From Flavobacteriaceae bacterium LYZ1037 (GTDB lineage Bacteria > Bacteroidota > Bacteroidia > Flavobacteriales > Flavobacteriaceae): a stretch of 64,000 bases of DNA. The stretch spans positions 124,001-188,000 of the forward strand of contig QFWS01000002.1 of the NCBI GenBank assembly GCA_003144015.1. The letters are read 5' to 3'. A program made the translations under genes and the position numbers. Under the pieces are notes generated by a model. It worked only from the letters and a program-made list of their open reading frames with translations. It was not told the origin of the DNA and did not search any database. Shown here piece after piece: positions 1 to 64,000 of this stretch (position 1 is the first letter of the stretch; each line of letters starts with the position of its first letter).

Positions 1-2128
1 CAGACGGCCAGTAAATAACTAGATTATTAATTTCGGTATCTGTACCTAATCCAAAATGAACGTTTAACGAACTCATATATTCAAAACCTTCACCACTTCT
101 TACATCTCTAATTTGTGTTCCAGAATCTGTATGAATTTCAATTCTTGCTCCAATGCCATTATAATTACTTTGAACTCCTTGCGTACGAATCATGATGTAG
201 TTGTTTCCGTTTCCACCATTATTTTTATAAAGGCTCCCATTAAAAACATCTAAAAAGCCGTCTCCATCAACATCTCCAATAGCACCACTTGGTGGCATAT
301 CTGTTGAAACTACTGTAAAAGAATTGTCTCCATTATTTAGTAATATTCTACCATTAGATAGTATGTCTACATAGCCATCATTATTAAAATCTCCAGGAGC
401 ATTTTCAATTCCAAAAGGAGCACCACTAACATTTGCAGAAGCAGTAGCATCGGTAAATGTACCATCACCATTATTTAACATGTATTTATGCGAACCATCT
501 GAATTTGAACTTGCTCCAACATACACATCCATATCTCCATCATTATCAAAATCTGCCCATGCAGAGGACCATGTTTGAACTGGATCTGCAAGATTTGCAC
601 TTGTAGCTACATTTACAAAAACGCCATTTCCATCATTTCGCCATAATTCGTTAATTTTATGGGTTACGTTACCACCACGACACTTGGCTATAAACATGTC
701 AATATCTCTATCGTTATCGTAATCAATCCAAACAGTACCATAATTCCCACCATTTGGATGCATTCCTATGCCATTTGGAACAACAGCTGAAGCTCCTTGA
801 TAGAAGTCTAAATTATCTAAATTATCAGTTCCATCATTAATAAAATATACATTTGGTTGTGTATCATGACAAACAAAAGCATCTAAATCTCCATCGTTAT
901 TAATATCTACAAAATTAGAACGTTGAGAAAATACATAAGAGCTAGATTGACTAGATTGTATGTACGATGTTCCAGTGTCGTTAGCCTTTACAATAGAAAC
1001 GCCGTTTGTAGCTCCATATAATAAATCGTTATACCCATTACCATCTATATCTCCAGCAGCAATACTCCATCCTGGTCCATAACTTGTTCCAGCCGCATAA
1101 TAAGTGTAATTAAAACCACCTCCGGTTTGATGGTTCATGCTGATTCCTGAAGAAGTTGCTGCAATTAAATCGTCCAAACCATCATTATTCATGTCTACAA
1201 CAGCGTAGCTAGTTCCACTCATGGAAATATTATTGTCAAGAATAAAAACAAAATCTCCAGGATTAGGTGGAGCCTCGTTTGTAGTAAAGGTAATTGAAAC
1301 CCATTCGCTAAAACCATCACTAAGACAATTTGCTCTAACGTAAGCTTTATAATTTGTATTTGGAGTTAAACCAGTTACTGGATATGGATTGTTTAAAACT
1401 GTGCCTGTTCCAGAACTAGGCGGAGTAGTACTAGCTAACTGTACAACAATTTGCCAAGAGGTTTCATTGTGTCCAGCTTGCCAACTTAGGTTCGCAGAGT
1501 TATGAGTAATGCTACTTACATTTAAGTTAGAAACCTGTAAACAAGCAGGTGGTGTTGAAGAGGTAATTGTAGGTGATGCATAGCACATACCCCAACCATA
1601 AGAACCATTATCATTATAATAAATTCGGTATCTAAAGCCGGTTAATTGTGTACTTGTGAAAGAGGCAATATTTAGATCGGTACTGCTAAATGGATCAAAA
1701 CTAGCTGAACAAAAATCGACATGTGGTGTTGCTGAAGTATCTTCACTAAATGGAGTGCCCCAATTTATCCAACTACCAGCATCAGCATCCCAATATTGAA
1801 GGGTAATAGTTTCATTAGTGTAAACATCAAGGACATAAGTTGAATTTACTTTTAGTGTTGTTTCCCCAGCATTAAAAGCGTTTGTTAGATTAATTATTGG
1901 AGATTGAACTGCAACATGATTAATGGATCCAGAACCACCTTGATCATCATCAAAAGAAAAATGTGTAGATGAATCGGTTGGATCTCCAGTAAATATTAAT
2001 GGATCTGCATCAAAAGATCCAGCTAGAGTCCAATTGGTATTGGGCCAACTAGCAGGTTGATTTAATACTTGTGCTATCGAGTAAAAGCTACTAAATAGAA
2101 AAGCTAATAGGAAAATAATTTTTTTCAT
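1..2128 (-). CDS. Secreted FG-GAP repeat / ASPIC-UnbV family protein, C-terminus outside window
   Basis: The frame opens at the ATG at 2126-2128 and stays open for 709 codons to the window edge, so the C-terminus is missing. Residues 1-19 (two Lys, a hydrophobic core, then IAQ) form a Sec signal peptide. About 170 residues of unrecognised, probably beta-rich sequence follow, then a fibronectin type III-like domain (about 194-285). From about 290 to 640 there are at least six FG-GAP/VCBS-type repeats with Ca-binding loops such as DINNDGDLD, DFDNDGDMD and DVDGDGFLD. The start of an ASPIC/UnbV domain follows (GIGARIEI, then VIYWPS at the edge). Such proteins are extracellular beta-propellers that often end in a type IX sorting tail, which cannot be seen here. 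It lies 11 nt downstream of the cytochrome gene and is probably co-transcribed with it. Its substrate is unknown. Confidence 0.85.
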   Translation of the reverse strand, partial: MKKIIFLLAFLFSSFYSIAQVLNQPASWPNTNWTLAGSFDADPLIFTGDPTDSSTHFSFDDDQGGSGSINHVAVQSPIINLTNAFNAGETTLKVNSTYVLDVYTNETITLQYWDADAGSWINWGTPFSEDTSATPHVDFCSASFDPFSSTDLNIASFTSTQLTGFRYRIYYNDNGSYGWGMCYASPTITSSTPPACLQVSNLNVSSITHNSANLSWQAGHNETSWQIVVQLASTTPPSSGTGTVLNNPYPVTGLTPNTNYKAYVRANCLSDGFSEWVSITFTTNEAPPNPGDFVFILDNNISMSGTSYAVVDMNNDGLDDLIAATSSGISMNHQTGGGFNYTYYAAGTSYGPGWSIAAGDIDGNGYNDLLYGATNGVSIVKANDTGTSYIQSSQSSSYVFSQRSNFVDINNDGDLDAFVCHDTQPNVYFINDGTDNLDNLDFYQGASAVVPNGIGMHPNGGNYGTVWIDYDNDRDIDMFIAKCRGGNVTHKINELWRNDGNGVFVNVATSANLADPVQTWSSAWADFDNDGDMDVYVGASSNSDGSHKYMLNNGDGTFTDATASANVSGAPFGIENAPGDFNNDGYVDILSNGRILLNNGDNSFTVVSTDMPPSGAIGDVDGDGFLDVFNGSLYKNNGGNGNNYIMIRTQGVQSNYNGIGARIEIHTDSGTQIRDVRSGEGFEYMSSLNVHFGLGTDTEINNLVIYWPS

Positions 2129-2139
2129 GGTTTTGGGTG

Positions 2140-3243
2140 TTAATTGCATTGTGTTGTTAATGAGTTAATCCACTCTTTAATTAATAGAACGCCTTCTTCA
2201 TGTTTAAGTGTTCTCCCTAAAAGTGGCATTCTTTCGGATTCTACAACTGAATTCATTCTATAATATAAAACTGATCTACCAAAAGATCCAGGGTTGACAA
2301 TATGTGTTAATCCTGCTCCAACAATTTCGGTATCTGGTTCTACGCAAATTCCTAAATTTACAGGATTGGCTGTAGATTCAAAATCAAACCTGATAGGTCT
2401 GTATGCGCAATGTGCTTCTTCAGAATGGCAATGTGCACAATTAATATCTAGATATGATCTAGCTCTTAAATTTAATGATTGTGAGGTATCATCCCAACTA
2501 GGTAAAGTTTCGATATCGGCTGGGTAGGTGTCTTCTAAATAACCCATTTCAGACCACCTTTGAAGTTGGTTTTTAGTTCCGGTATCATAATTGTAAAGTT
2601 TATTAAGATTTCTAGGTTTCGGACCAATAGGTATTGAAACATCTCCTGTTTTATGACAAGTATGGCATTCGGCTCCAGAGGGGACTCTATAATTAACACT
2701 GTTTGTAGTACTGTTTTCATCCCATTGAATGTAAACATCTCTACCGTTTAAATCGAAATCAGCTTCATTTTGATCTTCATTCCAGATGTATTCTGCAAAA
2801 ACCCAACCTTCAGGTTTTTTAATCATTAATCGAGTTTCTATAATTTGAGTATTTTGGTTTGGGAGGACATTTTCAAAATAAAAATTCTTTATTAAAATGG
2901 TGCCTATTGGGAAATTTAAAATTTCACCATCGCTGAGATATCTTGCACTTACATTACTTGGCATCCATATAAATCTTTTTTTAAGAGCGTAATCTGAAAA
3001 TAGAGGAGAACTAAGCTCAAAAGGTAAAACGCCATAAACAGGACTTAAATTTTTAAGTTCCCCTTCAAAAAAATTATATTCTGATAACGTTTGATAAGGA
3101 ACTTCATCAATATTAAAGTTTACAGGTGATGTTTGTTCTGGTTGATGTGTTGGGTTTGGAATATAGTCATCATCTGCTGCACAAGAATAAAATCCAAGAC
3201 AAGTTAAGATAATAGAAAATAGGGAAAAGTATTTTTTAATCAT
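2140..3243 (-). CDS. Diheme c-type cytochrome lipoprotein (SO2930/HNE_0200-like family)
   Basis: A 367-residue protein. The N-terminus is a lipoprotein signal (hydrophobic residues 5-19, Cys at about 21) and the mature start AADDD is acidic, as in surface-exposed Bacteroidota lipoproteins. Two heme-binding CxxCH motifs are visible, CHTCH at about 193 and CAHCH at about 265. The overall pattern (an N-terminal LSEYNFFEG and PLFSDYALKKRF segment, with the hemes in the C-terminal half and RMPLLGRT near the end) matches the SO2930-type diheme cytochrome family. That family is often found beside secreted repeat proteins, and here the partner is the FG-GAP/ASPIC protein 11 nt downstream. Electron transfer at the cell surface or periplasm is inferred; the redox partner is unknown. 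Confidence 0.8.
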   Translation of the reverse strand: MIKKYFSLFSIILTCLGFYSCAADDDYIPNPTHQPEQTSPVNFNIDEVPYQTLSEYNFFEGELKNLSPVYGVLPFELSSPLFSDYALKKRFIWMPSNVSARYLSDGEILNFPIGTILIKNFYFENVLPNQNTQIIETRLMIKKPEGWVFAEYIWNEDQNEADFDLNGRDVYIQWDENSTTNSVNYRVPSGAECHTCHKTGDVSIPIGPKPRNLNKLYNYDTGTKNQLQRWSEMGYLEDTYPADIETLPSWDDTSQSLNLRARSYLDINCAHCHSEEAHCAYRPIRFDFESTANPVNLGICVEPDTEIVGAGLTHIVNPGSFGRSVLYYRMNSVVESERMPLLGRTLKHEEGVLLIKEWINSLTTQCN

Positions 3244-3357
3244 TTACCAACAAAATAGCGTGTAATTTACATAAAATACAATTATTTAGCAATAAATAGA
3301 TTATAAGTATATGAACTTCTTAAAAATTGATAAAGCAATTCATCTAAATATCCGAGT

Positions 3358-4347
3358 TTAAATTAGTCTGTTTTTTACTAAATATTCAGCTATTTGAACG
3401 GTATTTGTGGCAGCACCTTTTCTTAAATTATCACTTACAATCCATAAGTTTAAGGTGTTTGGTTGTGATTCGTCTCTTCTAATTCTTCCTACAAAAACAT
3501 CGTCTTTTCCATGAGCATAAATTGGCATGGGATACATATTAACATCTACATTGTCTTGCACTACAACACCAGCAGTATTGCTTAAAAGTTGACGAATATC
3601 AGACACAACAAAATCATTTTTAAATTCTACATTCACAGCTTCACTATGTCCTCCGGAAGTAGGGATTCGTACTGCAGTGGCTGTGATAGAAATGGTTTTA
3701 TCGTCTAGAATTTTTTGCGTTTCACGAACCAATTTCATTTCTTCTTTAGTGTAACCATTCTCTTCAAAGACATCACAATGTGGCAACGCATTTTTATGAA
3801 TTGGATACGGATAAGCCATTTCGCCCTTTACACCTGCAAGTTCATTTTCCAATTGTTTTATGGCTTTTACACCAGTTCCGGAAATGGATTGATAGGTAGA
3901 AACTACAATTCGCTTAATTTTATATTTTTTATGTAAAGGTGCTAATGCCATGACCATTTGTATGGTCGAGCAATTTGGGTTGGCAATAATTTTATCTAAT
4001 TTCGTTAGTGAATTGGCATTAATTTCTGGAACTACCAATTTCTTGTCTAAATCCATTCGCCATGCTGATGAGTTATCTATAACAGTCGTTCCAATTTCTG
4101 CAAATTTTGGAGCCCATTCAATAGAGGTTTCGCCTCCTGCTGAAAACAAGGCAATATCTGGCTTCATAGAAACTGCTGTCGCTAGAGATACTACTTTGTA
4201 ATCCTTGTTTTTATAAGAAATTATTTTACCAACAGATTTTTCGGAGGCAACTGGAATTAATTCAGTTAATGGAAAATTTCGTTCTTTTAGGACTTCTAAC
4301 ATGACTTCTCCAACCATTCCTGTGACTCCAACTACTGCAACTTTCAT
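3358..4347 (-). CDS. asd: Aspartate-semialdehyde dehydrogenase
   Basis: Reduces aspartyl phosphate to aspartate semialdehyde with NADPH, the branch point to lysine/diaminopimelate, threonine and methionine. The N-terminal Rossmann motif VGVTGMVGE begins at residue 6, the catalytic Cys126 lies in ANPNCSTIQM, and the active-site His lies in GGHSEAV. The 329-residue length is normal. I chose the ATG at 4345-4347, where the protein begins MKVAVVG. An in-frame ATG 21 nt upstream would add MSYKYFS, but the -7 promoter box at 4366-4373 lies so close that the longer start would precede transcription. It is downstream of mscL on the same strand, separated by a terminator. Confidence 0.95.
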   Translation of the reverse strand: MKVAVVGVTGMVGEVMLEVLKERNFPLTELIPVASEKSVGKIISYKNKDYKVVSLATAVSMKPDIALFSAGGETSIEWAPKFAEIGTTVIDNSSAWRMDLDKKLVVPEINANSLTKLDKIIANPNCSTIQMVMALAPLHKKYKIKRIVVSTYQSISGTGVKAIKQLENELAGVKGEMAYPYPIHKNALPHCDVFEENGYTKEEMKLVRETQKILDDKTISITATAVRIPTSGGHSEAVNVEFKNDFVVSDIRQLLSNTAGVVVQDNVDVNMYPMPIYAHGKDDVFVGRIRRDESQPNTLNLWIVSDNLRKGAATNTVQIAEYLVKNRLI

Positions 4348-4365
4348 AGAAAAATATTTATAAGA

Positions 4366-4373
4366 CAAATTTA
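4366..4373 (-). promoter_or_regulatory. -7 promoter box of asd
   Basis: Read on the minus strand this is TAAATTTG, a full match to the Bacteroidota TAnnTTTG box, about 20 nt ahead of the asd ATG. No clear -33 TTG is seen. It also argues for the shorter asd start. Confidence 0.5.
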
Positions 4374-4410
4374 TAAATTAAATCATGTAGTCATTCTAAA
4401 AAAAGCATAA

Positions 4411-4440
4411 AAAAACAGCTTCCATTGGAAGCTGTTTTTT
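4411..4440 (-). terminator. Rho-independent terminator after mscL
   Basis: A ten-base-pair stem (AACAGCTTCC with GGAAGCTGTT) around an ATT loop has A-runs on one side and T-runs on the other. It lies 22 nt past the mscL stop. The flanks would allow termination in both directions. Confidence 0.85.
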
Positions 4441-4461
4441 TAATCTAATAAAATTTTAAAT

Positions 4462-4863
4462 CTATTTTTTTAAGGCGTCTCTAATTTCTTTTAAAAGATC
4501 ATTATCTGAAGGCCCTGCAGGTGCTTCTGGTGCTGGCTCTTCTTTTTTCTTCATTTTATTAACGCCTTTTACAACCATAAACATCACAAAAGCGACAATA
4601 ATAAAATCTATAACATTAGTTAAAAATGTTCCGTATTCTAAATAAACTTCTCCTATCATTTCTCCGGCATCGTTTAATGTTCCATCTTGTAATTTGTATT
4701 TTAAATCTTTAAAGTCTGCATTGAATATCAACCCAATTAAAGGAGATACTATACCTCCTGTAAAAGCAGTTACTACTTCCTTAAATGCAGCTCCCATGAC
4801 AAAACCAACGGCAATGTCAATCAAATTGCCTTTCATGGCAAATTCTTTAAATTCTTTTAACAT
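4462..4863 (-). CDS. mscL: Large-conductance mechanosensitive channel MscL
   Basis: A 133-residue inner-membrane channel that opens under membrane tension and releases solutes on hypo-osmotic shock. The N-terminus carries the hallmark amphipathic helix and first membrane helix (FKEFAMKGNLIDIAVGFVMG, residues 5-24). A second membrane helix (NVIDFIIVAFVMFMVVKGV) lies at about 82-100, and a charged C-terminal bundle helix (KKKEEPAPE onward) closes the protein. The length fits the family. It stands between alr and asd on the same strand, has its own terminator, and is not functionally linked to those biosynthetic genes. Confidence 0.96.
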   Translation of the reverse strand: MLKEFKEFAMKGNLIDIAVGFVMGAAFKEVVTAFTGGIVSPLIGLIFNADFKDLKYKLQDGTLNDAGEMIGEVYLEYGTFLTNVIDFIIVAFVMFMVVKGVNKMKKKEEPAPEAPAGPSDNDLLKEIRDALKK

Positions 4864-4925
4864 AATTAGTGTTTTTAATAGTTAGTGTAAGTGACTAATT
4901 TAAATAAAAAAAATAGAAAAGAAAA

Positions 4926-6032
4926 CTATTTAATTATCAATCGTTTAATACGTTGCGAAATAGCTGTAATTATTTCGTACGAAATGGTGTTGGCACTTTG
5001 TGCAAAATGAGATGCATTAGGTTGCTTGCCAAAAACAATCACTTCATCACCTTCTTGACAATCAATATCTGTCACGTTAACCATTATCATGTCCATACAT
5101 ACATTACCTACTATATATGCTGGTTTTCCATTTATGGTTACAAAACCTTTGCCATTTCCATATTGCCTGCCTATACCATCTGCATGACCAATAGGTATGG
5201 TTGCTGTACGCATAAATTTGTCACTTTTAAAAGCTCTATTATATCCAACAGTTTCTCCTTTTTCAATGGTGTGTATTTGAGAAATAACAGATTTTAAAGT
5301 AGCAATTGGCCTAAAATGTTTATTTTCTTTTTCTGAATTTCCAAAACCATAAATTCCTATGCCACTTCTAACCATGTCTAAATGGGCTTCTGGAAAATTT
5401 AATATTCCAGACGTATTACATAAATGAAGCATTGGTTTATAACCAACAGTTTCTATAAATTTTTCAGAGATAGAATGAAAAGATTGTATTTGATTTAAAG
5501 TGAATTCTTTTTCGTTTAAATCTTCACTTGCTGCTAAATGAGAGAATATCGATGTTACTTTTACCGATGTTGATTGAAGTAGTTTTTCATGAATCGTTAG
5601 AATATCAGTCTCATTAAAACCTAATCTATTTAAACCTGTATTAAACTTAATATGAATGGGATAATTTTTCTGGTTCTTTAAAGTAGCAGCCTCAAGAAAT
5701 GAGTTAAAACTTTTAAAATTGTACAAGCTTGGTTCAAGGCAGCGCTCAATAAGGGTTTTGTAATTTATGGGTTGTGGGTGTAAGACTAGAATAGGTTTTG
5801 TAATGCCAGCATCTCTTAAAGCGACCCCTTCATTTGTATAAGCTACTGCAAAATAATCTACTTCAAAATTTTGTAAATAGTTAGCTATTTCTTGAGCATC
5901 ACTGCCATAAGCATAAGCTTTAACAACAACTAATAATTTGGTGTTTTTAGTGATTCTGGATTTAAGATATTCAAAATTATGTTGGAGCGCTTTTAAGTCT
6001 ATTTCAAGGACTGTATCTTGAGTTTTAGGCAT
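4926..6032 (-). CDS. alr: Alanine racemase
   Basis: A PLP enzyme interconverting L- and D-alanine for peptidoglycan. With the start at 6032 the protein has 368 residues and begins MPKTQDTVLEIDLKAL. The PLP-binding Lys38 is in VVVKAYAYG, the second catalytic Tyr is in VGYNRAF, and the C-terminal domain has GHADGIGR and VGNVCMDM. A start at 6071 would overlap tdk by 38 nt and add 13 residues outside the conserved domain. The chosen ATG leaves one base after the tdk stop, which suggests translational coupling. No terminator is seen between alr and mscL. Confidence 0.95.
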   Translation of the reverse strand: MPKTQDTVLEIDLKALQHNFEYLKSRITKNTKLLVVVKAYAYGSDAQEIANYLQNFEVDYFAVAYTNEGVALRDAGITKPILVLHPQPINYKTLIERCLEPSLYNFKSFNSFLEAATLKNQKNYPIHIKFNTGLNRLGFNETDILTIHEKLLQSTSVKVTSIFSHLAASEDLNEKEFTLNQIQSFHSISEKFIETVGYKPMLHLCNTSGILNFPEAHLDMVRSGIGIYGFGNSEKENKHFRPIATLKSVISQIHTIEKGETVGYNRAFKSDKFMRTATIPIGHADGIGRQYGNGKGFVTINGKPAYIVGNVCMDMIMVNVTDIDCQEGDEVIVFGKQPNASHFAQSANTISYEIITAISQRIKRLIIK

Positions 6033-6033
6033 G

Positions 6034-6672
6034 CTATTTATCAGATTTTGAAGAGATTTCTTCGGCATCATTCACTTTCATATTTCTCACTTTATCACGC
6101 ATCATCGCTTTATAATATGCAGCCCGACTTAATGGTTCGTATTCATCTACTTCACCTAGTAAAACCAGATTGTCGTTTTTAGATAACCTGTAACTGTATT
6201 GGGCTAAATTTCCAGTTCGGGTGCAAATAGCATGAACTTTAGTAACATACTCTGCAGTTGCCATTAAATTTGGCATAGGGCCAAATGGATTCCCTTTAAA
6301 ATCCATATCCAATCCAGCAACAATAACACGAACGCCTTTATTTGCCAAATCATTACAAACTCGAACAATCTCATCGTCGAAAAATTGGGCTTCATCAATT
6401 CCAACGACATCGCAACCATCGGCTAGAATAGGAATGTTTGCTGCTGCAGGAACAGGAGTTGAACGAATTTCGTTAGAGTCGTGAGACACAACCATATCTT
6501 CGTCGTATCTAGTATCGATTGCTGGTTTAAAAATCTCCACTTTTTGCCTTGCAAATTGTGCACGTTTAAGCCTACGAATCAATTCTTCGGTTTTTCCAGA
6601 GAACATGGAACCACAGATTACTTCTATCCAACCAAATTGTTCTTTATGATTTACTGTATTTTCGAGAAACAT
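6034..6672 (-). CDS. tdk: Thymidine kinase (type II)
   Basis: Phosphorylates thymidine to dTMP in the salvage pathway. The Walker A loop GSMFSGKT is at residues 21-28 and the catalytic segment GIDEAQFF at about 110-117. The C-terminal lasso region is reduced: where many type II enzymes have a Cys-x-x-Cys zinc site, this one has HAICTRTG with one Cys and no second pair, so zinc is probably not bound. Length is 212 residues. It is the first gene of the tdk-alr pair and diverges from the gene at 6776; a near-perfect palindrome lies in the shared upstream region. Confidence 0.95.
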
Positions 6673-6692
6673 TTTGTAATTTTAACACTAAA

Positions 6693-6714
6693 ACAAAGCG
6701 AAATTTCGTTTTGT
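6693..6714. promoter_or_regulatory. 22-bp near-perfect palindrome between tdk and the divergent gene
   Basis: The half-sites ACAAAGCGAAA and TTTCGTTTTGT mirror each other except for one symmetric pair. It lies 20 nt upstream of tdk and about 60 nt upstream of the divergent gene. An operator or a small stem in the tdk leader are both possible; there is no direct evidence for either. Confidence 0.35.
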
Positions 6715-6775
6715 ATAAAGGTGGCGTAAATTTATTAAAAATAAAAAGCATAAAATAGATTAAATTTTAAAAGTT

Positions 6776-7516
6776 ATGAAGAAGAAACTTGAAGCAGAAT
6801 TAATGAGTATTGCTCATAGAATTTTAAAATTAAAAGGAAAAGATAATATTGATAAAATGCACCAAGAAGTTGCTGCACTTTACGAAAAATTAACGGTTTT
6901 AAAATTTGCTAAAGAGAATTTTGAAGATGATATTCCTACGATTGGTAACGATTCTTCATTTTTTGATATGTTAGATGTGGCATTTAATAACAAAGTGAGT
7001 GATAACATAGAGTTTGAAGACAGAACCTATGTCAATTTAGACGATAGAGAGCATGATGAAATCATGGAACCTGCTATAGAAAAAATTAAAGATATGGTAG
7101 CCCAAATGCCAATTGAAGCGCAGCATGTAGATACCATTTTTGAAAAAGCGATTCCAAAAAAACAATACCATAAAAACGATTTAGAAGAAATAACAGCAGG
7201 TTTTGAAGAAATCCCAGAGTTTGAACCTGTAACAAATGGTAATAAAAATAACGACGCAAAAAAGTCTTTAAACGATAAACTTAAAAGTGGCGGTCTTAAT
7301 ATTGGATTAAACGATAAACTAGCGTTTATTAAACATTTATTCGATGGAAAAGCTACCGATTACGATCGTGTTCTTTCACAAATTAATACTAGTAGTTCTT
7401 TTAATGAAGCCGAGAATCTTATTCAAAATGTGGTGAAACCAGATTATAATAACTGGAAAGGCAAAGAAGAATTCGAAATACGTTTTATGGAAATTCTAGA
7501 AAATAAATTTAATTAA
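6776..7516 (+). CDS. Conserved hypothetical protein upstream of rsmI
   Basis: A 246-residue soluble protein that I do not recognise as an enzyme. Residues 1-45 are Lys/Leu-rich and likely helical or coiled coil (ELMSIAHRILKLKGKDN). The middle (about 50-150) is acidic and low in complexity. The C-terminal 70 residues (LNDKLAFIKHLFDGKATDYDRVLSQI through WKGKEEFEIRFMEILENKFN) look like a compact helical domain. No signal peptide or membrane segment is present. Its stop overlaps the rsmI start by one base (TAATG), so the two are almost certainly co-translated. The function is unknown; a role near ribosome or RNA metabolism would be guilt by association only. Confidence 0.8.
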   Translation: MKKKLEAELMSIAHRILKLKGKDNIDKMHQEVAALYEKLTVLKFAKENFEDDIPTIGNDSSFFDMLDVAFNNKVSDNIEFEDRTYVNLDDREHDEIMEPAIEKIKDMVAQMPIEAQHVDTIFEKAIPKKQYHKNDLEEITAGFEEIPEFEPVTNGNKNNDAKKSLNDKLKSGGLNIGLNDKLAFIKHLFDGKATDYDRVLSQINTSSSFNEAENLIQNVVKPDYNNWKGKEEFEIRFMEILENKFN

Positions 7517-8187
7517 TGAGTAAACTTTATATTGTTCCTACTCCCATTGGAAATTTAAAAGACATGACTTTTAGAGCTGTTGAGGTTTTAAAGGACGTCG
7601 ATTTAATTCTAGCTGAAGACACAAGAACTTCCGGGAAATTGTTAAAACATTTTGAGATTTCCACACCATCGCAATCCCACCACATGCATAACGAGCATAA
7701 AACAGTTGAAGGGTTGATTAATAAAATTAAAAGCGGTGTCACAATTGCATTAATTAGTGATGCAGGAACACCAGCCATTTCAGATCCTGGGTTTTTACTT
7801 ACTAGAGCTTGTATTGAAAATAATATAGAAGTAGATTGCCTTCCTGGAGCCACAGCCTTTGTTCCAGCTTTAGTGAATAGTGGTTTACCAAACGATAAAT
7901 TTGTATTCGAAGGTTTTTTACCAGTTAAAAAAGGCAGACAAACCAGATTGTTATTGCTAGCTGAAGAAACCAGAACCATTATCTTTTACGAAAGCCCTCA
8001 CAAACTCATTAAAACACTCACGCATTTTTGCGAGTATTTTGGTGAAGATAGACCAGTTTCTGTCTCTCGCGAATTAACTAAACTCTACGAAGAAACCATT
8101 CGAGGAACTGTTAAAGAAGTCCTTAAACACTATACCAACAAACCACCAAAAGGAGAGATTGTGATAATTGTTGGAGGAAAACCTTGA
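7516..8187 (+). CDS. rsmI: 16S rRNA (cytidine1402-2'-O)-methyltransferase RsmI
   Basis: A SAM-dependent tetrapyrrole-methylase-fold enzyme that methylates the 2'-O of C1402 in the ribosomal decoding centre. The N-terminus LYIVPTPIGNLKDMT, the EDTRTSGKLLKHF segment at about 35-47, ISDAGTPAISDPG at about 80-92 and FYESPHKL are family hallmarks. At 223 residues it lacks the longer C-terminal extension of the E. coli protein (about 286), as is usual in Bacteroidota. The ATG shares one base with the stop of the preceding hypothetical gene. Confidence 0.95.
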   Translation: MSKLYIVPTPIGNLKDMTFRAVEVLKDVDLILAEDTRTSGKLLKHFEISTPSQSHHMHNEHKTVEGLINKIKSGVTIALISDAGTPAISDPGFLLTRACIENNIEVDCLPGATAFVPALVNSGLPNDKFVFEGFLPVKKGRQTRLLLLAEETRTIIFYESPHKLIKTLTHFCEYFGEDRPVSVSRELTKLYEETIRGTVKEVLKHYTNKPPKGEIVIIVGGKP

Positions 8188-8203
8188 AAAGGATAATTAA
8201 TTA

Positions 8204-8232
8204 TTGTCATTCTTAACAAAGTGAAGAATCTG
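8204..8232 (+). repeat. Dispersed palindromic intergenic repeat, copy A
   Basis: The segment starts TTGTCATTCTTAAC and ends GAAGAATCT, with a six-base stem ATTCTT/AAGAAT (8209-8214 with 8224-8229). It is laid out like the element at 10441-10467 with changed stem bases. It overlaps the GTG start of the next gene. Confidence 0.45.
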
Positions 8233-8796
8233 TTAAAAGATATTAGGCAATGCACTATTTGCAAAGAACATTTACCTCTTGGTCCAAGACCTATTGTGTT
8301 TGCTCATCCAGAAGCTAAAATAATTATTATTGGTCAGGCTCCAGGTACAAGTGTGCATAAAACGGGAATTCCCTGGAATGACCCTAGTGGTCGACAATTA
8401 AGAAATTGGCTCAATGTCTCTGAAGAAATTTTTTACGATGAAACCAAAATAGCTTTAGTGCCAATGGGGTTTTGTTACCCTGGAAAAGGCAAGAGTGGCG
8501 ATTTACCTCCAAGACCAGAATGTGCTCCACAATGGCATCAAAAATTATTAGACCAAATGCCTAAATTGGAATTAGTTATTCTTATTGGCATGTACTCTCA
8601 AACATATTATTTAAAAGAAAAAGCAAAACGAACTTTAACTGAGACTGTAGCCGAATACAAAACCTATTTGCCAAAATATTTGCCGTTACCACATCCAAGC
8701 CCTCGAAATAGGTTTTGGTTATCTAAGAATCCTTGGTTTGTGAAGGAGGTTATTCCTGAGTTAAAACGAGCAGTGAAAACTATCCTGAACCAGTAA
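8221..8796 (+). CDS. Uracil-DNA glycosylase superfamily protein
   Basis: A 191-residue member of the uracil-DNA glycosylase fold (COG1573-like), which removes uracil or damaged bases from DNA. The motif GQAPG at about 38-42, followed by KTGIPWNDPSG, forms the catalytic and base-binding loop; LPHPSPRN near 158-165 is the second signature. Two Cys pairs appear at CTICK near the N-terminus and later at single sites, not a clear four-Cys iron-sulfur set. The start must be GTG at 8221, because an in-frame stop lies at 8194-8196 and no ATG precedes the conserved VKNLLKDIRQC. That GTG lies inside a dispersed repeat. It follows rsmI by 33 nt. Confidence 0.85.
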   Translation: MKNLLKDIRQCTICKEHLPLGPRPIVFAHPEAKIIIIGQAPGTSVHKTGIPWNDPSGRQLRNWLNVSEEIFYDETKIALVPMGFCYPGKGKSGDLPPRPECAPQWHQKLLDQMPKLELVILIGMYSQTYYLKEKAKRTLTETVAEYKTYLPKYLPLPHPSPRNRFWLSKNPWFVKEVIPELKRAVKTILNQ

Positions 8797-8956
8797 TAGG
8801 ATTATATATGATTTTTAAAATTGATTCTATTTTTTCAGTTTGAAAGATTACTAAATAAATAGTAGCAATAAGCACAGGTAGTACTGTTGAATACACTAAA
8901 AATTTTAAACACATCAATGTGTATTTCCCTTTTATATTTATATTAAAAAGTCCCAT
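8780..8956 (-). CDS. Possible small single-pass membrane protein
   Basis: A 58-residue frame from the ATG at 8954-8956. Residues about 18-38 (LKFLVYSTVLPVLIATIYLV) would form one membrane helix after a short basic N-terminus. A TTG nine bases upstream could extend it by three residues. Its last 17 bases overlap the end of the convergent glycosylase gene. I recognise no family and no clear promoter, so this may not be a real gene. Confidence 0.3.
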   Translation of the reverse strand: MGLFNINIKGKYTLMCLKFLVYSTVLPVLIATIYLVIFQTEKIESILKIIYNPITGSG

Positions 8957-9287
8957 ATATTTCAATTTTTTGATAAAATAATGCAGGCGTTTTGTTCGAA
9001 CAGTGACACGACTGCCACAAAAATAAATAGCCTTTCTAAATTTTGTTAAGACATGAAATCATTTGCCTTAGAATGTTTATCAAAACAAATGTATTGTTTA
9101 AAAGTATTTAGAAATGTTCTAAATAATGATATTGAAAGAAGTATCCCAATCATTTATTAAAAACAATCTATTATTAACAATAAAAAAACCTCACTATCTC
9201 TAGTAAGGTTTTTATCTAATTTATCTAAAAGCGAAGCGCTCTAAAAATCTAACAATCTAGATTCCTACCTTCACAAGAATGAGAATA
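8957..9287. other. 331-bp non-coding stretch
   Basis: I see no convincing gene on either strand. The only supported element is the terminator hairpin at 9183-9213; the rest is AT-rich. Confidence 0.5.
9183..9213 (-). terminator. Terminator after the AhpD-like gene
   Basis: The arms AAAACCTCACTA and TAGTAAGGTTTT pair with one mismatch around a TCTC loop, with A- and T-runs on the flanks. It lies about 75 nt past the stop of the minus-strand gene and could work in both directions. Confidence 0.7.
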
Positions 9288-9890
9288 CTAATATTGAGAT
9301 CCATCGTGTTTTCCAACATTGTAGCCATGCTTTCCTAAGTATTTATTACCACTTTCTACAGCACCTTCTTCAATACTTGTTCCCATGCTGTCGTTCCATC
9401 TGTTTAAGTAGCCAAATAAAGAAATAACACCTAGCATTTCTACAATTTCTCCTTCATTCCAATGTTCGTACAAACGTTTTTTAATATCAGCATTCACGTC
9501 GTTTGGCACCTGACTTGCAGCCAAACTGAAATCTAATGCAGCACGTTCGGCTTCGTTAAAAGCTGGATGTGTTCGGTATTCCCAAATATTATCTAGTTGT
9601 TCTTGCTCTGCTCCATAACGTTCGGCAGCACGAATGGCATGTGCTTGACAATATCTGCAACCAGTAGAATTACTAGAAACCCAAGCAATCATACGCTTTA
9701 AAGCAGAAGTGACTCTACCTTCATTAGCCATTACGGCCTTATTCAAATTAATAAAAGCTTTAGAAATAGCTGGTCTTCGTTGCATGGTTAAAACCGAATT
9801 CGGACAAAATCCAAGCGTTTCATTAAAGAATTCTGCTAATTCCTTGGTTTCTAAATCATGATCGGCTGATAATGGTGTTACTAATGGCAT
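9288..9890 (-). CDS. Carboxymuconolactone decarboxylase / AhpD-like peroxidase-related protein
   Basis: A 200-residue all-helical protein of the AhpD-like superfamily. The redox motif CRYCQAHAIRAAERYG (residues about 78-93) has the CxxC pair and the following His of alkylhydroperoxidase-type active sites. The C-terminal half has the helix WNEGEIVEMLGVISLFGYLNRWND, typical of the peroxidase-related subfamily. No signal peptide is present, so it is cytoplasmic. It diverges from osmC at 10014, another thiol peroxidase-type gene, so a shared oxidative-stress role is plausible but inferred. Confidence 0.85.
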   Translation of the reverse strand: MPLVTPLSADHDLETKELAEFFNETLGFCPNSVLTMQRRPAISKAFINLNKAVMANEGRVTSALKRMIAWVSSNSTGCRYCQAHAIRAAERYGAEQEQLDNIWEYRTHPAFNEAERAALDFSLAASQVPNDVNADIKKRLYEHWNEGEIVEMLGVISLFGYLNRWNDSMGTSIEEGAVESGNKYLGKHGYNVGKHDGSQY

Positions 9891-10013
9891 AGTCTAAATT
9901 TTATTGGTATTTTTGATTAAAAGAGTACTTAAAGTGTGCTAAAGTTATAAGTATTTAAAGTTTTAAACAACAACTTTAAGTATTTTAGACATACATAACT
10001 TAAAACTATAAAA

Positions 10014-10436
10014 ATGACTAATAAAGTAACAACACATTGGAAAGGCAATTTACAATTTGAATCGGACAACCCCAACGGAAAAACCGTCCTAATGGATACC
10101 AGTCCAGAACATGGAGGTCATAGTTCAGGCCTGAGCCCGAAAGCCATGATGCTTTCTGCACTTGCTGGATGTTCTGGTTTAGATGTGGTGTCAGTGTTAG
10201 ACAAAATGAAGGTGAAGGTTTCAGATTTCAGAATGGATACTTATGGCGAATTAACCGAAGAACATCCAAAATATTATCATACGGTTTCCGTAGAATATCA
10301 TTTTTATGGCGAAAACTTAGATGAAAAAAAGATTAAAAAAGCCGTCGATTTATCCGTTGAAAAATATTGTGGTGTTATGGAAATGTTTCGCAAATTTTCA
10401 ACTGTAAAGACCTCTATACATTATCATAACAAGTAA
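10014..10436 (+). CDS. OsmC family protein
   Basis: A 140-residue OsmC/Ohr-fold protein. The two redox Cys are visible, one in ALAGCSGLDVV at about 54 and one in VEKYCGVMEMF at about 122, the spacing used by organic hydroperoxide-reducing members. The family detoxifies organic peroxides with thiol electron donors. Whether this is an OsmC, Ohr or YhfA-type member cannot be fixed by eye; the short N-terminus and SPKAMMLSALAGCSG favour the OsmC/YhfA side. A hairpin-forming repeat lies between this gene and recJ. Confidence 0.85.
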   Translation: MTNKVTTHWKGNLQFESDNPNGKTVLMDTSPEHGGHSSGLSPKAMMLSALAGCSGLDVVSVLDKMKVKVSDFRMDTYGELTEEHPKYYHTVSVEYHFYGENLDEKKIKKAVDLSVEKYCGVMEMFRKFSTVKTSIHYHNK

Positions 10437-10440
10437 TAAT

Positions 10441-10467
10441 TGTCATGCTGGGCTTGTCGAAGCATCT
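10441..10467 (+). repeat. Dispersed palindromic intergenic repeat, copy B
   Basis: Begins TGTCATGCTGGGC and ends GAAGCATCT. The stem ATGCT/AGCAT (10445-10449 with 10461-10465) occupies the same place as ATTCTT/AAGAAT in copy A at 8204-8232, so the arms change together. Confidence 0.45.
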
Positions 10468-10516
10468 CTATGCGAAATTATACACTACTTTCAAAGTGGC
10501 TTAAATGTTAAAAAAC

Positions 10517-12208
10517 ATGCGTTGGACCATTAAATCAAAACCAGAAGCTGAAAAATTAACAGCCTTAAAAAATGCCCTTCAAGTAGATGAGGTTGTAGCT
10601 ACTTTGTTGTTGCAACGAGGTATTGAAACTTATGAAGAGGCTAAAGCATTTTTTAGGCCAAATTTAAAGCAATTGCACGATCCTTATTTAATGAAAGATA
10701 TGGATCAAGCTGTTGAACGCATCCAACTGGCTTTGGCAAATAATGAAAACATTCTAGTTTTTGGCGATTATGATGTAGATGGAACGTCTTCGGTGGCCTT
10801 AATGTCAACTTACCTTAAAACAAGGACAGAGCAAGTTGCCACTTATATTCCTGATAGATATGATGAAGGTTATGGGGTCTCCATAAAAGGCATCGACTTC
10901 GCTCACGACAACGATTTTTCGCTTATTATCGCTTTAGATTGTGGTGTCAAAGCTATCGATAAAGTAGCATATGCTAAAGAAAAAGGGATTGATTTTATTA
11001 TTTGCGATCATCATAGACCAGGAACAAACCTTCCAGATGCCATTGCTATTTTAGATCCTAAACGAGACGATTGCAACTATCCGTTCAAAGAACTTTGTGG
11101 ATGTGGCGTAGGTTTTAAACTTATTCAAGCTTTAGCTTTAAATGAAGGAAAATCAGTTGATGAATTAACCGAATATTTGGATTTGGTTGCCACAGCCATT
11201 GGAGCAGATATTGTTCCTATTGTTGGAGAGAACAGGGTTTTGGCTTATTTGGGACTACAAGTAATCAACACCAATCCACGACCAGGAATTAAAGCCATCA
11301 TCAATCAGGTGAAAAAAGAGGAACTTACTATTACCGACGTTGTTTTTATTGTCGCTCCAAGAATCAATGCTGCTGGACGCATGAAACATGGAAATTATGC
11401 CGTGACCTTATTAAGTGAAACGGATTACGATTTAGCCGAACAATATGCAGAAGAAATTGAAGCATTTAACACTGATAGACGTGAAGCCGATCAACGCATT
11501 ACAGACGAAGCGCTTCAACAAATAGAAATCAACCAAGAACATGAAGGTTTTACAACCGTTGTATATCATGAAACCTGGCACAAAGGTGTTATTGGAATTG
11601 TGGCTTCAAGGCTAATAGAAACTTATTACAGACCCACTTTAGTGTTTACTAAAAGTGGTGATAAATTAGCTGCTTCGGCTCGTTCGGTTTCAGGATTTGA
11701 TGTGTATAATGCTTTGGAAGCTTGTAGCGAACATATTGAGCAGTTTGGAGGCCATAAATATGCAGCAGGATTAACACTTAAGGAAGAAAATTACGAAGCT
11801 TTCAAACAAGCTTTTGAAGATGAAGTCTCGCGAACTATTGATAAATATTTACTAGTTCCAGAAATTAAAATAGACTTTAAAATAAACCTACAACAAATTG
11901 ATAATAAGTTATGGCGTATTTTATGCCAGTTTGCGCCTTTTGGCCCAGGAAATATGACACCTATTTTTATGTCTGAAAATCTTAGAGATACAGGTTATGG
12001 TAAATGTGTCGGCGAAGATGATAAACATTTACGAATAACGGTTACACAAACAGGCGTAGAAAAATTAGTTTGCATAGGCTTTAATTTAGGAGACAAGTTA
12101 AGTCTAATTAAAAACAAAAAGCCTTTTAAAGCTGTTTATTCTATAGATGAAAATCACTGGCAAGGCAACACCTCACTTCAATTAAAATTGAGAGATCTTA
12201 AAGAATAA
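10517..12208 (+). CDS. recJ: Single-stranded-DNA-specific exonuclease RecJ
   Basis: A 5'-3' single-strand exonuclease of the DHH family, acting in recombination and mismatch repair. The metal-binding motifs are visible: VFGDYDVDGTSS (about 77-88), DCGVK, CDHHRPG (the DHH motif) and, in the C-terminal DHHA1 domain, INAAGRMKHG and GGHKYAAGLTL. An OB-fold tail follows. The start at 10517 gives MRWTIKSKP and 563 residues; an ATG 12 nt upstream would add MLKN and is less likely because the conserved family start is MRWT. The gene stands alone between osmC and the MFS exporter. Confidence 0.95.
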   Translation: MRWTIKSKPEAEKLTALKNALQVDEVVATLLLQRGIETYEEAKAFFRPNLKQLHDPYLMKDMDQAVERIQLALANNENILVFGDYDVDGTSSVALMSTYLKTRTEQVATYIPDRYDEGYGVSIKGIDFAHDNDFSLIIALDCGVKAIDKVAYAKEKGIDFIICDHHRPGTNLPDAIAILDPKRDDCNYPFKELCGCGVGFKLIQALALNEGKSVDELTEYLDLVATAIGADIVPIVGENRVLAYLGLQVINTNPRPGIKAIINQVKKEELTITDVVFIVAPRINAAGRMKHGNYAVTLLSETDYDLAEQYAEEIEAFNTDRREADQRITDEALQQIEINQEHEGFTTVVYHETWHKGVIGIVASRLIETYYRPTLVFTKSGDKLAASARSVSGFDVYNALEACSEHIEQFGGHKYAAGLTLKEENYEAFKQAFEDEVSRTIDKYLLVPEIKIDFKINLQQIDNKLWRILCQFAPFGPGNMTPIFMSENLRDTGYGKCVGEDDKHLRITVTQTGVEKLVCIGFNLGDKLSLIKNKKPFKAVYSIDENHWQGNTSLQLKLRDLKE

Positions 12209-12261
12209 GAAAAGAGTATTTAGATTTCTGTCAAAAATTAAAATAAAAGATATTTCTAATA

Positions 12262-12269
12262 TACATTTG
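12262..12269 (+). promoter_or_regulatory. -7 promoter box of the MFS exporter
   Basis: TACATTTG is a full match to TAnnTTTG. Transcription would begin near 12275, giving a leader of about 50 nt that contains the hairpin at 12287-12315. Confidence 0.5.
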
Positions 12270-12286
12270 TGCAAAATACTAAATAG

Positions 12287-12315
12287 CCTTTTTAGATTGC
12301 AACATCTAATAAAGG
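12287..12315 (+). promoter_or_regulatory. Leader hairpin that masks the ribosome binding site
   Basis: CCTTTTTAGAT (12287-12297) pairs with ATCTAA and AAAGG (12304-12309, 12311-12315), giving 11 base pairs with one bulged T and a six-base loop. The 3' arm contains the AAAGG of the Shine-Dalgarno sequence AAAGGA for the ATG at 12326. Confidence 0.55.
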
Positions 12316-12325
12316 ATTGGATATT

Positions 12326-13603
12326 ATGAAAAATCCCAACAAAAAAGATCCTTACGCAGCTTTACGAATTAAAGAATTCAATATTTTTTTATTATTGCGT
12401 TTTGCTTTGGTTTTTGCATGGTCTATGCAATTTATAATTATAGAATGGCAAGTATACAGTATAACTAAAGACCCTTTGTCTTTAGGGATTATTGGACTTA
12501 TGGAGATTGTTCCAGCTTTGTCTATGGCCTTATTTGCTGGACATATTGTGGACCAAAAAGAAAAACGAAATTTGTTAGCTATATGTATTTCGTTCTTTTC
12601 ATTAATAAGCTTAGGTCTTTTTCTACTAACATGGCCAAAAATTGTTCAAGACTGGTCAACGAATTCGGTGTTATATTGTATATATGCCTTGGTGTTTTTT
12701 GGTGGATTTATTCGTGCCTTTTTCGGACCCACCATTTTTTCATTAATTGCGTTAATTGTTCCTAAGAAAATTTATCCAAATGCCGCTACTTGGAGTAGTT
12801 CCACATGGCAAATGGCATCCGTTTTAGGACCAGCAACGGCTGGTGTTTTAATTAGCATTATTGGTGTGCATTGGTCTTTATGTTTTGTATTTGGTTTGGT
12901 TATGTTTTCATTAATCACGTTATCGCAAATAAAAAAGAAACCTATTTTAAACCCTAAAATTGGAGAACCTGTTATGCAAAGCTTAAAAGAAGGTATCCGA
13001 TTTGTGTTTAAAACCAAAGCCATTTTAGGAGCTATTACTTTAGATATGGTTGCTGTACTTTTTGGAGGAGCGGTTGCCTTACTACCAATATTTGCACAAG
13101 ATATTTTAAAAGTTGGAAGTGAAGGATTTGGGGTTTTACGTGCTGCTCCTGCTGTAGGCGCTTTTTTAACCATGTTGGCAACGGCGTATCTTCCAATAAG
13201 CAAAAATGCTGGAATGAAATTACTTGCAGCTATTTTCGGTTTTGGAGTTTGTATTATTGTATTTGGGTTGTCGTCTATTTTCTGGATTTCGGTTGTGGCA
13301 TTATTTTTTAGTGGTGTAACAGATGGTGTTTCCATGGTTATTAGACAAACCATTTTACAAATTAAAACACCAGACCACATGAGAGGTCGTGTGTCTTCGG
13401 TAAACTCTATGTTTGTTGGGTCATCCAACGAGCTTGGTGCTTTTGAAAGTGGCGTGACAGCAAAACTTATGGGAACTGTGACTGCTGTAGTTTTTGGAGG
13501 AACCATGACATTAATAACTGTAATTACTACAGGAATTGTGTCTCCTTCGTTTAGAAAATTAGATTTGAGAAAAGATATTGAGGAACATGAGAAGGATGAC
13601 TAA
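12326..13603 (+). CDS. MFS transporter (EntS-like exporter)
   Basis: A 425-residue inner-membrane carrier with about 12 predicted hydrophobic helices. The first is FNIFLLLRFALVFAWSMQFIIIEWQVY and the last is VTAVVFGGTMTLITVITTGIV. The loop motif GHIVDQKEKRNLL at about 79-91 is the classic MFS loop 2-3 signature, and DHMRGRVSSVNSMFVG in the C-terminal half is typical of EntS-like exporters of siderophores or drugs. The start is the ATG at 12326 with AAAGGA ten bases upstream; a TTG at 12317 lies inside the Shine-Dalgarno region. The leader can fold over the ribosome binding site. The 3' end overlaps the convergent lpxH gene by four bases. The substrate is unknown. Confidence 0.88.
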   Translation: MKNPNKKDPYAALRIKEFNIFLLLRFALVFAWSMQFIIIEWQVYSITKDPLSLGIIGLMEIVPALSMALFAGHIVDQKEKRNLLAICISFFSLISLGLFLLTWPKIVQDWSTNSVLYCIYALVFFGGFIRAFFGPTIFSLIALIVPKKIYPNAATWSSSTWQMASVLGPATAGVLISIIGVHWSLCFVFGLVMFSLITLSQIKKKPILNPKIGEPVMQSLKEGIRFVFKTKAILGAITLDMVAVLFGGAVALLPIFAQDILKVGSEGFGVLRAAPAVGAFLTMLATAYLPISKNAGMKLLAAIFGFGVCIIVFGLSSIFWISVVALFFSGVTDGVSMVIRQTILQIKTPDHMRGRVSSVNSMFVGSSNELGAFESGVTAKLMGTVTAVVFGGTMTLITVITTGIVSPSFRKLDLRKDIEEHEKDD

Positions 13604-14352
13604 TACTCCTTCAACTCCATAACGTCACCATCAAAAACACCATAAGTATAATAACTAATCCAATCGCCAAGATTAATGTATTTAGAGTTTTCGTTTAAGT
13701 CAATATTTAAAGGCAAATGTCTGTGTCCGAACACGTAATAATCTCTGTGTTTCTCTTCTTGCTTTTTTTTGCAATATTGCACCAGCCATTCGTTGTCTTC
13801 GCCTAAAAACTTCGCATCTTCATCTCCAGAAATCAGTTTGTTTTTTACAGACATGTATTGAGCCAGTTTCACACCTAAATCTGGATGCAACCAACGAAAC
13901 AACCATTTACTAAACGGATTAGTAAACACTTTTTTCATGCGTTTATAACCTTTGTCACCAGGGCCTAAACCATCTCCATGACCAATTAAAAACGTCTTAT
14001 TGTTAAAAGTAAATTCTTTGGGTTTGTGATATACTGGAATGTTTAGTTCTTCTTCAAAATAGCCATTCATCCAAAGATCATGATTCCCAACAAAGTAGTA
14101 AATAGGAATTCCCGAATCACTAATTTCTGCAAGTTTCCCAAGAGTTCTAGTAAACCCTTTTGGGACAACAGTTTTATATTCAAACCAAAAATCGAAGAGA
14201 TCACCAATTAAAAAAATAGCTGCTGCATCTTGTTTAACTTCATCCAACCAAGCCACAAATTTCTTTTCACGAGGACGTGACTGTTCTTGTGTTGGAGCTC
14301 CAAGATGATTATCAGAAGCGAAATAAATTTTTTTTCCTTTGGGAATATTCAT
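13600..14352 (-). CDS. lpxH: UDP-2,3-diacylglucosamine diphosphatase LpxH-like
   Basis: A calcineurin-like metallophosphoesterase that hydrolyses UDP-2,3-diacylglucosamine to lipid X in lipid A synthesis. All metal-binding blocks are visible in order: ASDNHLGAP (DxH), GDLFDFWFEYK (GDxxD), VGNHDLW (GNHD), IGHGDGLG (GHGD) and FGHRHLPL (GHxH-like). The 250-residue length is typical of the Bacteroidota proteins, with a longer helical insert (about 140-190) than E. coli LpxH. It is cytoplasmic at the inner membrane face. The other lipid A genes are not in this window. Confidence 0.88.
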   Translation of the reverse strand: MNIPKGKKIYFASDNHLGAPTQEQSRPREKKFVAWLDEVKQDAAAIFLIGDLFDFWFEYKTVVPKGFTRTLGKLAEISDSGIPIYYFVGNHDLWMNGYFEEELNIPVYHKPKEFTFNNKTFLIGHGDGLGPGDKGYKRMKKVFTNPFSKWLFRWLHPDLGVKLAQYMSVKNKLISGDEDAKFLGEDNEWLVQYCKKKQEEKHRDYYVFGHRHLPLNIDLNENSKYINLGDWISYYTYGVFDGDVMELKEY

Positions 14353-14433
14353 GAAGTAAATATAAATAAAATAGCCACGAATTCACGAATGATTATTTGT
14401 AAAAGCGCTTTAACTGAAAACTGTGACTGTTAA

Positions 14434-14883
14434 CTAATTATCAGAAGCATACCATTCAGCAAAACTTGTATCTGTTTCTTGTAGTCTTAGAGAAAATAAA
14501 GAAATATGGTTTGGTAATTGTCTTTTAATTTTTTCAGCAAAATCAATCACCATCATTTCACTGGTTGGTTGATAGTCTACTAAAAGCACACTATGTCCTC
14601 TAATTTCAAGTTCTTTAGCCAACTCCACATGTGGTGTGTTTTTATTAAAAACGGTTGCATGATCAAAAACATCTACTATTTCGTTTTTTACTATTTTTTT
14701 AAGATCACCAAAGTCTATAACCATTCCAAACTTGACATTGTTTGTGTCCGAAACTGGAGTGCCGATTACGGTAACAGATAATTTATAACTATGTCCATGG
14801 ACATTTTTACATTTCCCATCGTAGCCATAAAGCGCATGACCAGTTTCAAAAGAAAATTGTTTTGTAATTCTTATTTTACTCAT
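14434..14883 (-). CDS. queD: 6-carboxytetrahydropterin synthase QueD-like / PTPS family
   Basis: A 149-residue T-fold enzyme. Zinc ligands His16 (TGHALYG), His29 and His31 (NVHGHSYKL) and the catalytic Cys25 are all present. The Cys-to-His-Gly-His spacing is that of QueD, which converts dihydroneopterin triphosphate to 6-carboxytetrahydropterin for queuosine. DHATVFN and the C-terminal LQETDTSFAEW complete the family pattern. No queC, queE or queF is in the window, so QueD is favoured over a pterin-specific PTPS only on the Cys/His pattern. It diverges from the 2OG oxygenase gene, and each has its own promoter box. Confidence 0.85.
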   Translation of the reverse strand: MSKIRITKQFSFETGHALYGYDGKCKNVHGHSYKLSVTVIGTPVSDTNNVKFGMVIDFGDLKKIVKNEIVDVFDHATVFNKNTPHVELAKELEIRGHSVLLVDYQPTSEMMVIDFAEKIKRQLPNHISLFSLRLQETDTSFAEWYASDN

Positions 14884-14903
14884 TGTAAACGTTATTATGA
14901 GTG

Positions 14904-14911
14904 CAAAGATA
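14904..14911 (-). promoter_or_regulatory. -7 promoter box of queD
   Basis: Minus-strand TATCTTTG, a full match to TAnnTTTG, about 20 nt before the ATG. A TTG lies 15 nt upstream of it, a short spacing. Confidence 0.5.
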
Positions 14912-14917
14912 ATCGTT

Positions 14918-14950
14918 TTGTTAAACCAATCTGATTTTAGACTACATTTG
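14918..14950 (+). promoter_or_regulatory. Promoter of the 2OG oxygenase gene
   Basis: A TTG at 14918-14920 is followed 22 nt later by TACATTTG at 14943-14950, a full match to TAnnTTTG. The ATG is 28 nt downstream of the box. Confidence 0.55.
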
Positions 14951-14978
14951 CGCGCTTTTAAATAAATGGAGCATATTA

Positions 14979-15620
14979 ATGAGTCAGCTTTTTGAAGAAA
15001 TTGCTTTTGTTGAAAACCCTCAATACGAGCGTATTATTGAGGATATTTTAGCAAGACAATACAGCGTTGTTGAAGATTTTTTTACAGATGAAGAGGTTTT
15101 GGTTTTAAGACAGTCTTTAATAGAAAAACATGAAGAAGATGCTTTTAAAAAAGCAGCTATTGGAAATCGTGTCAACGAAATTATTGTAAAATCGATTCGT
15201 GGAGATGTTATTTTATGGATTGACGAGATGAAAGCAAATGAAGCTGAAATGATTTTTTTTAACAAGATTAACAGTTTGGTAAGCTATCTTAACAAAACCT
15301 GTTTTTTAGGGATATTACATAAAGAGTTTCATTATGCATTATATCCTGAAGGCACGTTTTATAAAAGACATATAGATACCTTTCAAAATGATGATAGACG
15401 TAAGCTGTCTATTGTTTGCTATTTAAATGAAGCTGGTTGGATACAAGAAAATGGTGGTGAACTGGTATTGTATTTAGATGAAAACGGTAAAGAAACAGAA
15501 AAAGTGATTTATCCGTTTCCTGGACGTTTGGTTGTTTTTGAAAGCCAAGTTATAGAACACGAAGTGAAACCTGTAAAAACAGAAAGAATGAGTATTACAG
15601 GTTGGTTAAAAACACGCTAG
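14979..15620 (+). CDS. 2OG-Fe(II) oxygenase family protein (prolyl hydroxylase-like)
   Basis: A 213-residue double-stranded beta-helix dioxygenase. The iron triad is HxD in YKRHIDTF (about 126-131) plus the distal His in VIEHEVKPV (about 193), and the 2-oxoglutarate-binding Arg/Ser pair is in TERMSITGW. The pattern CYLNEAGWIQENGGELVLY between them is typical of the SM-20/EGL-9-like prolyl hydroxylase branch. These enzymes hydroxylate protein side chains or small molecules; the substrate here cannot be told. No signal peptide. It is monocistronic and faces the small membrane protein gene at 15622. Confidence 0.85.
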   Translation: MSQLFEEIAFVENPQYERIIEDILARQYSVVEDFFTDEEVLVLRQSLIEKHEEDAFKKAAIGNRVNEIIVKSIRGDVILWIDEMKANEAEMIFFNKINSLVSYLNKTCFLGILHKEFHYALYPEGTFYKRHIDTFQNDDRRKLSIVCYLNEAGWIQENGGELVLYLDENGKETEKVIYPFPGRLVVFESQVIEHEVKPVKTERMSITGWLKTR

Positions 15621-15621
15621 T

Positions 15622-15720
15622 TTACCTTTTATTTCTACGATTATACACGTAAATAATAATTAATACGACTGCTAAAACTAGAAACAATCCGTTTCCACTT
15701 AAAAAATTTAAAAAATCCAT
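15622..15720 (-). CDS. Tiny membrane protein 2 downstream of MATE
   Basis: A 32-residue frame from the ATG at 15718-15720. It begins MDFLNFLSGNG, then a hydrophobic helix (LFLVLAVVLIIIYVY), then the basic tail NRRNKR, the classic layout of a single-pass protein with a cytoplasmic positive end. It starts one base after the stop of the small gene upstream, so it looks translated as the last member of the GNAT-MATE transcript. I recognise no family. It ends one base past the convergent oxygenase gene. Confidence 0.5.
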   Translation of the reverse strand: MDFLNFLSGNGLFLVLAVVLIIIYVYNRRNKR

Positions 15721-15721
15721 A

Positions 15722-15898
15722 TTATTCGTTATTTGATTTGTTTTTGTTGTATCTAAAAATAGCGTAAGCAATAATAACAAGTGTTACAAAAGGCAGCAAG
15801 CTTCCAATAAACACACCTATTTCATAAGAGTTATCTGGAGCATTATTAATTTTTTCGTTGATATCTACTTTTTGAAGTAAGCTTATTATAGAAAACAT
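15722..15898 (-). CDS. Tiny membrane protein 1 downstream of MATE
   Basis: A 58-residue frame from the ATG at 15896-15898. It has a polar N-terminal half (LLQKVDINEKINNAPDNS) followed by a membrane helix (IGVFIGSLLPFVTLVIIAYAIF) and an Asn/Lys-rich tail. It starts 21 nt after the MATE stop and is followed one base later by another tiny membrane gene. The family is unknown. Spacing, hydropathy and tandem arrangement support a real gene, but no homology could be checked. Confidence 0.5.
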   Translation of the reverse strand: MFSIISLLQKVDINEKINNAPDNSYEIGVFIGSLLPFVTLVIIAYAIFRYNKNKSNNE

Positions 15899-15919
15899 TA
15901 TTTTATTTTTTTGTTAAAG

Positions 15920-17254
15920 TTAATGGTTTTGGGAAAGTGGTAAAAATTCTATTCTAAATTTTATAATTAATGGGAAACCTCTAGCTATTATCCAACATGT
16001 AAAGGCTGTAAAAATAGCATACAATTTTAAATCTAAAGAGTCTAACCAAAATAAAATTGGAACAAACACTAGGAGGGTAGAAAGTAATAATAAATTCCTT
16101 AAATCCTTCATTTTACCTAGCCCTTTAAACATGCCATCGAAAATAAAGGCTATAGCACATAAAGGTTGCATGGCTAGAACCATCCAAAATATGTTATAAA
16201 ACTCTTTTAAAACATCTGGTTCCTTAGTAAAAATTGTTCCTATAGAATAGTAAAACAAACTACCAAGGGCAGCCAAAACGATACCTAATGTAACACCATA
16301 ACGAATAAGTTTATTGCTTAACTCTATAAGCTTGTTATATTCTTTACCTCCTAATAATTTACCTGATAAAATATTTCCAGCACTAGCATACCCATCCACA
16401 ACAAAAGCGCCTAAAAACCATAAATTAATAGCAATGGTATATGCCGCTATGTATTGTTTTCCATAACTAGTTGAAAAAGCACTTGCAAAATAAAGAGTGA
16501 CATTCAAGGCTAAAGTTCTAACAAACAAGTTGAGAATCATTACCGTAAAACGTTTCATTTCTTTATTAAAAGGAAGGGTTAATTTTAAAGAAATTGGAGT
16601 TTTTTTTAGTAAATAATAAGCAGATAATATAGCCATTAAAAGTTGCGCAATAACACTTGCATAGGCAGCCCCCTGTATATGCATGGCAGGAATATATCCC
16701 TCAACGCCATACACTAAAATAACGTCAAACACAATGTTTGAAACAGCTCCAGCAATAGCGATTATCATGGGGTAATAGGTGTTCTGCAAACCTCTAAAAG
16801 TTCCAAATACAGCAATAGTAAATAAGGTAAATGGGAAACCAAATACACGAATTTTATAATATGAAACACTGTATTCTAAGATTACATGAGACGCATTATA
16901 AAGCTTGAATATTTGTTCTGCAAAAGGGTAGGTTACTAAAATTATTAAAATACTTAAAGAGGTAATAATAAAGATGGCTTGGGCTGGTAAATTTTTAACT
17001 TTATCTAAATTATTGGCTCCAACATATTGTGAAACAATAGATGAAATAGCACTTCTTGTTTGCCCTAGCACCCAAATAAGCATGGAAATAAAAGCGCCTA
17101 CAATTCCTACAGCTGCTAAGGACTCTGTGGCGTTAAAATCCACATTACCAACAATAGCTGTGTCAGTTAATGATAATATAGGCTCAGATACTCCAGCAAT
17201 TAATGCAGGAATGGCTAACTTATTAATATGTTTTAAACTTATATTTGTGCTCAC
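15920..17254 (-). CDS. MATE family efflux transporter
   Basis: A 444-residue inner-membrane transporter with 12 hydrophobic helices in two related halves. The N-terminal KLAIPALIAGVSEPILSLTDTAIVGN block, with the ALAAVGI-type turn seen here as ESLAAVGIVGA, is the MATE/DinF signature. Relatives export drugs or cationic metabolites in exchange for sodium or protons. The start is GTG at 17252-17254, overlapping the stop of the GNAT gene in the four-base GTGA, which indicates translational coupling. Two tiny membrane protein genes follow on the same strand. The substrate is unknown. Confidence 0.9.
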   Translation of the reverse strand: MSTNISLKHINKLAIPALIAGVSEPILSLTDTAIVGNVDFNATESLAAVGIVGAFISMLIWVLGQTRSAISSIVSQYVGANNLDKVKNLPAQAIFIITSLSILIILVTYPFAEQIFKLYNASHVILEYSVSYYKIRVFGFPFTLFTIAVFGTFRGLQNTYYPMIIAIAGAVSNIVFDVILVYGVEGYIPAMHIQGAAYASVIAQLLMAILSAYYLLKKTPISLKLTLPFNKEMKRFTVMILNLFVRTLALNVTLYFASAFSTSYGKQYIAAYTIAINLWFLGAFVVDGYASAGNILSGKLLGGKEYNKLIELSNKLIRYGVTLGIVLAALGSLFYYSIGTIFTKEPDVLKEFYNIFWMVLAMQPLCAIAFIFDGMFKGLGKMKDLRNLLLLSTLLVFVPILFWLDSLDLKLYAIFTAFTCWIIARGFPLIIKFRIEFLPLSQNH

Positions 17255-17751
17255 AAGATTAATTCATAGCAGTAAAAAGGATGCTTACTTTGCAATGGAA
17301 AATAAATGTCTCCCAAACGTTTATAATTGCGAAGCTCATAAAATGTTTGATTCCGTTTATTTTGCGAAAAGGTATCTAATCTAATGGATTTATAATCATT
17401 GTTTTTTGCAAATGCTTCAGCAAAATCCATAAGTATTTGTGCATACCCTTTCCCTTGTTGATTTGGATGAACAGCTAATCTATGAATATAGATGTTATTT
17501 TTATTAGGAGTTAACCAATTAATAGGAATGTATTCTTCATCCATAAAAGTTGAAATAACAATACACCCAATGATGTTTGATTCATTTTCTAAGACATATA
17601 ATTCGTTTCTTAGAATATCGTTATTAAAAGCTAACTTGCTTGGATAGTGTTCATTCCATTGAAAAACACCTTTATCTATCATAAATGCAGCACAAGCTTT
17701 CGTTATTTGCAAAATGCAATCAATATCCTTATAAGTAGCTTTCCGAATCAA
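17251..17751 (-). CDS. GNAT family N-acetyltransferase
   Basis: A 166-residue acetyl-CoA-dependent acetyltransferase. The acetyl-CoA loop is HPNQQGKGYAQILMDFAEAFA (about 96-116, with the QxxGKG/A pattern), and the preceding beta-strand IYIHRLAVHP is typical. LRNYKRLGDIYFP closes the fold. The start is TTG at 17749-17751: an in-frame stop lies just upstream and the first in-frame ATG would remove strand 1. It is the first gene of the GNAT-MATE pair, a pairing compatible with modification and export of the same small molecule, though this is inference. Confidence 0.85.
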   Translation of the reverse strand: MIRKATYKDIDCILQITKACAAFMIDKGVFQWNEHYPSKLAFNNDILRNELYVLENESNIIGCIVISTFMDEEYIPINWLTPNKNNIYIHRLAVHPNQQGKGYAQILMDFAEAFAKNNDYKSIRLDTFSQNKRNQTFYELRNYKRLGDIYFPLQSKHPFYCYELIL

Positions 17752-17761
17752 TTTTAATGTT

Positions 17762-17769
17762 TACTTTTG
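17762..17769 (+). promoter_or_regulatory. -7 promoter box of the universal stress protein gene
   Basis: TACTTTTG matches TAnnTTTG in full, 39 nt before the ATG at 17809. It lies face to face with the GNAT promoter box 14 nt away, so the two divergent promoters overlap. Confidence 0.45.
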
Positions 17770-17783
17770 CATAAATTATACTG

Positions 17784-17791
17784 CAAATTTA
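17784..17791 (-). promoter_or_regulatory. -7 promoter box of the GNAT-MATE operon
   Basis: Minus-strand TAAATTTG matches TAnnTTTG in full, about 32 nt before the TTG start of the GNAT gene. Confidence 0.45.
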
Positions 17792-17808
17792 GTTTTTAAT
17801 TATTGATT

Positions 17809-18606
17809 ATGAAGAATATTTTAGTTCCAGTAGGGTCATCTAAAAATGCTGCAAGCCATTTACAATATGCTGTAGATTTTGCTAAAGCCTTTGGTGCAAG
17901 ATTATATGTTGTACAAATATATAATGTCTATACCAAAGCAGGAACCATGATTAAAATCGATCATATATTAGAACGTGAAAGTTTAGAGTTTTTAAAATCT
18001 CATGTTGCTAAAGTAGATACTAAAGGTGTAGAAATAAGTATAAAAACTTATAAGGGGAAGTTGGTAGACACTTTAGAACTAATAGCTAAATCTTTAGACA
18101 TAGATTTAATTATGTTGGAACCTAGAACTAATTCTATAAAAGAAGAGGTTTATTTGGGGAAAACATCTGGTAAAATTATTAAGCAAACCAATATTCCAGC
18201 GCTTATTGTGCCAGAAGGTTATACATATAGACCTATTATTTATATCTTAATGGCTTTAAAGTCGGCCATCATTAAAAATGAAGAAGCTTTAAAACCATTA
18301 ATTGCTATTAAAAATCACTATAAATCTATTGTGAATTTATTATTAGTTAAAACACCTTTTCATAACGAAGGTGATTTTGAGATTGACGATCATCTTTCTA
18401 GTATTGTTACAAATACAACCTACTCTGAAAATGCAACTACTTTTCAAGGCGTTTTAGAACATTATAAGGAAAACGATCCAGAGTTATTATGTGTTGTAAG
18501 ACGAAAACGAGGTTTTTTTACGAAGCTTTGGGAAAATAATACCATATTGAAAAAGGATTTTCAAAGCTCTACTTTACCAGTTTTAGTTTTAAGTGGATTA
18601 AAATAA
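17809..18606 (+). CDS. Universal stress protein family protein
   Basis: A 265-residue protein with a UspA-type Rossmann-like domain at 1-140 (MKNILVPVGSSKNAASHLQYAVDFAKAFGARLYVVQI; LVDTLELIAKSLDIDLIMLEP; GKIIKQTNIPALIVPEG) and a second, degenerate copy at about 145-265 that ends FQSSTLPVLVLSG. The ATP-binding Gly-rich loop of the first domain is only partly kept (LGKTSGKII). Tandem Usp proteins are common in Flavobacteria. The ATG at 17809 is preferred over a TTG six bases upstream. It diverges from the GNAT-MATE operon and is followed by a tRNA gene eight bases later. Confidence 0.88.
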   Translation: MKNILVPVGSSKNAASHLQYAVDFAKAFGARLYVVQIYNVYTKAGTMIKIDHILERESLEFLKSHVAKVDTKGVEISIKTYKGKLVDTLELIAKSLDIDLIMLEPRTNSIKEEVYLGKTSGKIIKQTNIPALIVPEGYTYRPIIYILMALKSAIIKNEEALKPLIAIKNHYKSIVNLLLVKTPFHNEGDFEIDDHLSSIVTNTTYSENATTFQGVLEHYKENDPELLCVVRRKRGFFTKLWENNTILKKDFQSSTLPVLVLSGLK

Positions 18607-18614
18607 AACAATTT

Positions 18615-18688
18615 GGGGGATTAGCTCAGTTGGCTAGAGCGCTACGCTGGCAGCGTAGAGGCCATCGGTTCGAATCCGATATTCTCCA
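18615..18688 (+). tRNA. tRNA-Ala (anticodon GGC)
   Basis: A cloverleaf of 74 nt can be folded. The acceptor GGGGGAT pairs with ATTCTCC (two G-U pairs), the D-arm is AGCTCAGTTGGCTAGAGC, the anticodon stem CTACG/CGTAG encloses the loop CTGGCAG with anticodon GGC, and the T-arm is ATCGG TTCGAAT CCGAT. The discriminator is A. The CCA end is not encoded in full (ACA follows). It reads alanine GCC and GCU codons. Confidence 0.96.
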
Positions 18689-18695
18689 CAAATAA

Positions 18696-18728
18696 TAAAC
18701 GTCTTTATAACAAATAAAGGCGTTTTTT
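18696..18728 (+). terminator. Terminator after tRNA-Ala
   Basis: The arms AACGTCTTTA and TAAAGGCGTT pair (one G-T) and are followed by six T. The end touches the stop codon of the convergent hydrolase gene; the other strand also has T-rich sequence, so it may serve both genes. Confidence 0.75.
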
Positions 18729-19566
18729 ATTTTATAAAATGGATGCTTTTTTCAACAACTTGTTTCAATTTTTTAGGCAATATTTTGTCTTCCCAAGGAT
18801 GTTTCGAATCGAACACATGATTGGTGTTTTCAATAAGAACTAAAACACTATTTGGATTCCATTGATGTAATAATTTCGCTTCATTAAAAGATATTGATGT
18901 GTCTGAATCTCCATGAATTATCAAATGTGGGATTTTGACTTTTTTTGTAGCTATCTCTAAATTTAAACGAGTTTCATTGGCTTTAAAGTCTTTATAAAAT
19001 TGATAATTATGAGGCATTTGTTGTTTGGTTCTTCTGTTTAAAACATACTTTACACCATCTTTCTTCCATTGTTCTAAATTTCCTATGGTTGCTGTTCTTT
19101 TAGCAAAATCGCAAACACTAGCCCAGGTTATTAATGATGTGATTCTTGCATCTTCTGAAGCTTTGATGGTTGCAATTCCACCTCCACGTGAATGCCCAAT
19201 GAGTGAGATGTTGTTTTTATTGATTTCATTGACAAAAGGGTTGTTTTTTGATAGTAAATAATTTAATAAATCATCAATATCTTTTAGCTCTTTCGAATAA
19301 TTATTTTCTGCAAAAGCTTCTAAATCCGGAAAATCAATGGGAGTTTCAACAGTACCTCCATTATGGGAAAAGTTGAATTTCACAAAAAAGAAATTTTCAT
19401 TTTTAAAAGCATCTGCTACTAAACTCCAGCTCCCCCAATCTTTAAATCCTTTATATCCATGACAAAATATTACTAATGGCTTTGGATTACCGGTTTTATT
19501 ATATAAAGCATCCCAAACAATTGGTTTTTGGTTTTCTCTATATAAAACAAGGTTCTTTTCTGACAT
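18727..19566 (-). CDS. Alpha/beta hydrolase (dienelactone hydrolase / peptidase S9-like)
   Basis: A 279-residue cytoplasmic hydrolase. The nucleophile elbow is GHSRGGG (about 122-128), the acid Asp is in IHGDSDTSISF (about 218-228) and the catalytic His is in NTNHVFDSKHPW (about 248). The oxyanion segment FCHGYKGFKDWGS is near the N-terminus. The substrate is unknown; members hydrolyse esters or small acyl compounds. Its ATG shares one base with the stop of the AddB-like gene upstream (TAATG), so the two are co-translated although a functional link is not obvious. Confidence 0.85.
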   Translation of the reverse strand: MSEKNLVLYRENQKPIVWDALYNKTGNPKPLVIFCHGYKGFKDWGSWSLVADAFKNENFFFVKFNFSHNGGTVETPIDFPDLEAFAENNYSKELKDIDDLLNYLLSKNNPFVNEINKNNISLIGHSRGGGIATIKASEDARITSLITWASVCDFAKRTATIGNLEQWKKDGVKYVLNRRTKQQMPHNYQFYKDFKANETRLNLEIATKKVKIPHLIIHGDSDTSISFNEAKLLHQWNPNSVLVLIENTNHVFDSKHPWEDKILPKKLKQVVEKSIHFIK

Positions 19567-22313
19567 TAAATGGTTTTTTCAATAAAAGACATATCTTGAT
19601 TGCAGATTTCAAGGATTAGGTTTTTCAATTCGATTTCGAACGACTGTAAGGTTTCTTCAGAAATTTGAGTGATTTTATTTTTATCGTAAACACTTTCCTT
19701 TTTAGTGAATTTTAAAAATCCTGCACTCAGGTTTTTGAACGAAATAATACCTGCTTCTAAAGGAAGATTAACCTTCCCCTCTTTAACCATGGCGTAAGCA
19801 TATGTTAAAACTTGAAAAGACTTACTAAACTTATCATAATTTGTTGTAATGTCCTCCCAATGAATAAGAGATACCTTGCTGCCATCAACTTTTCCGGTTT
19901 TATAGTCAATAATTCTTGTAGTGCCATTATATTGATCAACTCTATCAACTTTTCCGGTTAGATAGATAGGGAAATCTATGGTGTCTAACTTAAGCTTTAC
20001 TTTATTTTCACTTTCAATTGCAATAATTTTTATTTCATTTCCTTTTTTTAAATCTTCAATTTCTAAGTTTAAAAAATTATTTAAATATCTTTTTGCTATT
20101 TCAAAAACAATTAAATTTTTACCTTTTGTAATATCACCTTCTTTATAAAGGTCTTTAAAATGATGATTAACCCGTTCATCTATTTCTTTCTTAATACCTT
20201 TTAAAATATCAATAGAGAGGTATGTACCTTGAAGGGGTTTGTATAAATCTTCTAGAGAATTGTGTATTACAGTACCTAATGTATTTGTAGCGATATTTTC
20301 TTCAACTTCTTCGTATTCTGTAATTTTTAATATTTTTTGATTGTAAAAATCTATGGGGTTCCTAATATAATTAGTTAATGAAGACGGAGAGAAGCCTTTT
20401 AAAGCTATTTCTTTTAATCTATTTATTACACTTTCATCTTTTTTTATTTGCAAAAGTTCTTTTTTGGAACTCATTACTTTTGGTAGTACGATATTTTGAG
20501 AAATATTATGGGCAGCTTCTAATTCTAACTGTGTAATAAACCTACTTTTTTCGCCTCCATTTAGTATATCTGTCTCTGTATTATATAGAATGTAGATGTT
20601 TTTAGCACGTTGTAACAATCGATAAAAATGATAAGCATAAATGGCATCTTTCTCTTTAAAAGTTGGAAGATTATACTGTAATTTGACATCGAAAGGAATA
20701 AACGAATTATGATTTTTACCTAAAGGAAGAACACCTTCATTAACAGATGAGATTATAACTGTTTCAAAATCTAATACTCTCGACTCGAGCATTCCCATAA
20801 CTTGGAGACCTTGTAACGGCTCTCCCTTAAAATCTAGAGTCTCAGTGCTTAATAGGTTTTTGTATACTTCAAATAATGTATTGCTGTTTTTTAAGTGAAC
20901 ATAATTTGAGTTTAACCTAGTAAGCTCGTTAAATAGTTCATTAAATCTAAATAGATATTCTAAAGACAAAATATTTCTCTGTTTGTCAGTATCTAGATAA
21001 TTCTTTATTTTTAAAATTAGTTTTTTTGTTTGTTTTAATGCTATTTCTGCGCTGTTTTCCCAGCTTGAAAACAACAGAGTCATTATATCTTCAGAGGGTG
21101 ATGAGAGTGTTTTAAGTTGCTCTAAATTTAGATACACTAAATTGTTTGTTTGAATGGTTTTAATTATATCAGAAACCTTATTATTTTGAAATAGACAATT
21201 GATATTTTGATGTGATAAGATGCTAATAACGTCTTTATAGTAAAATGATTTGTTAGTTGTTTTATGTAAATCAAATATTTTTTCAAATAAGGATGCTAAA
21301 GGAACAGAATTGAGTGGAAGTCCCATGGTAATGTTTAAGGCGTCGATGGATGAAGGCAAAGAGTTTAAAACAGGCATTAATAAGGCTTCATCACCTAAAA
21401 CAATAGCTGTATTGTTTAAATTTTCCTGATTGATATTTAAACCTTTTAAAATAGTTCCTATCTGCTTTGCTTGGCCTATGTTTTTTGGAACACCAAATAT
21501 GGATATGTTTTTTGGTTTCGAATAATTTGTAGTAAGCCATTTAAATGGATTTGATTTAAAATAAGACCAGTTTTCACGATAATCCCTGATAAACATGGCT
21601 GCATCATGAATTGGATTTTTAAAGAATGTATCTTCTAAATCCCAATATATTTCAGCAATACCATTCTGAAGAAGTTCCTGGATGATGGTTTCTTCAGCGG
21701 TATTTAAAGCATTAAATCCTAGGAAAATAACTTTTTTATCTGGATTAGTTTGAATATATGTCTCAATATTTGCTACAGCTTCTTTATAAATTAATCCTTG
21801 ATAGCCTATGTTTTTAGACATCAAGTGCTCAGTTAAATGTGTGTAATACTCAAAAAGCTTATTCCAAAAGGATAAGTATTTTTTAACTAAATCTGTTTGA
21901 TTTTCTTGTTTTGACCAATGATTAATTTTTTGAATGTCAGACAAGTATTCAAATATTTGTTTAGGAGGTATAAGGTATCTATCAATTTCGTTAAAATCTT
22001 GTAGAATTATTTGTGCCCATTTAGCAAACACTTCAAAACTATCTTGGTCTGCTGATTTTGTTAATTCAAGATATACGCTATAAAATTCGAATAATAGTTC
22101 TGTATTGGATATAGGATTTAATTGAGAAAGTTCTCTTGTAAAATCTTCAATACTTAATATTTGTGGAGAAAATATAGTTTTTTTAGAAACATTTTTTATT
22201 TCATGTTTTAGAAAAACACCGGCTCTTTTACTTGGAAGAACAAACGTAAGGTTAGAAATGTCTTCATTTTTCTCTTGTAGTTCTAATAATACCTCGTAAA
22301 TAAATGTTACCAT
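19566..22313 (-). CDS. addB: AddB-like PD-(D/E)XK nuclease / inactivated helicase
   Basis: A 915-residue partner of the AddA-like helicase-nuclease at 25083-28229. It begins MVTFIYEVLLELQEKNE and has a long UvrD-like region without a canonical Walker A, as in AddB proteins (a degenerate LPSKRAGVFLKHEI is near residue 26). The C-terminal RecB-type nuclease domain has TGKVDRVDQYNGTTRIIDYKTG at about 795-816, where Asp and the D-Y-K triplet bind metal. The four Cys that hold an iron-sulfur cluster in Bacillus AddB are absent; I see only a few scattered Cys. The complex degrades and resects double-strand DNA ends. Its only upstream space is 69 nt holding the ompA terminator, so its promoter is unclear. 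Confidence 0.82.
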   Translation of the reverse strand: MVTFIYEVLLELQEKNEDISNLTFVLPSKRAGVFLKHEIKNVSKKTIFSPQILSIEDFTRELSQLNPISNTELLFEFYSVYLELTKSADQDSFEVFAKWAQIILQDFNEIDRYLIPPKQIFEYLSDIQKINHWSKQENQTDLVKKYLSFWNKLFEYYTHLTEHLMSKNIGYQGLIYKEAVANIETYIQTNPDKKVIFLGFNALNTAEETIIQELLQNGIAEIYWDLEDTFFKNPIHDAAMFIRDYRENWSYFKSNPFKWLTTNYSKPKNISIFGVPKNIGQAKQIGTILKGLNINQENLNNTAIVLGDEALLMPVLNSLPSSIDALNITMGLPLNSVPLASLFEKIFDLHKTTNKSFYYKDVISILSHQNINCLFQNNKVSDIIKTIQTNNLVYLNLEQLKTLSSPSEDIMTLLFSSWENSAEIALKQTKKLILKIKNYLDTDKQRNILSLEYLFRFNELFNELTRLNSNYVHLKNSNTLFEVYKNLLSTETLDFKGEPLQGLQVMGMLESRVLDFETVIISSVNEGVLPLGKNHNSFIPFDVKLQYNLPTFKEKDAIYAYHFYRLLQRAKNIYILYNTETDILNGGEKSRFITQLELEAAHNISQNIVLPKVMSSKKELLQIKKDESVINRLKEIALKGFSPSSLTNYIRNPIDFYNQKILKITEYEEVEENIATNTLGTVIHNSLEDLYKPLQGTYLSIDILKGIKKEIDERVNHHFKDLYKEGDITKGKNLIVFEIAKRYLNNFLNLEIEDLKKGNEIKIIAIESENKVKLKLDTIDFPIYLTGKVDRVDQYNGTTRIIDYKTGKVDGSKVSLIHWEDITTNYDKFSKSFQVLTYAYAMVKEGKVNLPLEAGIISFKNLSAGFLKFTKKESVYDKNKITQISEETLQSFEIELKNLILEICNQDMSFIEKTI

Positions 22314-22326
22314 GTTATAAAAATAA

Positions 22327-22356
22327 AAAACGCTCCGAAATTTCGGAGCGTTTTTA
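22327..22356 (-). terminator. Terminator after the OmpA-family gene
   Basis: A self-complementary 20-base core (CGCTCCGAAA followed by TTTCGGAGCG) is flanked by A- and T-runs, giving a very strong hairpin. It lies about 27 nt past the OmpA stop and just before the AddB start. Confidence 0.85.
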
Positions 22357-22382
22357 AAACTATTTTTTATGTGTTAATTAAC

Positions 22383-23741
22383 TTAGTTTTTTAAGTTAAT
22401 TTCTACTCTTCTGTTGTTAGCTCTACCAGCTCTAGTTTTGTTAGAATCTATAGGTCTAGATTCTCCAAATCCTTCGTGAGAAAGTCTGCTAGATGCAACT
22501 CCATTAGAAATTAAGTAATTCATAACTGAACTAGCTCTTTCTTTAGATAATTTCATGTTAAGGGCATCGCTACCTACACTATCAGTATGACCTTCGATGT
22601 TAAACTTAGCATTAGGATATTCATTTAAGATATCAACAATGTTTTGTAAAACAGCAGTAGACTGATCTTTAATAGTTGCTTTTCCAGTATCGAATAAGAT
22701 CGTTTTAGCATAAGCATTTAAAGCTTTCTTAACTGCCTCAGTTACTTCTGGACAACCGTTGTTAGCAACAGTTCCAACTACGTCTGGACATAAATCATCT
22801 TTATCAGCTACACCATCACCATCTCTATCTGGCCAAGGACATCCATTGTTTGCAGCAGGACCTGCTTCGTTTGGACATTTGTCATCTTTATCAGCAATTC
22901 CATCGCCATCAGCATCAGGACAACCATTTAAAGCTTTAAGACCAGCAACTGTAGGACAATCGTCTAAGTTATCTGGAATACCATCACCATCAGAATCAGG
23001 ACATCCGTTAAACTCAGCTAAACCAGCTTCGTTTGGACAGTCGTCTTTACTATCTTCAATACCATCACCATCAGAATCAGGACATCCGTTAAATTCAGCT
23101 AAACCAGCAACTTCTGGACAAGCATCATCTTTATCGTAGATTCCATCACCATCAGTGTCTTTTCCACCAAATTTAAATGTTAAACCTGCATAATGTTGGA
23201 AGTGTGTAGATAAGTAATCTTCAAAGGCATGTTTGTAAGTACTTTGTAGAGTTACACCAATGTTTTCTGATAACCATAAATTAAGACCAACAGATCCATT
23301 TAAAGTACCAGCTCCAATTTTGTCTACCCAAGTGTAACCACCACCTACTCCTAAGAAAGGCTCTACAACTTTAGAGTTTATCAATTTTGCAAAACTATAC
23401 TTTACAGTTCCATCTAATCCGTAGTAAGATAAATCGTTTACGTCAGCGTCTCCCCAACTTTCGATTCTGTTGATAGATCCAGTTACTCCAAAAGAGAAAC
23501 CATTACTAAAATACTTTGAAGCTGTTAGACTTGACAAAGAAGGTAAAATGTTCCAATGGTCACGAGCATTAAAATACTCATCAAAGTAATCTCCAAGTGG
23601 AGCATCTTCACCTGTTGGATAGAAATCAACGGCGTTTACTCCAAGACTTAAAGCCCATGGATTGTTTTCATCTTGTGCATTAATGCTGCTATAACTTAAC
23701 ATAAGCAACATTGCGAACAATAATCTGCTAAGATTTTTCAT
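22383..23741 (-). CDS. OmpA family outer-membrane protein with thrombospondin type 3 repeats
   Basis: A 452-residue outer-membrane protein. Residues 1-23 ([19 protein letters not shown], cleaved after INA) form a signal peptide. Residues about 25-200 are an eight-stranded-barrel-like OmpA domain ([27 protein letters not shown]). Five or six calcium-binding TSP3 repeats ([20 protein letters not shown]) follow at about 195-325. The C-terminal OmpA domain has the peptidoglycan-binding core [15 protein letters not shown] and [10 protein letters not shown]. The ATG at 23741 is preferred over a TTG two codons upstream. A strong promoter and a strong terminator mark a single-gene, highly expressed unit. 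Confidence 0.93.
22810..23150 (-). repeat. 81-bp tandem repeats encoding TSP3 units
   Basis: Successive copies of the DNA coding for the calcium loops are almost identical, for example at 22981 and 23062, a period of 81 nt or 27 residues. Such repeats can expand or contract by recombination. Confidence 0.75.
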
Positions 23742-23776
23742 ATTCAAAAATTTAATTTTTAAGTGTTAATTGTAAG

Positions 23777-23806
23777 CAAAAGTAAGTTGTTAAATATTAT
23801 TAACAA
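23777..23806 (-). promoter_or_regulatory. Promoter of the OmpA-family gene
   Basis: On the minus strand a TTG (23804-23806) is followed after 19 nt by TACTTTTG (23777-23784), both full matches to the Bacteroidota consensus. A second full -7 box, TATATTTG, lies upstream at 23810-23817, so there may be two start sites. The leader is about 30 nt. Confidence 0.65.
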
Positions 23807-23866
23807 AGACAAATATAGAAAAATATTGAATATTTTACCTAAAATCTGCATGATTGTCTAAAAAAA

Positions 23867-25060
23867 TTAGATAATTCCTAGTTCCTTCCCGACTTTTATG
23901 AAGGAATTTACCGCTTTATCTATATGAGTTTTTTCGTGTGCAGCAGAAAGTTGCACTCTAATTCGAGCTTTTTCTTTTGGAACTACAGGAAAAAAGAAAC
24001 CTATTACATAAATTCCTTCTTTTAAAAGTTGGCTCGCCATTGTTTGAGCTAATTTGGCATCATATAACATAACTGGAACTATAGCCGAGTCTCCATCTAT
24101 AATATCGAAACCTGCTTCTTTCATCCCTTTTTTAAAATATTTAGCATTCCATTCTAATTTATCTCTTAAAGAAGTGTTGTTTTTTAACATATCAAACACT
24201 TTTATAGAAGCGCCTACAATTGCTGGTGCTAATGAGTTAGAAAATAAATAAGGTCTTGATCGTTGACGTAAAATTTCAATTATTTCTTTTTTTCCAGTTG
24301 TATATCCACCCATGGCACCTCCAAGGGCTTTTCCAAGAGTTCCAGTGATAATATCGATTCTGTTTAAAACGCCTTTTTCTTCTAGTGTTCCAATACCAGT
24401 TTCACCTATAAAACCTGTTGCATGGCATTCATCAATCATAACTAAAGCATCATATTTGTCTGCCAAATCGCAAATTTTATCTAATGGCGCTACTAGGCCA
24501 TCCATTGAAAATACACCGTCTGTAACTATTATTTTAAAACGAGCCCCATTTTTATTTGCTTCAATGAGTTGTTTTTCTAAATCTGCCATATCATTATTTT
24601 GATATCGGTATCTTGCAGCTTTACACAATCTAACCCCATCAATAATAGATGCGTGATTTAAAGAATCTGAAATAATGGCATCTTCGGCACCAAATAAAGG
24701 TTCAAATACACCTCCATTAGCATCAAAGGCTGCAGCATATAAAATAGTGTCTTCGGTATTATAGAACTCTGCAATTTTTTGTTCTAATTCTTTATGTATA
24801 TCTTGAGTTCCACAGATAAATCTAACAGACGACATGCCAAAACCATGGGTGTCCATAATGTCTTTTGCTGCTTGAATAACTTCTGGATGAGATGATAGTC
24901 CTAAATAATTATTAGCACAAAAATTTAAAACTTTCTCGCCTGTGTTTAGGGTTATTTCAGCTCCTTGAGCCGATGTAATAATACGTTCTGATTTAAACAG
25001 ACCATTATCTTTAATCTCTTGAATTTCGTTTTCTAAATGTTCTTTTATTTTTCCGTACAT
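23867..25060 (-). CDS. kbl: Glycine C-acetyltransferase (2-amino-3-ketobutyrate CoA ligase)
   Basis: A 397-residue PLP enzyme of the alpha-oxoamine synthase family. It converts 2-amino-3-ketobutyrate and CoA to glycine and acetyl-CoA in threonine breakdown. The PLP-binding Lys is in [14 protein letters not shown] (about 240-253), and the conserved blocks [39 protein letters not shown] and [10 protein letters not shown] are all present. The usual partner threonine dehydrogenase (tdh) is not adjacent. It follows the AddA-like gene by 22 nt but has its own -7 box. Confidence 0.93.
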
Positions 25061-25077
25061 GAGTTTGATGATTTTTA

Positions 25078-25085
25078 CAAATTTA
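25078..25085 (-). promoter_or_regulatory. -7 promoter box of kbl
   Basis: Minus-strand TAAATTTG, a full TAnnTTTG match, overlaps the stop codon of the AddA-like gene and lies about 18 nt before the kbl ATG. No -33 TTG is seen, so co-transcription from upstream is also possible. Confidence 0.4.
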
Positions 25086-28000
25086 AAATTCTTTTATTTG
25101 AATTCCTTCATTAATATAAACAAGTATCTTTTTTATGGTTTTTATATGCATTTCTAGAAGAATGTTTTCGTATTTTATTAGTTGATTAATATGCTTTTGA
25201 TCTTCATTGCCTGTTTTGTAATCAATAATCACTGCTTGGTTGTTTGTGTCCAAAATCAATCTGTCTAAACGCACTATTTCTCCAGATTTCGATATAATAT
25301 CTCTTTCATTATAGATGGTTAGATTATCCGTAAAATAGGCTGTCAAATCTGGAAGGGTTACTATTTGAAATGCTACTTCTTTTAAAAGGGGAGCTTGCTC
25401 TTTAGTTATCAAATTTGAATTTGTAAATTCTTCAATAACAAAATCGATATCTGTTTTTGTTTTAATTTGAGACATGATATTATGAATGAGATTCCCTTTT
25501 TCTATGGCTTCTTTCTGAAGTGTATCCCATAAATATCCCGAATTGGTTACTATTTTAATGTTGTGTTCGTGTTTAGGTGTAGAAATAAATTCTTTTTGTT
25601 CTAAAGTAAGACTTGAAACAGATTTTTTTTCTGAACTCTTCTCTGGTTTTCCAAATGTGTATTTTGATTGATTATTGTCCCAAAGGTGTAACTGATTTAA
25701 ATAATTGATAAAAAAACCTGAATATGTTTTACTGTTTATCTCTCCTTTATTATTAATATCCTTTTTAGAAATAATATATAATTGCTCAACAGCTCTTGTT
25801 AGTGCCACATATAAGATATTTATGTTATCTAATTCAAGATTTGAACGTCGTCTATTGTAAATCTCGTTGCCAATTTCTCCAAAATTTTCAAAATCGCCAG
25901 AGTAGTTTAAAAGCGTATGTGTGAAACCTTGAAAATTTTCAGGGTTTAATGGAAACCATTCTTTTGGTTCCACTTCTTTATAGATATCTAAATCGGCATA
26001 TGGAAAAATTACAATTGGAAATTCTAATCCTTTGGACTTATGAACGGTCATTATTTGAACAGCTTCTTGCCCAGGAGGAGAAACAATACTTAATTTATCT
26101 TTCTTTTTATCGTAATAATTAATAAATCCGGCTAAATCTGGTTGGTTTTTTTGCGAATATTCAAACACTAAATCTAATAGGTATTGAACGTAAGCATTAG
26201 AAGTTTTAACTAAATTGAAAGATCTAACTACAGTTTCAGCTAATTCATATAAAGATAATTGTAATAAGTTATTATAATTAATATGGATGTCGAAAATATT
26301 CAAAGAAGTAAATAATTCCTCTAAATTTAGATTGATGTGTTTTTCTAAAAAAGGATGTTTCTCTTTAATATGAAGAGATGTCGTCAAATAATTTAGAACC
26401 TGAATTTTTACTTCGTCGTTTTTAGGTTGTAACAAAAGTTTTAGAAAATGGATAATAAATTCAACTTCCGGAGCATTTTTTAATAATAAGGTTTCAGAAG
26501 AAATAAGTGGAATGTTATGCTCGTTTAAATAATTGGCAACTGCAACACCTTGTTTGTTTTTTCTAACTAAAATACAAATGTCGCTTAAGGCAAATCCGTT
26601 TTGCAAACAAGATGTAATGGTTTCAAGTGTTTTTTCAGTATATATAGCATCTGTATTATCTTCTTTACTTATTTCAAGAAAATCTAGACTTACAAATCCT
26701 TCTAGATTTTTTGTAACTTCTTGATGGGCATTGTGGTAGATGTTTTGATGACTTTCTGCATTAAAAACAGTATTGGCTAGATGATTAAAAAAACCATTAT
26801 TGAAAGTTAAAATCTCTTTAAAGCTTCTGTAATTTTGTGGCAGATTAACAATTCTCTTTTCTATGTGGAACGGATTGGCGTCGTTGAATAAATCTATAAA
26901 TTGTTCAGCTTTTCCTCCACGCCATCTATAAATTGCCTGTTTGGCATCTCCAACAATCATTAAAGATCCTATTTCGTTATTTAAATTCTCTTGAGATAAC
27001 TTATTGTCTATTAAAGGAATTAAATTTTCCCATTGTAAAACTGATGTGTCTTGGAATTCATCTATAAAATAATGACTGAATTTCTCGCCCAAACGTTCGT
27101 AAATAAAAGGCGTAGGTTGGTCTTTTATTTCGTTGCTTATCATGTTGTTAAATTCAGATATAAGCACTTTATTCTGTTCTTCTTTTAAAACAGTTAATTC
27201 CTTATTTATAGCACTTAACACAGAAAGAGGTGTCATGTTTCTATAACAGGCTTTTAAAAATTTGTGATTGAAAACAAGGTGTTTCGTTTCATAAAAGCTG
27301 CTTGCTATTTCAGGTTGAATATCTTCAATTACTGAAGCAATATCTTGTGTAACACGCTTTGGATATAGAGTTTTATTTTCAATATCTTCTTGCCATTTTG
27401 AAGTAAAACTAACCGACAGATTTAAATTAGATAATTTTTCAAAATGTTTTGGCAAGTAACTTCCCGAAAAATCATCAAATTGTAAACCGGCTTCTTCAGC
27501 TAAGATTAGAATGGCACTTGCTTTCTCTTTTAATGTTTTTTCAGTTTGCGAAATTTCTTGTTTTAAAAAAGTTTTAAAAGTTTTAAAATCTTCAAGAGTT
27601 TTAGTTTTTAGTGCATCAATAAAAGGAATGTCATTTTCATTTATAAGCAGTTTAGACATTTTATTAAAATCGAAAGAAACATCCCAGCTTTTATCGTCGT
27701 CTGCTTTTTCAAGAGCAAAATCAACTAATATTTTGGTTAATTCTTTTTCTGTTCCAGCTTTAGCAATTAACCTATCTACGGCTTCAGCTAAAAGTGTTTC
27801 TTGATCTAGCTCGACTTCAAAATTTAAAGGTAATTTTAAGTCGTAAGCAAAAGTTCTTATAATTCTATGTGTAAAACCATCAATGGTTGAGATGTCAAAA
27901 AAACCGTAATTAAAAACAATGGTATTTAATAAGGTTTTAGATTTTAGATGAATAACTTCAGGATCTTTATTCAAATCCTCGCAAATTATACGAAACATAT

Positions 28001-28229
28001 CGGTTGGGTTTTCTAGAATAGATTTCGAAGAAAAAGATTTTAAAGTATCAATAATACGTTCTTTCATCTCGCTAGCTGCTTTATTGGTAAAAGTAATAGC
28101 AAGGATGTGTTTGAATTTGTCGTTAAAAGGCGATTCTAAAATAATTTTTAAGTATTCTTTTACAAGTGTAAATGTTTTGCCACTTCCTGCAGAAGCATTA
28201 TAAACTAGAAAAGAACTCTTATTATCCAT
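25083..28229 (-). CDS. addA: AddA/RecB-like UvrD-family helicase-nuclease
   Basis: A 1048-residue helicase-nuclease subunit. Walker A is [12 protein letters not shown] (about 11-22), the Ia motif [17 protein letters not shown] at about 43-59, Walker [15 protein letters not shown] at about 388-401, and the helicase motifs [33 protein letters not shown] and [13 protein letters not shown] follow in order. The C-terminal RecB-type nuclease carries VRLDRLILD and VIIDYKTG. It unwinds and digests double-strand DNA ends for recombination repair. Its partner addB lies at 19566-22313 with kbl and the OmpA gene between. It diverges from the superoxide dismutase gene. Confidence 0.92.
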
Positions 28230-28291
28230 AAAGTTAAATTTTACACAAGATAAAAACTATCGATGATTTGATAGGTATTTATTATTTTTAA

Positions 28292-28316
28292 TTGGTATGA
28301 TTTATCCGTAAATTTG
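28292..28316 (+). promoter_or_regulatory. Promoter of superoxide dismutase gene
   Basis: A full -7 box TAAATTTG at 28309-28316 with a TTG at 28292-28294, a rather short 14-nt spacing. The leader would be about 30 nt. Confidence 0.5.
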
Positions 28317-28352
28317 AAAGAATTAAATTATTAACTTAAAAAACAAAAGATT

Positions 28353-28961
28353 ATGGCTTTCGAATTACCGAAATTAAAATATGCATACGATGCACTTGAA
28401 CCAAATATAGATGCTCGTACAATGGAAATACATCATTCTAAGCACCACCAAGGTTATACAAATAATTTAAACAATGCTATAGCAGGTACAGATTTAGAAG
28501 GAAAAACGATAGAAAATATCCTTATTAATTTAGATATGGATAATAAAGCTGTTAGAAATAACGGAGGTGGCTTTTATAATCATTCTTTGTTTTGGGAAGT
28601 AATGAATCCAGAAGGGAAAGGTTATTTATCTGGAGAGTTAAAAGACGCTATCGAAGCTGCTTACGGTACTGTAGATGCTTTTAAAGAGACCTTTAGTAAA
28701 GCAGCTGCAACACAATTTGGATCAGGTTGGGCTTGGCTTTGTGTGCATAAAGGTGGTAAAGTTGAAGTTTGTTCTTCACCTAATCAAGATAATCCATTAA
28801 TGCCAGGAGTAGGTTGTGGAGGAACACCAATATTAGGATTAGATGTCTGGGAACATGCATATTATTTAAACTATCAAAACAGACGTCCAGATTATATTAA
28901 TGCTTTTTTTAATGTAATTAACTGGAATGAAGTTGAAAGACGTTATGCTGAAGCTAAATAA
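28353..28961 (+). CDS. sodA: Superoxide dismutase, Mn-type or cambialistic
   Basis: A 202-residue Fe/Mn superoxide dismutase that converts superoxide to oxygen and hydrogen peroxide in the cytoplasm. Metal ligands are in HHSKHHQGY (His about 27), NHSLFW (His about 75) and DVWEHAYY (Asp and His about 164-168). The outer-sphere Gln comes from the C-terminal NQDNPLM, while the N-terminal site reads NNGGGFYNH without Gln, the pattern of Mn-dependent enzymes. Metal use cannot be settled by eye. It is a single gene with its own promoter and terminator. Confidence 0.93.
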
Positions 28962-29053
28962 AACTCTTAGTGCCATTTAGGTCTAAAAATCTAGTAAGGT
29001 TGAATTTAATTCCTTCAAAGATTTAATTAGGAGAATTTAAATAATGAATTGAT

Positions 29054-29085
29054 ATAAGCGAATCTGAAAAGATTCGCTTTTTTTT
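29054..29085 (+). terminator. Terminator after superoxide dismutase gene
   Basis: AAGCGAATC and GATTCGCTT form a nine-pair stem around a TGAAAA loop, followed by nine T. Confidence 0.88.
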
Positions 29086-29180
29086 TTAAAATTCAGATGA
29101 AAAAAACACACAACCTTTTCAATAGTAAGATAGTTTCAAAAATTAACAGATGGAATTCCGACCTTGGGGATTTAAAATGA

Positions 29181-29250
29181 AAAAAGGTGAACGAGAGTTC
29201 ACCTTTTTTGCCCCAAATCTACCATAAACTTAACCTACTTATGTTATGGT
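29181..29250 (-). ncRNA. Candidate small RNA, copy 1
   Basis: On the minus strand a -7 box TATATTTG (29255-29262) is followed by an RNA of about 68 nt. It has a hairpin with arms ACCATAA and TTATGGT around a 16-base loop containing GTAGGTTAAG, a linker GATTTGGGGC, then a terminator stem GGTGAAC/GTTCACC with six T. A second copy 230 bp away differs at four positions over 72 bases. The layout promoter, conserved hairpin, terminator is what a stand-alone small RNA gene looks like. It may belong to the Flavo-1 class of flavobacterial RNAs, but this could not be checked. The strand is inferred. Confidence 0.55.
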
Positions 29251-29254
29251 GATT

Positions 29255-29262
29255 CAAATATA
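29255..29262 (-). promoter_or_regulatory. -7 promoter box of small RNA copy 1
   Basis: Minus-strand TATATTTG, a full match to TAnnTTTG, ending about five bases before the conserved CACCATAAC start. No -33 TTG is visible. Confidence 0.5.
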
Positions 29263-29410
29263 TGATTGTATTCTAAGAAAAGTGAGAATTATTAGATAAA
29301 CGGCTTATATATTAGTCTAAAAGTGTAATTAATAAAGAATTAGATAGAAACAAGAATAATAACCTTGTGTAATTGTTGAAGAAATTCTTAATTTTTATGG
29401 TGTAAAATAA

Positions 29411-29481
29411 AAAAAGGCGAACGAAAGTTCACCTTTTTTTGCCCCAAATCTACCATGAACTTAACCTACTTATGTTATGGT
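29411..29481 (-). ncRNA. Candidate small RNA, copy 2
   Basis: The same element as at 29181-29250: the hairpin arm pair ACCATAA/TTCATGG (one mismatch on this strand), the same loop and linker, and a terminator stem GGTGAAC/GTTCGCC with a G-T pair followed by seven T. Upstream on the minus strand lies TACATTAG (29486-29493) at exactly the place of the copy 1 promoter box, matching TAnnTTTG at all but one fixed base. The copies share nothing outside the element and its promoter position. It lies downstream of purF on the same strand. Confidence 0.55.
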
Positions 29482-29594
29482 GAAACTAATGTAGTTTTAT
29501 TTTTTTTAAACTTTTATATATTTCAGATGAAATGCATATATTTCAGATAAAAGTACGTTTTTGTTAGATAAAGCGTTATAAATTAACAACTTAT

Positions 29595-31493
29595 CTAGTA
29601 AGCTCTTTCTTTGTTTCCTTCGTAAAAATTGATAAAAGCTCTATTTACTACGCGATTTCCTCCGACAGTTGGATAGTTTCCTGTAAAATACCAATCGCCT
29701 AAATTTTTAGGACAGGCTTTATGTAAATTTTCTACAGGCTGAAAAATAGTTACCACTTCAGCCTTTACAGATTTATCTGAAATTAACTCGGCTATCTTAC
29801 TAGAGATGGCTTCTGCAGAAAATTGAGAATATAAGTCTTTTACAAAATTTCTAACGTCTTTGTCTTCCAGTTCTACTTGAGCTTTACATTTTTCATAAAC
29901 CTCTTGAACTAAATGATATTTGTTATTTTCCTCTAGCAATTCTAACATGGCTCTAAAGGCAATTAAATCTTCTAGTCTAGCCATATCTATTCCATAGCAA
30001 TCAGGATATCGTATCTGAGGTGCAGAAGAAACCACGACTATTTTTTTAGGATGTAATCGATCCATCATTTTAATAATACTCATTTTAAGTGTGGTTCCTC
30101 TTACAATACTATCATCTATAATAACCAAATTGTCTGTTGGTTTAATAACTCCATAAGTGACATCGTAAACGTGAGCCACTAAATCGTCGCGACTACTGTC
30201 TTCTGTTATAAATGTTCTTAATTTAACATCTTTAATGGCTATTTTTTCAATTCGTGGACGTTCTGAAAGAATTTGTGTAACTCTTTCAGCAGAAAGCTTG
30301 CCGTTTCCATCTAAAATAGCTTGTGTTTTTTTCTTATTAAGGTGTTCTTCAACAGTTTCAATCATTCCAAAAAATGAGGTTTCTGCTGTGTTTGGGATGT
30401 AGGAAAACACCGAATTTTTAGTGTCATTATCAATAGCTTCTAAAACTTTTGGCATTAATAACTTTCCTAAGGTTTTACGTTCTTGGTAAATTTCAGCATC
30501 ACTTCCTCTTGAAAAATAAATGCGCTCAAAAGAGCAGGCTTTACGCTCAAGAGGCTCAATAATTTTCTTAATACATACTTCCCCAGATTTTTTTGTAATT
30601 ATGGCGTGGCCAGGTTCTAATTCTTCGACATCTTCAAAGGCCACATTAAATACGGTTTGAATAACGGGTCTTTCAGATGCGATAACAACAACTTCATCAT
30701 CTTTATAATAATAAACAGGTCTAATTCCTGCTGGGTCTCTTAAAACAAAAGCATCTCCATGTCCTAAAAGTCCAGCCATGGCATAACCTCCATCCCAATT
30801 TTTTGATGAGCGTTTCAATATTTTTGCAACATTAAGTCGTTCGGCTATTAAAGGAGAGCATTCATTTTTACTATAACCTTCCTTTTTTAGTTGTTTGTAT
30901 TTTTTAGCTACTGCATCATCTAAAAAATGACCAATTTTTTCCATAATAGTAATGGTATCTGCCATTTCTTTTGGATGTTGCCCAATTCTAACTAACTCAT
31001 CAAATAACTCATTAACATTTGTCATGTTAAAGTTTCCGGCAAGAATAAGATTTCTGTGCATCCAATTGTTTTGTCTTAAAAAAGGATGGACGTTTTCTAC
31101 ACTATTTTTGCCAAAGGTGCCATACCTAACATGTCCAAGAAGGACTTCGCCAATATATGGAAGGTGTTTTTTTTGAAGCGCTACATCTTCCTTGTATTCG
31201 GGATGTTCCTGCATTTCTTTATTAATCCTGTCGTTTATCTGAGCAAAAATATCCTGAATAGGTTGCTGCGCAATAGAACGTACACGACTAATATAACGAT
31301 CTCCGGGATTCGTATCTAATTTAATACTAGCAAACCCAGCACCATCTTGACCACGATTGTGCTGTTTTTCCATCATTAAATACATTTTGTTCACTCCGTA
31401 AAATGCACTCCCATACTTTTCCTTATAAAACTCAAGAGGTTTTAAAAGTCTAATTTGTGCAATACCACATTCGTGTTTTAAAGCGTCACTCAT
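29595..31493 (-). CDS. purF: Amidophosphoribosyltransferase PurF, long form
   Basis: The first committed enzyme of purine synthesis, transferring glutamine nitrogen to PRPP. The glutaminase nucleophile is Cys9 (HECGIAQI) after an eight-residue leader that would be removed. HNRGQDGAG and HVRYGTFG are glutaminase blocks. The phosphoribosyltransferase loop is LVIIDDSIVRGTTL at about 472-485. At 632 residues it is about 130 longer than the E. coli enzyme; the extra sequence lies between the domains (about 365-455) and at the C-terminus (about 560-632). This long form is usual for Flavobacteria. It starts 62 nt after the PfkB gene, past a terminator. Confidence 0.93.
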   Translation of the reverse strand: MSDALKHECGIAQIRLLKPLEFYKEKYGSAFYGVNKMYLMMEKQHNRGQDGAGFASIKLDTNPGDRYISRVRSIAQQPIQDIFAQINDRINKEMQEHPEYKEDVALQKKHLPYIGEVLLGHVRYGTFGKNSVENVHPFLRQNNWMHRNLILAGNFNMTNVNELFDELVRIGQHPKEMADTITIMEKIGHFLDDAVAKKYKQLKKEGYSKNECSPLIAERLNVAKILKRSSKNWDGGYAMAGLLGHGDAFVLRDPAGIRPVYYYKDDEVVVIASERPVIQTVFNVAFEDVEELEPGHAIITKKSGEVCIKKIIEPLERKACSFERIYFSRGSDAEIYQERKTLGKLLMPKVLEAIDNDTKNSVFSYIPNTAETSFFGMIETVEEHLNKKKTQAILDGNGKLSAERVTQILSERPRIEKIAIKDVKLRTFITEDSSRDDLVAHVYDVTYGVIKPTDNLVIIDDSIVRGTTLKMSIIKMMDRLHPKKIVVVSSAPQIRYPDCYGIDMARLEDLIAFRAMLELLEENNKYHLVQEVYEKCKAQVELEDKDVRNFVKDLYSQFSAEAISSKIAELISDKSVKAEVVTIFQPVENLHKACPKNLGDWYFTGNYPTVGGNRVVNRAFINFYEGNKERAY

Positions 31494-31527
31494 TGTTAGT
31501 TATGTTGTAATTGTTGTTTTAATCAAA

Positions 31528-31551
31528 AAACGCGCTCAATTACGAGCGCGT
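31528..31551 (-). terminator. Terminator after the PfkB kinase gene
   Basis: AACGCGCTC pairs with GAGCGCGTT around a six-base loop, with a T-run on the minus strand. It starts about five bases beyond the kinase stop. Confidence 0.8.
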
Positions 31552-31555
31552 TAGT

Positions 31556-32482
31556 TTATGTTAATTCGATATCGAATTGGGTTAAGTTTTTAAATTCTTG
31601 TAAACGTTGATGCACTTCTTTGCTTTTTAAGTTAATCATGCGTTCGGTCCCAAATTTTTCTACACAAAAAGATGCCAATGTAGAACCATAAATAACTGCA
31701 TTTTTCATGTTTTCAAAAGAGATGTCTCCAGTTTTTGCTAAATATCCTGCAAACCCACCTGCAAATGTGTCTCCTGCTCCTGTAGGATCGAAAACTTCTT
31801 TTAAAGGTAAAGCTGGAGCATAAAAAACATTGTCTTCATGAAACAGTAATGCACCATGTTCCCCCTTTTTAATTACCACATATTTAGGGCCCATTTCATG
31901 AATTTTTTGAGCAGCAACAACTAAAGAGTATTCTCCAGTTAGTTGCCTAGCTTCTTCATCATTAATGGTTATAACATCAATACGTTTTATAACGTTATGC
32001 AAATCTTCAAGCGCACAATCCATCCAGAAATTCATAGTGTCTAGAATAGCAAGTTTCGGTTTGCTTTCCATCTGGTCTAATACACTTAGTTGGACAATAG
32101 GGTGTAAGTTTCCTAGCATCACCACTTCGGCATTTTTAAAATCTGATGGAACTACTGGATTAAAATCTGCTAAAACATTTAATTCTGTAGCTAGAGTATC
32201 TCGTGTATTCATATCGTTGTGATACTTTCCACTCCAAAAAAACGTTTTTCCTTCTTTTATAATTTCAACACCAGAAATATCGATGTTTTTGTTTGAAAGT
32301 AAATCTAAATATTCTTGAGGAAAATCTCCTCCAACAATTGAAACTACTGATGCATCTACGTTAAATTGTGAAGCTGCTAAACCAATATAGGTGGCTGCTC
32401 CTCCAAGAATTTTATCTGTTTTTCCAAAAGGTGTTTCAATAGCATCAAAAGCTACGGTTCCTACTATTACTAATTTGCTCAT
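31556..32482 (-). CDS. PfkB/ribokinase family sugar kinase
   Basis: A 308-residue ATP-dependent kinase. The anion-hole and catalytic-base motif DPTGAGDTFAGGFAGYL is at about 231-247, with the base Asp near 237, and the N-terminal GGAATYIGLAASQF substrate loop at about 27-40. The order of motifs matches the PfkB family (ribokinase, adenosine kinase, fructokinase and nucleoside kinases). The substrate cannot be assigned from sequence. The purine genes purF and purN nearby make a nucleoside substrate possible but that is weak. It has a full promoter and terminator of its own. Confidence 0.88.
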   Translation of the reverse strand: MSKLVIVGTVAFDAIETPFGKTDKILGGAATYIGLAASQFNVDASVVSIVGGDFPQEYLDLLSNKNIDISGVEIIKEGKTFFWSGKYHNDMNTRDTLATELNVLADFNPVVPSDFKNAEVVMLGNLHPIVQLSVLDQMESKPKLAILDTMNFWMDCALEDLHNVIKRIDVITINDEEARQLTGEYSLVVAAQKIHEMGPKYVVIKKGEHGALLFHEDNVFYAPALPLKEVFDPTGAGDTFAGGFAGYLAKTGDISFENMKNAVIYGSTLASFCVEKFGTERMINLKSKEVHQRLQEFKNLTQFDIELT

Positions 32483-32504
32483 GTTGAGGTTTGAAAATTT
32501 GGTG

Positions 32505-32534
32505 CAAATATAAGGTATTTAGATACGAATACAA
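32505..32534 (-). promoter_or_regulatory. Promoter of the PfkB kinase gene
   Basis: On the minus strand TTG (32532-32534) and TATATTTG (32505-32512) are 19 nt apart, the ideal Bacteroidota arrangement. The leader is short, about 15-20 nt. Confidence 0.65.
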
Positions 32535-32557
32535 GAATGATTTTTTTAAATAAATAA

Positions 32558-33199
32558 TCACTTTCTACCAAAATCTGCTGGAATTTCTCCCCAAGCTTTG
32601 GTTTCCCATTTTACAATAGTTGTTTTATAATTGTTTGTTTTAAGCCAGTTTACGGCTCTTTCCACCAATTCAAACAAGGCTTTATTTTTTTCGTTACGTT
32701 CTAATTTGGTGTTACAAGTTTTCTTTTTTACCCAGCTGATAGCAGTTTTAGAGTCTGTATAAATCAGTCGGTCGCTTTTGTGTTGTTTTAAAAAAGCCAA
32801 ACCATGGACAATGGCTAAAAACTCTCCTATATTATTAGTGCCTTCATTAAAGGGACCTTGTATAAAAAGTTGTTTTTTTGTTTTAGTATCCACGCCTCTA
32901 TATTCCATTTTACCAGGATTGCCACTAGATGCAGCATCCACAGAAATAGAGTTGTAGTTTGGTTGTCCTATTTTTTTGAGTTGTGCTTCTGAAAGTCCTG
33001 AAGAGAACTTTTTAGATTTTCCAATATAATCTTTATAGTTGCCATTTAAAGCTTTTTTTGCAGCATCAAAAGTTTCAAAAGATTTGTATTGAGCACCTTC
33101 AAAATTTTTAATTTGTGCTTTACAATCGTTCCAAGATTCGAAAACTCCTGTGTGATGACCTTTCCAGACTGTATAATATTTTTTTTTCTTTTTGCTCAT
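32558..33199 (-). CDS. rnhA: Ribonuclease H1 with viroplasmin domain
   Basis: A 213-residue nuclease that cuts RNA in RNA-DNA hybrids. Residues about 7-52 (YYTVWKGHHTGVFESWNDCKAQIKNFEGAQYKSF) are the viroplasmin/hybrid-binding domain seen in eukaryotic-type RNase H1. The catalytic domain shows the four acidic residues in order: SVDAASSGNPG, NNIGEFLAIVHGL, IYTDSKTAISW and the late Asp in IPADFG. The start MSKKKKKYY gives a basic N-terminus. It is followed by the kinase gene and preceded by a repeat-rich gap below purN. Confidence 0.9.
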   Translation of the reverse strand: MSKKKKKYYTVWKGHHTGVFESWNDCKAQIKNFEGAQYKSFETFDAAKKALNGNYKDYIGKSKKFSSGLSEAQLKKIGQPNYNSISVDAASSGNPGKMEYRGVDTKTKKQLFIQGPFNEGTNNIGEFLAIVHGLAFLKQHKSDRLIYTDSKTAISWVKKKTCNTKLERNEKNKALFELVERAVNWLKTNNYKTTIVKWETKAWGEIPADFGRK

Positions 33200-33315
33200 C
33201 TTTAGTACCCACGAAAGTGGGTGTCTTATTTTTTATCAATTAGAAGGATAGCGAAGAGTCTTTTTATTTAAGGCGTGGAGATTCTTCAGTCTTGTCTACT
33301 TCTAAAGGGCACAAG
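33200..33315. repeat. Intergenic segment with hairpin and repeat-like fragments
   Basis: Contains the perfect hairpin ACCCAC GAAA GTGGGT (33207-33222) with a GNRA loop, followed by fragments such as GGAGATTCTTCAG that resemble the inverted form of the dispersed repeat at 8204. It lies between purN and rnhA. No gene. Confidence 0.4.
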
Positions 33316-33882
33316 TTAATTATTTAATAATTTTTCAACCACTTTTGGAAAATGCTCCATTTCTAATTCATGAATTTTTGCTGCTACATCTTCGGCTGAA
33401 TCATTAATATGTACATCACATTTAGCTTGAAAAACAACAGCACCTTCATCATAATGTTCATTAACATAATGTATGGTTATGCCTGTTTCAACCTCTTTAT
33501 TAGCCACAATAGCTTCGTGCACATAACTTCCATACATGCCTTTTCCACCATATTTCGGTAATAAAGCTGGATGAATATTTATCACCTTATTAGGAAATTC
33601 ATTTAAGATAAAACCTGGAAATTTCCATAAAAAGCCTGCTAACACAATTAAATCTGGGTTATTGGCTTTTAAGATATTTAGCACATCGTCTGTTTCAGAA
33701 AAAGCTATTTTATTGAAAGACAAAGCGCTTACTTTTAGGATTTTAGCACGGTCTAAAACTTTGGCACGAGGATTGTTAGTTAACACTTGAATAACAGACG
33801 CATGATTTCTGTTTTTAAAATAAGAGATTAAATTTTCAGCATTCGTTCCGCTTCCGGAAGCAAAAATTACAATACGTTTCAT
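33316..33882 (-). CDS. purN: Phosphoribosylglycinamide formyltransferase
   Basis: A 188-residue enzyme of step 3 of purine synthesis, formylating GAR with 10-formyltetrahydrofolate. The N-terminal IVIFASGSGTNAENLI binds the phosphate. The catalytic set is Asn106-type in NIHPALLPKYGGKGMYG, His in the same block, and Asp in EHYDEGAVVFQ. Length is normal. The purF gene lies 1.8 kb downstream on the same strand with two unrelated genes between. It diverges from acpP. Confidence 0.93.
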   Translation of the reverse strand: MKRIVIFASGSGTNAENLISYFKNRNHASVIQVLTNNPRAKVLDRAKILKVSALSFNKIAFSETDDVLNILKANNPDLIVLAGFLWKFPGFILNEFPNKVINIHPALLPKYGGKGMYGSYVHEAIVANKEVETGITIHYVNEHYDEGAVVFQAKCDVHINDSAEDVAAKIHELEMEHFPKVVEKLLNN

Positions 33883-34125
33883 CTATTTATAATAATATAT
33901 CTAACATTGTTAAGATGTAGATTGGTGAAATAGTGTTCAAATTTAAGGGAATGTTTGTTAATATGAATGATACTTGTTTTATTTACAAATTAAATTGTTT
34001 GATTATTTGAACAAAAAAAGATTAAATATTAACAATTAGCGCGTAAAATTAAAATACTTCAGGGTTATTTAGTAAATTACACACACATTTTTAAACTAAA
34101 GGTGTGTTTTAAAAATAAAGTTTTT

Positions 34126-34133
34126 TATTTTTG
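34126..34133 (+). promoter_or_regulatory. -7 promoter box of acpP-fabF-rnc
   Basis: TATTTTTG, a full match to TAnnTTTG, 32 nt upstream of the acpP ATG. No distinct -33 TTG. Confidence 0.55.
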
Positions 34134-34164
34134 CCAACTAATTAAAACTTAAAATTAAAAGATT

Positions 34165-34398
34165 ATGTCAGACATTGCATCAAGAGTAAAAGCGATTATC
34201 GTAGACAAATTAGGTGTTGATGAAAACGAAGTTGTAACTGAAGCTAGCTTCACAAACGATTTAGGAGCAGATTCATTAGACACTGTAGAATTAATCATGG
34301 AATTCGAAAAAGAATTTGATATCCAAATTCCAGACGATCAAGCAGAAAATATTGCTACAGTTGGTCAAGCTATCTCTTATATAGAAGCAGCAAAATAA
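34165..34398 (+). CDS. acpP: Acyl carrier protein
   Basis: A 77-residue acidic four-helix protein that carries growing fatty acids on a phosphopantetheine arm. The arm attaches to Ser37 in [18 protein letters not shown], the universal DSL motif. It is the first gene of the acpP-fabF-rnc cluster, 13 nt before fabF. Confidence 0.97.
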
Positions 34399-34411
34399 TT
34401 CACCCAAATTT

Positions 34412-35662
34412 ATGGAATTAAAGCGAGTTGTAATTACTGGTTTAGGAGCACTAACACCTATAGGCAATACCAAAGACGAATATTGGGAGGCACTATTAAG
34501 TGGAAAAAGTGGTGCTGCCCCTATTACCTATTTTGATACTGAAAAGTTCAAAACGAAATTCGCTTGTGAATTAAAAAACTTTAACGCGACCGATTTTCTT
34601 GATAGGAAAGAAGCACGTAAAATGGATCGATTTACGCAGTATGCTATGGTGGCTTCCGATGAAGCCATTGCAGACTCTAAATTAGATTTAGATGCTATAA
34701 ACAAATTAAGAGTAGGTGTTATTTGGGGAGCAGGAATTGGAGGATTGGAAACATTTCAAGACGAAGTTTTAAACTTCGCTGCAGGAGATGGAACACCAAG
34801 ATTTAATCCGTTCTTTATCCCAAAAATGATTGCAGATATAGCTCCAGGAAACATTTCCATTAAACATGGTTTTATGGGCCCTAACTATACAACTGTATCT
34901 GCTTGTGCCTCATCAGCAAACGCTATGATTGATGCTCTAAACTATATACGTTTAGGACATTGTGATGTAGTTGTAACTGGTGGAAGTGAAGCAGCTGTAA
35001 CTATTGCTGGAATGGGTGGATTTAATGCCATGCATGCCTTATCAACAAGAAATGAAAGCCCAGAAACAGCCTCAAGACCTTTTGATGCAACCAGAGATGG
35101 ATTTGTATTAGGTGAAGGTGCTGGAGCTATTATCCTTGAAGATTATGAACACGCAAAAGCAAGAGGGGCAAAAATATATGCTGAAGTTCTTGGAGGAGGT
35201 CTCTCTTCCGATGCTTACCATATGACTGCGCCACATCCAGAAGGAAGAGGTGTTATTGCTGTAATGAAAAATTGTTTAGAAAATGCTGGTGTAAAACCTG
35301 AAGAAGTTGATCATATCAACACACATGGCACCTCAACACCTCTAGGAGATGTTGCAGAATTGAAAGCCATTTCTGAAGTGTTTGGAGACCACGCAAAACA
35401 CATTAATATCAACTCAACAAAATCTATGACTGGACATTTGTTAGGAGCTGCAGGAGCTATAGAATCTATTGCTGCTATATTAGCTATGGAACACGGTATT
35501 GTTCCTCCTACCATTAACCATGAGTTTGTTGATGAAAATATTGATCCTGAACTTAATTTAACATTAAACAAAGCACAAAAACGTAATGTTAAAGTAGCCA
35601 TGAGTAATACCTTTGGTTTTGGAGGACACAATGCTTGTGTATTATTCAAAAAATTAGATTAA
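34412..35662 (+). CDS. fabF: Beta-ketoacyl-ACP synthase II
   Basis: A 416-residue condensing enzyme of fatty acid elongation using malonyl-ACP. The catalytic triad is visible: Cys in VSACASSANAM (about 167), His in INTHGTSTPLGD (about 307) and His in STKSMTGHLLGAAGA (about 344). The terminal GFGGHNACVLFKK is typical of FabF. Positioned directly after acpP and before rnc, the standard order in Flavobacteria. Confidence 0.96.
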   Translation: MELKRVVITGLGALTPIGNTKDEYWEALLSGKSGAAPITYFDTEKFKTKFACELKNFNATDFLDRKEARKMDRFTQYAMVASDEAIADSKLDLDAINKLRVGVIWGAGIGGLETFQDEVLNFAAGDGTPRFNPFFIPKMIADIAPGNISIKHGFMGPNYTTVSACASSANAMIDALNYIRLGHCDVVVTGGSEAAVTIAGMGGFNAMHALSTRNESPETASRPFDATRDGFVLGEGAGAIILEDYEHAKARGAKIYAEVLGGGLSSDAYHMTAPHPEGRGVIAVMKNCLENAGVKPEEVDHINTHGTSTPLGDVAELKAISEVFGDHAKHININSTKSMTGHLLGAAGAIESIAAILAMEHGIVPPTINHEFVDENIDPELNLTLNKAQKRNVKVAMSNTFGFGGHNACVLFKKLD

Positions 35663-35670
35663 ACTAACGA

Positions 35671-36411
35671 ATGAAAAACATTCGAAACATATTAAATTCC
35701 CGTTCTAAAAATGACGGGAATTTTTTTGTGTCTATTAATAAGATTCTGGGATTTAAACCTAAGTCTTTAAAGATTTATAAAACGGCGTTTACGCATCGTT
35801 CTATGAATATTAAAGATAGTCATGGACATACCGTGAATTACGAAAGGTTAGAGTTTTTAGGAGATGCTACACTAGGCGCAGTTATTGCATCTCATTTATA
35901 TTTAGAAGTGCCAAGTGGAGACGAAGGCTACCTTACCAAAATGCGTTCTAAAATTGTTAGTCGTGAGCATTTAAATGAGCTTGGAAAAGAATTAAACTTA
36001 ATAAGTCTAGTTGAAAGTAAAATCCCTAAAGGGCAGTTTGGAGATAATATTCATGGCAATCTTTTTGAAGCATTAGTAGGAGCCATTTTTCTCGATAAAG
36101 GCTATAAATATTGTGAAAAATTTATCTATAAAAAAGTAATTATCCCTTATGTTGATATTGAAACCTTAGAGGGTAAAGTTATTAGTTATAAAAGCTTGCT
36201 TATAGAATGGTGCCAGAAAGAAAAGAAAACATTCGATTACAATGTGTACGAAGATACAGGTAACGACGATGTTAGACATTTTTCGGTAAAACTTTCAATC
36301 GACGATAAAGTGGTTGCAAAAGCCAGAGCAACTTCAAAAAAGAAAGCCGAAGAAAAAGCTTCCAAACGCGCTTTTTTTGTCTTTCAAAAACAAATATCTA
36401 AAGATTTCTAG
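35671..36411 (+). CDS. rnc: Ribonuclease III
   Basis: A 246-residue double-strand-RNA endonuclease that processes rRNA and regulates mRNA. The nuclease signature NYERLEFLGDATLGAVIA is at about 56-73 and the second acidic block NLFEALVGAIFLDKGY at about 130-145. A C-terminal dsRNA-binding domain follows (about 170-240: YKSLLIEWCQKEKKTFDYNV, then ATSKKKAEEKASKRAF). It begins eight bases after fabF and ends this operon. Confidence 0.95.
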   Translation: MKNIRNILNSRSKNDGNFFVSINKILGFKPKSLKIYKTAFTHRSMNIKDSHGHTVNYERLEFLGDATLGAVIASHLYLEVPSGDEGYLTKMRSKIVSREHLNELGKELNLISLVESKIPKGQFGDNIHGNLFEALVGAIFLDKGYKYCEKFIYKKVIIPYVDIETLEGKVISYKSLLIEWCQKEKKTFDYNVYEDTGNDDVRHFSVKLSIDDKVVAKARATSKKKAEEKASKRAFFVFQKQISKDF

Positions 36412-36516
36412 ATATTTTCTTCGAAGTAGAATATTATAATTAGGATACTGTTAAGATTAAATAAAACGTCATATTAATAAAAAGGTATGTCTTATCTTTA
36501 CAAATCAATGTGAGCT

Positions 36517-37002
36517 ATGGCAATTAAAAAACTTAGTTTAGAAGATTTTTTTGATGAAGCAGATTTTACGCTTATCGGCATCCATACGTCTATCGAAGAT
36601 TACAGACTTGCTTATTTATTAAACGCAAAGTTAAATTTAAACCTTAAACGAAGGAAAAAAGATCTAGATTTTAAAGATACTTCTCAATTTTCAATATTTG
36701 AATGGGAAGACCAAAGACAACTTAATACATGGAATTTGGTTTCTAACATGTGTAAAATTGAGACCGATAATCTAGTTATTGAAAATAATCTATTTAATAA
36801 CACTCGTAAAGTATCTGAAATAGTTTATTTACTTCCAGAATTTAAAAAAGTAAATTATATAGTAAAGATTAGCGACGATCAATTAAGTTCTAAAAAACAC
36901 CAAAGAATTGTAAGTCAAATTCAAGAGATAACACATATTGTTGCAGCTTATCAGATAGATATAGACCAACTTAAATCAAAAAACAATTTAATTTTTAATT
37001 AA
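36517..37002 (+). CDS. IPExxxVDY family protein
   Basis: A 161-residue soluble protein found in Bacteroidota and usually placed beside pyruvate kinase. The family-naming motif appears here as LPEFKKVNY at about 109-117 (IPExxxVDY with conservative changes). Other features are a basic Lys/Arg patch KLNLNLKRRKKDLDF at about 38-52 and SIFEWEDQR. No signal or membrane segment. The molecular function is not known. Its TAA overlaps the pyk ATG by one base, so the two are co-translated, as in many relatives. Confidence 0.85.
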   Translation: MAIKKLSLEDFFDEADFTLIGIHTSIEDYRLAYLLNAKLNLNLKRRKKDLDFKDTSQFSIFEWEDQRQLNTWNLVSNMCKIETDNLVIENNLFNNTRKVSEIVYLLPEFKKVNYIVKISDDQLSSKKHQRIVSQIQEITHIVAAYQIDIDQLKSKNNLIFN

Positions 37003-38444
37003 TGTTAAAAAGGAAAAAAACGAAAATTGTAGCAACTTTAGGGCCTGCTACAAGTACGAAAGACATATTAAAAGGCATGCTAGATGAAGGTGTTAATGTG
37101 TTTAGAATAAATTTTTCTCATGCAGACTACAAAGATGTAAAAGAGCGTATTAAAATGATACGCGAATTAAACGACGAGTTTGATTATAATGCTGCTATTC
37201 TAGCCGATCTACAAGGGCCAAAACTTCGAGTAGGAACTATGAAAGGCGAGGTTTTTGTAAATGAAGGCGATGAAATTGTTTTTGCAACAGGGAAACGTTT
37301 TGAAGGAACTAAAGAACGCGTTTATATGACTTACGACAAGTTTCCACAAGACGCAAAACCTGGGGAACGCATTTTATTAGATGATGGAAAATTAATTTTT
37401 GAAGTTGTCTCTACCGATAAAAAAAGCGAAGTAATAGCTAGGGTTATTCAAGGAGGTCCTTTACGCTCAAAAAAAGGAGTTAATTTACCAAACACAAATA
37501 TTTCGCAACCTGCACTTACAGAAAAAGATATTGAAGATGCCATATTTGCAATCGATCAAAAAGTAGATTGGATGGCTTTATCTTTTGTAAGACATGCTGA
37601 AGATTTAATGCAACTTGAAGAACTAATTAAAACGCATAGCGATCATAAAATTCCTATTATTGCTAAAATTGAAAAACCAGAAGCTGTCGAAAACATTGAT
37701 AAAATTGTTGCTTATTGCGATGGTTTAATGGTAGCTCGTGGCGATTTAGGTGTTGAAATTCCAGCTGAAGAAGTGCCTCTAATTCAAAAACAACTAGTTT
37801 TAAGAGCAAAACAGGCTAGAATTCCAGTTATAATTGCCACACAAATGATGGAAACCATGATTTCCAGTTTAACACCAACACGTGCCGAAGTAAACGATGT
37901 CGCCAATTCCGTTATGGATGGAGCAGATGCTGTTATGTTATCTGGCGAAACTTCGGTAGGGAGTTATCCTGTTCAAGTTATTAGACAAATGTCTAATATT
38001 ATTAAGAGTGTTGAAGATTCTTCTTTAATAAAAGTACCACAAATACCACCACATATTCGTACTAAAAGATACATTACCAAATCCATTTGTTATCATGCTG
38101 CAAACATGGCTAATGAAATTGATGCTAAAGCTATTTCTACATTAACGAATAGTGGTTATACAGCTTTTCAAATATCTGCATGGAGACCAAGTGCACATAT
38201 TTTAGTGTTTACTTCTAACAAGCGCATATTAACACAATTAAGTTTGCTTTGGGGAGTTAAAGCGTTCTATTACGATAAGTTTGTAAGCACAGACGAAACA
38301 ATTGAAGATGTGAATGCTATAGCCTGTAAAAAAGGATACTTAGATGCAGGAGATATGTTAATTAGTTTAGCAGCTATGCCAATTCAGGCTAAAGGGATGG
38401 TAAATACCTTGCGAGTAACAGAAATTACTAGCTGTAACTTATAA
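37002..38444 (+). CDS. pyk: Pyruvate kinase
   Basis: A 480-residue glycolytic enzyme making ATP and pyruvate from phosphoenolpyruvate. The N-terminal KTKIVATLGPATS, the loop NFSHADYKDV, the catalytic Lys region IPIIAKIEKPEAVENID, and the metal-binding block MVARGDLGVEIP followed by TQMMETMI and GADAVMLSGETSVGSYP are all present. The C-terminal domain (about 350-480) is of the usual type. It shares a base with the preceding IPExxxVDY gene. Confidence 0.96.
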   Translation: MLKRKKTKIVATLGPATSTKDILKGMLDEGVNVFRINFSHADYKDVKERIKMIRELNDEFDYNAAILADLQGPKLRVGTMKGEVFVNEGDEIVFATGKRFEGTKERVYMTYDKFPQDAKPGERILLDDGKLIFEVVSTDKKSEVIARVIQGGPLRSKKGVNLPNTNISQPALTEKDIEDAIFAIDQKVDWMALSFVRHAEDLMQLEELIKTHSDHKIPIIAKIEKPEAVENIDKIVAYCDGLMVARGDLGVEIPAEEVPLIQKQLVLRAKQARIPVIIATQMMETMISSLTPTRAEVNDVANSVMDGADAVMLSGETSVGSYPVQVIRQMSNIIKSVEDSSLIKVPQIPPHIRTKRYITKSICYHAANMANEIDAKAISTLTNSGYTAFQISAWRPSAHILVFTSNKRILTQLSLLWGVKAFYYDKFVSTDETIEDVNAIACKKGYLDAGDMLISLAAMPIQAKGMVNTLRVTEITSCNL

Positions 38445-38513
38445 ATACAAAGAATGTTTAAAAATTGTTGAAATCCGTTAAAAATAAAATGGAATATTCA
38501 ATACCTTTAAACC

Positions 38514-39770
38514 ATGTATGCTCTTGTAGATTGTAATAATTTTTACGCCTCTTGCGAACGGGTTTTTAATCCTAATTTGCAAGATCAACCAGTTGCTATT
38601 TTAAGCAATAACGATGGTTGTGTTATTTCTATGAGCGATGAAGCTAAAGTTTTGAAACTTCCTTTTGGAGCACCGATATTTAAATGGGAGGCTTTTTGTA
38701 AAACGAATAACATAAAAGTGCAGTCATCAAATTACCCGTTGTATGGAGATATGAGTAATAGAGTGATGTCTATTTTACAACAATTTTCGCCTGATGTAGA
38801 AATCTATAGTATAGACGAAGCTTTTTTGCAATTTAAAGGCTTTGATGCCTATAATTTTAATGATTACGGAATACAAATTAGAAGGCGTATTTTAAAATGG
38901 ACAGGCATTCCAACATCTGTAGGTGTAGCACCAACTAAAGCGCTTAGCAAAGTAGCCAATAAAGTAGCACGTAAATTTCCAGATAAAACCAAAGGCGTTT
39001 ATGTGATTGATTCAGAAGAAAAACGCATCAAAGCACTTAAATGGTTGAAAATTGAAGATGTTTGGGGAATAGGTAGAGCTTTGTGCAAACGGTTACATCA
39101 AAAACAGATTCTTACAGCTTATCAATTTACACAACTTTCAGATGAATGGGTTATAAAAAACCTCTCTATAGTCGAATGGCGTTTAAAAAAAGATTTGGAA
39201 GGTATTTCAACCTTGCAATTAGAAGAAGTAGCCTCCAAAAAAGCCATTGCAACCACTAGAAGCTTCGAATATACGTTTTCAGATATCGATAATATTAAAG
39301 AGCGTGTGTCAACCTTTGCAACAAGTTGTGCCGAAAAACTACGAAAACAGCAAAGCAGCTGTCACATGATTTTGGTAACTTTAAGTAGCGATAGACATAA
39401 AAAGGATTTGCCCCAACATCGTGCAAGCAAAATAATAAACTTACCTTACGCAACAGACTCTTCACTTATTATAAGTAATGAGGCTGTAAAAGCAGCAACA
39501 GTGATGTTTAAAAAAGGGATTAAGTACAAACGTGCTGGTGTTATTGTCATGGGTTTGGTACCAACACATAACCACCAATTAAATTTATTTTTACACGAAA
39601 ATCCGAAACACAAACCTTTAATGAATACCATAGATAAGCTAAATGTTAAGTATGGCAATTATAAATTAAAATTAGCAAACCAAGATTTAAAACGTACTTG
39701 GAAAATGCGCCAGGAACGCTTGTCACCACGTTTTACAACCAATATTAATGACATTATAAAAGTGAAATAA
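38514..39770 (+). CDS. umuC: Y-family DNA polymerase V catalytic subunit UmuC
   Basis: A 418-residue translesion polymerase. The metal-binding blocks are YALVDCNNFYASCERVFNP (residues 2-20) and YSIDEAFL (about 100-107); SVGVAPTKALSKVANK and the helix-hairpin-helix IEDVWGIGRAL follow. It copies damaged DNA with low fidelity when assembled with processed UmuD. It lies seven bases upstream of umuD, the reverse order to E. coli umuDC. I searched the 69-nt upstream gap by eye and see no obvious SOS box, so regulation is unknown. Confidence 0.93.
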   Translation: MYALVDCNNFYASCERVFNPNLQDQPVAILSNNDGCVISMSDEAKVLKLPFGAPIFKWEAFCKTNNIKVQSSNYPLYGDMSNRVMSILQQFSPDVEIYSIDEAFLQFKGFDAYNFNDYGIQIRRRILKWTGIPTSVGVAPTKALSKVANKVARKFPDKTKGVYVIDSEEKRIKALKWLKIEDVWGIGRALCKRLHQKQILTAYQFTQLSDEWVIKNLSIVEWRLKKDLEGISTLQLEEVASKKAIATTRSFEYTFSDIDNIKERVSTFATSCAEKLRKQQSSCHMILVTLSSDRHKKDLPQHRASKIINLPYATDSSLIISNEAVKAATVMFKKGIKYKRAGVIVMGLVPTHNHQLNLFLHENPKHKPLMNTIDKLNVKYGNYKLKLANQDLKRTWKMRQERLSPRFTTNINDIIKVK

Positions 39771-39777
39771 ACAGAAC

Positions 39778-40218
39778 ATGATACGACATATACATAAAAC
39801 CCTAACTTTTTTTACACCCGATTTTTCAGAGCATTCTGGAGCTGCTTTTTTTGATGCAGGGATTTCGGCAGGATTTCCTTCTCCAGCTGAAGATTTTAAA
39901 GAAGAACGTCTTTCGTTAGACAACATTCTGGTAAAAAATAAACTTGCTACTTTTTATGCACGTGTTTCAGGTCAAAGTATGATAGATGCTGGACTGGATG
40001 ATAACGATTTACTAGTAATCGATAGAAGCCTAGAGCCTGCACATAATAGAATTGCTGTTTGTTTTTTGGATGGCGAGTTTACCGTAAAACGCTTACGTGT
40101 TGAAAAAGATGGTGTTTGGTTGCAACCAGAAAATGCAAATTACGAACCCATCCAAATTACCGAAGAAAACGATTTTGTTATTTGGGGTATTGTTACCAAT
40201 GTGATTAAAAAGGTATAA
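39778..40218 (+). CDS. umuD: UmuD-like autoproteolytic subunit of DNA polymerase V
   Basis: A 146-residue S24-family protein. The self-cleavage bond is predicted between Ala31 and Gly32 (ISAGFPSPAEDF). The catalytic dyad is Ser67 in VSGQSMIDAGL and Lys104 in EFTVKRL. Cleavage stimulated by RecA filaments would give UmuD', the active partner of UmuC. No DNA-binding domain is present, which excludes LexA. It follows umuC by seven bases. Confidence 0.93.
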   Translation: MIRHIHKTLTFFTPDFSEHSGAAFFDAGISAGFPSPAEDFKEERLSLDNILVKNKLATFYARVSGQSMIDAGLDDNDLLVIDRSLEPAHNRIAVCFLDGEFTVKRLRVEKDGVWLQPENANYEPIQITEENDFVIWGIVTNVIKKV

Positions 40219-40249
40219 CTTACAACAGCTAAAGAAAAACGACATACTT

Positions 40250-42061
40250 ATGGTACATCTTTCTACACTAGATATCTCTCTCATTCTTATATTTTTCGCA
40301 ATTACACTATTTATAGGAATCTATGTTTCCAAACAATCAGGAAAAAGCGCTTCAGAGTATTTTCTTTCCGGTAGAAATATGCCTTGGTGGCTGTTAGGTG
40401 TCTCAATGGTAGCAACAACTTTTTCTACAGACACTCCCAATTTGGTAACAGATATTGTAAGAACCAATGGGGTTTCAGGAAACTGGGTCTGGTGGGCTTT
40501 TTTGCTTACAGGATTGCTTACCGTTTTTGTGTATGCTAAGTTGTGGCGTAAATCGGAGGTTACTACAGATATTGAGTTTTACGAATTGCGTTATGGAGGA
40601 AAGCCAGCACGTTTTTTAAGAGCTTTTCGAGCCATATATCTAGGCATAATATTTAATATTTTGGCCATGTCTGCTGTTACTTTAGCAGCCATAAAAATTG
40701 GTGCTATTATGTTAGGCTTGCAACCCTGGGAAACCGTGATTTATGCTGGAACCATAACTGTTATTTTTAGTGCATTAGGTGGTTTTAAGGGCGTTGTTTA
40801 CACAGACTTCATTTTGTTTTTTACTGCTATGGCTGGAGCTTTAGGTGCTGCTTATTATTTAGTAGGTCTACCTGAAGTTGGTGGATTAGAAGCTATGCTG
40901 AAGCATGAAAACGTCGTAGACAAATTAAACATCCTACCAGATTTCAGTAATACGGAAGCACTTATTACTTTATTAATTATTCCTTTGGCTGTGCAATGGT
41001 GGAGTTCGTGGTATCCAGGAGCCGAACCAGGAGGAGGTGGGTATATTGCCCAACGTATGTTGGCTGCCAAAAATGAGAATCATGCTATAGGAGCCACTTT
41101 CTTTTTTAATATTATGCATTATGCGTTGCGTCCTTGGCCATGGATTATTGTAGCTTTAGCATCCTTAGTTGTGTTTCCCGATATTGCGAGTATACATGAA
41201 GCTTTTCCTTTAGTAGCTGAAGATAAATTAGGTCATGATTTAGCTTATTCTGCCATGTTAACCAAACTCCCAAGTGGGTTATTAGGTTTGGTTCTAGCAT
41301 CTCTTGTGGCAGCCTATATGAGTACCATTTCGACACATTTAAATTGGGGAGCATCATATATAGTAAACGACTATTATAAACAGCAAATTAATCCAGAAGC
41401 ATCTGAAAAACAATTGGTAGCTGTTGGTAGAATCGCAACTATTGTACTAATGGTTTGTAGTGCTTTATTAGCTTTAGTGCTTACAAATGCCCTACAGTTA
41501 TTCGATATTATTTTAATGTTTGGAGCTGGTACAGGATTGATATTTATATTACGCTGGTTTTGGTGGCGCATCAATGCTTGGAGTGAAATTTCTGCCATGT
41601 TTGTTTCAGGAATTGTCTCTATACTTTTAAATTTTACGGAATTAGGAACTTATTTTTTTGGAACTGAAGGTCTTTTTCCTGCTTGGGCTAAATTTCCTAC
41701 AGTAGTATTGGTAACAACAATTGTTTGGGTAGCAGTAACATTTTTAACTCAAGCCGAAAGTAAAACGGTTTTGCAAAAGTTTTATAAAAAAATTCAGCCA
41801 GGAGGTCCAGGTTGGCAAAAAATTGTCACAGAAGCTAGAAATGAAAATATTGAACTGGTAGATACAAAAGAGGGTTGGAGTGTACCTTCTGGAATTTTAG
41901 CGATGTTGGTTGGTTGCGCTTTAATTTACAGCGTAATGTTTGCTACTGGATATGTTATTTATGGCGAATACACCAATGCTTTATTACTCATTGGAGCAGC
42001 TATTATTTTTGGTATAATCCTAATAAAGCTTTGGAAAAAAATTAAAGTGACTATTTTATAA
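40250..42061 (+). CDS. Sodium:solute symporter family protein
   Basis: A 603-residue inner-membrane carrier of the SSS family with about 14 hydrophobic helices. It begins LDISLILIFFAITLFIGIYVSKQSGKSASEYFLSGRNMPWW, with the family loop SASEYFLSGR at about 32-41, and has FSTDTPNLVTDIVR after helix 2 and the family-wide ALGGFKGVVYTDFILF. It imports a solute (sugar, amino acid, sialic acid-like or other) with sodium. The substrate cannot be read from sequence. It follows umuD by 31 nt but has no obvious functional tie. Confidence 0.88.
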   Translation: MVHLSTLDISLILIFFAITLFIGIYVSKQSGKSASEYFLSGRNMPWWLLGVSMVATTFSTDTPNLVTDIVRTNGVSGNWVWWAFLLTGLLTVFVYAKLWRKSEVTTDIEFYELRYGGKPARFLRAFRAIYLGIIFNILAMSAVTLAAIKIGAIMLGLQPWETVIYAGTITVIFSALGGFKGVVYTDFILFFTAMAGALGAAYYLVGLPEVGGLEAMLKHENVVDKLNILPDFSNTEALITLLIIPLAVQWWSSWYPGAEPGGGGYIAQRMLAAKNENHAIGATFFFNIMHYALRPWPWIIVALASLVVFPDIASIHEAFPLVAEDKLGHDLAYSAMLTKLPSGLLGLVLASLVAAYMSTISTHLNWGASYIVNDYYKQQINPEASEKQLVAVGRIATIVLMVCSALLALVLTNALQLFDIILMFGAGTGLIFILRWFWWRINAWSEISAMFVSGIVSILLNFTELGTYFFGTEGLFPAWAKFPTVVLVTTIVWVAVTFLTQAESKTVLQKFYKKIQPGGPGWQKIVTEARNENIELVDTKEGWSVPSGILAMLVGCALIYSVMFATGYVIYGEYTNALLLIGAAIIFGIILIKLWKKIKVTIL

Positions 42062-42103
42062 AACAAAAATGCCAAACTGTATGTTTGGCATTTTTGTTTT
42101 GAA
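42062..42103. terminator. Bidirectional terminator between symporter and type IX secreted protein
   Basis: The arms AAACAAAAATGCCAAAC and GTTTGGCATTTTTGTTT are perfectly complementary around a TGTAT loop, 17 pairs. It lies between two convergent genes and has T-runs both ways. Confidence 0.88.
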
Positions 42104-42117
42104 AGTATGAATACGCT

Positions 42118-45100
42118 TTAGAATAATATTTTTCTATATTCTACATGGTTATTATTTAATGTAATTTTAAGTAATAACACGACATTCGATTTCTTGATGG
42201 CTTTTACTTCAAAGGCGTTCTTGTTTATTTCCTCTTCTTTAAATAATTGTCTTCCTAAAAGATCATAAACAACAATATGTTTTATTTGTTCTTTTTTAGA
42301 TTCAATGTATAAATGGTCTAAACCTTTAATTGTAATTTCATTGGTTACAATTTCATTTTCCTGGATAGAAAGTGGGTTAGCAACCAAATTAATGTCATCT
42401 AAAGCGATGTCAGATTCATAACCAGGACCAGTAACCCCTCTAAATCTTATTTTGACTGTTTTTCCACTATACGCTGATAAATCTACCGTTGCAGTTAGCC
42501 AAGATGTACCTTGATTACCTGAAATTGCAGGAATAATGTTTTCACTCCATGATCCATCAGAAAGTATATCGATATGGAGACTGCCCATTTCTGACCCATA
42601 CATATGATATGCAAAATTTAAATCGTAGGTAAAATTAGCATCTAAAATCATACAAGAACTTTCTAAAATTCCAGTTTGGTTAAAACATGAAGATGCTTCT
42701 AAATAGATATAATTTCCAGTTGAGGTTCCTGGGTTATAGTCAACACTTGGTCCAGTATTTTGCGAAGGCGTACCATTTTCGTCTACTCTCCAATCAACAT
42801 TATCGTTAACTCCATTTGTTAAATTCGTCCAAAAGCTAGAAGCTAAATTACAGGCTGTAGCACCACAATCCGTTGTGGTTGCGCATAAAACTTCTGCTTC
42901 AAAATCGATATTAAAATCTGTAGCTTGGGCTCCTGGTACAACACTAATAAAATCTACTTTTGTGTTTGTATTGTTGCCAATGGCATTACTAGCAGTTAAT
43001 TCAACCGTATAGTCTCCAGAACTACTAAAGATAACTTCGGGATTTTGAGACGTAGAAGACGTACCATTGGTATAGGTAAAAGATCCAGGAGTAATTGTCC
43101 ACGACCAAGAGGTAGGTGCAAAATCTGAATTATCCGTTAGTTTAAAATTACTACCAATACAACCTTGAGTGGTATTAACTTTAAAGCAAGCTGTTGGAGC
43201 CACATTGCCAGGATCCATTAAATCACTTTTCCATAAGCCTTGTCCATAGGTAGATGCAAAGAGTTTACTGTTACAATCCACTGTATTAGAATGAATCTCT
43301 AATTCTGTAATCTCTAAATTTGCCAAACCTGTATAAAAGGGCATCCAATCTGAAAGTGTATTATCTTTATAATATACACCAACATCCATTCCAACATACA
43401 TAGCGTCTAGAGGACTTGCTGCATCAATAACAATTGTGTTTAAAGAGATATTTGGTAATGTTCCAGACACGTTTGTCCAACTATTTCCAGCATCTACAGA
43501 TTCGTAAATATCATTCCCTAAAGCAATAAAGAGATGATTGTCGTCTGTTGGGTCTATTTCTATATCTTTTGGTACGGAAGAAGTAGGTAGGTTAGCTGTT
43601 AAATTTGTCCAACTTGGAGAAGCCGATAAGGCATTGTTAGAGTAATAAAACCTTCCAGATCCACTTCTTGAAGCATACATGGTATTACTATTTGAAGGAG
43701 CAATGGCTAAATCTACCATATTTGAAGTTCCTCCAAAATTTGAAATTTTTGTCCAAACAATAGAATTAGTTGCAGGAGTTTTAACATCATCCGATCTCCA
43801 AACATTATCAAACCCAGCAAACATTCTTGCTGGACTGTTTGGGTCTAAAGTATATGGTGTAACCCAACCACCTGTTTCATTAATGCCATTCGTGCCATTT
43901 TCTGCAATGGTTGAAAACGAAAACCCTCCATTGCTAGAACGTCTTATATCTCCATAATATAGTGCTCCATACATAAATAAGTCATCAGTTGGATCTATAA
44001 TACATTCCATGCCATCTCCACCTATTTCGGTTGTAAAAATAGAATTTCTATTTATGGCAGTTCCGTTATCCTGATAACCGTTAATAACAAGATTTTCTGA
44101 AATTTGCGACACCCCAATTTTATAAACTTGCGCAATGGCTAATCCGCTACTTATATCATTCCAGTTAGCTCCATTATCTGAAGAAAAATAAACACCTCCA
44201 TCATTTCCACTGTATACATCGTTGGTATGTGGTGAAAACTCAAAAGCATGCTGGTCTGCATGAACTCCATCAATCGTTCCAGTACTACCAACCCAATAGG
44301 TGTTTATATTCATGGTTGTACCACCATCGATAGACTTCCATATATTAACACCTCCAGTATAAATAATATTTGCATCTGTTGGATCTGCAGCAATAACTAA
44401 ATCGTACCAAGCTTGACTACCACTACCTCCATTAGTGTCATACCCTAAAATGTTTGGAGTGGTTGTTCTAGTTAAAAAACTCACCCCACTATCTGTAGAA
44501 CGATACACACCCATTAAACCACTGCTACTTCCTGCAATTAAATACACCCAATCAGGTTGATCTGCAGAAACAGCTAAAGCAATTCTTTGAGCACCACTTG
44601 GAACTCCGTTAAATACTTGAGAAAAAGATGCCCCACCATTCGTCGAAACTTCAACAGTCGTTCCTGAAGCATAAATTACATTAGAATCTCCTGGCTTAAA
44701 AGCAATATCTTTCATTGAGGAACTCGTTGGAGTATAGGTCCAATTTAATCCTGCATCTGTGCTTTTATAAATTCGGAAACCACTTGTTGCTGCTATTAAA
44801 ACATCCGAATTGGTAGGATCCATTAATATTTCATAAACAGTTCTATTTCCCATTCCATTATTACTGCTGGTCCAAGTAAGACCTCCATCTGTACTTTTAT
44901 AAACACCATAACCTGGCGCATCACCACCATCTCTATCTCCTGTTCCTAAATAAATGATATCTGGGTTGTTAGGGTTTATTACAATACTAGAAATCCCCAG
45001 ACGAACTAATCCATTAGAATATTCGGTCCAAGTACTTCCATTATCGGTAGTTTTCCAAAAACCACCAGAAGGAGCACCAACAAAAATAGTGTTTGGATCC

Positions 45101-45519
45101 GTTGGGTGAAATACGATGCAATTTACACGACCATTTCCGTTTAATTGTCCGGTACCATTACTTGGTAAAGCTATTGGGCCAACTAGTTCCCAGTTCCCAG
45201 TATTGGTGGAATAACCCCTATTTAAAGTTTGTGAATTCTTATAGCGAGTCATTTCATTTAACACATGGCCTTCACTTGGAAAGTTGCCATTTTCATCTAC
45301 ACGTTGTTTCCAATAGTATTCCCATCTTTTAAATTGTTTAATACCTTTTCCTTTTGGTATTTTGTTCGTATTATCGATGGTTTTTTGGTAATATTTTTCA
45401 AAATCTTGTCGAATGTCATTGAAGTTAGCTTCTCTATCATACATCTTAGTTTGCCATTGTTCCTGACAAAAAGCTATAGATGTTATAAATAAAGAAAGTA
45501 AGAGTAAGGTTTTGCGCAT
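42118..45519 (-). CDS. Large type IX-secreted VPS10/BNR-repeat protein
   Basis: 1133 residues from the ATG at 45517-45519 (the frame has a weak upstream extension). Residues 1-18 are a signal peptide (MRKTLLLLSLFITSIAFC). From about 90 to 760 there are many BNR/sortilin-type beta-propeller repeats with the signature SxDxGxxW (KTTDNGSTW, KSTDGGLTW, SSDNGANW, ESVDAGNSW). A PKD-like domain at about 775-865 (PTSWSWTITPGSF, NPEVIFSSSGDYTVELTASN) and a MAM-like beta domain at about 880-1050 follow. The last 80 residues form a Por secretion/type IX sorting tail (HIVVYDLLGRQLFKE). It is exported to the cell surface; the target, probably a glycan or protein, is unknown. Confidence 0.88.
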   Translation of the reverse strand: MRKTLLLLSLFITSIAFCQEQWQTKMYDREANFNDIRQDFEKYYQKTIDNTNKIPKGKGIKQFKRWEYYWKQRVDENGNFPSEGHVLNEMTRYKNSQTLNRGYSTNTGNWELVGPIALPSNGTGQLNGNGRVNCIVFHPTDPNTIFVGAPSGGFWKTTDNGSTWTEYSNGLVRLGISSIVINPNNPDIIYLGTGDRDGGDAPGYGVYKSTDGGLTWTSSNNGMGNRTVYEILMDPTNSDVLIAATSGFRIYKSTDAGLNWTYTPTSSSMKDIAFKPGDSNVIYASGTTVEVSTNGGASFSQVFNGVPSGAQRIALAVSADQPDWVYLIAGSSSGLMGVYRSTDSGVSFLTRTTTPNILGYDTNGGSGSQAWYDLVIAADPTDANIIYTGGVNIWKSIDGGTTMNINTYWVGSTGTIDGVHADQHAFEFSPHTNDVYSGNDGGVYFSSDNGANWNDISSGLAIAQVYKIGVSQISENLVINGYQDNGTAINRNSIFTTEIGGDGMECIIDPTDDLFMYGALYYGDIRRSSNGGFSFSTIAENGTNGINETGGWVTPYTLDPNSPARMFAGFDNVWRSDDVKTPATNSIVWTKISNFGGTSNMVDLAIAPSNSNTMYASRSGSGRFYYSNNALSASPSWTNLTANLPTSSVPKDIEIDPTDDNHLFIALGNDIYESVDAGNSWTNVSGTLPNISLNTIVIDAASPLDAMYVGMDVGVYYKDNTLSDWMPFYTGLANLEITELEIHSNTVDCNSKLFASTYGQGLWKSDLMDPGNVAPTACFKVNTTQGCIGSNFKLTDNSDFAPTSWSWTITPGSFTYTNGTSSTSQNPEVIFSSSGDYTVELTASNAIGNNTNTKVDFISVVPGAQATDFNIDFEAEVLCATTTDCGATACNLASSFWTNLTNGVNDNVDWRVDENGTPSQNTGPSVDYNPGTSTGNYIYLEASSCFNQTGILESSCMILDANFTYDLNFAYHMYGSEMGSLHIDILSDGSWSENIIPAISGNQGTSWLTATVDLSAYSGKTVKIRFRGVTGPGYESDIALDDINLVANPLSIQENEIVTNEITIKGLDHLYIESKKEQIKHIVVYDLLGRQLFKEEEINKNAFEVKAIKKSNVVLLLKITLNNNHVEYRKILF

Positions 45520-45565
45520 GATTATTAAATTTGGTTGATACTTAAACAAATATGATATAAAAAAA

Positions 45566-45593
45566 TAAACTCTGCAAATAGCAGAGTTTATAT
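45566..45593 (-). terminator. Terminator after atpC
   Basis: AAACTCTGC pairs with GCAGAGTTT around an AAATA loop, with a T-run on the minus strand. It is about 30 nt past the atpC stop. Confidence 0.8.
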
Positions 45594-45621
45594 ATATTTA
45601 ATAAGGTATAGAGTTAATAGC

Positions 45622-45915
45622 TTAATCAGCTAGAATAATGACTTTGTTGTCTTTCATCTCAAGTGTACCAGATTGTATCTTTAGAGTTAAGATACTGTCG
45701 TCGTCATTATGAGGGTGAACTTCAGCATGTAATTCATCAAAAACCAAGTGGCTTTGAGTATGAGTATGAATTTTAATAGTTCCTTCTTTTAAAAGAGACA
45801 CAATTGGAGCGTGACCTTTTAACATTTCAAATTCACCATTAACTCCAGGTACAACAACAGAATCTACTTCTGAACTAAACAATGTTGCTTCTGGTGATAC
45901 AATTTCTAAATACAT
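45622..45915 (-). CDS. atpC: F0F1 ATP synthase epsilon subunit, short form
   Basis: A 97-residue subunit of the F1 central stalk. The beta-barrel domain is complete (LEIVSPEATLFSSEVDSVVVPGVNGEFEMLKGHAPIVSLL). The C-terminal helical hairpin that inhibits ATP hydrolysis in E. coli (about 135 residues) is missing, as is usual in Flavobacteria. It follows atpD by 90 nt and is ended by a terminator. Confidence 0.93.
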   Translation of the reverse strand: MYLEIVSPEATLFSSEVDSVVVPGVNGEFEMLKGHAPIVSLLKEGTIKIHTHTQSHLVFDELHAEVHPHNDDDSILTLKIQSGTLEMKDNKVIILAD

Positions 45916-46005
45916 CTTTTAAATTTTATTTAAAAGCTTCCGAGCAAACGGAAGTCTCATTATAATTTAACTGATGCCGAAAATAAATTCAGCACTTGGT
46001 TTGGT

Positions 46006-47517
<1,512 letters not shown>

Positions 47518-47600
47518 TTATAATTTTATTAATTTTCTAAAAATTTAATATGAAAAACGACTTATACTAGTTAGTTGAATACAAGCGTTTTTTCGCGCTG

Positions 47601-47608
47601 CAAATATA
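47601..47608 (-). promoter_or_regulatory. -7 promoter box of atpDC
   Basis: Minus-strand TATATTTG, a full match to TAnnTTTG. Transcripts would begin near 47594 and carry a leader of about 80 nt before the atpD ATG. No -33 TTG is clear. Confidence 0.5.
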
Positions 47609-47658
47609 TGCCTTTTAATTTAAAAATAATAGCTATTTTTTTGCCTTTTTAAGGCATA

Positions 47659-47691
47659 AAAAAACGCCCTCTATTTGAAGGCGTTTTTTTG
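47659..47691 (-). terminator. Terminator after the SGNH lipoprotein gene
   Basis: AAAAACGCC and AGGCGTTTTT form the stem with a loop of about ten bases, T-rich on both sides. It is 18 nt past the gene stop. Confidence 0.78.
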
Positions 47692-47708
47692 AATGTATAA
47701 TTGAAAGT

Positions 47709-49181
47709 TTATCTAAAATTTTTCCCATAATTTGTAGGGTAGTTTCCACAGTCGTAAAAATTACCTGAAGCTTCGAAGTTAGAACCATAAGTAGCATCTA
47801 TAGCTCTCATCATTTCATTAGCCATAACAGCATAGCCTCTAGAGGTTAAATGGATTCCATCTAAACTTACTAAACCTCCAGTAACCAAATCTGTTGTTAG
47901 TGTAAAATCTCCAGAATCAATACCACTTGTTGAAGCTTCTATTAAAATACTTTTGAAATCAACCAAGGCTAGACCTTTTGTTGAAGCAACAGATTCAATA
48001 GTAACATTATAAGCATCAGTAGCATTTCTTATAGCTAGTTGTTCTTGAGGTGTTAATGCCCATTTGTCTTCTAATGGAATTTGTGTTCCATATCCTTGTG
48101 GAATTAAAGTAGACAATGTTAATACAAATAAATCATCTGATGTTGATTGTCTGTAGCTAGGAATTCCATAAACGGTTAAATCTGTTAAATCTTCATCAAT
48201 TAACACCATGGCATTAGTTTCAGACTCTTCAAATACAATTGTTCTAGCAGCAGCTTCATCAGCAGTTATAAGACCGTTTGCAAGAGCAAATTGTAAACCA
48301 CCATTATATGTTGCATATCCAATATTTAATTGTTGCGCTGTTCCAGCACCTAATGGAATTGGGTTATAAGGTACTCTAGTAAAATGAGGTAAACTAGTAA
48401 TATAAGGTACATTGGTAACAACTCCTTTGGCACCATTTAATATTAAAGCGTCAACAGCAGCATTAAAAGCTCCAGCAAACACCATTGGGTCTGTAATATC
48501 ATTATTTCCATAAGTTGCAGGGTTAAAATTTCCTGTTTGGTCTACACCTGAACCACCTGAAGTAGCATAAGAAAGCACATCGTTTCCACCTATTTCAGAT
48601 AGCGTAAAAAATGTTGGGCTTTGAGCTACAGCATCTCCCATCATTGAAGCCATTGGGTTAGATGCCATTCGACCAAAATATGGATTTGCAAAGCCATAGC
48701 CTTCAACACCTAAATGGAAACTCTTTGCGCCAGGTACTCCAATGTTGTTAAAAGAGCCACTTAAAACAGTTGTTGCTTCAGTAGTTGGAGTATCTTGTAA
48801 TGGTGTTGGGCTTGAAGTACTAAGATCAAAATATAATCTTTGAGCAAAACTTCCATCAGGCATCTGCATGCCATTAAATAAAAGCCCACCAATATTATCA
48901 CTCATTAGAGGTTGAGAAAAGTTGCCTCCACCTAACATGTCAAATTTCATAGATAATAAATTAGGAAAAGAATTTTCCTGTGAAGCTATAAATAGTGCAT
49001 TATCTGTAAATCCAGCAGAAAAAGAAGCTCCTACAGCAACGTAATTAGAAAAATCGGCTTCACCTGCTACTAAAGGAGGTAAATTATCGTTCATTGAAGA
49101 TGAAGAATCATCATCGTTATTACAAGCTGTAAAACCTAAAAGAACAGCTAGTAACCATATATATTTTGTTTTCATTTTCAT
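47709..49181 (-). CDS. SGNH/GDSL hydrolase-type outer-membrane lipoprotein
   Basis: 490 residues from the ATG at 49181. The N-terminal lipobox is LLGFTAC with NNDDDSSSS after the Cys, so a lipid-anchored and probably surface-exposed protein. The SGNH blocks are AVGASFSAGF (the GDSL position reads G-A-S, Ser as nucleophile), NNIGVPGAKS (Gly block), SEIGGNDVLSYA (GND) and, near the end, SLDGIHLTSRG (DxxH). A start 48 nt further upstream would run into the TonB receptor gene. It follows the receptor gene by four bases and almost certainly acts with it. The ester substrate is unknown. Confidence 0.85.
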   Translation of the reverse strand: MKMKTKYIWLLAVLLGFTACNNDDDSSSSMNDNLPPLVAGEADFSNYVAVGASFSAGFTDNALFIASQENSFPNLLSMKFDMLGGGNFSQPLMSDNIGGLLFNGMQMPDGSFAQRLYFDLSTSSPTPLQDTPTTEATTVLSGSFNNIGVPGAKSFHLGVEGYGFANPYFGRMASNPMASMMGDAVAQSPTFFTLSEIGGNDVLSYATSGGSGVDQTGNFNPATYGNNDITDPMVFAGAFNAAVDALILNGAKGVVTNVPYITSLPHFTRVPYNPIPLGAGTAQQLNIGYATYNGGLQFALANGLITADEAAARTIVFEESETNAMVLIDEDLTDLTVYGIPSYRQSTSDDLFVLTLSTLIPQGYGTQIPLEDKWALTPQEQLAIRNATDAYNVTIESVASTKGLALVDFKSILIEASTSGIDSGDFTLTTDLVTGGLVSLDGIHLTSRGYAVMANEMMRAIDATYGSNFEASGNFYDCGNYPTNYGKNFR

Positions 49182-49185
49182 TTTT

Positions 49186-51969
49186 TTATAAGTTATTAAT
49201 TGTCCAAGAAGCATAATATATAGAACCAATGCTTCCAGTTCCTATTGCTGTATAATATTCTTGACCTAAAGCGTTAGATGCACCTATTTTAAAAGTTGAT
49301 TTAATTTTTGGTACTCTATAGTTTATTTGTGCATCTAAAGTATGGTATGAAGGAATGTCTCCATCTCCAAATGTTGCTTCCCAATAGTAAGAATCGCTCC
49401 ATTTCCATGCCACATTAAAGCCTAAGTTTTTAACCACTTCAGTATGACCAAATGCTAATTTTACTTTATGTTCTGGAGTGTTAAAACTAGTTCTGAAATC
49501 TGGATTAGCAGCTTGATCAAAATCTTGTTTTGTATAGGTATAACTTCCATCTAAATCGAAATCTCCTAATACTTTAACACCAACACCTATTGAGCCACCA
49601 TAAGAATTAACATCTGCATCAGAATTTGTATATGTTTGGTATACTTGGTAATCTTCATTAGCAAGAGCAGCCAAAGACAAGGAATTATCTCCTACTGTTC
49701 CATAATATGGTGCTACAACGTTTTCATTTGAAATAAAATCTTTATACTTGTTATAGTATACACTTAAATCTACAGTAACTTTATTTAATTTTCCTCTATA
49801 ACCTACTTCCACTGAAGTTACTTGTTCTGGTTTTACTAATTCTGGATTTCCTACTTTTAAATCTGCAGGGTTTTCTGTTTCAGCAAAAGTTTGAACTGAA
49901 GATGCTGAGTAAGAATTTTGGTAAGCAGCAACTCCTGTTTGTGTAATTACTGCATCTTGGCCATATACAACTTGACCAGTTGTACTTACATCAAAGTTTC
50001 TAGAGTATCTAGCTGGGTTGTCTGGAGCTCCACCAATTAATATAGCACGTCCTGCATCTAATCCAATAAATAAATCTTGTGTAGTTGGATTTCTAAATCC
50101 AGTTTGGAAAGATCCTCTAATGTTATGATTTCTATTAATTGTTAAACCTGCAGAAATTCTAGGAGATACAAAACCATCGAAAAATTCTGATTTATCGTAA
50201 CGAGCAGAACCAGTAAGTTTTAATTCTAAATCATCACTTAATTCAAATTGTTTTTGTAGTTGTGTATAGATTCCATATTCAGAATAATTGATAGATCCAT
50301 CGTAATCTGTGTAAATGGTACCAGAAGAATTAAGATCGTATTGTCTGTAAGAACCACCTGCTTGTATTTCGACAACATCCCAAAGGTGTGTAAAATTGTA
50401 ATTAGCATCAGAATGGTAATATTTAGATGCATCTTGGAATTTAGATCCAGTAGTTAAATCTGGGTCATTAATACTTCTAGTGTATGCTTCATTAAAACCT
50501 GTTGATCCTGGTTCATAACGACCGTATTCTGCAGCAGCACGACCTATCGCATGTGCTTCATCATTTGTTGCTCCACCTAAGGTAGCTTGAAAATAATTAC
50601 CTACATATTCACCAAAATAAGTTTCATCGTCTTTCCAGGCTCTGTTAATGTTAATTCCAGTAAACACCATATCGTAAGAATCTCCAGCTTTATCTGCAAC
50701 TACATAACCTCTAACAAAGAAGTTGTCGTTTCTAAATTCTATTTTGTGTTGTTGTTGGAAAAAGTTATCGATATTATAACGGTTGGTTCCTTGGTAAATA
50801 GTAGATCCGGTACCTACTTTACCTACATAAGCAACTTCAAAATCGTTAGCCCAAGGACGGTAGTATAATCCCCAATCTGCTTTAATGCTTTCTGCATTAT
50901 AATCGGTTAATACTTTTTCTTCATAACCTACTCTACTAACATCCACCGATGGAACTAAAGCTTCAGCTCCAGCAGGAAGAATGCCTTTGTCTATTAATTT
51001 AACAGCAACTTCTCTAATATCGGTTGATACTTCATCTCCATAGATGTTATACCCATCATAACCTACACTAGCTCTAGTTGCTCCAGTACCTGGTTTCCCT
51101 TGGTAGTTATTAGCAACCCAGTCTGTTCCTTTTAACCATCCAAAGTTTACTTTAGCGGCAAATTTATCACTGAATTTTGCAGCAAAACGAACGCCTACAT
51201 CTCTGTAAGTGTTATCCCCAGCTGCATCCTGAGAGGTAATACCTTGTTTGTAATACCCGCTGATACCTTGAACATCGAAAGGACTTTTACTTCTCATGAA
51301 AAGGATTCCATTAAAAGCATTTGCTCCATATAAAGCAGATGCTGCACCTGGCAGTAACTCAACACTCATCACATCAGTTTCAATCATACCTACTAAGTTT
51401 CCTATAGGGAAGTTTAAAGCAGGAGTCGAGTTGTCCATACCATCTACTAATTGCATAAAACGCGTATTAGCAAAGGTGGCAAAACCTCTTGTGTTAATGG
51501 AGTTAAATGTTAAACTGTTAGAATTGACATCAACACCTTTTAAGTTTTCTAAACCGTTGTAAAAATCTGCAGAAGCCGTGTTTTTAATTTCTTTTAATCC
51601 AAAACGTTCAACAGTTACTGGCGATTCGAAAATTCTTTCAGGAGTTCTAGAAGCAGAAATAACTACTTCGTCTAAAGACGTTCCTTCTTTCAAGATAAAA
51701 TTAGCGGTTTGATTATTCGCTGTAATTTCTTGAGATTCAGTACTAAAACCAATGTTGCTTGCCTGTAAAGTAAAAGGGGGCTCTTGGCTTACTGTTAAGT
51801 AGAAGTTTCCGTCAAAATCTGTGACGGTACCACTTGATGTACCCATTATGATAACGTTTGCTCCAGGAATTGGCTGACTGTTTTCGTCCGTAACAATTCC
51901 TGAAATTGTTGTTTGTGAATATGTTATTCCACAGATAAACAACAATAAAAGTGAAAAGATTGATTTCAT
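49186..51969 (-). CDS. TonB-dependent outer-membrane receptor
   Basis: 927 residues. Residues 1-18 are a signal peptide (MKSIFSLLLLFICGITYS), followed by a carboxypeptidase-like beta-sandwich at about 20-100 (SGIVTDENSQPIPGANVIIMG, which also serves as the TonB-box-side domain). A plug at about 105-230 (ASRTPERIFESPVTVERF, LPGAASALYGANAFNGILFM) and a 22-stranded barrel ending in the aromatic-rich IYYASWTINNL complete it. It takes up a ligand too large for porins, using the TonB energy system. The SGNH lipoprotein gene four bases downstream implies an ester- or lipid-containing ligand, but this is inference. A perfect palindrome lies upstream at 52042-52057. Confidence 0.92.
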   Translation of the reverse strand: MKSIFSLLLLFICGITYSQTTISGIVTDENSQPIPGANVIIMGTSSGTVTDFDGNFYLTVSQEPPFTLQASNIGFSTESQEITANNQTANFILKEGTSLDEVVISASRTPERIFESPVTVERFGLKEIKNTASADFYNGLENLKGVDVNSNSLTFNSINTRGFATFANTRFMQLVDGMDNSTPALNFPIGNLVGMIETDVMSVELLPGAASALYGANAFNGILFMRSKSPFDVQGISGYYKQGITSQDAAGDNTYRDVGVRFAAKFSDKFAAKVNFGWLKGTDWVANNYQGKPGTGATRASVGYDGYNIYGDEVSTDIREVAVKLIDKGILPAGAEALVPSVDVSRVGYEEKVLTDYNAESIKADWGLYYRPWANDFEVAYVGKVGTGSTIYQGTNRYNIDNFFQQQHKIEFRNDNFFVRGYVVADKAGDSYDMVFTGININRAWKDDETYFGEYVGNYFQATLGGATNDEAHAIGRAAAEYGRYEPGSTGFNEAYTRSINDPDLTTGSKFQDASKYYHSDANYNFTHLWDVVEIQAGGSYRQYDLNSSGTIYTDYDGSINYSEYGIYTQLQKQFELSDDLELKLTGSARYDKSEFFDGFVSPRISAGLTINRNHNIRGSFQTGFRNPTTQDLFIGLDAGRAILIGGAPDNPARYSRNFDVSTTGQVVYGQDAVITQTGVAAYQNSYSASSVQTFAETENPADLKVGNPELVKPEQVTSVEVGYRGKLNKVTVDLSVYYNKYKDFISNENVVAPYYGTVGDNSLSLAALANEDYQVYQTYTNSDADVNSYGGSIGVGVKVLGDFDLDGSYTYTKQDFDQAANPDFRTSFNTPEHKVKLAFGHTEVVKNLGFNVAWKWSDSYYWEATFGDGDIPSYHTLDAQINYRVPKIKSTFKIGASNALGQEYYTAIGTGSIGSIYYASWTINNL

Positions 51970-52041
51970 TTTATAGTTTTAGTTAATTATTATTAGGCAA
52001 TATATATAATATTATGAAAACTTTAAGAAGTTTTTTAGAAA

Positions 52042-52057
52042 ATTATGCGCGCATAAT
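52042..52057. promoter_or_regulatory. 16-bp perfect palindrome in the divergent region
   Basis: ATTATGCGCGCATAAT is its own reverse complement over all 16 bases. It lies 73 nt upstream of the TonB receptor and 138 nt upstream of the sulfotransferase cassette, a place where an operator would be useful. It has no T-run and is not a terminator. Confidence 0.45.
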
Positions 52058-52165
52058 AAATTTTTAACAAAAAAGACTGTTAAAAATTGTGGTATCATCA
52101 AAATATGTAGGTTTTGTTGAGAATACAAATTTTTACTGTGCAATCAGTCGCGTAATTTTTTATTC

Positions 52166-52173
52166 TATATTTG
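52166..52173 (+). promoter_or_regulatory. -7 promoter box of the sulfotransferase cassette
   Basis: TATATTTG, a full TAnnTTTG match. It overlaps the TTG at 52171, so that codon cannot be the start; transcripts would begin near 52179, just before the ATG at 52195. Confidence 0.5.
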
Positions 52174-52194
52174 TTTGACTATAAATGTATTTAT

Positions 52195-53508
52195 ATGAAA
52201 ATAATAAAGAAAATTGCTTTAGTAATCATTGTCCTTTTTTTATTAATGGTTTGGAGTGGGCTTGTAAGAAATGTTAGTTTAGGAGAACGAAGTTTAGGAA
52301 TATTAACAGAGCCTGTTAAATCTTTTTCTGAAGTATTATCAAATATAAAAAAAACGTACACTTATATATTTAAAGCTCCAGATTATTATATTAAAACCAA
52401 AGATACAGACGCATTAAACATTAATAATTTAGATTATAATTTGTACGGATTATATTCTTACAGAAATGGTGATGCTTTTAAAATTGAGTTAAAAAACTTC
52501 AAAGATAATTCGATAAAACATGAATGGCAGGTTCCTGTAAGTAGATTATCTGAAGCCTACCAAGTAGATGGGAATGACAGATTATATCCTGCAACTCTCA
52601 TGCAAAATTTTGATATTATTGTGTCTTGTAACGAAAGGCCAGGATTACTTAGAATGGATTCTAACTCTAAAGAAAAATGGTTTAATAATGATTTTATTTT
52701 TCATCATGCTATGAACTTAGATTCCTTAGGACATATGTGGATTCCAGCTGTAAAACATGAAAATGGCCTCATGGTACCAATGACAGTTTCGGTTGAAGGA
52801 CATACCACTAATTATCGAGACGATTTAATAGTTCAGGTAGATGCAAACACAGGAAAAACGCTTTATAGTAAATCGCTAACAGAAATTTTTCTAGAAAATA
52901 ATTTAGCACATTTAATAAATAAAAGTCCTTATGTTATTGACCCATTTCACCTAAACGATATTCAACCTGTTTTAGAAAGTACTGATTATTTTAAGGAAGG
53001 TGATTTGTTCTTAAGTTTTAGAAGTAATTCTCTTGTAGTTCAATTTAGACCCTTAACAAATAAAGTTATTAAAGTTATTGAAGGACCATTCACGTTTCAG
53101 CATGATATAGATATTATTTCTCCAAACTCTATTGCTATTTTAAATAATAATACCATAGTAACTCAAGTTAGTTATAATGAAATTGAATTTAAACCAACAA
53201 ATCAGTCGATTGAGCGAAAAATAAACCATTCGAATGTACTTATTTATAACTTTGAGGAAGATGCTTATAGTTCTCTTTATGAAGCCCAATTTATAGAGCA
53301 TGATATTTTTACTGGAGCAGAAGGTTTATATCGTTTGTTTCCTAATGGAGATTTGTTTTTTGAAGAACAAGGATCAGGAATATTATGGGTTATTAATCAA
53401 TCTGGTGTCGTTTTAAAAGCCACGTTGAAAAGCGATATTGAAGGCTATCATTATTTACCTAATTGGACGACAACCTATTTAGATAGTGAGTTGGAATCTT
53501 TAAAATAA
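52195..53508 (+). CDS. Arylsulfotransferase (ASST)-like membrane-anchored protein
   Basis: 437 residues. Helix 4-22 (IKKIALVIIVLFLLMVWSG) anchors it to the membrane with the rest outside. The body resembles the PAPS-independent arylsulfate sulfotransferase propeller: the His pair HHAMNLDSLGHMW at 170-182, DPFHLNDIQPV at 249-259 and FQHDIDIISPNS at 301-312 keep the order of the catalytic and oxyanion His of ASST. The protein is shorter than the 598-residue E. coli enzyme. It would move a sulfate group between phenolic donors and an acceptor, but activity is unproven. The ATG is chosen because the upstream TTG overlaps the promoter. Confidence 0.75.
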   Translation: MKIIKKIALVIIVLFLLMVWSGLVRNVSLGERSLGILTEPVKSFSEVLSNIKKTYTYIFKAPDYYIKTKDTDALNINNLDYNLYGLYSYRNGDAFKIELKNFKDNSIKHEWQVPVSRLSEAYQVDGNDRLYPATLMQNFDIIVSCNERPGLLRMDSNSKEKWFNNDFIFHHAMNLDSLGHMWIPAVKHENGLMVPMTVSVEGHTTNYRDDLIVQVDANTGKTLYSKSLTEIFLENNLAHLINKSPYVIDPFHLNDIQPVLESTDYFKEGDLFLSFRSNSLVVQFRPLTNKVIKVIEGPFTFQHDIDIISPNSIAILNNNTIVTQVSYNEIEFKPTNQSIERKINHSNVLIYNFEEDAYSSLYEAQFIEHDIFTGAEGLYRLFPNGDLFFEEQGSGILWVINQSGVVLKATLKSDIEGYHYLPNWTTTYLDSELESLK

Positions 53509-53513
53509 AAATT

Positions 53514-53660
53514 ATGTCATTATACATTGGCCCTGGAATAGGACTTGGAACACTTTTAATTATTGTTTTTATTATATTATTAGTGATTTTTGCTTTTGGA
53601 ATTGTTTTATGGATTCCTATAAAACAATTTTTTCGAAAAATATTTAGAAAAAAACAATGA
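53514..53660 (+). CDS. 48-residue membrane protein with IGPGIG start
   Basis: The frame begins MSLYIGPGIGLGTLLIIVFI, continues as a hydrophobic helix to about residue 33, and ends with a basic tail (PIKQFFRKIFRKKQ). The TGA overlaps the ATG of the next gene in ATGA, and it starts five bases after the ASST-like gene, so all three are one transcript and this one is translationally coupled. Small proteins of the form YIGPG plus helix plus Pro-Ile-Lys-Arg-rich tail seem to recur near surface-polymer genes, but I rely on memory for that. The role is unknown. Confidence 0.7.
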   Translation: MSLYIGPGIGLGTLLIIVFIILLVIFAFGIVLWIPIKQFFRKIFRKKQ

Positions 53661-55045
53661 TTTATTACACACTTTTAGGTGTTTCTGGAATTATTTTTTC
53701 TAGTTTACTTATTTATTTTCGCAAACATTTTTTTGTTGCCTTAGAATCTACTTTAGGTTTATCTAATGCTGTATTATCTAAAGATGAAGAAACTGTCAAG
53801 CAAAAGAAACTAATAGTTGCGTTAAAAAGAATGTTAGCTTCTTTAGGTATTTCCATTGGCTTAATTTGTGTTATTATTATTTTGACCTGTATTCCGATTT
53901 ATATTTTTAAGTTGATGAAGCGTGTAACTCTTCAAGATTTAGATTTAAGCTCTATTTGGTTTATAATTAGTTTTTCAATAGGAACAATTCTTCCTTTTTT
54001 AATTCATAGAAAAAAACCTACCGAAGATTATTCCGAAGTATCCATTCTTTTTCACAAGCTCATTTTAAACAATTACAACTTGTCTAAAATGTTGTTTTCT
54101 TTCGACCGTAGATTTAAAAAAGGGGAAAGAATACAAGACAAAGACACTTTTTTAATTGTTTCTGGTTTAGCTAGAGCTGGAACAACAAGTTTAACAGACC
54201 AACTGTTTAAAGCTGGAGCTTTTAGTTCTTTAGATTATTCGAATATGCCTTTATTGTTAGCACCTAATCTTTGGAAAAAAATGTACAATCCAAAAAAGGT
54301 AACTTTAAAAGAACGCAAACATGGTGACAAAATGTTATTTGGTCTAAACACAATTGAAGCACTCGAAGAATATTTTTTTAAAGTGTTTTTAAATGATGAA
54401 TTTATTTCTGATTATTATTTAGAAAAGCACGAAATTAATGATGAGGTTTATAGTAACTATATTAAATACCAATCTTTAATCCGACAAGATAACAATGCAA
54501 CATATCTTTCTAAAAATAATAATATTATTTTAAGATATGAATCGTTGCGTCAATATAATAAAGCGTTCAAAATTATTTTTTTATTTAGAAAGCCAGAAGA
54601 GCATGCCTATTCTCTATTGAATCAACATCAACGTTTTTCAGAATTTCAAAATGAAGATGAATTTATGCAAACCTATTTAAACTGGTTAGGACATCATGAA
54701 TTTGGACAAAACCAGAAAGTCTTTAAATTTAGTGATGAAAAACCTGTCATTTCATACGATAAAAACACCTTAGATTACTGGTTATGTATTTGGCAAAACT
54801 ATTACAGTTATCTGATGAATCTAGTTGATGATGACTATTTGCTAATTGAATATGAAGATTATTTAAATAAGCCAAAAGAGGTGTTACAATATATTGAAAA
54901 CAGCATGAACATGTCTTTTGATTATTCGTACATAGAACCCTTTACAAATACAAGAAAAATAGACACATCCAATTGCGACCCAAAAATTTTGGAAACTACA
55001 GAGAGCATTTATCAAAAACTAAAACTTAAAAAACGTAAATTTTAA
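53657..55045 (+). CDS. Membrane-anchored PAPS-type sulfotransferase
   Basis: 462 residues with hydrophobic stretches at about 4-20, 64-85 and 99-116 before a cytoplasmic catalytic domain. The 5'-phosphosulfate loop is SGLARAGTTSL (169-179), followed by the family block FSSLDYSNMPLLLAPNLW. The 3'-phosphate strand is FLFRKPEEHAYSLLNQ at about 310-325, and YLLIEYEDYLNKPKEVL later is typical. It would transfer sulfate from PAPS to a hydroxyl of a carbohydrate or lipid. The gene overlaps the 48-residue membrane protein gene and ends four bases from the convergent glmS gene. Confidence 0.82.
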   Translation: MIYYTLLGVSGIIFSSLLIYFRKHFFVALESTLGLSNAVLSKDEETVKQKKLIVALKRMLASLGISIGLICVIIILTCIPIYIFKLMKRVTLQDLDLSSIWFIISFSIGTILPFLIHRKKPTEDYSEVSILFHKLILNNYNLSKMLFSFDRRFKKGERIQDKDTFLIVSGLARAGTTSLTDQLFKAGAFSSLDYSNMPLLLAPNLWKKMYNPKKVTLKERKHGDKMLFGLNTIEALEEYFFKVFLNDEFISDYYLEKHEINDEVYSNYIKYQSLIRQDNNATYLSKNNNIILRYESLRQYNKAFKIIFLFRKPEEHAYSLLNQHQRFSEFQNEDEFMQTYLNWLGHHEFGQNQKVFKFSDEKPVISYDKNTLDYWLCIWQNYYSYLMNLVDDDYLLIEYEDYLNKPKEVLQYIENSMNMSFDYSYIEPFTNTRKIDTSNCDPKILETTESIYQKLKLKKRKF

Positions 55046-55049
55046 TAAG

Positions 55050-56897
55050 CTATTCTACTGTAACAGATTTTGCTAGGTTTCTAGGTTGATCTACATTTTT
55101 TTCTAACATAACTGCTATATGGTAAGATAACAGTTGTAAAGGAATGGTCGTAAGTAAAGGCGATAAAGACTCTAACGATTCTGGTACCTCAATAACATAA
55201 TCGGCTAATTTTTTCACGTTGACATCTCCTTCAGTAACTATTCCAATAATTTTACCTTGTCTTGCTTTTATTTCTTCAATATTACTAACTACTTTTTCAT
55301 AATGCCCTTTTTTAGTTGCTATAACAACAACAGGCATGTTTTCGTCGATTAATGCAATTGGACCATGTTTCATTTCTGCAGCTGGATAACCTTCTGCATG
55401 TATATAAGAAATCTCTTTGAGTTTTAAAGCACCTTCAAGAGCAACTGGAAAATTATAACCTCTACCTAAGTATAAGAAGTTACGAGCATTCTTATATTTT
55501 GCGGCTATCATTTTTATATGCTCTTCAGATTTGAGCGCTTTTTCAACCTTCTCTGGAATTAATTCTAATTCTTGAAGATGATATCTATAATCCGAGTTCG
55601 AAATTTCTCCTTTTACTTTAGCTAATTTTAGGGCTATTAAAGTTAAAAGGGTAATTTGAGTTGTAAAGGCTTTAGTAGATGCCACTCCAATTTCAGGTCC
55701 AGCATGCGTATAAGCTCCAGCATGTGTTTCTCTAGCTATAGAAGAGCCAACTACGTTACAAACGCCAAAAACAAAAGCACCATGTGTTTTAGCTAATTTT
55801 ATGGCAGCCAATGTATCTGCAGTTTCACCAGACTGTGAAATAGCAATAACCACATCTTTATTGGTAATTACTGGATTTCTATATCTAAACTCTGAAGCAT
55901 ACTCAACTTCAACAGGAATCCTTGCCATGTCTTCAAAAATATATTCTGCAACTAAACCTGCATGCCAAGATGTACCACAAGCTACGATGATAATTCTATT
56001 GGCATTAATAAATTTTTCAATATTATCATCGATACCAGCCATTCTAATGATGCCTTCTTTTACAAGCATTCTACCTCTATAGGTGTCTTTGATAGCGCTA
56101 GGCTGTTCGAAAATCTCTTTAAGCATAAAGTGATCGTAACCACCTTTTTCAATTTGCTCTAAATTCATTTGTAGTTCTTGAACATAAGGGTCTACTAACG
56201 AATCGTCTTTAATTTTTCTAATTTTTATTTCTTTGTTTGCCTTAATAATAGCCATTTCTTCATCTTCTAAATAAATGGCGTTTTTTGTATATTCTAAAAA
56301 AGGAGAGGCATCGCTAGCAATAAAAAACTCATTTTCTCCAACACCGACGGCTAAAGGGCTACCAAGTCTAGCAATAACTATTTCGTCTGGTTTGTTTTTA
56401 TCAAAAACAGCAATGGCATAAGCACCTACAACTTGGTTTAAGGCAACTTGAACAGCTTTTCCTAATTTTACGTTTTCTTTTGATTTTACGTCTTCAATTA
56501 AATTGATTAAAACCTCGGTGTCTGTATCAGATTTAAATGTGTAACCTCTTTTAACAAGCTCTTTTTTAAGAGATTCGTAATTTTCAATAATTCCGTTATG
56601 GATAATTACTAAATCGCCAGAATTTGAATAATGTGGATGTGCATTCACGTCGTTTGGAACGCCATGAGTTGCCCAACGTGTATGACCAATACCTATGGAG
56701 CCATTTGTAGAAATTTCTTTATTAACTCTTTTTTCTAAGTCTGCAACTTTCCCTTTAGTTTTAGATACTTTAAGATTTTTTCCGTCAAATAATGCAATTC
56801 CTGCACTATCATAGCCACGATATTCTAATCTTTTAAGTCCTTCTATAATTATTGGGAAGGCATCACGATGTCCAATGTATCCTACAATTCCACACAT
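55050..56897 (-). CDS. glmS: Glutamine-fructose-6-phosphate transaminase (isomerizing)
   Basis: A 615-residue enzyme making glucosamine-6-phosphate, the entry to peptidoglycan and lipid A precursors. Cys2 of MCGIVGYIGHR becomes the N-terminal nucleophile of the glutaminase domain (1-240), with RLEYRGYDSAG and GHTRWATHG. Two SIS sugar-isomerase domains (about 285-610) hold ACGTSWHAG, AISQSGETADT and LGRGYNFPVALEGALKLKE; the end DQPRNLAKSVTVE is universal. A six-base gap separates it from the DUF4270 gene. No ribozyme-type leader is seen. Confidence 0.96.
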   Translation of the reverse strand: MCGIVGYIGHRDAFPIIIEGLKRLEYRGYDSAGIALFDGKNLKVSKTKGKVADLEKRVNKEISTNGSIGIGHTRWATHGVPNDVNAHPHYSNSGDLVIIHNGIIENYESLKKELVKRGYTFKSDTDTEVLINLIEDVKSKENVKLGKAVQVALNQVVGAYAIAVFDKNKPDEIVIARLGSPLAVGVGENEFFIASDASPFLEYTKNAIYLEDEEMAIIKANKEIKIRKIKDDSLVDPYVQELQMNLEQIEKGGYDHFMLKEIFEQPSAIKDTYRGRMLVKEGIIRMAGIDDNIEKFINANRIIIVACGTSWHAGLVAEYIFEDMARIPVEVEYASEFRYRNPVITNKDVVIAISQSGETADTLAAIKLAKTHGAFVFGVCNVVGSSIARETHAGAYTHAGPEIGVASTKAFTTQITLLTLIALKLAKVKGEISNSDYRYHLQELELIPEKVEKALKSEEHIKMIAAKYKNARNFLYLGRGYNFPVALEGALKLKEISYIHAEGYPAAEMKHGPIALIDENMPVVVIATKKGHYEKVVSNIEEIKARQGKIIGIVTEGDVNVKKLADYVIEVPESLESLSPLLTTIPLQLLSYHIAVMLEKNVDQPRNLAKSVTVE

Positions 56898-56903
56898 AGT
56901 TTA

Positions 56904-58499
56904 TTAATTATCTGGTTGTGTATATAATATTTCTAATTGAACTCTTTTATCTTCAGGAACATTTTGGTTGCTTCCGTGTAAAACAGTTCCTTTTTGAGAT
57001 AAGACTGTGCCTGCAGGAATTCCTTCTAAAATGTCATCATTTAAAATAGTAGAATTACTAATTTCATTAATATTAGTTGTGAGATACAACCCTAATTGAA
57101 AATTAGTAGAGTCTCTTAGTAAAATATTATTTAAATGTTCAGTTAGTTTTATTTTATACTTTACGCCTTTACCACTAGCATCTTTTTCTAAGGCAGAAGA
57201 GTAGTTTAGTTTAGATTCTATAGGATCTGTTGTATTGGTTGTAGAATCGTAAAAATAATCAACAATTGGAATGTTGTTTTTTATATCGTATAAGAACACT
57301 CTATTTGGTTCTTGATTTTCATCTAACACATCTGTAACATCTTGGTCTACATAGAAAACCAAATTAGCTTCGTTAATTAATCGAGCAGGATTACCGTTAT
57401 TATCTTTATAAAGCGCATTAAATTCGTCTAAAACAGCTGGATCTTCAAAAAGATTCACAACTGCTATAGATCCTTCGCCTCCTTTTAAATATAATTGTTG
57501 ATCCCCATTTACTTTATCTGCTGTATCATTCAAGTTGTTTAATAGAGAAGTTGTTAAAGGGTCTGCCGTCATTGTACTAGCTCTATTGGCTCTAAAATTC
57601 ATGATAAACTTGTTGTTTAAAACTAGTTCGCCATTCTCATCTTCATTATCATAATATATAGTTAAATTGGCGGCAGAACTATTAAAGTTAAGCAGGATAG
57701 CACTGCCTGCATTAGGATCAATAGGTTCAACTTTAAAATATAAGCCTCTAAAATAATCTTTAAAGTTATTTGGATTACTTAATTCTGGCATGCCTTCTTT
57801 GTCAAAAAACAAGGTTTTCCAATAGTCACCACCAGGGTTTTCTAGTTCTACATATAAACTTGGAGAAATTCTGTTTACTTCTATAGGAGTGCCTTGCTCA
57901 TCATCTTCATAAATTATTTGTTCATTATTGCTAGGCTTAAAAGCCAAATCCTCATATAAAAGGGTTCCTAAATTACTATCGATTCCAAACTCATCATTAT
58001 TAGAATAATAGTATTGTGGATCAACATCATCAGTAGCTGGATTGAAATCTCTTAGAAAATAATTAGATCTATAAATGGATAACTTTATTGGTGTGTTTCC
58101 ATAAAGAGAATCTAGATCATAATACGTTTCATCTCCAGAGGTACTAGAAACTGATGAATAATAAGGAATGGTTAAATAAGCATGTTTAAACACTGGGTTT
58201 GTACCAAAACTTGGATTGTAGTTCCTCGGTACAACTTGGGTAATTATATTGTTGATTGTTCCTGCATAAATTTGGTCGTAATAAATACCCAAAAAATTTG
58301 AAGGAATATTATTAGTCTGAGTAGGTCTCACTCTTTTATTGTATGCTACAACTGCAAACTTGTCTTTATTAGTTTCGAAATTCTGAATTCCTTGAATATC
58401 ACTATTTAAAGAATTATAATCATTCTCACAAGCAAGGACAGTACATAACGTAAGTGCTAAAATGCCTAAAAATTTAAAGGCTTTAATTTTTCTTTTCAT
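56904..58499 (-). CDS. DUF4270 family lipoprotein
   Basis: 531 residues. The lipobox TVLAC (Cys about 24) follows a hydrophobic segment, so it is membrane-anchored. The rest is beta-rich and Asn/Asp-rich without catalytic motifs I recognise; the block NIPSNFLGIYYDQIYAGTINNIITQVVPRNYNPSFG (in pieces) is characteristic of DUF4270, a Bacteroidota family of unknown function. The gene is between the GT5-domain gene and glmS, a placement seen in many Flavobacteria, which hints at a role with cell-envelope sugars, without proof. Confidence 0.82.
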   Translation of the reverse strand: MKRKIKAFKFLGILALTLCTVLACENDYNSLNSDIQGIQNFETNKDKFAVVAYNKRVRPTQTNNIPSNFLGIYYDQIYAGTINNIITQVVPRNYNPSFGTNPVFKHAYLTIPYYSSVSSTSGDETYYDLDSLYGNTPIKLSIYRSNYFLRDFNPATDDVDPQYYYSNNDEFGIDSNLGTLLYEDLAFKPSNNEQIIYEDDEQGTPIEVNRISPSLYVELENPGGDYWKTLFFDKEGMPELSNPNNFKDYFRGLYFKVEPIDPNAGSAILLNFNSSAANLTIYYDNEDENGELVLNNKFIMNFRANRASTMTADPLTTSLLNNLNDTADKVNGDQQLYLKGGEGSIAVVNLFEDPAVLDEFNALYKDNNGNPARLINEANLVFYVDQDVTDVLDENQEPNRVFLYDIKNNIPIVDYFYDSTTNTTDPIESKLNYSSALEKDASGKGVKYKIKLTEHLNNILLRDSTNFQLGLYLTTNINEISNSTILNDDILEGIPAGTVLSQKGTVLHGSNQNVPEDKRVQLEILYTQPDN

Positions 58500-58522
58500 A
58501 ATTTAATTTGGACGATTATGGT

Positions 58523-59332
58523 TTAGCTTAAGACTTGGGTATTATAAAATTCGACATAAGCTTCACCAAATTCATCTTTTGATTTAAAATCTAGAACAGG
58601 TTTTTCGGATTTTTTTAAATGTTTGTTTAATTCTTCTGGAATCTCTTCCGAGCCTATAATTAAGGCATCAGAATGGTCGATTGCAATTTTCATTAAACTG
58701 TTATAGGTTGGTTTGTCTAGCTCTTTAATATAACTTTCATTAATATTATCAAACTTTACTTTGTTAATCATATCTTTATTTAACGTTCCTTCGAAACTTT
58801 GATTGTAAATAGACGTCACTATTTTACTTTCGTTAAATAAAGGTTCATCTTTATAATATTGTTTTAGGTATAATGGCAACAACGATGCCAACCAACCATG
58901 AACATGAATAATATCTGGAGACCAGTTTAATTTTTTAACTGTTTCAATAACGCCTTTTGCAAAGAAAATGGCACGTTCGTCATTATCTGGAAATAAATTT
59001 CCATCTTCATCAGTTAACGTAGCTTTTCTTTTAAAATATTCATCGTTATCTATAAAATAAACTTGAATACGTTCTTTAGGGATTGAGGCCACTTTAATGA
59101 TTAAAGGCATGTCCAAATCATTAATAACTAAATTAATACCAGAGAGCCTAATTACTTCATGCAACTGATGTCTTCTCTCATTAATATTCCCATATCGTGG
59201 CATAAAAATTCGGATTTGCCCTCCTTGTTGATTTACCATTCTTGGCGCTTCGAACGACATAGAAGAAATTTCAGTTTCAGGTAAATATGGTACAACTTCA
59301 GATGATACGTATAATATCCTCTTATCTTTCAT
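58523..59332 (-). CDS. Glycogen/starch synthase N-terminal GT5 domain, single-domain protein
   Basis: 269 residues that match only the first Rossmann domain of GT5 glycogen synthases: RILYVSSEVVPYLPET at the start, MVNQQGGQIRIFMPRYG at about 32-48, DIIHVHGWLASLLPLYLK at about 138-155, and IVTSIYNQSFEGTL. A full GT5 enzyme has about 480 residues with a second ADP-glucose-binding domain, which is absent. The Lys-x-Gly-Gly motif that binds the nucleotide sugar near residue 15 is replaced by PETEISS. Glycogen synthesis by this protein alone is unlikely. It heads the GT5-DUF4270-glmS group. Confidence 0.82.
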   Translation of the reverse strand: MKDKRILYVSSEVVPYLPETEISSMSFEAPRMVNQQGGQIRIFMPRYGNINERRHQLHEVIRLSGINLVINDLDMPLIIKVASIPKERIQVYFIDNDEYFKRKATLTDEDGNLFPDNDERAIFFAKGVIETVKKLNWSPDIIHVHGWLASLLPLYLKQYYKDEPLFNESKIVTSIYNQSFEGTLNKDMINKVKFDNINESYIKELDKPTYNSLMKIAIDHSDALIIGSEEIPEELNKHLKKSEKPVLDFKSKDEFGEAYVEFYNTQVLS

Positions 59333-59370
59333 ATACTTATTGCTTTTGGTAATTCAAAATAAAAAACACG

Positions 59371-59378
59371 CAAAAGTA
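59371..59378 (-). promoter_or_regulatory. -7 promoter box of the GT5-DUF4270-glmS group
   Basis: Minus-strand TACTTTTG, a full match to TAnnTTTG, about 38 nt before the ATG. No clear -33 TTG. Confidence 0.45.
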
Positions 59379-59409
59379 CAAAAATTTATGCAGATTCATT
59401 GTAAAATAT

Positions 59410-59417
59410 TAAGTTTG
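59410..59417 (+). promoter_or_regulatory. -7 promoter box of panC-panD
   Basis: TAAGTTTG, a full match to TAnnTTTG, 23 nt before the GTG start of panC. It stands back to back with the GT5 promoter. Confidence 0.45.
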
Positions 59418-59440
59418 CACGCGTTAATATTTTATTAAAG

Positions 59441-60289
59441 GTGAAGATTTTTACTGAAAAAACTCAAATTCAAAAAACCATCAAGCAAATCAAGACAAAA
59501 GATTTGTCTATTGGCTTTGTGCCAACAATGGGAGCTTTGCACCAAGGGCATTTATCTTTAGTCGAGGAAGCCTTTAAAAATAACGATGTTGTTATTGTAA
59601 GTATTTTTGTAAATCCAACACAATTTGACAATAAAGAAGATCTTAAGAAATATCCAAGAACATTAGAAGCAGATACGCATTTATTAGCAAGTTTAAATAA
59701 AGATATTATTGTTTACGCACCAACTGTAATAGATATTTATGGCACAAATACCATTGCTGAACATTTTTCTTTTGACGGTTTAGAATTTGAAATGGAAGGT
59801 AAATTTAGAACAGGGCACTTTGATGGTGTTGGAACGATAGTTAAGCGCTTGTTTGAAATTGTAAAACCAGATTACGCTTATTTTGGTAAAAAAGATTTTC
59901 AGCAATTAACAATTATAAAAAAACTGGTTGAAAAGCACCAGATTCCTGTAACTATTGTTGGTTGCGATATATTTAGGGAAACCAATGGATTAGCCATGAG
60001 TTCTAGAAATGTAAGATTAAAGAAAGACTATAAGCAAGCAGCACCTTTTATATACAAAACATTAAAAGCTGCCAAGAAAAAGTTTGGCACAAAAAGTGCT
60101 AATAAAGTTATAGAATGGGTTGAGAATGAATTTTCTAAGCATAAATTATTAACATTAGAATATGTTATTATTGCTGATGAAGAAACATTAAAACCTGTTA
60201 AGAGAAAAACAAAAAATAAAACCTATCGTGCGTTTATTGCTGTGTATGCAGACGATATCAGATTAATTGATAATATCGCACTAAATTAA
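59441..60289 (+). CDS. panC: Pantoate-beta-alanine ligase
   Basis: 282 residues. It joins pantoate and beta-alanine to make pantothenate, using ATP. The nucleotide-binding HxGH-type motif is in [16 protein letters not shown] (about 28-43); [13 protein letters not shown] and the KMSKS-like [11 protein letters not shown] (about 181-191) are present. The start is GTG at 59441, ahead of [13 protein letters not shown]. It is followed by panD, which makes the beta-alanine. Confidence 0.95.
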
Positions 60290-60302
60290 TTACCTTTGCC
60301 AC

Positions 60303-60653
60303 ATGCAAATACAAGTTGTAAAATCTAAAATTCACAGAGTAAAATGTACAGGTGCAGACCTTAATTATATTGGTAGTATTACTATCGATGAAGATTTAAT
60401 GGATGCCGCTAATATTATTCAAGGTGAAAAAGTTCAGATTGTAAATAACGACAATGGAGAACGTTTGGAAACTTATGTAATTCCAGGTCCAAGAGATAGT
60501 GGAGAAATTACACTAAATGGAGCAGCAGCCAGAAAAGTTGCTGTTGGAGATACGCTTATTCTAATTACCTATGCATTTATGGATCTTGAAGAGGCTAAAA
60601 TATTCAAGCCATCTTTAGTGTTTCCAGACGAAGCAACCAATAGATTGATATAA
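60303..60653 (+). CDS. panD: Aspartate 1-decarboxylase
   Basis: A 116-residue pyruvoyl enzyme that turns aspartate into beta-alanine. It cuts itself between Gly24 and Ser25 in [11 protein letters not shown], and Ser25 becomes the pyruvoyl group. The core [21 protein letters not shown] is conserved. It lies 13 nt after panC, so the two pantothenate genes work in one pathway. Confidence 0.96.
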
Positions 60654-60656
60654 AGA

Positions 60657-61643
60657 TTGAATCCATTGATTAAAAAATATCTTAAAATCCTGCTCCCAAT
60701 TTTATTGGGAGTTTTTTTAATATGGTATTCTTTATCGAAAGTTCCTTTAAACGAATTGCTTAATTATTTTAAGAATGCCAATTACGGCTGGATTTTATTA
60801 GGTATGTTTTGTGGACTATTAAGTCATTTGTCAAGGGCTTATAGATGGCAATTCCTACTAGAGCCTTTAGGGTGTAAAGTGAAATTAGGCAACAGTATTA
60901 TGGCTGTTTTTTCAGCTTATTTAATAAATTATACCATCCCAAGAGCTGGTGAAGTTGCTAGAGCATCCATTTTAACAACCTATGAAGATGTTCCGTTTGA
61001 AAAAGGCTTTGGAACCATAGTTTCAGAGCGTATGGCAGATTTACTGGTAATGATAATTATTATATGCATCACACTTTTTATACAATTCGATTTTATCTAT
61101 CAGTTTTTTGCTGAAAAATTTAATCCATTACATTTAGTTATTGGGTTATTTGCTGTTTCAGGTTTTCTGCTTCTTGGTTTTAAAGTTATTAAAACTAGTC
61201 AATCAGTCTTTGCAGTAAAAATAAAAACTTTTGTTTCTGGTCTATTAGAAGGTGTTTTAAGTATTTTTAAAATGAAAAAGAAATGGGCTTTTATTGGGCA
61301 TACTATTTTTATATGGAGCATGTATATTGCCATGTTTTATGTAACATCTTTTTCATTAACCGAGTTAAATAGCATTCCTTTTGGGGCTATCTTAATAGGC
61401 TTCATTTCTGCTAGTTTTAGTATTGCAGCAACAAATGGTGGTATTGGGTCTTATCCAATTGCTGTGTATGCTGCCTTTTCACTTTTTGCTATTCCAGAGT
61501 CGCCAAGCATTGCGTTTGGCTGGATTGTCTGGACTTCGCAAACATTATTACTTGTCCTAGGAGGAGGCGTATCTTTAATGTTATTGCCAATTTTAAATAA
61601 GAATAGAAAAGAAGAAATTTGCAATAATAAAGATGAAGTTTAA
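60657..61643 (+). CDS. Lysylphosphatidylglycerol synthase transmembrane-region-like / flippase-like protein
   Basis: 328 residues, about eight hydrophobic helices (UPF0104/AglD2-like). The family block AVFSAYLINYTIPRAGEVARASIL is at about 82-105, and a second, ISASFSIAATNGGIGSYPIAVYAAF, at about 250-275. It lacks the catalytic domain of MprF-type synthases, so it more likely moves a lipid or polyprenyl-linked substrate. The start is TTG at 60657, three bases past the panD stop; no ATG precedes the first membrane helix. Confidence 0.8.
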   Translation: MNPLIKKYLKILLPILLGVFLIWYSLSKVPLNELLNYFKNANYGWILLGMFCGLLSHLSRAYRWQFLLEPLGCKVKLGNSIMAVFSAYLINYTIPRAGEVARASILTTYEDVPFEKGFGTIVSERMADLLVMIIIICITLFIQFDFIYQFFAEKFNPLHLVIGLFAVSGFLLLGFKVIKTSQSVFAVKIKTFVSGLLEGVLSIFKMKKKWAFIGHTIFIWSMYIAMFYVTSFSLTELNSIPFGAILIGFISASFSIAATNGGIGSYPIAVYAAFSLFAIPESPSIAFGWIVWTSQTLLLVLGGGVSLMLLPILNKNRKEEICNNKDEV

Positions 61644-61708
61644 ATACCTATTATTTTAAATCTTATTGGTAATTTACTACCTTGCATGGCATCCTTAACC
61701 ATGTTAAA

Positions 61709-62857
61709 ATGAAAAAATACATCTACCTACTAGTCTTTTTTGTTTGTGTTCAATTTATAAAAGCACAAGTTATTTACGAACCGTTTAATTCTGCAAAATT
61801 AGCAGAAACGCGAGAAGTAAAAATTCAATTACCAAGAGGTTACGATGATCATCCTGATAAAAAATATCCCATAATTATGGTTTTTGATGGCGATTATATG
61901 TTTGAGGCAGTAGCTGGAAATGTCGATTATTATTCCTATTGGGACGACATGCCAGATGCTATTGTTGTAGGTGTTAATCAGATAGATACTAGAAATAATG
62001 ATGTGTATTATTCAGAACAAAACTCGTTGCCTATTGAATCAGGTGCAGCTTTTTTCGAATTTATAGGTATGGAATTAATTCCTCATATAGAAAAAAATTA
62101 TAGAACAGAAAGCTTTAGAGTAGCAATTGGACATGGAGAAACGGCTAATTTTATCAATTATTATTTATTAAAAGGTGATCCGTTATTCAAAGCTTACATA
62201 GCTATTAGCCCAGATTTAGCACCAGATATGACTGCCTACATTCCTGAAAAGCTTAGTAAATTTCAGACTAAAATATTTTATTATTTAGCAACTTCAGATA
62301 ATGATGTTGCATCCATAAAAACCAATACAGAAGCTTTAAACACTGCCATTTCAGGAATAGACAACAAGAATATTCTTTATAATTTTAAAAAACTAGAAGA
62401 ACCTTCACATTATTCTTTACCGGCTTATATCATTCCAGACGCATTGCAGAAAATCTTTTTTGTATATCAACCTATCAGTAAAAAGGAATATAAAGACACC
62501 ATATTAAAACTGGAATCGTCTCCAGTAACTTATTTAGAAGAAAAGTATCAAACCATTCTGGATTTATTTGGTATTGATAAACAAATTCTTATTAACGATT
62601 TTAAAGCGATTGAAGCTGCTATTGAAAAAACGGAAAAGTATGCGTATTTTGAAGATCTGGGTAAAATTGCTAGAAAACAGTATCCTGAAACCATGTTAGG
62701 AAGCTATTATTTAGCTCGTTTTTATGAAGAAACTGGAGAACCAAAGAAAGCAATGAAAACCTATCAATCCGCTTATGTTTTAGAAGAAATTGGAGGTATT
62801 ACAAAAGATTTAGTTTTGGAGAAAGCAGATGAAATTAAAGCAGATTTCGGTTATTAA
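61709..62857 (+). CDS. Secreted esterase-like protein, catalytic Ser missing, with TPR-like tail
   Basis: 382 residues. Residues 1-19 are a signal peptide (MKKYIYLLVFFVCVQFIKA). The body is an esterase-D/Fes-type alpha/beta fold (KYPIIMVFDGDYMFE; VVGVNQIDTRNNDV), but the nucleophile elbow, normally GHSxGG, reads GHGETANF at 141-148, so the Ser is Gly143. The His region appears as EPSHYSLPAY. The C-terminal 90 residues are helical (YYLARFYEETGEPKKAMKTYQSAYVLEE), like one TPR pair. The ATG is preferred over a TTG 27 nt upstream. It could be a binding protein or a non-functional enzyme. Confidence 0.75.
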   Translation: MKKYIYLLVFFVCVQFIKAQVIYEPFNSAKLAETREVKIQLPRGYDDHPDKKYPIIMVFDGDYMFEAVAGNVDYYSYWDDMPDAIVVGVNQIDTRNNDVYYSEQNSLPIESGAAFFEFIGMELIPHIEKNYRTESFRVAIGHGETANFINYYLLKGDPLFKAYIAISPDLAPDMTAYIPEKLSKFQTKIFYYLATSDNDVASIKTNTEALNTAISGIDNKNILYNFKKLEEPSHYSLPAYIIPDALQKIFFVYQPISKKEYKDTILKLESSPVTYLEEKYQTILDLFGIDKQILINDFKAIEAAIEKTEKYAYFEDLGKIARKQYPETMLGSYYLARFYEETGEPKKAMKTYQSAYVLEEIGGITKDLVLEKADEIKADFGY

Positions 62858-62888
62858 TTAAAGATTTCCGATGTCTCGGAAGGTAAAC

Positions 62889-64000
62889 ATGGCTAAAGTA
62901 AAAACAACTTTTTTTTGCCAAAATTGTGGCACACAATATTCTAAATGGCAAGGGCAATGTACGGCTTGCAAGGAGTGGAATACCATTACAGAGGAAGTGA
63001 TTCAGAAAGCAGAAAAAAGCGATTGGAAATCGCCAACTTCAGCATCAAAAAGAGTTTCAAAACCTTTATTAATTAATGAGATTGACGCCTCTCAAGATGC
63101 TAGAATGGCAACAAGTGATCAAGAATTTAATCGCGTGCTTGGTGGTGGTATTGTTCCTGGTTCATTAATATTGTTGGGAGGCGAACCTGGTATTGGAAAA
63201 AGTACCTTATTACTTCAAATAGCTTTAAAATTACCTTATAAAACCTTATACGTTTCTGGTGAAGAAAGCCAGAAGCAAATAAAAATGCGTGCTGAACGCA
63301 TCAATCCAAATAGTAGTAATTGTTACATTTTAACCGAAACAAAAACTCAAAACATTTTCAAGCAAATTGAGGATCTGGAACCAGACATCATTGTCATAGA
63401 TTCTATTCAAACTTTACATAGCGATTATATTGAGTCTTCTTCAGGAAGCATTTCTCAAATAAAAGAGTGCACTACAGAACTAATAAAATTTGCAAAAGAA
63501 ACTGCAACTCCAGTAATTCTAATTGGTCATATAACCAAAGATGGTAACATTGCAGGACCAAAAATTTTAGAACACATGGTCGATACGGTTTTACAATTTG
63601 AAGGCGACAGAAATCATGTGTTCCGAATTCTTAGAGCCAACAAAAACCGATTTGGATCAACTAACGAATTAGGTATTTACGAAATGCAAGGCTCAGGTTT
63701 AAGGGAAGTGTCAAACCCTAGTGAAATTTTAATCTCTAAAAAAGATGACGAGCTTTCTGGAAATGCTATAGCAGCAACCCTAGAAGGTATGCGTCCATTA
63801 ATGATAGAAGTGCAAGCCTTGGTTAGTACTGCTGTTTATGGAACACCACAACGTTCTGCTACAGGATTTAATGCCAAACGTTTAAACATGCTTTTGGCAG
63901 TTTTAGAAAAAAGAGCAGGTTTTAGATTGGGTGCCAAAGATGTATTTTTAAATATTACTGGTGGTATTACAGTAGATGATCCAGCCATAGATTTAGCAGT
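62889..64000 (+). CDS. radA: DNA repair protein RadA, 3' end outside window
   Basis: The first 370 codons are in the window. The Zn ribbon is FFCQNCG and QCTACKEW (8-33). Walker A is GGEPGIGKSTLLLQIA (about 100-115), Walker B VIDSIQTLHSDY, and the RadA-specific ANKNRFGSTNELG follows at about 252-264. The C-terminal Lon-protease-like domain begins at about 285 (LEGMRPLMIEVQALVS) and is cut by the edge. RadA drives branch migration of recombination intermediates. A hairpin (TTCCGA/TCGGAA, 62866-62881) abuts the ribosome binding site. Confidence 0.95.
   Translation, partial: MAKVKTTFFCQNCGTQYSKWQGQCTACKEWNTITEEVIQKAEKSDWKSPTSASKRVSKPLLINEIDASQDARMATSDQEFNRVLGGGIVPGSLILLGGEPGIGKSTLLLQIALKLPYKTLYVSGEESQKQIKMRAERINPNSSNCYILTETKTQNIFKQIEDLEPDIIVIDSIQTLHSDYIESSSGSISQIKECTTELIKFAKETATPVILIGHITKDGNIAGPKILEHMVDTVLQFEGDRNHVFRILRANKNRFGSTNELGIYEMQGSGLREVSNPSEILISKKDDELSGNAIAATLEGMRPLMIEVQALVSTAVYGTPQRSATGFNAKRLNMLLAVLEKRAGFRLGAKDVFLNITGGITVDDPAIDLA

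Follow-up and report, generated by a model that had tools for sequence, protein, structure and literature searches.

The two near-identical elements in the window, the whole stretch of 64,000 nucleotides analyzed here, are probably tandem genes for a trans-acting small RNA (sRNA) which, under a putative LytTR-like activator, would block the start of a microprotein mRNA and form an incoherent feed-forward pair with it. The tandem, near-identical small RNA genes with their own promoter and terminator signals, as put forward in the preliminary description, are confirmed at the level of sequence, and the observation is larger than was thought there: the present analysis adds the spread across the family, the repeat in front of each copy, and a target gene.

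Comparison of the genome with itself gave an identity of 94% across 76 bases between the two elements (Table 1), which differ by three substitutions and by unequal lengths of the A-run and the T-run. Each copy of the ~72-nt RNA comes with a -7 box, a direct repeat of 20-bp period further upstream, and a terminator, and copy 1 is matched by the covariance model at G000:C23:153180-153250 on the minus strand (E 5.2e-17). The terminator of copy 2 was missed by a simple terminator scan. The -7 boxes do lie at an identical offset in both copies, as had been noticed earlier; the accompanying statement that sequence outside the elements is not shared did not hold, since the direct repeat is found upstream of both. 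The flavobacterial -7 box is reported to sit at -12 to -5 (PMC9723704), and both starts are therefore placed on the A of ACCATAAC. The genes sod and purF-like converge on the two-element array, and sod is followed downstream by a terminator-like hairpin of its own (29056-29079, plus strand) and then a run of eight T.

Table 1. Positions of the sRNA genes, their signals, and the flanking genes in the window.
Feature	Position	Strand	Basis or remark
sRNA copy 1	29178..29250	-	ACCAUAACAUAAGUAGGUUAAGUUUAUGGUAGAUUUGGGGC plus terminator; predicted 5' end 29250
sRNA copy 2	29408..29481	-	terminator arm with U.G pair; predicted 5' end 29481; covariance-model E 3.8e-16
Terminator stem-loop and U-run, copy 1	29180..29209	-	simple terminator scan, 13 pairs; stem covariation in the family
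Terminator stem-loop and U-run, copy 2	29409..29440	-	repeat and folding analysis; stem with one wobble pair
-7 box of copy 1	29262-29255	-	TATATTTG; read from sequence; family profile, unanchored and anchored
-7 box of copy 2	29493-29486	-	TACATTAG; read from sequence; family profile, unanchored and anchored
Direct repeat of copy 1, predicted activator site	29292..29324	-	ACTTTTAGACTAA ... GCCGTTTATCTAA; 20-bp period
Direct repeat of copy 2	29523..29555	-	TACTTTTATCTGA ... GCATTTCATCTGA; 20-bp period
Fe/Mn superoxide dismutase gene (sod), flanking	28353..28961	+	Sod_Fe_C and Sod_Fe_N domains
Flanking gene with glutamine amidotransferase domain, termed purF in the preliminary description	29595..31493	-	GATase_7, 30.2 bits (cut-off 25)

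Both elements fold into two hairpins, with z-scores of -3.9 and -3.8 for copies 1 and 2 on the minus strand and -5.5 and -5.1 on the plus strand, and none of 200 shuffled sequences was as stable as the native one in any of the four combinations of copy and strand. Folding alone cannot choose the strand, because both strands beat the shuffled sequences and the plus strand has the lower z-scores. The wobble pairs of the family settle it: 115 distinct terminator stems contain 1416 Watson-Crick pairs, 49 G.U pairs in the minus reading, five A.C pairs, which would be G.U on the plus strand only, and two others. Among 28 sequences, the first-hairpin pair formed by alignment columns 7-23 is A-U 15 times and G-U 13 times. 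By family comparison, the RNA is thus that of the minus strand.

The covariance model (R1) was built from 28 copies, taken from 36 non-redundant rows of which the rest were truncated, mis-ended, antisense (L158), or simply not taken. R1 matches 208 of the 249 sampled Flavobacteriaceae genomes at E ≤ 0.01, including seven with a best E between 1e-5 and 0.01; related genomes are not independent in this or any other count given here. One match was found in 45 genomes, two in 79, three in 44, four in 26, five in 10, six in two, and seven in two, so that 84 genomes have three or more; an occasional antisense match to a target leader, as seen in G248, may be among those counted. In a class-wide sample of 295 genomes, 10 match at E ≤ 0.001, six of them Flavobacteriaceae and four, matched weakly (E 6e-4 to 9e-4), from outside the family, and BLAST gave partial matches in two of 23 genomes from other families of the order (G038, G058). 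The exact 15-mer CTTAACCTACTTATG occurs in at least 118 stretches of named genomes; the titled matches among those listed (80) are mostly Flavobacteriaceae with a few unrelated chance matches, and the carriers listed include Zobellia, Maribacter, Winogradskyella, Aquimarina, Lacinutrix, Flavobacterium, and others. Among the matches listed, 104 of the 118 stretches hold family copies of the RNA, one in 46 loci, two in 25, three in 16, four in 11, five in five, and six in one, and 88 of these 104 loci have a purF-like homolog, and 76 a sod homolog, no more than 1.5 kb from the array. A search for spread by phages or plasmids gave no match at E ≤ 1e-5.

The best conserved part of the RNA is its 40-nt non-terminator part, where the sequence is conserved beyond structural need, with the loop AUAAGUAGGUUAAG and the single-stranded linker GAUUUGGGG as the conserved core elements. 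Some genomes carry RNAs with GGTAAGATTTGGGG (TAAGA type) in place of GGTAGATTTGGGG (TAGA type). Two extra, diverged copies (84%) with ACCCAAATCTACC linkers lie off the main array in L256 (G012, C13:463964 and 472588).

Comparison with known RNAs gave no name for the family. At the gathering threshold, Rfam yielded a single tRNA over the whole window and nothing at the elements. At E ≤ 10, the region 28950-29650 had 30 sub-threshold matches on both strands, the best being STnc250 on the plus strand (25.7 bits, gathering 42), and Flavo-1, to which the elements had tentatively been assigned, was absent from all 30 and did not reach its gathering threshold. Identity with a known Rfam family was therefore rejected, since none in Rfam 15 reached its gathering threshold at the elements. 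Sequence and topic searches of the open-licence literature, preprints excepted, returned no report of the RNA family, the microprotein, or the shared-site wiring. The two elements thus belong to an apparently unnamed RNA family common to most sampled Flavobacteriaceae.

The model of FopS (RF04319) gave 19.7 bits on the minus and 17.7 bits on the plus strand, both at copy 2, against a gathering threshold of 56. FopS of Bacteroides thetaiotaomicron is described as a multicopy sRNA family of Bacteroidota in which the seed is conserved, the promoters are of the ABfr type, and a Rho-independent terminator is present, all of which recall the RNA here, and as being bound by RbpB (PMC11697453); by the same description it consists of a single-stranded 5' stretch and a terminator hairpin, whereas the RNA here adds a 5' hairpin. 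LhrC1-5 of Listeria monocytogenes is likewise reported as a multicopy sRNA whose five copies all need the LisRK two-component system and which binds an envelope-protein mRNA and impedes its translation (PMC4132741). This kind of RNA is therefore already known. The resemblance lies in several near-identical copies, each with its own promoter and terminator signals, as found here; LhrC is described as using CU-rich pairing sites (PMC4132741), in contrast to AUAAGUAGGUUAAG and GAUUUGGGG here, Listeria belongs to another phylum, and the best target here is a microprotein with the same promoter site. Two-component control of the RNA here may at most be suspected from that shared predicted site. Rfp18 of Flavobacterium psychrophilum is a flavobacterial sRNA reported to be conserved beyond its species and to affect secreted-protease mRNAs, two of which are lowered by its loss; it is described as pairing by a third stem-loop, while the RNA here has two hairpins (PMC9723704). 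Identity of the two is unlikely, judging solely from this description of Rfp18.

The promoter layout is common to the family. The unanchored -7 profile, counted from the core, has the layout T A.. T T. G (T 87%, A 89%, T 99%, T 93%, G 75%), and a loose -7 pattern is present in 267 of 269 sRNA contexts, 19 nt before the core in 224 of these, one of the 269 being an antisense read of a target leader (L158). TTTG at -33 is not conserved in the sRNA promoter profile, which has merely a T-rich stretch there (up to 69% T). In the anchored family profile, where T, A, T, T of the -7 box are forced, G[CT]nTTTnAnCnA occurs twice with a period of 20 bp, at about -61 and -41 relative to the -7 box. The repeat score in sRNA promoters has a median of 12.7 bits, and not all sRNA copies have the repeat, because the lowest tenth scores below -3.2 bits. 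A scan of the 64-kb window on both strands found four repeat sites of at least 13 bits, the top two being those of the sRNA copies, with a matrix trained on 267 promoters that include these two. Copy 1 scores 19.8 bits, the window best, and copy 2 scores 16.3 bits, the second best; in the modal register of the family, one base away, they score 9.4 and 10.6 bits, respectively.

LytTR sites are reported as two repeats of 9-11 nt with 11-13 nt between them, and E. coli YpdB as binding repeats of GGCATTTCAT, while LytTR regulators are described in the same account as having no common consensus (PMC4847170). The common half-site here, GCATTTCATC, is close to that of YpdB, and the 20-bp period, upstream of the promoter, agrees with the LytTR-type layout. 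A LytTR protein is thereby predicted as the activator that may bind the repeat.

The element search of the own genome also gave partial matches at C31:165513-165623, a locus flanked by a CoA-transferase gene on one side and an oligopeptide-type ABC transporter gene on the other. Comparison with relatives identifies it as the leader and start of a small gene that has a -7 box of its own; its reading as decayed copies or a sponge RNA was dropped because of this reading frame and of coding-type selection. The microprotein is 26-46 aa long (MNFAPNLPKQPTNYESKLYASLQSTGRFIKSLMYLTKKIFML in this genome, with the mRNA at C31:165585-165710), short, and basic, with a hydrophobic C-terminus like KK[VI]F[ML]L. 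For the 14 members used for its profile, NCBIfam gave no match at E ≤ 1 and Pfam none better than 0.16. The profile matches 102 of the 249 Flavobacteriaceae genomes at E ≤ 0.001, as a single match in 101 of them. All 102 lie among the 208 genomes with the RNA, and the exact RNA core is present in all 60 microprotein genomes read, a reversed control pattern in none. The other 106 RNA-carrying genomes have no microprotein match, among them four with six to seven RNA matches (G008, G125, G244, G252). Median dN/dS was 0.30 (28/28 pairs), 0.16 (130/136), and 0.15 (36/78) in three groups, which speaks for a protein gene under purifying selection; within the own genus, differences are equally frequent at codon positions 1 and 3 (152 and 154).

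Duplexes between the 5'-terminal 41 nt of the RNA and positions -90 to +40 were calculated for 81 distinct microprotein loci, a set that lacks L330 and L353 and in which the start of L344 is misassigned. The median energy was -36.4 kcal/mol vs -18.6 for shuffled leaders; pairing was stronger than with any of 100 shuffled leaders in 76 of the 81 loci and than with any of 100 shuffled RNAs in 75, and it most commonly extends from about -30 to +3, spanning the AUG. Pairing with the leader only, without the coding part, had a median of -33.9. Among the 60 loci drawn by the protein profile (L302-L363), 55 beat all shuffled leaders, the profile itself having been built from loci found through complementarity to the RNA. 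The own-genome microprotein pairs at -40.4, compared with a median of -15.8 and a best value of -24.6 for 50 gene starts of the window as control. The best pairings are near-perfect antisense, e.g., GCCCCAAATCTACCAAAACTTAACCTACTT|ATG in G006. In the calculated duplexes, complementarity to the translation start thus exceeds that of shuffled controls, as expected of a trans-acting base-pairing sRNA. The site GCCCCAAATCTACC in the coding region encodes A-P-N-L-P and may be protein-constrained. In this genome, the microprotein mRNA (L009 5518-5608) has three sites for the RNA in a row, two in the leader and one in the coding region, so that one mRNA could bind several sRNA molecules.

The two RNA types were contrasted by pairing two RNAs that differ by the inserted A with each leader, two of the 81 loci being omitted for want of a read RNA type. 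In TAGA-type genomes, 58 of 62 loci prefer TAGA by at least 1 kcal/mol, four tie, and none prefers TAAGA. Genomes with TAAGA copies, the majority of which carry TAGA copies too, contribute 17 loci, and many of their leaders look like a single clade; of these loci, 13 tie, three prefer TAAGA, and one, with a misassigned start, prefers TAGA. Since the TAAGA loci mostly tie, co-variation appears mainly as a lost TAGA preference, with G034 as the clearest case (leader TCCCAAATCTTACCAACTTAACCTCAT|ATG), and the co-variation of RNA and leader, as read from these sequences, is partial.

The sRNA-derived matrix also finds the repeat upstream of the microprotein gene, where it beats 40 of 40 shuffles in 70 of the 81 loci and the reverse strand in 77. 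The -7 box lies 51 bp past the repeat in 32 loci and 52 bp in 12, and was not recognized at either distance in 37 of the 81; the distance in sRNA promoters is 61, about one helical turn longer. A second candidate target is a secreted-type protein starting MNKLTYLC in three of six congeners searched (G000 C12:520480, G002, G003), with a T9SS sorting-domain match below the cut-off (23.1 bits, cut-off 40). Its gene has a repeat of 13.6-15.8 bits, CCCAAAT in the leader, and TTAACCTACTTATG early in the coding sequence, and pairs with the RNA at -34.1 to -36.4. Lipoprotein-like genes in other many-copy genomes pair at -36.9 (L391, G104) and -36.6 (L386, G256), the latter alone having a good repeat. 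In five congeners (L374-L377 and L379; G000, G001, G002, G003, G005), TCAACCTACTTATG directly follows a TAnnTTTG box where a membrane-protein-like gene, presumably YhhN-like, is about to start or has just started; this gene was rejected as a target, its pairing being merely -19.8 to -23.2 with no repeat above 9 bits.

Sequences related to the RNA were also seen elsewhere. Short RNA-like units lie close to the end of a presumed yidC gene (L262), at about 2113-2180 of L258 (plus strand, G008) and 1960-2029 of L262 (minus strand, G025). They have a 5' TCCCAAATCTTACCAAACTAA followed by a terminator-like hairpin; their pairing energies with TAAGA RNAs are -36 to -43 kcal/mol, and they are possible sponge or decoy RNAs. 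In L254, L255 (G033), L251, and L173 (G014), CCCCAAATCT(T)ACCATA precedes a long hairpin with GCGC ends, and the unit in L254 has a NikA-like protein and a MobA/VirD2-like relaxase nearby. Since the CCCCAAATCT units match the RNA version of each genome, be it TAAGA or TAGA, part of the RNA or a site for it may be carried by a mobile element. In L168 and L166 (G001, G006), GCCCCAAATCTATCATAAATTCAACTATG stands just past the stop of a gene with what we read as a T9SS-like tail, before a hairpin, as a possible 3'-UTR site.

Three other explanations were weighed against a base-pairing regulator. A type I toxin-antitoxin system acting in trans, with a toxic microprotein and the multicopy RNA as its antitoxin, would fit the pairing over leader and start codon in most loci, the presence of the RNA in all 102 microprotein genomes, and the several RNA copies per genome. 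It is nonetheless unlikely, as 106 of 208 RNA carriers have no microprotein match, the microprotein occurs as a single match in 101 of 102 genomes and lies here between the CoA-transferase and ABC genes, it is under purifying selection and has a promoter element in common with the RNA gene, and the RNA has other plausible targets. The leaders of TAGA-type genomes, fitted to the TAGA RNA, speak against a quite improbable second explanation, in which the RNA mainly binds an RbpB/FopS-like RNA-binding protein and pairing with the microprotein mRNA is secondary. The precedent reported for FopS and RbpB (PMC11697453) and a core more conserved than structure needs would agree with it, but the FopS model stays at or below 19.7 bits and matches both strands.

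The elements might finally be duplicated bidirectional terminators for sod and purF and no separate genes, as the two genes converge here and A-rich/T-rich stems can form on both strands. This is very improbable, for 267 of 269 contexts have a -7 box in front and most have the repeat, the part outside the terminator is the best conserved and is complementary to the mRNA start, and sod has its own terminator-like hairpin at 29056-29079.

In the preferred reading of the elements as tandem genes for one trans-acting, base-pairing sRNA, a putative LytTR-like activator would bind the direct repeat and turn on most sRNA copies. The loop AUAAGUAGGUUAAG and the linker GAUUUGGGG would pair across the 5' leader and the AUG of the microprotein mRNA and block its translation initiation, and the RNA would probably also pair with a few secreted- or envelope-protein mRNAs. 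As the microprotein gene has the same activator site, RNA and target would both be switched on as an incoherent feed-forward pair, in which the RNA may cap or delay the protein. The copy number of the RNA would set its dosage, and the dosage or redundancy earlier suggested for the tandem copies is plausible. For the family as a whole, it is tentatively proposed, with considerable doubt, that one LytTR-type signal induces a dosage-tuned sRNA array together with its targets, i.e., the new microprotein family and secreted and lipoprotein genes, that the block of the start codon yields a pulse or threshold, and that the microprotein may feed back on the signalling system.

To our knowledge, few Bacteroidota small RNAs have a supported target. 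The present analysis adds an RNA family without a match in Rfam 15 and a microprotein family without a match in Pfam or NCBIfam. It points to one RNA in most sampled members of a large environmental family, with a target leader fitted to it, and the shared promoter element points to one activator and would provide a concrete circuit, for which the one to seven RNA copies per genome form a natural dosage series.
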